Origin: Acholeplasma sp. OttesenSCG-928-E16
Lineage (GTDB): Bacteria > Bacillota_I > Bacilli_A > Acholeplasmatales > Acholeplasmataceae
DNA length: 32,808 nt
Direction of reading: 5' to 3'
Assembly (NCBI GenBank): GCA_030266845.1
Contig: JAJDIT010000011.1
Span: 1-32,808, forward strand
Shown: in pieces, positions 1-32,808 of the stretch
How the letters are laid out: the number at the start of each line of letters is the position of its first letter
Position numbering within the stretch: the first letter of the stretch is position 1
Translations under genes and position numbers: made by a program
The notes under the pieces: generated by a model
What the model was told of the DNA's origin: nothing
Database searches by the model: none
What the model saw: only the letters and a program-made list of their open reading frames with translations

Positions 1-844
1 CCAAGACTGCCAGTTTTTCTCCTTTTAATAAAGCTAAATCATTTAAATGTCTTAGCATTACTTTTTTTATCTCAAGAGGCGTTGGTCGCTCTAAGATTTC
101 TCCCGTTTTTAAAAAATGATTTATTTCCTTAAAGATCCAAGGATTTCCAAGAGCACCTCTACCAATCATAATACCATCGCACCCTGTTTCTTCTAACATT
201 TTTTTGGCTTCATAACCATTTGTTATATCTCCATTACCAATTACTGGTATATTAACATTTTCCTTTACGGCTTTAATGATCTCTAAGTTTGCTTTACCGG
301 AGTACCCCTGTGCCCTAGTTCTAGCGTGAACCGTAATCATTAAGGCTCCTGCTCTTTCTATTTCTTTTGCAATTTCAACCGCATTTATTGATTTATCATC
401 CCAACCACTTCTTATTTTAACAGAAACTGGCTTACTCACATTTTTAACTATACTACTAACTATTTCATATACTAGTTTAGGATTTTTCATTAAGGCAGAG
501 CCGGCTTGATTTTTTAAAGCTACTTTTGGCACAGGACAGCCCATATTTATATCAATGATACTGCAGTCTACGTATTTATCAATGTAGATAGCTGCTTCAA
601 CCATGGTTTTTAAATCAGAACCAAATATTTGCTGAGATACTGGTTTTTCTAATGGGTTAATATATAAAATATCCTTAGTTTTTTGATTATTATAAAAAAG
701 CCCCTTATCAGAAACCATTTCAGCAACTACTAATCCCGCTCCCATTTCTCTACAAATCAATCTAAATGGACTATTACTTACACCCGCCATAGGAGCCAAT
801 ATTAAATTATTATCTAAGATAATATCTTTTATTTTTAACCTCAT
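1..844 (-). CDS. dusB: tRNA-dihydrouridine synthase, DusB type (3' end cut by window edge)
   Basis: Flavin enzyme that reduces specific uridines of tRNA to dihydrouridine with NADPH. Reading the minus strand from the ATG at 844 gives 281 residues with no stop before the window edge; family members are usually 310-330 residues, so only the C-terminal helical domain is missing. Visible signatures are LAPMAGVSNSPFR (about residues 15-27, FMN-binding barrel start), NMGCPVPKV with the likely catalytic general acid Cys103, VHARTRAQGYSG, and GIMIGRGALGNPW near the FMN phosphate site. The start has a GGTGA ribosome site 4-8 bases upstream. It is divergent from hslO; in Bacillus both genes lie in the same ftsH-lysS neighbourhood. 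The assignment to the Dus family is very firm, to the DusB subgroup good. Confidence 0.93.
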   Translation of the reverse strand, partial: MRLKIKDIILDNNLILAPMAGVSNSPFRLICREMGAGLVVAEMVSDKGLFYNNQKTKDILYINPLEKPVSQQIFGSDLKTMVEAAIYIDKYVDCSIIDINMGCPVPKVALKNQAGSALMKNPKLVYEIVSSIVKNVSKPVSVKIRSGWDDKSINAVEIAKEIERAGALMITVHARTRAQGYSGKANLEIIKAVKENVNIPVIGNGDITNGYEAKKMLEETGCDGIMIGRGALGNPWIFKEINHFLKTGEILERPTPLEIKKVMLRHLNDLALLKGEKLAVL

Positions 845-898
845 AATTCACCATGTGTAATTATACACTAAAATTATGATAAAATGAAAAAGGTGATT
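845..898. promoter_or_regulatory. divergent dusB/hslO promoter region
   Basis: The short gap between the two divergent genes holds TATAAT on the minus strand (plus 860-865), placed so that the dusB transcript would start about a dozen bases before its ATG, and TATGAT on the plus strand (875-880) for hslO. No good -35 element is visible for either. GTGTA-ATTA-TACAC at 855-868 is a small inverted repeat over the dusB -10. Assigned by position and match to the -10 consensus only. Confidence 0.45.
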
Positions 899-901
899 AT
901 G

Positions 902-1792
902 ATGGATTATTGTTTAATTTCAACTGCATATAATAAGAATGTAAGAATTTATGTGGCGAGTACCACGAATTTGGTCGAAAAAGCTCGTAAAATACACGAT
1001 ACATGGCCAACCGCTTCAGCCGCACTAGGTCGTTTTTTAACTATCTCATTAATGATGGGACTTATGTATAAGGACGATGAAAGGCTAACAATTAAATTAG
1101 ACGGAGACGGTCCGCTTGGTTTTATTCTTGCTGATGTATCAGGAAAGGGAACAATAAGAGCCGATATTGAAAACCCTCATGTTTATTTAAAATATGATGA
1201 AGGTCCTAAAAAGGGTAAGTTAAATGTTTCTGCTGCCGTTGGAAAAGGTTATCTAACTATTACAAAAGACTTAAATATGAAAAACTACTTCACATCGTCA
1301 GTTGAAATAGTCTCTGGTGAAATAGCGGAAGATTTTAATTATTATTTTTTTACCAGTGAACAAACTCCTTCTAGTGTTGCCGCTGGCGTTTTAGTTAATA
1401 CTGATCAATCTATTTTGGCAAGCGGAGGGTTTATCATTCAAGCATTACCTAACTGTGATGAATCAGCAATAATTTCCATCGAAGAAATACTAAAAAACAT
1501 TGAACCAATTTCTAAGATGATTCATGAAAATAAAACACCAGAGGATATTTTGCATATCCTATCAAATGGGACTGAAGAAATCCTTGATAAAAGAGAACTA
1601 AAGTATCATTGTTCTTGTTCCAAAAAGAAGTTTGAAAAAGCACTTTTTTCTTTGGAAACCAGCGTTTTGGATGAAATGATTAAAGAAGATAAAAAGGCAG
1701 AAATAGTCTGTAACTTCTGTCACAAAAAATACTTTTTTGATGAATCACAATTAATTAACCTAAGGAATAAAAAAAAATCCCTACCTAAGTAG
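902..1792 (+). CDS. hslO: Hsp33 redox-regulated holdase chaperone
   Basis: Cytoplasmic chaperone that is switched on by oxidation: four cysteines bind zinc when reduced and form disulfides under oxidative stress, exposing a surface that holds unfolding proteins. The C-terminal zinc centre is clear as C-x-C (HCSCSKKK) and C-x-x-C (VCNFCHKKY) in the last 60 residues, and the N-terminal MDYCLISTAYNKNVRIYV is typical of the family. In-frame ATG codons lie at 884, 899 and 902. I chose 902 because AAGGTG at 889-894 is then spaced 7 bases from the start and the protein begins as family members do; 899 is nearly as good. This gives 296 residues, a normal length. The stop codon lies inside the terminator stem. 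Confidence 0.95.
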   Translation: MDYCLISTAYNKNVRIYVASTTNLVEKARKIHDTWPTASAALGRFLTISLMMGLMYKDDERLTIKLDGDGPLGFILADVSGKGTIRADIENPHVYLKYDEGPKKGKLNVSAAVGKGYLTITKDLNMKNYFTSSVEIVSGEIAEDFNYYFFTSEQTPSSVAAGVLVNTDQSILASGGFIIQALPNCDESAIISIEEILKNIEPISKMIHENKTPEDILHILSNGTEEILDKRELKYHCSCSKKKFEKALFSLETSVLDEMIKEDKKAEIVCNFCHKKYFFDESQLINLRNKKKSLPK

Positions 1793-1804
1793 GGGTATTT
1801 TTTT
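1769..1804. terminator. bidirectional terminator between hslO and the 4-helix membrane protein gene
   Basis: CCCTAC (1779-1784) pairs with GTAGGG (1789-1794) around a CTAA loop. An A-run at 1769-1777 and a T-run at 1798-1804 give a U-tract on either strand, so it can stop both converging transcripts. The hslO stop TAG (1790-1792) is in the right arm, and the stop of the convergent gene lies in the T-run. Confidence 0.8.
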
Positions 1805-2297
1805 ATTCAGCCTTGTTGTCCTCTTCTTTTTCATCCACTTCTGTAGCAGTCATATCCATAATAGCATCATGTTTTGTTGTATCTACTGCTCTTGATTGAA
1901 GTCCGCCTTGTTTTTTACGTGTAGAAATAGCATAACTAATAAATATACCTAATCCAAAAACAAAACCGAAAATCAAATCAACAGCGAATCCAGAAGCGAT
2001 CTCTTTAATAGCGAATAGTTCGCTAATCGTCATTGCATTTTCTTGAGCAATAATACCTAAAACAATCATTTCCGCCAAAAATACTTCTACAATGATCACT
2101 GCACTACCAACGAAAAACGGAACCTTTGATTTATCTTCTTTATTATACTTATTGTATCCAACAAAGAACAATATCCCCATCAAAGCCGCTGCCCATCCAG
2201 CAACAATACCGACAAATGCCCCTAAAATGATCCACAAAGCAACTCCACCCAAAGAAAAAGCGATTCCTACCAAATAACCTTTTACCGTGTTTGACAT
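1803..2297 (-). CDS. small four-helix membrane protein, unknown function
   Basis: Not recognised as a named family. The 164 residues contain four hydrophobic helices: roughly 6-27, 30-48, 61-84 and 100-122, then a charged tail of about 40 residues that starts with TRKKQGG and ends very acidic (VDEKEEDNKAE). Glycine and alanine are frequent in the helices, as in small packing-type membrane proteins. The start at 2297 (MSNTVKGYL) is preferred over an in-frame ATG at 2312 because a strong GGGAGGAAATT ribosome site stands just before it; the upstream ATG would have none. The gene is divergent from the glycine-zipper gene at 2361, whose promoter -35 overlaps this start codon. Being a gene is well supported by start, terminator and composition; function is open. 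Confidence 0.75.
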   Translation of the reverse strand: MSNTVKGYLVGIAFSLGGVALWIILGAFVGIVAGWAAALMGILFFVGYNKYNKEDKSKVPFFVGSAVIIVEVFLAEMIVLGIIAQENAMTISELFAIKEIASGFAVDLIFGFVFGLGIFISYAISTRKKQGGLQSRAVDTTKHDAIMDMTATEVDEKEEDNKAE

Positions 2298-2319
2298 AAT
2301 TTCCTCCCTCATTTATAAT
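2291..2319 (+). promoter_or_regulatory. perfect consensus promoter for the glycine-zipper gene
   Basis: TTGACA (2291-2296), 17 bases, TATAAT (2314-2319): an exact match to the housekeeping sigma consensus with ideal spacing. Transcription would start near 2326, giving a leader of about 35 bases to the ATG at 2361. The -35 overlaps the start codon (2295-2297) of the divergent gene. Confidence 0.8.
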
Positions 2320-2321
2320 TA

Positions 2322-2327
2322 ATTATA
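2322..2327 (-). promoter_or_regulatory. candidate -10 for the divergent membrane-protein gene
   Basis: Read on the minus strand this is TATAAT, the other half of the palindrome TTATAATTAATTATAA (2313-2328). It would start transcripts about 17 bases before the ATG at 2297. The -35 position holds no recognisable element, so this is weaker than the plus-strand promoter. Confidence 0.4.
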
Positions 2328-2360
2328 ACATAATAGATTTTAAAGAAAAGAGGGAAAATA

Positions 2361-2780
2361 ATGATAGACCACCAAAGAACGATTAATAAACTATTAGAGG
2401 GAGGTTATATAACCAAAGACGATCTAGTAGTTGTTGGAAGTACGACTCCTTCTGCTACCCAACTTGGATTGTTTGGAGCACTAGGCGGAGCAATTGGAGG
2501 AGCAATTGCAGCATCAAATATAAAACCATATATCATCGCGGTAAATCCTGAAAAAATTAGATTTTTTGAGATTGATAAAAAGACTGGAGCTTTTTTAAAT
2601 CGATATTCTGAAATCAAGAAAACTGAAATTAGAAAAATTAGAGTTGGCAGATATCGCTTTTCACTTTCAACTTTGGATTTAAATGAATCCTTTCAATACT
2701 ATAAAAAAGTAAACGGCTTTAACCAAGTTGAAAAAGCCAAACAATTGAATGAATTTATGAAACTTAATTATAAAAAATAA
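2361..2780 (+). CDS. glycine-zipper protein, unknown function
   Basis: A 139-residue protein I cannot name. Residues about 35-53 form a glycine-rich hydrophobic stretch (LFGALGGAIGGAIAA) of the glycine-zipper type, which may insert in a membrane or pack as a helical hairpin. The region after it alternates hydrophobic and charged residues (YIIAVNPEKIRFFEIDKKTG...) and resembles a small beta-rich PH-like or YokE-like domain, but this is only an impression. A helical tail closes the protein. The start has an AGAGGGA ribosome site. It has its own exact consensus promoter and shares a terminator with maf, so it is a single-gene transcript and probably well expressed. Confidence 0.75.
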   Translation: MIDHQRTINKLLEGGYITKDDLVVVGSTTPSATQLGLFGALGGAIGGAIAASNIKPYIIAVNPEKIRFFEIDKKTGAFLNRYSEIKKTEIRKIRVGRYRFSLSTLDLNESFQYYKKVNGFNQVEKAKQLNEFMKLNYKK

Positions 2781-2802
2781 CGCTTATTAAAGCGTTATTT
2801 TT
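2772..2802. terminator. bidirectional terminator shared by the glycine-zipper gene and maf
   Basis: TAACGCTT (2778-2785) and AAGCGTTA (2790-2797) form an eight-pair stem with loop ATTA. T-runs follow in both directions (2798-2802 on plus, the A-run 2772-2777 read on minus). The stop codons of both convergent genes sit in the two arms and pair with each other. Confidence 0.85.
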
Positions 2803-3355
2803 GTATCTCGTTAATCCTTTTTATTACTTCTTTTAAAGGGAGTCCTACGATTGTAAAGAAATCGCCATCATACTTTTCGACCAACATTCCACCTTGATCT
2901 TGAATGGCATAAGCTCCTGCCTTATCCATCGGTTCCTTAGTCTTCACATAGTCCTTTATTTCAATTTCAGTAAGTTTTTTTAACGTTACACTTGCCTTGC
3001 TAGAAAAAGTATCTATTATACCATTATGATAAATCGCGACTCCGGTAATAACGTTATGAGTTTTACCGTTTAATTCAGTTAGCATGTTAATCGCATCTAT
3101 TTCATCCTTTGGTTTCCCATATATTTTATTGTCTAAAAAAACAGCCGTGTCTGCGCCAATAATAATATCTTCTTTAAAATCAACAGCTACTGCTTCAACC
3201 TTCGCCTTAGCAATTTTAATTACCGCTTCTTCTGGACTAAGTCTTGATATATCAATTAATGATTCATCTATTTCCTTAGTTTTAATAACAAATTCTAATC
3301 CCGTGTCAGCAAGCAGTTTAGCTCTTCTTGGAGAGCTGCTAGCAAGAATAATCAT
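2795..3355 (-). CDS. maf: Maf-type nucleoside triphosphate pyrophosphatase
   Basis: House-cleaning enzyme that hydrolyses non-canonical or surplus nucleoside triphosphates to monophosphates; Maf paralogues prefer dTTP/UTP or modified bases. The 186-residue length is normal. Signature parts are the N-terminal ASSSPRRAKLL (residues 5-15), the GADTAV acidic site, the KPKDEIDA stretch, and KAGAYAIQDQGGMLVEKYDGDFFTIVGLPL-like C-terminal block, of which KAGAYAIQ and GDFFTIVGLP are the diagnostic pieces. These features suit the dTTP/UTP-specific branch (YhdE/Maf), but specificity is an inference. An AAGGGG site precedes the start. It is divergent from tilS and has an extended -10 promoter. Confidence 0.92.
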   Translation of the reverse strand: MIILASSSPRRAKLLADTGLEFVIKTKEIDESLIDISRLSPEEAVIKIAKAKVEAVAVDFKEDIIIGADTAVFLDNKIYGKPKDEIDAINMLTELNGKTHNVITGVAIYHNGIIDTFSSKASVTLKKLTEIEIKDYVKTKEPMDKAGAYAIQDQGGMLVEKYDGDFFTIVGLPLKEVIKRINEIQK

Positions 3356-3378
3356 ACTTCATTCCCCTTTTGTGAAGT

Positions 3379-3387
3379 ATTATATCA
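3379..3387 (-). promoter_or_regulatory. extended -10 promoter of maf
   Basis: Minus strand reads TGATATAAT, an extended -10 (TGnTATAAT), 23 bases before the maf start. No clear -35. Confidence 0.6.
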
Positions 3388-3412
3388 TATATTTTTTTAT
3401 TTAGATATTTTT

Positions 3413-3421
3413 TGTTATAAT
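3413..3421 (+). promoter_or_regulatory. extended -10 promoter of the tilS operon
   Basis: TGTTATAAT ends only 9 bases before the tilS ATG at 3431. The predicted start site (about 3428) leaves a leader of 0-3 bases and no room for a ribosome site. The -35 position holds only T. No read-through can come from upstream because maf is divergent. Confidence 0.6.
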
Positions 3422-3430
3422 ACTATTGTT

Positions 3431-4717
3431 ATGAAAGAACTATCAAAATATTTAATTAAAGAATTAAATATACCCCTAAAATCGACTTTGATTCTTTCCA
3501 TAAGCGGGGGAGTAGACTCCATGGTGTTATTAAATTTAATGACCTCTTTTGACTATAATTTGGTTGTTGTTCACTTTAATCATCAAAAAAGAGTCGACTC
3601 AATCAATGATAAGGCACTTGTAGAAAATTATTGTCAAATTAATAATATTCCTTTTGAATATTTCAAACTAAACATTCCAAAGAAAAACTTTCAAGAACAA
3701 GCACGACTAGAGAGAAACCATTATTTAGAACTGACAGCTAGAAAATATAACACCAAATATATATTTACGGCTCACCATCTTGATGACTTATTAGAAACAA
3801 TCTTGATGAAACTATCAAGAGGTTCTAATCTTTATGGTTACGCCGGTATGCAACCTATCACAAAATCTAATTCACTATTATATATCAAACCTTTTTTATA
3901 TTATTCAAAAGAGCAAATTTACTCTTATGCTATAAACAATAATATCCAATATCTTGAAGATAGCACTAATAAAGAAGATTCTTATACAAGAAACCGATTT
4001 AGACACCATATCATTCCTGCTCTTAAATTAGAAAATCCAAACATCCTTGATAAAACAATTACCTATAGTATTCAACTTAATGATGCCTTTTCTTTTATTA
4101 GAAACACCTCAAAAAAACATCTCTCTTCTACTGGCAAGTATGATTTAAAATCATTCTTATCCTTAGATTCAGCTATTCAAAATGACTTACTATCACAGGT
4201 TTTGGAACATAAGAATATTGAACCAACCTTTAAGCTTCTTCAAAAAATCAAGGAGATTATATCTAATAATAAACCAAATGCTTCTTATAAATTAAAGGGC
4301 AAATACTACTTTATTAAATCCTATAACACTTTTTATATTGGTGAGCTTAACCCCTTATCTCCCTTTATCAAAAATGTTGAGTTTGAAAACAAAATATGTG
4401 TTTCTAATCAATCATTTACATTTTTTAACAAAAAAGGTGATTTACTACAAGAAGCTATCATAATATGCTATAATGAGTTATCATTTCCACTAAAAATTCG
4501 TTCACGAATTGATGGGGATGTCTTAGAGTTTGAATATGGCAGAAAAAAGTTAAAGGACTTCTTAATTGATAAGAAAATCCCTAAAAATGAACGAGATAAT
4601 CTTATCATCATTTCTGATTCAAACAATAGAATCATTTTTATTCCAAATCTTTATACAAACAAAACACTTGGAACTAAAAATGAAATGTACTTAATAATGG
4701 AGGATTCAAATGCATAA
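3431..4717 (+). CDS. tilS: tRNA(Ile)-lysidine synthetase
   Basis: Attaches lysine to C34 of tRNA-Ile(CAU), so that the tRNA reads AUA instead of AUG and is charged with isoleucine; an essential reaction. The PP-loop ATP site SGGVDS is at residues 25-30, followed by VVHFNHQKR and the HHLDDLLETILMKLSRGS block that continues the adenylation fold. The C-terminal part contains RSRIDGDVLEF and KLKDFLIDKKIP, as in the TilS C-terminal domain. Length (428) is normal. There is no ribosome site before the ATG, and a promoter -10 lies immediately upstream, so the mRNA may be leaderless. It is the first gene of tilS-hpt-ftsH-rqcP and overlaps hpt by 8 bases. Confidence 0.95.
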   Translation: MKELSKYLIKELNIPLKSTLILSISGGVDSMVLLNLMTSFDYNLVVVHFNHQKRVDSINDKALVENYCQINNIPFEYFKLNIPKKNFQEQARLERNHYLELTARKYNTKYIFTAHHLDDLLETILMKLSRGSNLYGYAGMQPITKSNSLLYIKPFLYYSKEQIYSYAINNNIQYLEDSTNKEDSYTRNRFRHHIIPALKLENPNILDKTITYSIQLNDAFSFIRNTSKKHLSSTGKYDLKSFLSLDSAIQNDLLSQVLEHKNIEPTFKLLQKIKEIISNNKPNASYKLKGKYYFIKSYNTFYIGELNPLSPFIKNVEFENKICVSNQSFTFFNKKGDLLQEAIIICYNELSFPLKIRSRIDGDVLEFEYGRKKLKDFLIDKKIPKNERDNLIIISDSNNRIIFIPNLYTNKTLGTKNEMYLIMEDSNA

Positions 4718-5243
4718 TGATATCGAAAAAGTACTCTTAAGTGAAAAAGAAATCCAAGAGATATGTTGTAACCTAGGATCAAGAATTACTGATGATTATA
4801 AAGATAAGTCACTCATCTTAATCGGATTATTAAAAGGATGCAATCCCTTTTTGTCTGATCTCTCTAAAAGAATAAACTTACCCCTTGAAATCTATTATAT
4901 GAAAGCCTCAAGCTACAAAGGTAGAGAATCTAGTGGTAATGTAAAGATTGATTTAGATATCGACATCGATATTAAAGACAAAGATGTCTTATTAGTTGAG
5001 GATATTGTCGACACTGGTTCTACTCTCACTAAAGTCATCTCATTGCTTAAAATGAGAAAAGCTTCTTCTATCAAGGTGGTTTCTCTTCTTGATAAACCAG
5101 AAGGTAGATTAGTTCCCTTTGAAGCTGACTATGTAGGAAAAACAATTCCAAAAGTATTCGTTGTAGGATATGGACTTGATTTTAATGAAAGATATCGTAA
5201 TCTTCCTTATATCGGAATTTTAAAGAAAGCAATATATATATAA
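4710..5243 (+). CDS. hpt: hypoxanthine phosphoribosyltransferase
   Basis: Purine salvage: hypoxanthine or guanine plus PRPP gives IMP or GMP. The PRPP-binding signature VLLVEDIVDTGSTL (about residues 93-106) is complete, with the flexible loop MKASSYKGRESSG before it and the base-binding VVGYGLDFNERYRNLPYIG near the end. Length (177) is normal. GGAGG at 4699-4703 lies inside the end of tilS, and the ATG overlaps that gene by 8 bases, so translation is coupled. The tilS-hpt-ftsH order is the one seen in Bacillus and many other Gram-positives. The run DLDIDIDIKDKD is a local acidic oddity in a surface region. Confidence 0.95.
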   Translation: MHNDIEKVLLSEKEIQEICCNLGSRITDDYKDKSLILIGLLKGCNPFLSDLSKRINLPLEIYYMKASSYKGRESSGNVKIDLDIDIDIKDKDVLLVEDIVDTGSTLTKVISLLKMRKASSIKVVSLLDKPEGRLVPFEADYVGKTIPKVFVVGYGLDFNERYRNLPYIGILKKAIYI

Positions 5244-5257
5244 AGAGGTAATCGCAC

Positions 5258-7219
5258 ATGAATGAACAACAAACCCCAAGAAGAAGACCCGATTGGTGGG
5301 TAATACTCCTAGTAATGATCGTCATTATTGGGTCAATTTTCTTTTTCACGAATGCTTTTCAAACTCCTAAATTGGAGGTTACAGAAGAGTCATTGATGTA
5401 TCAAATTAAAGATAATAATATTGCCTATATCGAATTTGAACCGGCAGGTGGCACAAATGTTGATACTTGGATTTTCGTTGCTGAAGTCAGACAAAGACTT
5501 GACGCAGATGGAAACAAAATCGGTGGCAATAGTGGTTATACTTTAATAACAGGTGCTATCTACAATGGAATTGTTGATGGAACAACAACTCTAAAGATAA
5601 TTCAAACAGAACTTGGAAAATTCGCAAATACTGAATTTAAGATTAAAGTGGTTAGTGATTTTGATTGGCTTGGCTTAATCTTTACAATAGTCCCAATTAT
5701 CTTCATGGTAATAATGATTGTTGTATTATTTAAGAGCTTATCAGGGGCAGGCGGAAACAAGCAAGCCTTTGATTTTGGAAAATCTAGAGCTCGTCTTTCA
5801 AAAAATAAAGAGGTAACTTTTAAAGATGTTGCGGGTTGTGATGAAGAAAAGGAAGAATTAGAAGAAATTATCGATTTTCTTAAAAATCCTAAGAAATATG
5901 CCGATATGGGAGCTAAAATTCCAAAAGGTGTTTTGTTAGTTGGTTCACCAGGAACCGGAAAAACATTACTTGCAAAAGCCGTGTCTGGCGAAGCAAGCGT
6001 CCCTTTCTTCTCAATTAGTGGTTCTGACTTTGTTGAAATGTTTGTCGGTGTTGGTGCATCGCGTGTTAGGGATCTTTTCAAGGTTGCTAAAGAAAACTCT
6101 CCATGTATCATATTTATCGATGAAATCGATGCAGTCGGTAGACAAAGAGGCGCCGGTTTAGGTGGGGGCCATGACGAAAGAGAACAAACACTTAACCAAT
6201 TGTTAGTGGAAATGGATGGTTTTAGCACAAATCTAGGTATTATCATTATGGCAGCAACAAACCGCCCTGATGTATTAGACCCTGCATTGTTGAGACCTGG
6301 TCGTTTCGATAGACAAATCACTATTGACCTACCAGATGTTATTGGTAGAGAAGCTATATTAAAGGTTCATGCTAGAAACAAACGATTAGACAAAAACATT
6401 CGTTTTGATCACGTTGCACAAAGAATTCCTGGCTTCAGCGGTGCCGATATCGCTAACCTTTTAAACGAAGCAGCCTTACTGGCAGCTAGAGACAATCGTT
6501 CTTCTATTACAGAAAAGGATATTGATGAAGCAGTTGACAGAGTAATGATGGGACCTGCTAAGAAATCTAGAAAATATACTCCTGAAGAAAAGAAAACCGT
6601 TGCATATCATGAAGCAGGACACTCAGTAATTGGATTAAAGCTAAAAGATGCTAGAGTCGTACAAAAAGTTACTATCATTCCAAGAGGAAGAGCTGGTGGT
6701 TATAACCTTATGACCCCTGCACAAGAAACATACCTTTCAACGAAAGAATCGTTATTAGCGGAAATCACAAGTTTCTTAGGCGGTAGAGTGGCTGAAGAAA
6801 TAGTATTCAATACTGTTACTACTGGAGCATATGGAGATTTCCAATCAGCTACCCATATTGCTAGAGCGATGGTCACCGAATATGGGATGAGCGATTTAGG
6901 CCCTATTCAATATGAAAGTAGCGGAGGAAATGTATTCCTTGGAAGAGATTATTTCAAAGAAAAGAATTTCTCTGATCAAGTAGCTTTAGAAATTGATAAG
7001 GAAGTTCGTCATATTATCACTGATTGTTATGAAGAAGCAAGAAAAATAATCACTGAACACCGTGATTTATTAGATAGAATCGCTTATTATTTATTGGAAG
7101 TTGAAACATTAAATAAAGCAGATATTCAAGAAATTATGGAAACTGGCATTCTAAAATGGTGGGAAGATACTAAAGCAACTAAAAACAGAGCAGTTAATGA
7201 GGCAGCAAGTGCGGCTTGA
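5258..7219 (+). CDS. ftsH: ATP-dependent zinc metalloprotease FtsH
   Basis: Membrane-anchored hexameric AAA+ protease that degrades misfolded membrane proteins and regulatory proteins. Two transmembrane helices (about residues 13-31 and 137-159) bracket an extracytoplasmic domain of roughly 100 residues. Then come Walker A GSPGTGKT (229-236, Ser in place of the usual second Pro), Walker [10 protein letters not shown] (283-291), the second-region-of-homology RPGRFDRQ (346-353) with arginine fingers, and the zinc site HEAGH (451-455) with the third ligand in [10 protein letters not shown]. The 653-residue length is normal. An AGAGGT site lies 8 bases before the ATG. The end overlaps rqcP by 11 bases. 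Confidence 0.97.
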
Positions 7220-7469
7220 TAAATATTTAAAAGTATCTAGATTAATTAAAAGAAGAACAGTTGCAAAAGAGGCTTCCTTAAAAGAACGTATCGAAGTTAA
7301 CGGTAAAATTTCAAAACCTTCTACTTCTTTAAAAATAGGTGACATAATTACTTTGTTTTTTGGATTAAAGATTGTTAAGGTAAAGGTTACATCTCTCGAA
7401 CTTCTAAAAAATGAGTTAATGTATGAACTACTTAGTGAGGAAAAACAAAACAATAAAGAGGAAGCTTAA
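7209..7469 (+). CDS. rqcP: S4-domain ribosome quality control factor RqcP
   Basis: Small S4-type RNA-binding protein (Hsp15-like; YabO in B. subtilis). In B. subtilis RqcP binds the free large ribosomal subunit with RqcH and holds the P-site tRNA while RqcH adds alanine tails to stalled chains. The start [17 protein letters not shown] matches RqcP residue for residue over its first part, followed by a normal S4 fold and KVGD-like [11 protein letters not shown]. An in-frame ATG exists at 7197, but the GTG at 7209 is preferred: GAGG (7199-7202) stands 6 bases before it and the protein then begins exactly as the family does (86 residues). It overlaps ftsH by 11 bases, so it is translationally coupled. 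Functionally it fits beside FtsH as another protein quality control factor. Confidence 0.88.
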
Positions 7470-7490
7470 CAAAAAGCTTTCTCTTTTAAT
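7455..7490 (+). terminator. terminator of the tilS-hpt-ftsH-rqcP operon
   Basis: AAAGAGGAAGCTT (7455-7467) pairs over 13 positions, one of them G-U, with 7474-7486 around the loop AACAAA. The U-tract is short and partly inside the stem. The rqcP stop TAA (7467-7469) straddles stem and loop. Confidence 0.65.
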
Positions 7491-7501
7491 TAAAATAATG
7501 C

Positions 7502-7530
7502 TTAATAATATTATTTATCTATGATATAAT
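7502..7530 (+). promoter_or_regulatory. lysS promoter
   Basis: TTAATA (7502-7507), 17 bases, TATAAT (7525-7530) with TG one base upstream (extended -10, TGATATAAT). Start site near 7537; a GGAGG ribosome site follows at 7547-7551. Confidence 0.7.
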
Positions 7531-7555
7531 ATTACTTGCAAAAACGGAGGATTTT

Positions 7556-9040
7556 ATGAACCCATTTGATTTAAATGAACAGCAATTAGTTAGAAGACAA
7601 AAGGCTGAAGATCTAAGAAAACTTGGAATCGATCCCTTTGGTCAAAGATATAAAAGAACACATACTACTAAAGAAATCATCAACAGTTATGATAAATTTA
7701 ATCATGACCAACTAGAAAAGAAAAACGTTGAAGTTTCGATTGCTGGTAGAATTATGCTAAGAAGAGTTCAAGGAAAAGCTGGTTTTATTCAAATTCAAGA
7801 TAGAGATGGTTTCATCCAAGCATATATCCGTTTAGATCATGTGTCTAAAAAAGAGTTTGAAGTTTTCAAAAATTCTGATTTAGGAGATATTGTTGGAATA
7901 AAAGGAATTTTATTCCGCACTAAAACAAATGAGTTAACAGTAAAAGCTTCTAAATTCACTCATTTGTCTAAAGCATTAACTCCGCTTCCTGATAAATTCC
8001 ATGGTCTTCAAGATAGAGAGGAAGCTAGACGCCGCCGTTATGTTGACCTAATTGTAAATGAGGATGCAAAGAGAATAGCGATTACTAGACCTAAAATAAT
8101 TAGAGCCTTTCAACACTTCTTTGATTCAAAAGGCTTCATCGAAGTTGAAACACCAGTTTTGCAACCTATATTAGGTGGTGCTTCAGCAAGGCCCTTCGTT
8201 ACTCACCATAATGCCTTGGATATGGAATTCTATTTAAGAATCGCAACCGAATTACCTTTAAAAAGATTAATCGTAGGTGGTTTAGAGGCTGTATATGAAA
8301 TAGGTAGATTATTTAGAAATGAAGGAATGGACTCAACCCATAACCCGGAATTCACAACCGTTGAAGCTTATTTGGCTTATGCCGATATGAACGATATTAT
8401 GAAACTTGTTGAAGATTGCTTTAAATATGTTTCAAAGGAAGTTTTAAATTCCACTAAGGTTCAATATGGAGAACACCTAATAGATTTTGGTAAAAAGTTC
8501 CAAAGACTTCATATGGTAGACGCCATAAACAATGAATGCAAAGTTAACTTTTTCAATCACTATACCCTTGATGAAGCTAAGGCAATTGCTAAAGAACATA
8601 ACATTAAGGTAGAAAAACATTTCACATACGGACACATCATTGAAGCGTTCTTTGAAAAATACTGCGAGGAAAAAATAATTCAACCAACTTTCGTATATGG
8701 GCACCCTCTTGAAATATCACCATTAGCTAAGAAAAATGCTAAAGATCCAAGATTTACCGATCGCTTTGAACTATTCATTTGCAAAAAAGAATACGGTAAT
8801 GCTTTTAGCGAATTAAATGATCCAATTGATCAAAGAGAACGTTTCGAAGAACAGATTCGTCAAAAAAACTTAGGAAATGATGAAGCAAATGAAATGGATA
8901 TCGACTTTGTAGAGGCTCTTGAATACGGTATGCCTCCAACAGGTGGTGTTGGTATTGGTATTGATAGATGCGTTATGCTATTCACTAATACTCCAAGCAT
9001 TAGAGATGTCTTATTATTCCCACATTTAAAAAATCGATAA
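7556..9040 (+). CDS. lysS: lysyl-tRNA synthetase, class II
   Basis: Charges tRNA-Lys with lysine in the cytoplasm. The N-terminal OB-fold anticodon-binding domain covers about residues 60-150 (VSIAGRIMLRRVQGKAGFIQIQD-like; the piece GKAGFIQIQD is clear). The class II catalytic core follows with motif 2 around RLFRNEGMDSTHNPEFT and motif 3 GGVGIGIDRCVML near the end. Length 494 is normal for bacterial LysS. GGAGG ribosome site 5 bases before the ATG and its own extended -10 promoter. The stop codon lies within a perfect hairpin, and a tRNA gene starts 24 bases later. In Bacillus lysS follows dusB, which here is 6.7 kb away on the other strand. Confidence 0.97.
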   Translation: MNPFDLNEQQLVRRQKAEDLRKLGIDPFGQRYKRTHTTKEIINSYDKFNHDQLEKKNVEVSIAGRIMLRRVQGKAGFIQIQDRDGFIQAYIRLDHVSKKEFEVFKNSDLGDIVGIKGILFRTKTNELTVKASKFTHLSKALTPLPDKFHGLQDREEARRRRYVDLIVNEDAKRIAITRPKIIRAFQHFFDSKGFIEVETPVLQPILGGASARPFVTHHNALDMEFYLRIATELPLKRLIVGGLEAVYEIGRLFRNEGMDSTHNPEFTTVEAYLAYADMNDIMKLVEDCFKYVSKEVLNSTKVQYGEHLIDFGKKFQRLHMVDAINNECKVNFFNHYTLDEAKAIAKEHNIKVEKHFTYGHIIEAFFEKYCEEKIIQPTFVYGHPLEISPLAKKNAKDPRFTDRFELFICKKEYGNAFSELNDPIDQRERFEEQIRQKNLGNDEANEMDIDFVEALEYGMPPTGGVGIGIDRCVMLFTNTPSIRDVLLFPHLKNR

Positions 9041-9060
9041 TCGCTTATTTAAGCGATTAT
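9037..9060 (+). other. perfect hairpin between lysS and tRNA-Val
   Basis: ATAATCGCTT (9037-9046) and AAGCGATTAT (9051-9060) form a ten-pair stem with a four-base loop. It includes the lysS stop (9038-9040) and lacks a T-run after it, so it looks more like a 3'-end stabiliser or processing landmark than a strong terminator. Confidence 0.65.
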
Positions 9061-9064
9061 TAAT

Positions 9065-9139
9065 GGAGTTATAGCTCAGCGGGAGAGCACTTGCTTGACG
9101 TGCAAGGGGTCGTAGGTTCAATCCCTACTAGCTCCACCA
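9065..9139 (+). tRNA. tRNA-Val(GAC)
   Basis: Full cloverleaf: acceptor stem GGAGTTA with TAGCTCC (one T-G pair), D-arm TAGCTCAGCGGGAGAGC, anticodon stem CTTGC/GCAAG around TTGACGT with anticodon GAC at 9097-9099 reading GUC and GUU, T-arm with GTTCAATCC, discriminator A and an encoded CCA (9137-9139). It sits 24 bases after lysS with no promoter of its own visible. Confidence 0.95.
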
Positions 9140-9152
9140 TTTACAAAATAGT

Positions 9153-9189
9153 AAGGTCCCTTCTATCAGAATGGGTCCTTTTATTTTTG
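9153..9189 (+). terminator. terminator after tRNA-Val
   Basis: AAGG and CCC-TTCT (9153-9164) pair with AGAA, GGG and CCTT (9168-9180), with a T-T mismatch and one bulged T, followed by TTATTTTT. It would end the lysS-tRNA transcript. Confidence 0.7.
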
Positions 9190-9239
9190 TTTGAATACTT
9201 GTATTTAGAATAAAGACTTTTTTAAAAATTTTTTTGATA

Positions 9240-9245
9240 TATAAT
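9240..9245 (+). promoter_or_regulatory. -10 element of the UPF0316 gene
   Basis: TATAAT 33 bases before the start at 9279, with an AAAAGGAGA ribosome site between. The -35 is not recognisable in the A/T-rich run upstream. Confidence 0.45.
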
Positions 9246-9278
9246 AGAATTAATATGTATCATTAAAAGGAGATTTAT

Positions 9279-9842
9279 ATGTTACAAGCAATCGGTGATT
9301 TTTTTACTTCTGTCCCTTGGTGGGAATTACTATTGATTTTATTTGCAAAGACTATTGAGATATCACTTGGTACTTTAAGAGTTATCTTAATTACGAAGGG
9401 TTATCGAAAACTAGGCACACTTTTTTCTTTTGTTGAAATCCTACTATGGGTGTTTATTGCCTCAGTTGTAATTAAAGACTTAGTGGAATATCCAATAAAG
9501 GGATTAATGTACGCGATAGGTTTTTCAGCAGGTGTTTGCATTGGTTCACTAATTGAGTCTAAACTAGCCTTAGGAAAAATCTTCGTTCAAACCATTGTCA
9601 CTAAGGATCAAGAAAATGATTTGGTGAGTACAATTAGAAATAACAACTATGCTGCTACTACTATTGAAGCTAAGGGTAGAGATAATGAAAAGACACTTGT
9701 TTTAGTAATTGCTAATCGAAAAGAAAAGGATGTTTTATTTGGACTAATTGAATCTATCTGCCCGAGCGCAGTTATTGTATCAAATGATGTTTCTGCACTA
9801 AGAGGCGGTTACCTAAAAGCATGGAGAAAGATTGCTAAGTAA
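9279..9842 (+). CDS. UPF0316 family membrane protein (DUF2179 C-terminal domain)
   Basis: The 187 residues match the UPF0316 layout (YebE in Bacillus): three hydrophobic helices at about 13-33, 47-64 and 74-92, then a soluble domain of about 85 residues of the DUF2179 type, which is also found at the C-terminus of YitT-family membrane proteins. Family-typical pieces are the EISLGTLRVILITKG stretch in the first cytoplasmic turn, AGVCIGSLIESKLALG at the end of the membrane part, and VSALRGGYLK near the end. The biochemical role of the family is unknown. Own -10 element, strong ribosome site, and the terminator of the tRNA upstream make it a separate transcription unit. Confidence 0.85.
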   Translation: MLQAIGDFFTSVPWWELLLILFAKTIEISLGTLRVILITKGYRKLGTLFSFVEILLWVFIASVVIKDLVEYPIKGLMYAIGFSAGVCIGSLIESKLALGKIFVQTIVTKDQENDLVSTIRNNNYAATTIEAKGRDNEKTLVLVIANRKEKDVLFGLIESICPSAVIVSNDVSALRGGYLKAWRKIAK

Positions 9843-9876
9843 AAGCATTTCGCACCATAATATACCCTTAATATCT

Positions 9877-9882
9877 TATAAT
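9877..9882 (+). promoter_or_regulatory. -10 element of the 58-codon gene
   Basis: TATAAT, with the ribosome site GGAAGG 7 bases further on and the ATG at 9903. The -35 is poor. Start of transcription would be near 9889, leaving a very short leader. Confidence 0.4.
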
Positions 9883-9902
9883 AGAGATGGAAGGTGAATA
9901 AA

Positions 9903-10079
9903 ATGAAAACAAAAAAAGTTGTTTGTCAATCTATTTTAGCTGATGGTTTAATTTTTAATAACAATAATCAAGAAACATCTTATTCAGACGCTATTAAAAA
10001 TGATTATTATGTGGATAATGAAATTACCGATAATGATGGAACTAACTGCCCATATAATATAAAGGAAGACATTGAATAA
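9903..10079 (+). CDS. small 58-residue protein, unknown
   Basis: Not recognised. It begins basic (MKTKKVVCQSILADG), has an Asn-rich centre and ends strongly acidic (YNIKEDIE), with two cysteines at residues 8 and about 49. There is no membrane helix and no signal peptide. I took the ATG at 9903 because GGAAGG (9889-9894) is spaced 8 bases from it; a GTG at 9894 would fall on the ribosome site itself. The gene has a -10 element before it and one of the best terminators of the window 9 bases after its stop, which argues for a real small gene. It could be a small regulatory protein or a peptide precursor; nothing in the flanks shows modifying enzymes or an exporter. Confidence 0.6.
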   Translation: MKTKKVVCQSILADGLIFNNNNQETSYSDAIKNDYYVDNEITDNDGTNCPYNIKEDIE

Positions 10080-10088
10080 CTAAAACAT

Positions 10089-10130
10089 AACGCCCTATCT
10101 AATCTGATAGGGCGTTTTATTTTATTCTAG
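10089..10130. terminator. strong terminator between the 58-codon gene and the EIIC/EAL gene
   Basis: AACGCCCTATC (10089-10099) and GATAGGGCGTT (10106-10116) form a perfect 11-pair GC-containing stem with loop TAATCT, then TTATTTTATT. The T-rich tail is better on plus; on minus the tail is ATGTTTTAG, so it may also end the convergent EIIC/EAL transcript. Confidence 0.88.
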
Positions 10131-10136
10131 CTTTAT

Positions 10137-12329
10137 TTATTTTCTTGAAATTGGCGGTTTAAATCCATGTTTTCGACAATAATGAATAAAGTCATTCTTT
10201 TTGATCGCTTTAGAGAAATACCAACCTTGATAATAATCACAACCTAATTCTTCTAATGTATCTAGTTGTTCTTTAGTCTCGACACCTTCGGCAACTACCT
10301 TTACATCAATTTTCTTACATAGATCAATGATTGATCTAACGATACTCTTTCTAATATCATCCTCAGCTACTGAGCGAACTAGTTCCATATCAATTTTAAT
10401 AATGTTTGCATATAAATCACTGAGGTAGAGTAACGAACTATGCCCCATTCCAAAGTCATCAATTGAAACACTAATTCCAAGATCCCTCATTTTCCTCATT
10501 GTTTCTTTTATTTCTGGTGATGAATAAATCGCCTTATTTTCGGTTAACTCAAGCTCTAATCCAGTTGTATCCAGATGTAGTTCTTTAATTAAATCAAATA
10601 TCTTAGTAATTAACTGTGGATCATCATTTAATTGGATTGGTGATAAGTTCGATGAAACTAAAACATGGACTCCATTATGCTTCATGAACAAATAGTCTTC
10701 CCATGCTGTCTTAATAACCCAATCGCCAAGAGTAATCATCATGTTAGCATCTTCGATTAATCTTAACGTTATTGCTGGTGATATATAACCAAAAACCGGG
10801 TGATCCCATCTTAGTAATGCCTCACATCCAGCAACTGTATTATCATATTCTACTTTTGGCTGATATTCTAAATGTAATACAGATTCTCCACTCTTAAATG
10901 AGTTTCTAATTTCATCCATTAGCGCATTAGCTAATACCCCTATTTCATCTGATCTATTTAAAATGGAGTGTTTTACTTCATGTTTTTCCGAACTAAATAC
11001 TTCTTGGCATAAGCTCTTATAAATATCCATTTGCCTAGCTCTTTGGTTTTTCTTATACATGATTGCAAATGGCAAATAAATACCAACAGTAAGTAATAGA
11101 TTGATTAATTGTAACCCAAATCCTCCCCATCCACTATTCATATATCCAGAGAATAATATCGGGGTAGTCCACCAAACGTCCTGATTACCACTAACTGGCA
11201 TTGCCTGTATCATCCCAATAGATATTGCCCCAAATGATGTTAGTGTTAAAATAATCGGGGTTAGGATAAATGGAATAATAAAGTAAGAACTAAAGATAAT
11301 TGGTAATCCATATACTAACGTTTCATTAATATTAAAAATACCCGGAATAATCGATGATTTTACAACTGATTTTTCCTTGAACTCTTTATTTTTAAGTGAT
11401 AATGCAAATAAGGCAATCAATAATCCAATAGTCGCTCCTGCTCCACCTATAAATACATATGTATCAAAAAACGGTTTATTAAATATTGTTAAGTCGGCGT
11501 TTGCCCCAACGTGGTTTAATGAATCCATCACAATATTCCCACCGTGCATACCCATAAACCAAAACACTTGAGTAAGAAAAACTAATAGGATTGGATAAAA
11601 GACGTTTGTTTGATTCATTCGACTAGCGATTGAATTGGTAACCCATAATGTTAGTGTGTCCTCTCCAAAAAGGACTTCCTCACCATATCCTAAAGCCGAA
11701 AAACATAGTACTGTGAAAACCATTGGAAAAATCATTTTAAACATGTTGTATGTTAGATAATTACTTGAGATTGTCTTTTTTCTTTTAGCATCTATCCATT
11801 CTTTAATGGTAGAAAATAAGACAAACAACTCCGCCGATGCAATAGATACAACAATAGCTTGTAAAATACCGGTTGCTCCAAGTCTATTAAATATCGAATT
11901 AAATTGAGAGGTTAAAATATAAGTAATCCCTTCTGCAGTTTCAAAATCTATTGTTAGCGGTCTAAAATTATAGGCGAAGAATGAAACCAAAGCCACCATA
12001 ACAACAGCATTACTTTGGATTTTACCTTCTTTATATTCTTTCTTTTGCTTTATATATGCATTTGATATCGAAACTGTTGCTAAAACTGACATTATTCCCA
12101 TAGTTCCACGGTGAACGCCAAGTCCTATTCGTTTCCAGTTATCACCAAAAACAGTAACCATGAAATTTTGGTAAGCCGGAATAGGAAAATTAAGAATTAC
12201 TAAAATAAAAGCACCTATCAATAGGGCGGGAACAATATCCGTAAAACCTTTTCTTATGGCTTTAATGATGTTACTTTCTTCAATTTTTTTAATTCCTGCA
12301 GCAAATCCTTTTAATGCGTTCATAATCAC
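10137..12329 (-). CDS. PTS EIIC-like membrane domain fused to an EAL cyclic-di-GMP phosphodiesterase domain
   Basis: 730 residues in two parts. Residues 1-425 are a complete EIIC permease domain of the lactose/cellobiose type with about ten hydrophobic segments; it contains MHGGNIV (His262) and the family signature PGIFNINETLVYGLP (329-343, Glu336). These look like the His and Glu of the substrate site in the ChbC structure. Residues about 480-725 are an EAL domain with every key residue in place: E503 (EALLRW), N561, the ELTE motif at 594-597, D624/D625 (IDDFGMGHSS), K645 (IKID), E681 (AEGVET) and Q701 (QGW). The 55-residue linker contains RSDEIGVLANAL and is too short for a GGDEF domain. 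No EIIA or EIIB is attached or adjacent. Predicted role: hydrolysis of c-di-GMP to pGpG at the membrane under control of a sugar or of PTS state. The start is GTG 12329, in a GTGA overlap with the upstream gene; ATG 12323 is the alternative. Confidence 0.9.
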   Translation of the reverse strand: MIMNALKGFAAGIKKIEESNIIKAIRKGFTDIVPALLIGAFILVILNFPIPAYQNFMVTVFGDNWKRIGLGVHRGTMGIMSVLATVSISNAYIKQKKEYKEGKIQSNAVVMVALVSFFAYNFRPLTIDFETAEGITYILTSQFNSIFNRLGATGILQAIVVSIASAELFVLFSTIKEWIDAKRKKTISSNYLTYNMFKMIFPMVFTVLCFSALGYGEEVLFGEDTLTLWVTNSIASRMNQTNVFYPILLVFLTQVFWFMGMHGGNIVMDSLNHVGANADLTIFNKPFFDTYVFIGGAGATIGLLIALFALSLKNKEFKEKSVVKSSIIPGIFNINETLVYGLPIIFSSYFIIPFILTPIILTLTSFGAISIGMIQAMPVSGNQDVWWTTPILFSGYMNSGWGGFGLQLINLLLTVGIYLPFAIMYKKNQRARQMDIYKSLCQEVFSSEKHEVKHSILNRSDEIGVLANALMDEIRNSFKSGESVLHLEYQPKVEYDNTVAGCEALLRWDHPVFGYISPAITLRLIEDANMMITLGDWVIKTAWEDYLFMKHNGVHVLVSSNLSPIQLNDDPQLITKIFDLIKELHLDTTGLELELTENKAIYSSPEIKETMRKMRDLGISVSIDDFGMGHSSLLYLSDLYANIIKIDMELVRSVAEDDIRKSIVRSIIDLCKKIDVKVVAEGVETKEQLDTLEELGCDYYQGWYFSKAIKKNDFIHYCRKHGFKPPISRK

Positions 12330-12880
12330 ACTATTCCCAATTCATCAGCTATCTCTAAAAATATATCACTAATTGAATAATAATCTAATTTTAAATTATT
12401 TACAATTTTTTCGATAACGTTATTGAAATTTTCAAATATTTTGTTTGGTACTTCTGCTTTTTTAGTAATGTAATCTTTATAAACTGTTTCGTATAAATTA
12501 ACTAATGTAGAATAATCACTTCTCTCATCTTCTGGGAGAATTGACATTTCATTTTTAAAATCCGCAATATTCAAATACAATAAAACAGATTTTGCATTTT
12601 TCTCTAATTCCTCAAAATCGTTGTCGTAGAATTTTACTAATACATTATCTAATTCATATATTTGTTCTGACAAATATGAAATGCCAGTAACAAATATTTG
12701 ATGATCCTCTTCGGTATATTCAGGTTCATCAATTAGTTTATTATATAGATAGTCGACTACATCAAAAACATGTTTAAACCGAATCGAAAAAGGTGACTTT
12801 TCATCAATCACTTTTTTAATTAGACTATCATAGTCTATCAACCAATTTGAGTATTCTTGATATAGTCGTTCATCTATCAT
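12326..12880 (-). CDS. acidic helical protein between fba and EIIC/EAL, unknown
   Basis: Not recognised. 184 residues, mostly helical by composition, rich in Asp, Glu, Tyr and Leu, no cysteine, no signal peptide and no membrane segment, so a cytosolic protein is expected. Blocks such as EYSNWLIDYDSLIKKVIDEK and NNVIEKIVNNL look amphipathic. AGAGGA precedes the ATG by about 10 bases. It begins 15 bases after fba and ends in a 4-base overlap (GTGA) with the EIIC/EAL gene, so its translation and that of EIIC/EAL are coupled. This tight link makes it a candidate partner or regulator of the EAL protein; that is inference from position only. Confidence 0.75.
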   Translation of the reverse strand: MIDERLYQEYSNWLIDYDSLIKKVIDEKSPFSIRFKHVFDVVDYLYNKLIDEPEYTEEDHQIFVTGISYLSEQIYELDNVLVKFYDNDFEELEKNAKSVLLYLNIADFKNEMSILPEDERSDYSTLVNLYETVYKDYITKKAEVPNKIFENFNNVIEKIVNNLKLDYYSISDIFLEIADELGIV

Positions 12881-12895
12881 TTAGTGTTTTTCCTC

Positions 12896-13762
12896 TTATG
12901 CTTTATTTACAGAACCAAACATCGTTAACTTATCTTTTACAGTTTGTCTAATAGCTTCGCTACCTGGAGCTAGTAGTTTTCTTGGATCAAATCCTTTACC
13001 TTCTAAATCTTTACCCGCTTCGATGTACTTTCTTGTTGCTTCGGCAAATGCTAATTGTAGTTCAGTATTAACATTAATTTTTGCTACCCCTAATGAAATG
13101 GCTTTTTTGATCATATCTTCAGGAATTCCGGTTCCTCCATGTAAAACCAAAGGAATACCGTTTGTAGTATCTTGAATTTCGGCAAGTACTGAAAAATTTA
13201 AACCAGCCCAGTTACTAGGGTATTTTCCATGAATATTACCAATACCCGCCGCTAACATATCAATTCCTGTATTCGCAATAATTGCGCATTCTTTTGGATC
13301 TGCTACTTCGCCACTTCCTACAACACCATCTTCTTCTCCACCGATTGCTCCAACCTCAGCTTCTACTGAGACTCCTACTTTATGACATAAAGCTACTATT
13401 TCTTTTGTCTTTTCCAAATTTTCATTAAATTCATAATGAGAACCGTCAAACATAATAGATGTAAATCCAGCCGCTAAAGCTGCTTTCGCCCCTTCGTATG
13501 AACCGTGATCTAAATGGATTGCTACTGGAACAGTAATATTCAAATAATCGTGAAGTTCCTTTACTAATGCAACGACTGTCTTATATCCTCCCATGTATTT
13601 TGCAGCTCCTTCTGAGACTCCAAGAATAACTGGTGACTTTAAAGCTTCTACCTCTAATAAAACAGACTTTGTCCATTCTAAGTTATTGATGTTGATTTGT
13701 GCAACGCCATAACCTTCTTTGTGTGCCTTAATAAGCATTTCTTTTGCTGATACTAACGCCAT
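12896..13762 (-). CDS. fba: fructose-bisphosphate aldolase, class II
   Basis: Zinc enzyme of glycolysis that splits fructose-1,6-bisphosphate into dihydroxyacetone phosphate and glyceraldehyde-3-phosphate. Residues HLDHG (83-87) contain the catalytic Asp85 and zinc ligand His86; GIGNIHGKY (174-181) and LHGGTG (207-212) give His178 and His208. The NVNTELQ phosphate-binding block is also present. The 288-residue length fits the short Bacillus FbaA type; tagatose-bisphosphate aldolases of the same fold cannot be wholly excluded, but the pyrG-neighbour context supports FbaA. AAAGGAGGAAG is a strong ribosome site. It is the first gene of fba-orf184-EIIC/EAL. Confidence 0.95.
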   Translation of the reverse strand: MALVSAKEMLIKAHKEGYGVAQININNLEWTKSVLLEVEALKSPVILGVSEGAAKYMGGYKTVVALVKELHDYLNITVPVAIHLDHGSYEGAKAALAAGFTSIMFDGSHYEFNENLEKTKEIVALCHKVGVSVEAEVGAIGGEEDGVVGSGEVADPKECAIIANTGIDMLAAGIGNIHGKYPSNWAGLNFSVLAEIQDTTNGIPLVLHGGTGIPEDMIKKAISLGVAKINVNTELQLAFAEATRKYIEAGKDLEGKGFDPRKLLAPGSEAIRQTVKDKLTMFGSVNKA

Positions 13763-13793
13763 ATATTTCTTCCTCCTTTGTTTATCCTTAACT

Positions 13794-13802
13794 ATTATAT
13801 CA
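13794..13802 (-). promoter_or_regulatory. extended -10 promoter of the fba operon
   Basis: Minus strand TGATATAAT, about 30 bases before the fba start. The region where a -35 would lie is occupied by the palindrome at 13807-13824. Confidence 0.6.
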
Positions 13803-13806
13803 ATTT

Positions 13807-13824
13807 TTTAAACATTTGTTTAAA
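13807..13824. promoter_or_regulatory. operator-like palindrome at the fba promoter
   Basis: TTTAAACA-TT-TGTTTAAA, a perfect eight-base inverted repeat with a two-base centre, covering the -35 position of the fba promoter. The size and placement suit the binding site of a dimeric repressor, but no regulator is known for it. Confidence 0.4.
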
Positions 13825-13838
13825 TATTAATATTTAAA
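13819..13838. repeat. A/T-only perfect palindrome directly after ktrB
   Basis: TTTAAATATTAATATTTAAA, a 20-base perfect palindrome that abuts the ktrB stop and shares six bases with the neighbouring palindrome. It could be a second operator half or a weak 3' hairpin for ktrB; no U-tract follows, so it is not a normal terminator. Confidence 0.35.
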
Positions 13839-15236
13839 TCATCCAATTATTATTTTTTCTTCAAGATATTGAACGTCATTATTTTGCTTAGAAATAATAT
13901 TCCATCTTTTGTTCCATGTGCTTAGAATAGTGAGAGGCCCCAATCTACCAATAAACATTAATACACATAAAACCATTTTAGATACTCCATGAAGTTTGTA
14001 AGTAACTCCAATTGAATATCCAACTGTACTAAAAGCCGATGTGGTTTCAAATAACACCATTCCTATTGTAAGGTCAGCCTCACTATCGATTCCTACATTA
14101 TTAAATCCACTACCTGAACCGATACCTATTTCAATACTTAAGATAATAACCATTCCTAATAAAATGCTCACTACTGCAAAAATCACCAATAATAAAGCTC
14201 TAATCTTTGTCTCATTAGATATTGCCCTTCCATAAGAAAAGGCTGTTTTCCCTTTTGCAAAACTAAAAGCGGATTTTATAAGAACATATAATGTTGTAGT
14301 CTTAATTCCCCCTCCCGTTGATGAAGGGGAAGCCCCAATAAACATTAAAATAATCATTATGACAATGCTTATTCCATTTAAGGATAGAAAACTAATAGTT
14401 GAAAAACCTGCGGTCCGACATCCTATACTTTGAAATATCGCATGATACCATTTATAAGAAGGGTTCCCTAATTCTGCTAAGAATAACAAAACACTTCCAA
14501 CTATAATAAGAGCAGCCGACATTTTTAAAACAATCTTTGAATGAACTGATAGTTTTCTCCATTTTTTATTAGTTAAGACATCTCTAATAACGATAAAACC
14601 AACTCCACCAAGAATAATTAATAAAGATGTATTTATATTAAATAATATATTAGATTGAAAATATGGATCTTCAAAACTGTTTCCAAGCCCAAGAACATCA
14701 AGCCCACAGTTATTAAATGCTGAAACGGCATGGAATAAACTCACACCAACGGCAAGCGATGGATTATCAACAAAATAAGGAACGAACACAAATAAGTTTA
14801 AAACAAACCCCACGAGCTCGATGGAAAAAGTGATTAGCACTATATCTCTGACTAATCTAACCATCCCACTTGCTGTGTTTGTATTTAATGCATTACTAAC
14901 TAGATATCTTTGGGCTGGTCCAATTTTAGCTCCTATCATAGTTAAAACAAATATCGCAACAGTAACGAAACCTAAGCCACCAATTTGAATTAATATTCCG
15001 GTTACGACCTTACCGAATGTAGTTAGCGTTGCACCAAAATTAGATACTGGAGATAATCCTGTAACACACACCGCTGATACGGCAGTAAATAGTGCGTCAA
15101 CATAATCCCATTTTTCATTAGCTCCTATATTACCATTGTTGTAAGATATCGGTAATATTAATAAAATTGATCCAATAAATATGACCAATAAGAAGCTTAA
15201 GATTATAATGAGCATTGGAGAAACTTTTTTTATCAT
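13839..15236 (-). CDS. ktrB: potassium uptake channel subunit, KtrB/TrkH family
   Basis: Membrane translocator for K+ (and Na+-linked K+ uptake in Ktr systems) that works with a cytosolic RCK subunit (KtrA/TrkA). Eight or more transmembrane helices with the four P-loop repeats visible: AVCVTGLSP, AFNNCGLD, SIGCRTAGFST and TSAFSTVGYS, each with the selectivity-filter glycine. Length 465 is typical for KtrB and somewhat short for TrkH; the positively charged HSKIV and GGGIKTT parts also fit KtrB. No KtrA/TrkA gene lies in the window. GGTGA ribosome site before the ATG and an extended -10 promoter in the 55-base gap behind pyrG. It occupies the place of spo0F in the Bacillus order rpoE-pyrG-spo0F-fba. 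Confidence 0.9.
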   Translation of the reverse strand: MIKKVSPMLIIILSFLLVIFIGSILLILPISYNNGNIGANEKWDYVDALFTAVSAVCVTGLSPVSNFGATLTTFGKVVTGILIQIGGLGFVTVAIFVLTMIGAKIGPAQRYLVSNALNTNTASGMVRLVRDIVLITFSIELVGFVLNLFVFVPYFVDNPSLAVGVSLFHAVSAFNNCGLDVLGLGNSFEDPYFQSNILFNINTSLLIILGGVGFIVIRDVLTNKKWRKLSVHSKIVLKMSAALIIVGSVLLFLAELGNPSYKWYHAIFQSIGCRTAGFSTISFLSLNGISIVIMIILMFIGASPSSTGGGIKTTTLYVLIKSAFSFAKGKTAFSYGRAISNETKIRALLLVIFAVVSILLGMVIILSIEIGIGSGSGFNNVGIDSEADLTIGMVLFETTSAFSTVGYSIGVTYKLHGVSKMVLCVLMFIGRLGPLTILSTWNKRWNIISKQNNDVQYLEEKIIIG

Positions 15237-15261
15237 AAGTCACCTATATCTTCTGATATAG

Positions 15262-15270
15262 ATTATATCA
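15262..15270 (-). promoter_or_regulatory. extended -10 promoter of ktrB
   Basis: Minus strand TGATATAAT, 25 bases before the ktrB ATG; the rest of the leader is short (under 20 bases), so no riboswitch fits here. Confidence 0.6.
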
Positions 15271-15291
15271 CTTTTTTTAAAATCTATATTA

Positions 15292-16955
<1,664 letters not shown>

Positions 16956-16966
16956 GGCTCTTAATT

Positions 16967-16995
16967 ATTATAAAATATATTTTAATTTTTGGCAA
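16967..16995 (-). promoter_or_regulatory. pyrG promoter
   Basis: Minus strand TTGCCA (16990-16995), 17 bases, TATAAT (16967-16972). Predicted start of transcription about 16960, which would begin GAGCC. Confidence 0.8.
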
Positions 16996-17002
16996 GCATT
17001 AA

Positions 17003-17566
17003 TTACTCATCATACATATCTTCGTAATCATCCATGATGTCGTCATAATCTTCTTCATCGAAATCATCATCAAATTCAATTTCTGTTTCTTCAACATCAT
17101 CATCGTCAGTTGAAACTAAATCAAGTTCAACTTCAATGTATTCATCTTCTTCTTCGTCTTTATCAGCAACATCAACTATATTGTCTTCTTCGTCTTCATC
17201 ATCAATAGTCTCTACTACCTCTACTTCATCAAAACTATCTGGTAATATAAACTCTGTAAAGTCGATATCTTCAATTTCTTCGCCTTCTTCGATGTTTACA
17301 TCGGCAAAAGAGTAGCTTTCCTTATCCCAAAGTTCTAAGTTGTTTTCTTTTAAATCCCATAGATCGTTATCACAATAAACGAACTTGCCGCTTGCTACCA
17401 TATCAGTATAAAATTGATTTAATAACTCAAAATTTGAGCGTTCTATTTCTTTAGCTTCAGCTACTTTATCAAATATTTGATTGATAGTTAGTGGTTCTTT
17501 TGCGTCCTTTAATACTATTTCAGCGACGTCAAGCATTGCCAATTCTTTTAAATTTTGTTTTGCCAT
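17003..17566 (-). CDS. rpoE: RNA polymerase delta subunit
   Basis: Gram-positive-specific RNA polymerase subunit that speeds release of the enzyme from nucleic acid and helps initiation respond to nucleotide levels. Residues 1-90 form the HARE-HTH domain (LDVAEIVLKDAKEPLTINQIFDKV, split here as LDVAEIVLKDA and PLTINQIFDKV; later GKFVYCDNDLWDL). Residues from about 100 to 187 are almost wholly Asp and Glu, the disordered acidic tail typical of delta. GGAGG ribosome site and a good promoter. Its place next to pyrG is as in Bacillus. Not to be confused with the sigma-E gene of the same symbol in Gram-negatives. Confidence 0.93.
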   Translation of the reverse strand: MAKQNLKELAMLDVAEIVLKDAKEPLTINQIFDKVAEAKEIERSNFELLNQFYTDMVASGKFVYCDNDLWDLKENNLELWDKESYSFADVNIEEGEEIEDIDFTEFILPDSFDEVEVVETIDDEDEEDNIVDVADKDEEEDEYIEVELDLVSTDDDDVEETEIEFDDDFDEEDYDDIMDDYEDMYDE

Positions 17567-17596
17567 TTATATATAGCCTCCTAAGCTTGCCTTTTT

Positions 17597-17625
17597 ATTT
17601 TATTAAAAACTTTATCTTTTTGCAA
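17597..17625 (-). promoter_or_regulatory. rpoE promoter
   Basis: Minus strand TTGCAA (17620-17625), 17 bases, TAAAAT (17597-17602), 31 bases before the ATG, with TAGGAGG between. Confidence 0.7.
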
Positions 17626-17637
17626 GGAATAATTACT

Positions 17638-17658
17638 AAAATACGACATTTAGTATTT
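17638..17658 (-). terminator. possible recR terminator
   Basis: AAAATAC (17638-17644) and GTATTTT (17652-17658) form a seven-pair stem whose loop holds the recR stop. All but two pairs are A-T and the U-tract is short, so this is a weak candidate that may allow read-through into rpoE. Confidence 0.35.
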
Positions 17659-18240
17659 TGCTCTATTGCTGATTGCCTTTGAGATGGTCAATTCATCAGC
17701 ATACTTTAAGTCCATTCCAACAGGTAACCCATATGCTAATCTTGTTACATTGTTGACCTTTTCTTTTAGAATATTATTAAGATACTTAGCGGTAATCTCC
17801 CCTTCTACGGTTCCATCTGTTGCTAATATGACTTCACTAATGTTGTCTAATCTTACCATAAGATCATCGATATATAAGTCCTGCTCAGTTATTCCTTTTG
17901 AAAAATCTATCAATCCACCTAATACATGATATAAGCCATGATAGGTATTTGTTTTTTCCATAACAACAACATCTTTTATTTCGCCAACAACCATGATTGT
18001 TTTTTGATCTCTTTTTGGGTCTTGACATATTTTGCATACATCACTATCGGAGATCATATGACATTTTTTGCAATATGTTATTTTTTCTTTAATCAATGAT
18101 AGATCTTCTTTTAATTTTGTAATATCCTCTTCATTCATTTTGGTAACAACGTGCAGCACTAAACGTTCTGCCCCCTTTTCACCAATACCAGGCAATTTTT
18201 TAAAATCATCGATTAGATCTTTGATTAGTTTTGGATACAT
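17650..18240 (-). CDS. recR: recombination mediator protein RecR
   Basis: Works with RecO and RecF to load RecA on gapped DNA. The order of parts is standard: helix-hairpin-helix LPGIGEKGAERL (16-27), a zinc site with Cys57, Cys60, Cys69 and Cys72 (CKKC...CKIC), a Toprim domain starting VVGEIKD (84-90) and ATDGTVEGE (140-148), and the Walker-like C-terminus GLPVGMDLKYADELT. Length 196 is normal. Its ATG overlaps the stop of ybaB by one base (TAATG), so translation is coupled. dnaX-ybaB-recR is one of the best conserved gene orders in bacteria. Confidence 0.97.
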   Translation of the reverse strand: MYPKLIKDLIDDFKKLPGIGEKGAERLVLHVVTKMNEEDITKLKEDLSLIKEKITYCKKCHMISDSDVCKICQDPKRDQKTIMVVGEIKDVVVMEKTNTYHGLYHVLGGLIDFSKGITEQDLYIDDLMVRLDNISEVILATDGTVEGEITAKYLNNILKEKVNNVTRLAYGLPVGMDLKYADELTISKAISNRAKY

Positions 18241-18530
18241 TAAAATCCAAACCCACCAATGCCGTTTGTGAATTTACCCATAGAATCTTGTTGAGCTTTA
18301 TCAATTTGTGCTAAAGCGTCGTTAACAGCTGCAATAATCGCATCTTGCATTATTTCCGGTTCTTCCATTAGCTCTTCGCTAATTTTAATATCAACTAATT
18401 GTCTAGTTCCTTGAGCTACAACTGTTACACCGGTTGCTTTACCAATAAATTCAGTCATCTCTAGTTTTTCTTGAGCAGCTGCCATTTCTTCTTGCATTTT
18501 CTTTAATTTTTTCATCATATTCGGATTCAT
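18240..18530 (-). CDS. ybaB: YbaB/EbfC family nucleoid-associated protein
   Basis: Small dimeric DNA-binding protein (YaaK in Bacillus). 96 residues beginning MNPNMMKKLKKMQEEMAAAQ, a charged first helix, then the typical beta strands with GKATGVTVVAQGTRQLVDIKI and a C-terminal helix DALAQIDKAQQDSMGKFT. It lies 7 bases after dnaX and overlaps recR by one base, the usual trio. Confidence 0.95.
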   Translation of the reverse strand: MNPNMMKKLKKMQEEMAAAQEKLEMTEFIGKATGVTVVAQGTRQLVDIKISEELMEEPEIMQDAIIAAVNDALAQIDKAQQDSMGKFTNGIGGFGF

Positions 18531-18537
18531 ATATTCA

Positions 18538-20205
18538 TCATTCTCCTTTTATTTTTACTTTATCTTCTCCAAAATATTCCACAGCTAATAATACTGTATC
18601 AGGTTTGGCTTTTTTAATATCTTTTTTTTCTTCTTTATAAAGTTTTAAATCTAACATTGGCAAAATCGGTCTTGGGTTCTTATTAGGATCGTATTCATTT
18701 TCAAAAACGGTTCTTAGAATATCCCAGTCCGACTTTATGATAGCATAATAATCATTAATTAGATTAGACCTGGCGTTAATTATTTTAAATACGTCTTTTT
18801 TCACATCTTTATCCATTATTGCTTTGCAATCTAATAGGTTGTCATATACTAAAACCATTTTATCTTTTGAAATAGCTACTAAATCTGATTTGCTTAATAG
18901 TTTCGCAACTGATTTTAAATTAGTGTCTGGGTAATCTTTTAGTTTATCCCAACCCTTTTTCAAACTTATTCTTTTATCTTTATCGCCACTATATAAAACT
19001 AATGCAATATCATCGACAGTAACTAATGGTGTCTTAGCGTCTTTTTCTTTGCTTACAACCTTCGGTCTTTTGATCATGTCATCTTTTAATGATTCTATAT
19101 CCTTTTTGAGGTTTAGTATCATTTCAGTTTGATCTATTTCATGAACAATTTTATGATTTATCATTTTAAAGATCGCAACTTCGATATATGCCCTTTTTTG
19201 TTGGGTATTTTTAATGTCATTTTGTAATTTATTAAGGATATCAATGTAAAAATATATTTTATCTACGCTTAATAGGTTTGATATATTAAAATACTTGTTT
19301 TTTTCCAAAACTAATTCTTTTTCTAATAAGCAGTCTCTTAGTGCGATAATTAAATCACTAATAATTCTAGTTATTTCTTTACCATTTTCAATTAAGTCGT
19401 CTAGTATATTGATTGCCACGCTAGACTCCTTATTATAAATAGCTAACAAGAGGTTAGAAAGACTGATAGAGGATAAGCTTCCGGCTACATTATGGACATC
19501 TTCTTGAGTAATAGTTCCATCTGAAAATGAGATTACTTGGTCTAATAGACTAAGTGCATCTCTTAAACCGCCTTCAGCATTTAAACTTATCGCTTCTATT
19601 GCGTCATCATTGATTTTAATTTTTTCAATTTCGCAAATTTCTTTTACTCTTTCGGCGATATCTTTTTCATCGATGTTTTTAAAATCGAATCTTTGGCACC
19701 TAGAAAGAATAGTAGGTGGTATTTTATGTATCTCAGTAGTAGCTAAGATAAATATAACATGCTTTGGTGGTTCTTCAAGTGTCTTAAGAAGAGCGTTAAA
19801 TGCCCCAGTTGTTAACATATGGACTTCATCGATGATATAAACTTTGTATCTACCAACAGAAGGAAGATATTTAGCCTTATCTCTTATTTCTCTTATTTCA
19901 TCAACGCCGTTATTTGATGCAGCATCAATCTCAATGATATCACCAATCTCACCTGATGCAATACCAAGACAGTTCGCGCACTTTCCACACGGTTCGTTAA
20001 TTGGATAATTTAAACAATTCACTGCTTTTGCTAGTATTTTCGCAACACTGGTTTTTCCAGTTCCTCTTGGACCACTAAAAATATAGGCATGACCTATTTT
20101 GTCGTGTGAAAGAGCGTTTTGTAAAGTCTTAACGATTACTTTTTGGCCAACTACTTCTTTAAAGAATTTTGGCCGATATGAACGATATAGCGCAATATAA
20201 GACAT
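18538..20205 (-). CDS. dnaX: DNA polymerase III subunit gamma/tau
   Basis: Clamp-loader ATPase that also organises the replisome. Visible in order: Walker A GPRGTGKT (45-52), zinc site Cys64, Cys73, Cys76, Cys79, Walker B YIIDEVHML (123-131), and the SRC motif (168-170) with the arginine finger. The clamp-loader collar domain and a Lys-rich C-terminal part of tau type follow. 555 residues is within the Gram-positive range. A run of eight A lies near the 3' end (about codon 535), too close to the end for a classical gamma/tau frameshift. Own extended -10 promoter behind mnmE and an AAAGGAG ribosome site. Confidence 0.96.
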   Translation of the reverse strand: MSYIALYRSYRPKFFKEVVGQKVIVKTLQNALSHDKIGHAYIFSGPRGTGKTSVAKILAKAVNCLNYPINEPCGKCANCLGIASGEIGDIIEIDAASNNGVDEIREIRDKAKYLPSVGRYKVYIIDEVHMLTTGAFNALLKTLEEPPKHVIFILATTEIHKIPPTILSRCQRFDFKNIDEKDIAERVKEICEIEKIKINDDAIEAISLNAEGGLRDALSLLDQVISFSDGTITQEDVHNVAGSLSSISLSNLLLAIYNKESSVAINILDDLIENGKEITRIISDLIIALRDCLLEKELVLEKNKYFNISNLLSVDKIYFYIDILNKLQNDIKNTQQKRAYIEVAIFKMINHKIVHEIDQTEMILNLKKDIESLKDDMIKRPKVVSKEKDAKTPLVTVDDIALVLYSGDKDKRISLKKGWDKLKDYPDTNLKSVAKLLSKSDLVAISKDKMVLVYDNLLDCKAIMDKDVKKDVFKIINARSNLINDYYAIIKSDWDILRTVFENEYDPNKNPRPILPMLDLKLYKEEKKDIKKAKPDTVLLAVEYFGEDKVKIKGE

Positions 20206-20229
20206 ACTTTACTCCTTTCCATCCTTTTT

Positions 20230-20238
20230 ATTATATCA
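20230..20238 (-). promoter_or_regulatory. extended -10 promoter of dnaX-ybaB-recR
   Basis: Minus strand TGATATAAT, 24 bases before the dnaX ATG, in the 50-base gap after mnmE. Confidence 0.6.
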
Positions 20239-20255
20239 TAATATAATAAATAATA

Positions 20256-21596
20256 TTATTTTCCTAGGCAGAATTTACTGAATAGTTCATTTAGTAAATT
20301 ATCTTGGTATTCTTCTCCTAAAATTTCTAATAATAGGGTATATGCTTTTGTAATATCGATAACCAATAAGTCTATTGGTAGTCCTTGGTTTTCTATTGCG
20401 TTTCCTAATGCGATTTTGGCTTCCTCTAATTTTCCAATCTGCCTAGTATTTGATAGATAATCTAAATTTGAATTTTCGATGTCTTCTAATGAAAGGATTT
20501 TTATTATCTGGTTTTCAAGTTCTTTTAATCCGGTTTTATTAACACTTGATATCTTTATACCTTCATTTAATTTTATATTATCATTTAAATCCGCTTTATT
20601 TTTGATAATAATCCTTTTTTTGTTTTTAGTTAGGTCAAGTAGTTCTTGATCTTCTTTTGATAGTTTCTGATTTTGATCTAAAACTAGTAAAATTAATTCC
20701 GCTTCACTTATTGCCTTTATGGACCTTTCTATACCAAGAGTTTCGATATAATCTTTTGTCTCTCTTATTCCAGCGGTATCTATTAAATTAAGGGTTATTC
20801 CAGCTAGATTAATTGTAGCTTCTATCGTGTCTCTTGTTGTGCCGGCATAATCAGAAACAATTGCTTTGTCTTCATCTAATAGGGCATTTAATAAGCTACT
20901 TTTCCCGACATTTGGTTTACCGATGATTGCTGTTTTTATTCCTTCTTTAATCATCATATTCTTCCTAGATAATATTAAAATCTTATCTATTTTTTTAACT
21001 AATTCACTAATAGCGGGGACCACTATATCTTTTGTCATTATTATGGCATCATCATATTCTGGATAATCTATATTCACTTCAATCTTAGCAATTAAATCTA
21101 GAACCTCTTCTCTTAGGTTAATAATTTGATTTGATGTTTCTTTTGAGATTCCCTTAGCGGCTATTTTAACTGCGTTATTGTTTTTAGCGTGAATCAAATC
21201 ATTAATGGACTCAGCTTGAATTAGATCTATTCTTCCATTTAAAAAAGCTCGTTCAGTAAATTCACCACGCTCTGCCATCCTAATTCCAGTCGATAAAACT
21301 CTAGTTAACACATTGTTAGTGATCAATACACCACCATGGGCGCTAATTTCTACTACATCTTCTTTAGTAAAGGTTCTGGGAGCCTTCATCACAGTAACCA
21401 TAACTTCATCGATTACATCACTGTTGCTATCTAAAATAAACCCATAGTGGGCTGTGTGTGATTTTACTTTAGAAAGGTCTTTACCATTAAAGATACTATT
21501 TACTTTTTGGATTGCTTCGCTACCAGAAACTCTTAATACACTAATTCCGCCAGTTCCAAAAGGGGTTGCTACTGCAACGATTGTATCAAATATCAT
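20256..21596 (-). CDS. mnmE: tRNA modification GTPase MnmE
   Basis: With MnmG it makes the cmnm5 modification at the wobble uridine of several tRNAs. N-terminal domain starts MIFDTIVAVATPFGTGGIS; the G domain has GKPNVGKSSLL (G1), DYAGTTRDT (G2), DTAGI (G3) and NKAD (G4); the last residues FCLGK hold the conserved C-terminal Cys. I use the ATG at 21596, not an upstream in-frame ATG at 21638, because GAGG stands 6 bases before it and the product then matches the family N-terminus (446 residues). It overlaps the TtcA-like gene by 11 bases. No MnmG gene lies in the window. Confidence 0.95.
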   Translation of the reverse strand: MIFDTIVAVATPFGTGGISVLRVSGSEAIQKVNSIFNGKDLSKVKSHTAHYGFILDSNSDVIDEVMVTVMKAPRTFTKEDVVEISAHGGVLITNNVLTRVLSTGIRMAERGEFTERAFLNGRIDLIQAESINDLIHAKNNNAVKIAAKGISKETSNQIINLREEVLDLIAKIEVNIDYPEYDDAIIMTKDIVVPAISELVKKIDKILILSRKNMMIKEGIKTAIIGKPNVGKSSLLNALLDEDKAIVSDYAGTTRDTIEATINLAGITLNLIDTAGIRETKDYIETLGIERSIKAISEAELILLVLDQNQKLSKEDQELLDLTKNKKRIIIKNKADLNDNIKLNEGIKISSVNKTGLKELENQIIKILSLEDIENSNLDYLSNTRQIGKLEEAKIALGNAIENQGLPIDLLVIDITKAYTLLLEILGEEYQDNLLNELFSKFCLGK

Positions 21597-22434
21597 TTTC
21601 TTCCTCGTAAATATCATTAAAACTATATTTTTTATCATCTTTAATATACCCTAAAAGGGCATTGATGTTTACATTCTCACAAGCCTTAAATATTGAGTGA
21701 TCAATATCTGGATTAATTGTTCTTAGTTTTTGGATAAGTTCCTTTACTTCTCTTCTTTTTGAAGACAGTTTTAATGCTGTAACTTTACATCCACAATCCA
21801 TTGAATGAAGGCCAATTTTATTTTGCCATCTAATAATATCTTTTTCTTTTATTAAAAAAAGCGGCCTTATTAATTCCATTCCTTCAAAATTCAATGATTT
21901 TATTTTTGGAACCATTGTTTTAAATTGTCCTCCATAAAATATATTTAATAAAGTTGTTTCAATCACATCATCAAAATGATGCCCTAATGCTAGTTTATTA
22001 CACCCTAATTCTTTTGCTTGGTTATATAAAAAACCTCTTCTCATCCTAGCACATAAATAACATGGAGATTCCTTAGCTATTTTTTCTATTACATTAAATA
22101 TATCAGAGTTTTTCACTATCACATCAATATTTAGAAACTTACAGTTTTCAAGAAATTGATTTTGATTGAGATCTAAAAAGCCTGGATTCATTGAAATGAA
22201 GACAACTTCAAAATTAAATTTATCGTGTTTTTTTAGTTCTTGAAAAAGTTTAGCCATTAAAAGACTATCTTTACCTCCTGAAATTGCAACGGCGATTTTA
22301 TCATTTGGTTCAATTAGTTTATAGTCCTGAATTGCCTTAATAAATGGCCGGAATAAAACCTTATGATATGTCTTTATAAGGCTTTTTTCTATCTCTTTAA
22401 TATCAAGTTTTGGAAGTTTAATATTAGTTTCCAT
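21586..22434 (-). CDS. TtcA-family tRNA thiolation enzyme
   Basis: PP-loop ATPase that adenylates a tRNA base and brings in sulfur; TtcA makes 2-thiocytidine at position 32 using an iron-sulfur cluster. Visible are the PP-loop SGGKDS (52-57), the cluster pair C125-x-x-C128 in CYLCARMRRG, GHHFDDVIETTLLNIFYGG (151-169) and a further CGC (214-216) in the place of the third cluster-associated Cys region. Length 282 is normal. Close to TtcA over the whole core, though the C-terminal Cys arrangement differs from the Escherichia coli form, so the exact base modified is open. It overlaps both neighbours by 11 bases, within a DHH-DHH-ttcA-mnmE operon. Confidence 0.82.
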   Translation of the reverse strand: METNIKLPKLDIKEIEKSLIKTYHKVLFRPFIKAIQDYKLIEPNDKIAVAISGGKDSLLMAKLFQELKKHDKFNFEVVFISMNPGFLDLNQNQFLENCKFLNIDVIVKNSDIFNVIEKIAKESPCYLCARMRRGFLYNQAKELGCNKLALGHHFDDVIETTLLNIFYGGQFKTMVPKIKSLNFEGMELIRPLFLIKEKDIIRWQNKIGLHSMDCGCKVTALKLSSKRREVKELIQKLRTINPDIDHSIFKACENVNINALLGYIKDDKKYSFNDIYEEENDI

Positions 22435-23380
22435 TTATGTTTAAATGCTCATCTATTAGGGCATCTACATCAATTGCTAGTTTTTTCGCATCATCGAAAG
22501 AATCAAGAGAAGCTCCTGCTGCTTGAGCATGCCCACCTCCACGATATTTTTCGGCAAGCTTATTAATTTCTATACCAGAAGATCTTAATCTTACTCGGTA
22601 CTCATTATTATCATATTCGATGATTAGGGCCCATACTGGAAATCCTTCAATACCAGCTAGTTGGTTAACTAAGGCGGCTGCATCTTCACTTGATACACCA
22701 AATTTGTTGTATATTTCTTTTGGAATACAAACATAAATAAAATGTTTAGTCTTTACTATGTTATTTAAAAGATATCCTTTTAGTTCAATTTCATTTAAGG
22801 TTGTTTTTCCTAGCTTATTGTTGATAAATTCAACATCCGCTCCTAATTCTAATAGGAGTCCTGCGGCATTATGAGTTTGTCTTGTTACGCCGCGGTACTT
22901 AAATCCCCCAGTATCAGTTACAATGCCAGTGTATAAAGCCATTGCTCCTTCTTTGCTCATTTTCAATTCTTTAAAAGAAATATAAAAGTCAGTAATCATT
23001 TGGCTACACGCTGGTGATTCTTCAATAATCCAGTTAATATCTCCGTAAAGATCGTTTGAAATATGATGATCTATTTTGATTATTTCCTTTCCGTTTTTAA
23101 ACCTTAAGTCAGATACTCTTTTAGAATCTCCGCTGTCAACGACTATTGATAGTGATTCTTGACAAGTTAAATCGGATGGATTATCTGACTTACCTAAAAA
23201 AGAAACAAAATCTGAAAGTTCAGTTGAGACATATACTTCCTTTTTTGGAAATGTTGTTTTTATGATATCTTTTAAACCAAACTGAGATCCATAACAGTCT
23301 CCATCTGGTCTTATATGTCCATATATAACTATTTTGTCATACTCTTTAATTTTCTTTAGTATTTTCTTCATAACTTGCAT
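22424..23380 (-). CDS. DHH/DHHA1 phosphoesterase, NrnA type (second tandem copy)
   Basis: Manganese-dependent enzyme of the nanoRNase/pAp-phosphatase class, acting in the cytosol on very short RNA, pAp, or linear dinucleotides such as pGpG and pApA. Metal-site pieces are GHIRPDGDCYGSQ, VDSGD, KIDHHISN and the DHHA1 signature GGGHAQAAGA near the end. I use the ATG at 23380 (MQVMKK): AAAGGG lies 9 bases before it and an ATG at 23398 has no ribosome site. It overlaps the first copy by 35 bases and ttcA by 11. It is a clear paralogue of the gene just upstream, with the same overall length; specificity of each copy cannot be told. Confidence 0.88.
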   Translation of the reverse strand: MQVMKKILKKIKEYDKIVIYGHIRPDGDCYGSQFGLKDIIKTTFPKKEVYVSTELSDFVSFLGKSDNPSDLTCQESLSIVVDSGDSKRVSDLRFKNGKEIIKIDHHISNDLYGDINWIIEESPACSQMITDFYISFKELKMSKEGAMALYTGIVTDTGGFKYRGVTRQTHNAAGLLLELGADVEFINNKLGKTTLNEIELKGYLLNNIVKTKHFIYVCIPKEIYNKFGVSSEDAAALVNQLAGIEGFPVWALIIEYDNNEYRVRLRSSGIEINKLAEKYRGGGHAQAAGASLDSFDDAKKLAIDVDALIDEHLNINGN

Positions 23381-24323
23381 ATTGTTTCGCCCTTTCATCT
23401 AATTTCTCGATCATTTGGTCGGCGATTATAAACGAATCTACCGTTGCCCCACACGCCTCATTATGGCCGCCTCCACCAAACTCTACTGCAATATCTACTA
23501 CCTTAATGCCCCTGCTTCTTATTTCAACAGATATCTTACCATCTTCTCCTTCAGTAAAACTTGCCCAAATTGGAATTTCTTTGATGCCTGCCATTTGATT
23601 AACCATTCCTCTTGAAACAGAAAATGTATCTAACCCCGATTTCTTAACTAGCTCTTTAGTATTTTTTCGATAAGCAACTCCATGCGTTGTAGTTTCAAAA
23701 TCAGCAAATAGGGCTCTTGTTTTCTTTGACTTTAATGATTCTACGTAAAGATAATCATAATATCCTTTAATGTCTGGATTAAAGGAAGTGATAAACCCTG
23801 CAAGTTCGAATGTCTTTTTTGCATTATCTTTTGATAGGTATAAGAACCTATTAGTATCTGTAATAATACCTCCATAGATATATGTTGCTGCTTCGCTTGT
23901 AGTTTTTATATTCCACGTTTTAATTAAGTCAGCAATCATCGCGGCAGCGCTTGAAAAACTTGAATCTTTATAATATATATCTATTTTGTTTATATCGGAG
24001 TTACTTTGATGATGATCAATAATTATCAGCTTTTCTCCATTTAAATATCTCTCTCCAGAGATTAAATCGTGCGCAGCTGTATCGCACACTATCACTAAGG
24101 CACCTAAATATTTATCATCGCTTATATGATCCATTTTAGCTTGGTACATACGATCATTAGTATCTCCGACTACATATATTTCTTTATCGGCAAAATTATG
24201 CTTTAGCGTCAAATATAAACCATATTGGCTGCCTATCGCATCTCCGTCTGGATTTTTATGACGATGAATAATTATTTTATCATATTCTTTTATTAAGTTT
24301 AGTATTTGAAATTTAATATCCAT
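23346..24323 (-). CDS. DHH/DHHA1 phosphoesterase, NrnA type (first tandem copy)
   Basis: Same family as its downstream neighbour. Metal-site motifs are HRHKNPDGDAIGSQ (20-33), VCDTA, IIDHHQSN and the substrate-binding GGGGHNEACGAT near the C-terminus, so it should be active. I use the ATG at 24323 because AAGGAGG is 7 bases upstream; an in-frame ATG at 24356 would put the promoter -10 inside the gene. First gene of the DHH-DHH-ttcA-mnmE operon, behind an extended -10. The two copies differ enough in sequence for different substrates. Confidence 0.88.
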   Translation of the reverse strand: MDIKFQILNLIKEYDKIIIHRHKNPDGDAIGSQYGLYLTLKHNFADKEIYVVGDTNDRMYQAKMDHISDDKYLGALVIVCDTAAHDLISGERYLNGEKLIIIDHHQSNSDINKIDIYYKDSSFSSAAAMIADLIKTWNIKTTSEAATYIYGGIITDTNRFLYLSKDNAKKTFELAGFITSFNPDIKGYYDYLYVESLKSKKTRALFADFETTTHGVAYRKNTKELVKKSGLDTFSVSRGMVNQMAGIKEIPIWASFTEGEDGKISVEIRSRGIKVVDIAVEFGGGGHNEACGATVDSFIIADQMIEKLDERAKQYASYEENTKEN

Positions 24324-24346
24324 AGTATGCCTCCTTGCAAGAATAT

Positions 24347-24355
24347 ATTTTATCA
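24347..24355 (-). promoter_or_regulatory. extended -10 promoter of the DHH-DHH-ttcA-mnmE operon
   Basis: Minus strand TGATAAAAT, with a start site near 24340 and the AAGGAGG ribosome site at 24330-24336. Confidence 0.5.
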
Positions 24356-24373
24356 TACTTTATATTTAATTTC

Positions 24374-24413
24374 ATTAAATAAAGAAAGAAGAAGCCAATT
24401 ATTGACTTCTTCT
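24374..24413 (-). terminator. terminator of the nuclease/lipoprotein operon
   Basis: On the minus strand AGAAGAAGTCA pairs with TGGCTTCTTCT (24387-24413, one G-U) and is followed by TTCTTTATTTAAT. On the plus strand the same position would be a C-A mismatch, which supports minus-strand use. Confidence 0.7.
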
Positions 24414-24436
24414 ATATTCCATTACTTTACTGTTTT

Positions 24437-26275
24437 TTATGCCTTGAATATTATATTGTCAAACATCATTCTAGCATCATTACCTCCAGCTTTTCCGCCT
24501 TCAGCGTATAGCCTAAATGCGCTTGCGTTAAATGAAGCTACGTTTTGAACAACATTCTTAAAGCATGTTCCAGCTGCAATTGTTGCCTCAGAAAAATCAC
24601 TAGGAATGTCTGACATTGCTTTAATATCTAATGCTGTAACCCATTCTCCTGAACCGTTTTTGTATTGTAGTTCAACTTTTGAAAAGAAGCTTGCTGCACT
24701 AGTGTTCCAATATCTAACATCAAAACTGATTTCCTTGATAACTGATCCGATATTAAATATAGCGTAAGCTACTCCATTATAGTTACCAGTTCCAGCAGAG
24801 CCATCGCTTTCTAGTCTTGGTGATAAGACTAAAGAGTTCCATGTTTCTGGGATTGTAATAGATTGTGAGGTTACATGATTGAATGCTACTCTATGAACAT
24901 CAACGATTGTTACTGCAGAACCTGATACACCATCTGTTAGGCTAATTCCAGTAGCTGTCGAATAAGAGGTATTATTATCTGAAGCCTTAGGGAAAGCAAA
25001 TGAGAAGATCGCTTCTAGTTCACCTGTTGATACTGCTTGTTTAACTGTAAAGTTAACTGTTCCAGTTCCAATTGACTCTTCACCATATTTAGCAGTGTAT
25101 GTCATTACTACTTCGCTATCAGCGCCTGAAGGTCTAGTTATCGTTCCATCGTTAGCCATAACAGTTGGTTTGTCAGAACTCCAAGAAATTGAAGCACCAT
25201 AAGGAGCTGTTGTTGGTAAAACTACATTAGCAACAACATTATCGTTGTCATTTGGAATAACTGAATCAAAATGAGCTGAAGCAAGTGCTTTTAATTCTGC
25301 TGCTGAAGCAAGAGAACCAATAGTAATTTGATCATCATTATAAAGTGTAAGTTGCGGAACACTACTATAAGAAGAAATTAAAGCTTTTGTAACGCTAATC
25401 TTTGTTCCTGCAGCTACTTCATTTTGTAATAACTTCCAAGTTTCATTTTCAAATCTAACATCAAATTCTACTTGGTCATCAGTTGATGCGAATACGACAT
25501 TGTTTTTACCAGTAAGTTTAGCTTTATTCTTTAATACACCAGTAATATTAGCTAAAGCGAATTGATTATTAACATTATTAATATCAGCACCCTTAGTGAA
25601 GTCTTTAGCTTCTAATGCGTTTCCTTCGCTTACTACAGATACAGCAGTTGCATCTTTAATTTCGTGTTGTCCAAAGGCTACATCCTTAGTTCCTGTAACA
25701 ACGACTTCATTTCCAGAAACGAATTTGCTTTGTAGTGCAGCTCCAACATTATATACTAAGATTCCGCCTGCGTTTCCTTTAGCTTGAATGAATGCATCCA
25801 TTCTATCGTTTGAACCACGGTAAACATGAGTGACGACACCAGCAAACGAAACGACTAAACCATTAGCTGCGCTTCTGAATTGGTCTAAAGTCAATACTGA
25901 CTGTGGTAATACTTTAACGTTAAAGTCTTTAGTTCTAGATTTTATTTTTGCAGTTAAGACAACATCAACTGCAGCTGTCACTTCTTTAACGATGATTTTA
26001 ACTTGTTGCATATCTTCTACTTCTTCAACAGTTGATGTAACTTCAAGTGCATCACTATTATTTGAAGACCAAGTTATTGCATAAGTTGTTCCATCGCTAG
26101 TAACTTCTTTATAAAGATAATATTCACCTTTTGAGTATTCGTCTTGCACGATTGAAGAAAGTCTATCTAATACTTCATCAATCTTCTCTGAGTTTCCTCC
26201 ACCGCCAAAGCCATCGCATGCGACAACTCCTAATAAAAGAAACACCGATAGTACTAATAGTCCAAGTTTTTTCAT
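24437..26275 (-). CDS. large surface lipoprotein with Ig-like and OB-like modules
   Basis: Lipoprotein signal with Cys20 (LLGVVAC), then a Gly-rich spacer. From residue positions I see: an Ig-like module at about 30-122 (ITWSSNNSDA), an OB-fold-like module at about 130-215 (VVSFAGVVTHVYR, GNEVVVTG), a second OB-like module at about 235-318, another Ig-like module at about 325-413 with ISWSSDKPTVMANDGTITRP, the typical atrophied bacterial Ig sequence, and a C-terminal beta-sandwich of about 190 residues ending in FDNIIFKA that looks like a binding domain. No enzyme motif was seen. OB-like modules beside an extracellular nuclease are known from Bacillus YhcR, so nucleic acid binding at the cell surface is a reasonable guess. 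GGAGG ribosome site; 28 bases behind the nuclease gene with no promoter between, so one operon. Confidence 0.75.
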   Translation of the reverse strand: MKKLGLLVLSVFLLLGVVACDGFGGGGNSEKIDEVLDRLSSIVQDEYSKGEYYLYKEVTSDGTTYAITWSSNNSDALEVTSTVEEVEDMQQVKIIVKEVTAAVDVVLTAKIKSRTKDFNVKVLPQSVLTLDQFRSAANGLVVSFAGVVTHVYRGSNDRMDAFIQAKGNAGGILVYNVGAALQSKFVSGNEVVVTGTKDVAFGQHEIKDATAVSVVSEGNALEAKDFTKGADINNVNNQFALANITGVLKNKAKLTGKNNVVFASTDDQVEFDVRFENETWKLLQNEVAAGTKISVTKALISSYSSVPQLTLYNDDQITIGSLASAAELKALASAHFDSVIPNDNDNVVANVVLPTTAPYGASISWSSDKPTVMANDGTITRPSGADSEVVMTYTAKYGEESIGTGTVNFTVKQAVSTGELEAIFSFAFPKASDNNTSYSTATGISLTDGVSGSAVTIVDVHRVAFNHVTSQSITIPETWNSLVLSPRLESDGSAGTGNYNGVAYAIFNIGSVIKEISFDVRYWNTSAASFFSKVELQYKNGSGEWVTALDIKAMSDIPSDFSEATIAAGTCFKNVVQNVASFNASAFRLYAEGGKAGGNDARMMFDNIIFKA

Positions 26276-26303
26276 AATTTCCTCCTTTAATTTAAAAATT
26301 TAT

Positions 26304-27521
26304 TTACTCCCTTGGATCGGGTAATTGTGGTAACGCATTTGGAATCGGTTTGCTATTAGCATAATCCCACATTAAATCTTTTTCTCCATGGATTCCCCAT
26401 CCATTATTTTTAGCTCTTACATAGGCGTTTTCGCAATATCCTACATAAGGAACATTCAAATAATGAAAGGCTCTTGCTTCTGTTGTTAAATCTTGACTTC
26501 TAACATCAGATAGTCCAGCTCTTACAACCATAAAGTTTGCCAAGTATCCATCAATCCATACATATCCTAAATATCTAAGATAAGTATCCCTAAGTCCCCC
26601 ATTTAAAACTGATTGGATTTCAATTTTTGCGCCTCTTGATTTAGCTTGGTTTAATAGATGCTTCATAAAGACGCTAGCTGGTTGACCCCATTCTTCAACA
26701 CCGACTCCACCTGGTGAATTTTCTTTTGTATCAATAAGTGTAAATCTAAGTTTAACTTGTTTTGTATATTGGCCAGCTGAATCTAAGAATGGTCTAGAGT
26801 CATCTTTAGTTTCAAAAGTTGCGGTATCACCATCAGCGACACTTAATAAGTTAACTTCAATCACACCACCGCCACCTAGATTACTATCGCTTTCACTTAC
26901 AAAAGGTAACTCTCTATATTCATCTAATAAAATTGGACCCTTATTTAACTCTTCATCTGTTTTAACTGGAAAATCTTCGTTCTTTAAATATTGAAACATT
27001 CCTTCTAAATACATAATAAAATCATATGGCTGATATTTTGATCTAGCTTTCATGTAGGCTGGTTTTCTAATTAGAGTTACAAATTTGCCAAATTCAACTG
27101 TTCCCCCAATATCACCGATGATATCTTGCGTCTTGTCGCCTTGTTTTAGAACAATTACATCATCTCCATTAAAAAGTAAATCATTATTTTCTAAATCCGC
27201 TTTTTCCTTAAGGATTTCATCAGTTACCATTGATCTTGCAATAACAAAATAATCTTGTGCTTTAATTGTGCCAGATAATTCTATTTGATATGATACGATA
27301 GATTCTCCATTTGAATATATTTCAATCATCCATTCTGATAAATCAATATCTTTTTGGGATAGATTGTATAATTCAATTGCGGTATTATCTAAATCGCTTG
27401 TTGAGTAGTACTTTGAAATAATAATATTGGACTTTGTATAGTTTTCCTTACCACCATTATCACAGCCAAAACTAATAAATCCGATGACTACCAATAATAA
27501 AATATATACTATTTTTTTCAT
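26304..27521 (-). CDS. surface lipoprotein with lamin-tail and staphylococcal-nuclease domains
   Basis: Lipoprotein signal with Cys20 (ISFGC, a loose lipobox). Residues about 32-145 form a lamin-tail domain (IIISKYYSTSD, AIELYNLSQKDIDLSEW, DYFVIARS). Residues about 220-375 form a thermonuclease domain: VADGDT, then KLRFTLIDTKE and YLRYLGYVW, with the equivalents of staphylococcal nuclease Asp21, Arg35, Asp40, Glu43 and Arg87 all present (numbered from this start: Asp232, Arg259, Asp264, Glu267, Arg316). So a calcium-dependent, cell-surface DNA/RNA-degrading activity is likely. I prefer the ATG at 27521 to the one at 27527: spacing from GAGG is right and the lipid Cys then falls at residue 20 as in the three neighbouring lipoproteins. 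Confidence 0.88.
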   Translation of the reverse strand: MKKIVYILLLVVIGFISFGCDNGGKENYTKSNIIISKYYSTSDLDNTAIELYNLSQKDIDLSEWMIEIYSNGESIVSYQIELSGTIKAQDYFVIARSMVTDEILKEKADLENNDLLFNGDDVIVLKQGDKTQDIIGDIGGTVEFGKFVTLIRKPAYMKARSKYQPYDFIMYLEGMFQYLKNEDFPVKTDEELNKGPILLDEYRELPFVSESDSNLGGGGVIEVNLLSVADGDTATFETKDDSRPFLDSAGQYTKQVKLRFTLIDTKENSPGGVGVEEWGQPASVFMKHLLNQAKSRGAKIEIQSVLNGGLRDTYLRYLGYVWIDGYLANFMVVRAGLSDVRSQDLTTEARAFHYLNVPYVGYCENAYVRAKNNGWGIHGEKDLMWDYANSKPIPNALPQLPDPRE

Positions 27522-27552
27522 CCTCATACACCTCTTTATTTCCTCTAATAAT

Positions 27553-27561
27553 ATTATATCA
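27553..27561 (-). promoter_or_regulatory. extended -10 promoter of the nuclease operon
   Basis: Minus strand TGATATAAT, 32 bases before the nuclease gene start; no good -35. A palindrome lies directly upstream. Confidence 0.55.
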
Positions 27562-27579
27562 TTATTAATATCTTTTTAT

Positions 27580-27600
27580 TATGAAAATTATATTTTCATA
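27580..27600. promoter_or_regulatory. operator-like palindrome upstream of the nuclease promoter
   Basis: Perfect nine-base arms, TATGAAAAT and ATTTTCATA, around a three-base TAT centre. It overlaps or just precedes the -35 position of the nuclease operon promoter. Could be a regulator site or a weak hairpin. Confidence 0.4.
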
Positions 27601-27620
27601 TTTTTTTGAGAAAATTAGTT

Positions 27621-27653
27621 GAAAGAAAGGCCATAGATATCCTCTATGACCTT
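27621..27653 (-). terminator. terminator of the ABC-transporter/654-residue lipoprotein operon
   Basis: On the minus strand AAGGTCATAG pairs with CTATGGCCTT (27627-27653, one G-U) around a seven-base loop, followed by TCTTTC. As with the terminator at 24374, the pair would be a mismatch on plus. Confidence 0.65.
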
Positions 27654-27679
27654 AATTTTATAAAATATTGCTAATAAGA

Positions 27680-29644
27680 TTAAGCGGCAGGGTTAACTTT
27701 TAAACCAGCTGCTTCGTATAATGTAAATTGTGTTTTTGCAGGAGTACTACCTTGACTATCACTTGTATATCCTGATTCAAAATAACCACCAAATCCTGAA
27801 ATAGTTACTGAAGCTCCATTAGCTAAACCGTCAAAATTAAGTGTCTTACTTGAAGCTCTTACTGCAATAGTATCTCCATTTGCTAATGTAAGTGTAAATG
27901 ATGTGTTAGAAGATGTACTATCATTATTTTTAAGGTTAGATACTGTTCCTGTTGCAGTGATTAATCCACTGATATTTGCAACCATCTTAGCAGCTGAATC
28001 AATATTTGCTGCTGCAGGAACTGTTTGATTAGTTTCAACAACTGTTAATTGAGTTGCCTTAACTTGAACTAATCCACTGTAAACAGATTTTTCACCAACA
28101 ATTTTAACTTTGTTTCCAACTTTTAAATTAGAAGCTGATGGAACACTAGATCCAAAATTTCCATAAATGTAAACATGTTTTCCAGCTCCATCTGTTAATA
28201 ATGCATTACCATAAGATGAACTAATAACTAATGAAATAATACCTTCAACTCTAATTACATCACCATTTGCAACGCTTGCACCAAGTACTTCAGCGATTGT
28301 CTTATCTACATAGTCACCAACATAAATCTTGAATTCTCTTTCATCAGTTTGACCATTTAGAGTTGCAACAACCTTAATTACAGCTTCATTTCTTTGAGCA
28401 GCTACTGGACTTAATGTTAATGTTGTTCCACTAATTGCTGCATAGTCTCCACCACTAACTACTGACCATGCTAATACTGAGTTGTATTCAGAACCAGCTG
28501 CTGGTAATGTATAAGTTAATTCTGAAGGGAAATCTGTTTGAATTGTAATTGATTTAGCATCAACTGCTGCTAATGTAGCGTCTGGCATGTTACCTTTTTC
28601 AGTAATTGAAGCAATTGATAAACTCCATACTGGTTGTGATTTTCCTGATGTAGTTTGTCTTGAGTCTCTTAATTCTCTTACTGTTGCAGTAACTGATACT
28701 TCTTTACCTACGTAATCATATGATTCTTCATGTAATAAACCTTTATAGTAGCTTAATACAAATCCTTTGTCAAAATCAGCACCGTTTGTTGGATCAACAA
28801 ATGTTAATTGATAGTTTCCCCCACCAGTAAAGTCTTTTCTTTCAACAACGTATGCATCAAACTTCATATATTTGATATATGCTGGATCAGTTTTTGAATC
28901 TTTAACTTTAGCATCTGTTGAAGCGTAGCTAGCAAAATCATATGTATTTAAGTTTACGTTTGCTGGTGTTACACTTTGATTTTCATCTTTTAATACTAAT
29001 GTAGCTCCAGTTGCTTGAAGTGCCCAATAGTAAGAATCTAATTGACCAATTAGTGTTCCCTTATCGCCTACCTCAACTGTTGGAGTTTGATAAACCATTA
29101 AAATGTGTCCAGCTGAGTCAGCAACATAGAATGCATCTTCGTCTTTGTTAACAACAGTTACATTAGTTAACTTGAAGCTTGGTACTAATTTACTTTCAGT
29201 TTGTGTTTTGCCTTCCCATGCAGCCTTACCAGCAGCAACTAAGTCAGAAATTGTTGTATATTCAACAGTTCCATCTGGCAATTTAGAAATAGTGATTGTA
29301 AAGACTTTTGTATCAGTTGCTCTACCAAGCTTTAAAGCTCCGGTTAAAGTTACTGTTAAATCTGCGCTTGTTGGTCTATCAACGATTACAGATACGTAGC
29401 CTTCATTTCCTCTATCCTTAATTTCTGCGTAAGTTGCATCACTTGTTGTCCAAGAAGCAGTTGCCTTATTTCTAAGAGAAGTTGGCAAGTCAAATCCAGA
29501 AACTACTGCGTCTTTATCTTCTACTAACGTTTCAATTAATAGTGCATCTGCAGCTTCTTGCAATAGAGCTTCATCGTTATTTGTACAAGCGAACAACGAT
29601 ACAGCAACTAATGCCACCATAAATAATGATAATAGTTTTTTCAT
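27680..29644 (-). CDS. large surface lipoprotein with several OB-like and Ig-like modules, in the ABC transporter operon
   Basis: Lipoprotein signal with Cys20 (SLFAC). The 654 residues read as repeated small beta domains: Ig-like at about 28-121 (ATASWTTSDATYAEI), OB-like at about 145-219 (AFYVADSAGHILMVY), OB-like at about 255-347, Ig-like at about 356-442, OB-like at about 447-537 (GDVIRVEGIISLV, ALLTDGAGKHVYIYG, VKIVGEKSVYSGLVQV) and OB-like at about 545-645 (ITATGTVSN). No catalytic motif is visible. It follows the binding-protein gene by 31 bases, with an AAGGAGAT ribosome site and no promoter between, so it belongs to the transporter operon. It is likely a capture or docking protein for the transported ligand; this is inference from context. 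Confidence 0.75.
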   Translation of the reverse strand: MKKLLSLFMVALVAVSLFACTNNDEALLQEAADALLIETLVEDKDAVVSGFDLPTSLRNKATASWTTSDATYAEIKDRGNEGYVSVIVDRPTSADLTVTLTGALKLGRATDTKVFTITISKLPDGTVEYTTISDLVAAGKAAWEGKTQTESKLVPSFKLTNVTVVNKDEDAFYVADSAGHILMVYQTPTVEVGDKGTLIGQLDSYYWALQATGATLVLKDENQSVTPANVNLNTYDFASYASTDAKVKDSKTDPAYIKYMKFDAYVVERKDFTGGGNYQLTFVDPTNGADFDKGFVLSYYKGLLHEESYDYVGKEVSVTATVRELRDSRQTTSGKSQPVWSLSIASITEKGNMPDATLAAVDAKSITIQTDFPSELTYTLPAAGSEYNSVLAWSVVSGGDYAAISGTTLTLSPVAAQRNEAVIKVVATLNGQTDEREFKIYVGDYVDKTIAEVLGASVANGDVIRVEGIISLVISSSYGNALLTDGAGKHVYIYGNFGSSVPSASNLKVGNKVKIVGEKSVYSGLVQVKATQLTVVETNQTVPAAANIDSAAKMVANISGLITATGTVSNLKNNDSTSSNTSFTLTLANGDTIAVRASSKTLNFDGLANGASVTISGFGGYFESGYTSDSQGSTPAKTQFTLYEAAGLKVNPAA

Positions 29645-29675
29645 TTCTTATATCTCCTTATTTTTTTATTTTAAT

Positions 29676-31049
29676 TTACACAACAACAGAGTTTTCTGCA
29701 AATTTAAATTCATTGTCAATATCTTTACCCTTGAAAATGTTTACTAGCAACGCTCCAACAGCTTGTCTTGCAGCTGCTGATTTTGCAAACGCAGGTGAAG
29801 TAAAGAAATTTTCAGATAAATGGCTTGTTAAGTCTAAAACTTCAGCCGTTAACACACTTTGTTTTGAAGACTTGTCAGCAAATAAGTCTAGCATTACTTG
29901 TTCTTGGTATGAAGAAATTCTAACTGGTGAATATCCACTAGGTACTGAAAATCTTGCAGATTGATTTGGAGCAGTAATGTATTTTAAGAATTGCCAAGCA
30001 ATTTCAACTTCGATATCTGCTTTTTTAAATAATGTAATACTTGGTCCTTGTTGAATGAATGCTTCTTTTACTGATTTAGTCTCATCAATGATATTTCTTC
30101 CAAATCTTGGAGCTGGTACTACACCAACTTCAAATACACCGCCAGCATCTGATGCTGTTGGTACATTATATTTAGTACCACCAGTTGAACTTACTGACAT
30201 TACTAATTCACTAGCTCTAAATTTATCTGATGTGTATCCACCTAGTAATTCTTTTGTAGTCATGTAACCTGGTTTAATAAATGTTTCATAAAAATAGGAT
30301 GCCATTTTTTTCGCTTCAGGACTGTTAAATAAAATTTCACCCTTTGGAGTATTTCCTTGTAATGTAACACTTGTATAAGGAATTCCTAATTGATAAGATG
30401 CTGTAATGTATAAGTTATCTTCTGAGTCATAACCAAATGGAGTTGTAATTCCAGAATTTTCGATTGCCTTAATTTTTTTAGAAAGTTCTAGGATATCATC
30501 CCAAGTTGGTTCAGCAGGCATAGTCAAGTTATGTTTTGCAAAGAATGTCTTATTGTAAAACATTACTTCAGTTGATTTTGAGAATGGTAAATTATAAATT
30601 GAATCATCCCCATAAACTGATCCTTCTGCCCAAAAAGCAGGAACATAATCGGCAATTTCTGCTGCTGTTAATCCAATTCTTGCATCACTAATCAGTGTAT
30701 TTAATTTTTGAACACGATTAGTTCTTAAATATCCAGCAACATGATCTGGATAACAATATGCCATATGTGGTTCATTTCCAGCTGGAATAGCTTTACCGAT
30801 CGCATTATTTAAATCGGAATATCCACCCTTAGCTTCATGAACTATACGGTACTTTTCGCTATATTCAGGATATAGCTCCTCGAATTCTTTAATAAACTCA
30901 TTCAATAGAGCTTGCCCGCCTTGGCTAGCATCTGTTGTTTTTCCCATTGTATGCCAGAATACAATTGTTTTTCTACCATCACCTGGAGTACAAGCGAAAA
31001 TAGAAAATCCAGCAACAATAGCCATAAGCAATAAAAATACTTTTTTCAT
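29676..31049 (-). CDS. ABC transporter solute-binding lipoprotein, UgpB/MalE type
   Basis: Lipoprotein signal with Cys20 (SIFAC), then the cluster-B solute-binding fold: TIVFWHTMG at the N-terminal lobe, LPFSKSTEVMFYNKTFF at the hinge, PTWDDILELSKKIKA, AFIQQGPSITLFKK and the end-domain PSGYSPVR. Family members bind sugars, glycerol-3-phosphate or related compounds outside the membrane and hand them to the permease. 457 residues is normal. It lies 16 bases after the MalG-like permease, with a GGAGG site. The ligand cannot be told from sequence. Confidence 0.9.
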   Translation of the reverse strand: MKKVFLLLMAIVAGFSIFACTPGDGRKTIVFWHTMGKTTDASQGGQALLNEFIKEFEELYPEYSEKYRIVHEAKGGYSDLNNAIGKAIPAGNEPHMAYCYPDHVAGYLRTNRVQKLNTLISDARIGLTAAEIADYVPAFWAEGSVYGDDSIYNLPFSKSTEVMFYNKTFFAKHNLTMPAEPTWDDILELSKKIKAIENSGITTPFGYDSEDNLYITASYQLGIPYTSVTLQGNTPKGEILFNSPEAKKMASYFYETFIKPGYMTTKELLGGYTSDKFRASELVMSVSSTGGTKYNVPTASDAGGVFEVGVVPAPRFGRNIIDETKSVKEAFIQQGPSITLFKKADIEVEIAWQFLKYITAPNQSARFSVPSGYSPVRISSYQEQVMLDLFADKSSKQSVLTAEVLDLTSHLSENFFTSPAFAKSAAARQAVGALLVNIFKGKDIDNEFKFAENSVVV

Positions 31050-31065
31050 TTCTTCCTCCTATTTT

Positions 31066-31986
31066 TTATCCTTTAATACCGCTTCTTGATACACCTTTCA
31101 TGATAGATTTTCTAAATATCATGAATACGATCAATAGAGGTAGGGTAACAATAATTGTTGCAGCCATTTGAAGCTCAGGGTTTCGATCATCACCACTTGA
31201 GAATGCTTCTCTTAGTCCATTAGTAATTAATCTGTAATCACCTTCTGCAACCAAGTTTGGCCACGCATATGAATTCCATGAAGCCATAAGTTTTAAAATG
31301 ATAATCATCGTGATTGTTGATTTTGCTTGTGGAACCATAACTCTCCATAAATATTTCCAGTCACTTGTACCATCAACCTTAGCAGCATAATAAAGTTCAT
31401 TAGGAATAATCTTAAATGCTTGCCTTAATTGATACACATTAAATACACTTACAAAGAATGGAACCGTCATTGATAAGTAAGGTGTTAATGAAAATCCTTC
31501 TCCAGTACCAGCTATCCATCCAAATTTACTAACTGTTAAATAGTTAGTTAAAACCATCATTTCACCAGGAATCATCATCGTTGCAAGCAACACAGAGAAT
31601 AAAGCGTCTTTTCCTCTAAATTGTAGTCTTGAAAGTGCAAATGCCATAAATATCGTTAGTACTGTACCAATTGCGGTTGATACCGCACCAACAGCAACAG
31701 TATTAATCATATACCTTCCTAGTTGGTATTCAGTCATAACCTTTACATAATTATGGAACACCCACTTATCTGGAAAATAAACTGGATTTGCTGAAATAGC
31801 TTGGGCATTAGTCTGCAATGAAACATTAACCATCCAATAAAATGGAATGATAATATATAACGCAAATACTACTAAAAACAAATAGGTTAGAATCATTCTA
31901 ATAACTAAAGATATTTTTTGATTCCTTAGTTGAGTTTGGTGTCTTTTTACCGACTCTTCGTGAGTCATAGTTTGCATCTCTAACAT
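31066..31986 (-). CDS. ABC transporter permease, MalG/UgpE type
   Basis: Inner permease of a carbohydrate-type importer. 306 residues with six hydrophobic helices after a charged N-terminus of about 25 residues. The ATPase-contact (EAA) loop is clear as NELYYAAKVDGTSDWKYLWR followed by VMVPQAKS. AGGAGGTGTC is a strong ribosome site before the ATG. Follows the MalF-like permease by 11 bases. The ATPase gene is not in the window; in many low-GC bacteria a shared MsmK/UgpC type ATPase is encoded elsewhere. Confidence 0.92.
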   Translation of the reverse strand: MLEMQTMTHEESVKRHQTQLRNQKISLVIRMILTYLFLVVFALYIIIPFYWMVNVSLQTNAQAISANPVYFPDKWVFHNYVKVMTEYQLGRYMINTVAVGAVSTAIGTVLTIFMAFALSRLQFRGKDALFSVLLATMMIPGEMMVLTNYLTVSKFGWIAGTGEGFSLTPYLSMTVPFFVSVFNVYQLRQAFKIIPNELYYAAKVDGTSDWKYLWRVMVPQAKSTITMIIILKLMASWNSYAWPNLVAEGDYRLITNGLREAFSSGDDRNPELQMAATIIVTLPLLIVFMIFRKSIMKGVSRSGIKG

Positions 31987-31997
31987 TTTGACACCTC

Positions 31998-32808
31998 CTA
32001 GTAATGAACCCGTTTTTTACTGACTTTCATTTGAATAGCCGTAAATAACATAATAATCGCGAATAATACAACTGCTGCTGCAGCTCCAAGTGTGTAACTC
32101 TCAGGATCATTTGATCCCTCTTCAACTTTCCAATAAATATATCCAACAACAGTTTGAATTTCAAATGTCTGTCTATAATTATTACCAAATATACCAACAA
32201 CCGCATCATACGTCTTAAAAGCGCCGATGAATGATGTAATAAAAATATATAAAATCATCGGGGATATTTGAGGGACTGTAATTCTAGTAAACACTCGCCA
32301 TTTTGGTGTACTATCAATTTTTGCAGCATCATAGTATTGCTTACTAACATTTTGTAAAGCCCCAATAAATACTAAAATCTTAAATGCTAGTCCATTCCAT
32401 AGTAAATATAGTTGCAAAACTAACATACTTTGGAACCATGATGTTTGACATTGCCATGTTCCTCCACCAGATGTAACATTGATTTCTGGATCCAACCAGA
32501 CAATAGTTTGACCGACAAGGTCATTAATCAATCCGTTGGTTGATGAGAACATAACCGCGAAAACCATCCCAATAGCAATAGAGTTTGTCACATAAGGTAA
32601 GAAGAATATTGTTTGGAAAAAACTTCTTAGTGGTTTAATAGAATTTAACCCAACTGCAATTAATAAGGCTAATATTACTGAAAGTGGAACAGATATAAAC
32701 ACCACTATCATTGTATTAATTAAAGCAATCGGAAAATAATAATTAGGATGAGTAAATACGCCAACAAAATTATCAAAACTCCATTTATTTCCAAATCCAG
32801 TTAGTGGA
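31998..32808 (-). CDS. ABC transporter permease, MalF/UgpA type (5' end cut by window edge)
   Basis: The frame stays open to the window edge, so the N-terminus lies outside; an internal ATG at 32711 is not the start, since residues before it (DNFVGVFTHPNYYFPIALIN) are the family's conserved periplasmic loop and helix. At least five hydrophobic helices are visible. The EAA loop KQYYDAAKIDSTPKWRVF and the following ITVPQISP are clear. With the MalG-like gene it forms the channel of the importer. Stop is TAG. Confidence 0.9.
   Translation of the reverse strand, partial: PLTGFGNKWSFDNFVGVFTHPNYYFPIALINTMIVVFISVPLSVILALLIAVGLNSIKPLRSFFQTIFFLPYVTNSIAIGMVFAVMFSSTNGLINDLVGQTIVWLDPEINVTSGGGTWQCQTSWFQSMLVLQLYLLWNGLAFKILVFIGALQNVSKQYYDAAKIDSTPKWRVFTRITVPQISPMILYIFITSFIGAFKTYDAVVGIFGNNYRQTFEIQTVVGYIYWKVEEGSNDPESYTLGAAAAVVLFAIIMLFTAIQMKVSKKRVHY

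Follow-up and report, generated by a model that had tools for sequence, protein, structure and literature searches.

Cyclic di-GMP (c-di-GMP) enzymes that carry a permease domain of the phosphotransferase system (PTS) are already on record. Figure 4 of the 2022 review by Randall et al. (PMC8846402) gives PTS_EIIC, from Pfam 34 architectures, as a rare partner domain of these enzymes and groups it there as a phosphoreceiver. In the general scheme of the PTS, phosphate passes from EIIB to the sugar held in EIIC, and EIIC itself is not phosphorylated (PMC6048161). Of the tested links between sugar and an EAL enzyme, the closest is the action of EIIA-Glc on the phosphodiesterase PdeS (VC1710) of Vibrio cholerae, which works in trans through the phosphorylation state of a soluble EIIA (PMC6877527). 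The literature that we searched yielded no experimental study of an EIIC-EAL fusion. Active EAL enzymes such as BifA, PdeA, MorA, and DosP sense through Cache, PAS, MASE, or similar domains, none of which is a transporter domain.

Here we describe an EIIC-EAL fusion from an Acholeplasma and the family to which it belongs. Like the proteins in the figure of Randall et al., the fusions pair PTS_EIIC with a c-di-GMP turnover domain, but most of the genomes that carry them lack a detectable EIIB and many lack EI, in contrast to the phosphoreceiver role assigned there. They share with BifA, PdeA, MorA, and DosP the EAL fold and the complete set of metal and catalytic residues, and with the Vibrio system the tie between sugar supply and an EAL phosphodiesterase; unlike that system, a permease-like domain is fused to the enzyme, and no phosphorelay is needed in many hosts. 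With ChbC (structure 3qnq) and the lactose/cellobiose EIICs (TIGR00410 and TIGR00359) they have in common the fold, the His250/Glu334 site, and the membrane topology, yet they come without EIIB or EIIA, have lost a loop motif, carry an EAL domain, and, in the case of our protein, fall below both NCBIfam cut-offs. What is new, within the sources searched, is the independence from the phosphorelay, the absence of the loop motif, and how widely the family occurs.

The fusion gene and its surroundings

The window, by which we mean the whole stretch of DNA analyzed, is an entire contig of 32,808 bp (C3) from a 1.13-Mb assembly that is 86% complete. The fusion gene occupies positions 10137 to 12329 on the minus strand and encodes 730 residues in one open frame, in which Pfam recognizes PTS_EIIC (PF02378; residues 26 to 358, E 1.3e-24, 87.3 bits against a cut-off of 30.7) and EAL (PF00563; residues 473 to 707, positions 10209 to 10913 on the minus strand, E 6.3e-62, 209.5 bits against a cut-off of 31.3). 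The NCBIfam lactose/cellobiose IIC models span residues 15 to 432 (E 4.6e-54) at 184.1 bits, below the subfamily cut-offs of 236 for TIGR00410 and 434 for TIGR00359. An earlier note on this DNA gave these coordinates correctly, leaving the strand unstated, and described a lactose/cellobiose-type EIIC joined to an EAL domain; Pfam, NCBIfam, and the alignment to ChbC all agree with it. The gene opens with GTG at 12329, and an in-frame ATG follows two codons on; the ATG, as third codon, is the likelier true start and agrees with a conserved Met3 column in the alignment of the family. No codon of the gene is read differently by translation table 4, so the reading frame does not depend on TGA as Trp. 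Nor does composition point to recent foreign origin, the GC content (33.1%) and GC3 (25%) being the same as those of the window.

Directly upstream lies a gene for a 184-residue protein with no Pfam match (12326 to 12880, minus strand), whose stop overlaps the GTG start by 4 bases, and 15 bases upstream of that gene stands a class II fructose-bisphosphate aldolase (Pfam F_bP_aldolase; 12896 to 13762, minus strand). The arrangement suggests that aldolase, 184-residue protein, and fusion probably form a three-gene operon, with the aldolase first and the fusion last. A promoter-like site, TAAACA-17-TATAAT with an extended -10 (13794 to 13822, minus strand), precedes the aldolase gene and matches the consensus, in a window that holds no more sites of this kind than expected by chance. 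Immediately past the fusion gene is a terminator-like hairpin of 11 pairs that is T-rich on both sides and is assigned to no strand (10089 to 10116), one of 5 of its kind, compared with an expectation of 1.8 from shuffled sequence. Farther along the window, two large proteins with aBig_2 (atrophied Ig-like) domains (24437 to 26275 and 27680 to 29644, minus strand) stand on either side of a Lamin-tail and staphylococcal-nuclease-like protein (26304 to 27527); these proteins are probably surface exposed or secreted.

Intact catalytic and sugar sites and a lost loop motif

Across an alignment of 70 fusions, the EAL residues E503, N561, E594, T596, E597, D624, K645, E681, and Q701 are invariant and D625 is kept in 69. 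Every metal and general-base residue that the earlier note had picked out (these same positions, with ELTE at 594 to 597) is thus present and conserved in relatives, and this conservation indicates an output that is probably enzymatic, with the EAL part acting as a working phosphodiesterase. Foldseek matches this part to the active EAL enzymes BifA, MorA, and PdeA, with a target TM of about 0.9, and ChbC is also among the matches to the model of the whole protein. The catalytic residues weigh against the idea that the EAL part is a c-di-GMP receptor, as in LapD and FimX, with c-di-GMP acting as the gate of the EIIC part. A fused protein could conceivably be coupled in both directions, but degenerate receptors do not retain catalytic and metal residues in this way, and we consider this reading extremely unlikely.

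The host assembly encodes six EAL proteins and several GGDEF proteins. Five of the EAL proteins each have a GGDEF match as well, leaving the fusion as the sole EAL protein of the assembly without one. Two of the GGDEF proteins (diguanylate cyclases) have intact motifs, so c-di-GMP should be available as substrate; the host in all likelihood produces it. The rarity of c-di-GMP enzymes in wall-less bacteria, which the earlier note asserted, is true of mycoplasmas but does not extend to acholeplasmas, given this complement and the 14 c-di-GMP-type proteins noted in Acholeplasma laidlawii in 2008; that the host is wall-less was itself a fair inference from kinship, as it belongs to the family of A. 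laidlawii. EAL proteins of ~540 to 580 residues with a hydrophobic start and a middle without Pfam match are common in acholeplasmas and other Bacilli (for example, L008 1486 to 3111, minus strand). The window also holds tandem DHH-DHHA1 phosphodiesterases resembling NrnA (22424 to 23398 and 23346 to 24356, minus strand), whose genes share about 50 bases. Removal of pGpG, the product of EAL enzymes, is a known role of NrnA-type enzymes.

The EIIC domain, of the lactose/cellobiose/chitobiose type, takes up residues 1 to 430 (about 15 to 430 by homology; 11040 to 12329, minus strand). The ChbC structure aligns with residues 15 to 432 (E 2.9e-43), placing His262 and Glu336 of the fusion on His250 and Glu334 of ChbC, as the earlier note had believed. 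His262 is present in all 69 sequences that have a residue at this position, and Glu336 and Pro390 are present in all 70. Within the transport domain (residues 240 to 430), 22 of 27 transporter-invariant positions are retained in at least 85% of the fusions, and the alignment points to strong constraint on the sugar-site residues. His250 and Glu334 of ChbC do double duty in sugar contact and phosphotransfer, so that their conservation alone cannot tell sensing from catalysis.

It is the cytoplasmic loop between TM4 and TM5 (residues 181 to 202; 11724 to 11789, minus strand) that sets the fusions apart, as the K-M-P-x-x-V-P-P of transporters is missing there. The motif K-M-P-x-x-V-P, which we defined from 22 stand-alone EIICs (the 14 nearest relatives and 8 EIICs for lactose or cellobiose encoded on plasmids of other genera), is found in 21 of those 22 and in none of the 70 fusions, and none of the five transporter-invariant positions of the loop is retained. 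Five Lys or Arg residues at positions 178 to 202 of the window protein fit a cytoplasmic location. In a glucose EIIC, the TM4-TM5 loop is likewise cytoplasmic, packs on the transport domain of the partner subunit, and is involved in the release of sugar awaiting IIB (PMC11393339). By analogy, we read the changed loop of the fusions as a probable sign of lost EIIB-dependent work. Pro is also gone from position 337 in nearly all of the fusions, where the residue after the NINE motif is mostly Leu, Ile, or Met in place of the Pro of lactose/cellobiose EIICs. We do not count this as a hallmark of fusion, since ChbC itself has Met there.

An AlphaFold2 model of the whole protein, built as a monomer from the 70-sequence alignment (pLDDT 91, pTM 0.87), gives form to the connection between the two domains, for which the earlier note had proposed a structure prediction. 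The last membrane helix runs unbroken from residue 391 to 450, out of the membrane, and a further helix (462 to 480) leads into the EAL domain; the helical linker as a whole covers residues 421 to 488 (10866 to 11069, minus strand). Measured from Phe421 to Tyr489, the linker is 64 to 68 residues long in 65 of the 70 fusions (median 65, range 59 to 71, window protein 68), and such constancy among proteins of about 23 to 41% identity to the window protein suggests a rigid connector. The EIIC part was also modeled separately (pLDDT 89, pTM 0.89). Its only significant Foldseek matches are two ChbC chains; all four matches with a probability of 1.00 are EIICs, and MalT structures come next. The model superposes only loosely on ChbC and MalT (TM about 0.5), and its arrangement of scaffold and transport domain probably differs from the crystal state. 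EAL enzymes are active as dimers. EIIC transporters of this superfamily are also dimers (PMC11393339), and a coupled-dimer geometry is therefore plausible.

Spread of the family and its PTS partners

Homology searches revealed that PTS_EIIC plus EAL, the architecture whose taxonomic spread the earlier note had proposed to examine, is widespread rather than unique. After removal of duplicates, we obtained 70 non-redundant intact fusions (window included) from Clostridia, Bacilli, and Proteobacteria, complete and type-strain genomes among them, and 70 independent intact fusions rule out an assembly artifact or a sequencing error that joined two genes. By tblastn against 88 Acholeplasmataceae genomes, the EAL part was found in many and the fused protein solely in the window genome; a search widened to 395 genomes of the class brought up intact fusions from three further families, and a scan of GTDB genomes with the fusion alignment added about 65 more. 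The alignment was needed as query, as a scan of genome contigs with the window protein alone found no relatives. Carriers with complete or isolate genomes include Geosporobacter ferrireducens, Candidatus Formimonas warabiya, Clostridium viride, Eisenbergiella tayi, Holdemania massiliensis, Nisaea nitritireducens, Rubrivivax gelatinosus, and two Marinobacterium species. Phylum labels of some metagenome bins are doubtful: one 'Gammaproteobacteria' bin (L093) falls close to a 'Bacillales' bin (L097) in the tree.

When a tree is built from the EIIC parts, a branch with support of 100 separates the 70 fusions from 14 stand-alone transporters, a sample chosen as the nearest by BLAST, and this topology is compatible with a single fusion event and later spread. 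The window protein groups with that of Geosporobacter (about 40% identity) and of a Ruminococcaceae isolate (support 93, on a long branch), apart from the other Bacilli fusions. Because the gene is otherwise missing from the window's own family, an old transfer from Clostridia is likely, one that leaves no trace in present base composition. Rubrivivax gelatinosus has two EIIC-EAL genes in tandem (L114 4800 to 9275, plus strand). Three Lachnospiraceae loci (L126, L128, and L134) share a conserved cluster, with the gene for a stand-alone PTS_EIIC_2 protein downstream of the EIIC-EAL gene and that for a second EAL protein beyond it; the arrangement may bring two transporter-like proteins together with c-di-GMP turnover.

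Gene neighborhoods give little clue to the ligand: among the 109 nearest neighbors of the fusions, no Pfam family dominates, and EIIA and EIIB are not among the 25 most frequent. A GH13-like gene (L138) and an FGGY-kinase-like gene (L140) were set aside as ligand clues, being anecdotal single cases with translations judged by eye.

The PTS complement of the genomes is more informative. The window genome encodes one EI, three HPr, and one EIIC, the fusion being its only PF02378 protein. The EI gene (L154 2385 to 4381, plus strand, contig C16) adjoins genes for an HPr and a TIM-barrel sugar isomerase-like protein, and the phosphorylatable His of its product lies in a divergent context, N-Q-S-H. 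The earlier observation that no EIIA or EIIB is attached or nearby extends to the whole 86%-complete assembly, in which neither PF02302 nor lactose-type EIIA (PF02255) was detected, bearing in mind that PF02302 represents the lactose/cellobiose-type EIIB and not all EIIB families and that an assembly of this completeness could be missing an EIIB. Seven of the nine other fusion genomes from the class search likewise lack lactose-type EIIA and any EIIB above the cut-off. Among 50 fusion genomes from the GTDB scan, a few species of which are shared with the class-search set, EIIB is present in 13, whereas 37 have no match to it above the cut-off; EI as well as EIIB is missing from 22. One of these is Candidatus Formimonas warabiya, whose 6.4-Mb genome is complete. 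With both missing in 22 of 50 genomes, the fusions persist beyond the reach of any phosphorelay.

How sugar may set c-di-GMP turnover

These data bear most directly on the possibility that the EIIC part works with phosphorylated EIIB in trans, which would place the phosphodiesterase under the control of PTS activity or phosphorylation state. The phosphoreceiver label in the figure of Randall et al. (PMC8846402), the EI and HPr of the window genome, the 13 genomes with EIIB, the intact sugar-site His and Glu, and the in-trans precedent of EIIA-Glc and PdeS (PMC6877527) all lend themselves to it. Against it stand the lack of EIIB in most genomes and of EI in many, the loop motif lost throughout the family, the absence of EIIA and EIIB from the 25 most frequent families among the neighbors, and the general scheme, in which EIIC is not the recipient of phosphate (PMC6048161). 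A phosphorylation-coupled role for the fusion family as a whole is unlikely, though it may hold in hosts with EIIB, the evidence argues against a phosphoreceiver role for its EIIC domain, and we hold this mode of control improbable for our protein. Alternatively, the EIIC part could still pass sugar by facilitated diffusion without phosphorylation, with the enzyme reading the transport flux. The conserved transport-domain residues and the elevator-type EIIC fold would suit such a role, as would the lone PF02378 protein of the window genome, hence a possible real path of sugar entry; the altered TM4-TM5 loop and the lost Pro337, however, could equally mark a receptor barred from full transport, and we regard continued transport as rather doubtful. 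The EIIC part could instead be only a membrane anchor or dimerization platform, the EAL domain being constitutive or controlled elsewhere, and the lack of a conserved neighborhood that names a ligand speaks for this; yet pocket residues should decay in a mere anchor, and here they are as constant as the EAL catalytic residues and the linker length is held, which makes this quite improbable.

Reading together what is observed directly, namely, the fusion, its intact motifs, its family, the lost PTS partners, the lost loop motif, and the linker length, we think it probable that a former PTS permease domain serves here as the EIIB-independent sugar receptor of an integral-membrane c-di-GMP phosphodiesterase and sets EAL activity through a helix. 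The best reading of the locus is still that of the earlier note insofar as a transporter fold acts as the sensor of a membrane phosphodiesterase; the input through PTS phosphorylation that it also proposed is poorly supported by the distribution of EIIB, EI, and the loop motif. In the mechanism that we infer, which includes dimerization, ligand class, conformational coupling, the direction of regulation, and the absence of sugar passage across the membrane, an EIIC dimer would retain its sugar site and no longer perform EIIB-dependent phosphorylation. The ligand in its pocket would be a sugar, with a beta-linked disaccharide or oligosaccharide, or a glycan fragment of related kind, as the probable candidate. 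Once bound, the sugar would move the transport domain from one state to another, this shift would pass along the last membrane helix and the linker of near-fixed length to the EAL pair, and the EAL pair would then convert c-di-GMP to pGpG at a changed rate.

For the family as a whole, the chances seem to us evenly balanced that these are receptors made from a PTS permease withdrawn from the PTS and fixed to a phosphodiesterase, in which elevator movement, uncoupled from phosphorylation, itself conveys the sugar signal, and does so also in bacteria without a PTS. If so, the fusions would link extracellular sugar directly to c-di-GMP within one protein, would represent a transporter that became a receptor without its phosphorylation partners, and would correct the phosphoreceiver view of PTS_EIIC in c-di-GMP proteins. 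In wall-less bacteria, gut Clostridia, and marine Proteobacteria alike, they would also provide a sensor that can be tested, one in which elevator movement could be observed through the readout of an enzyme.
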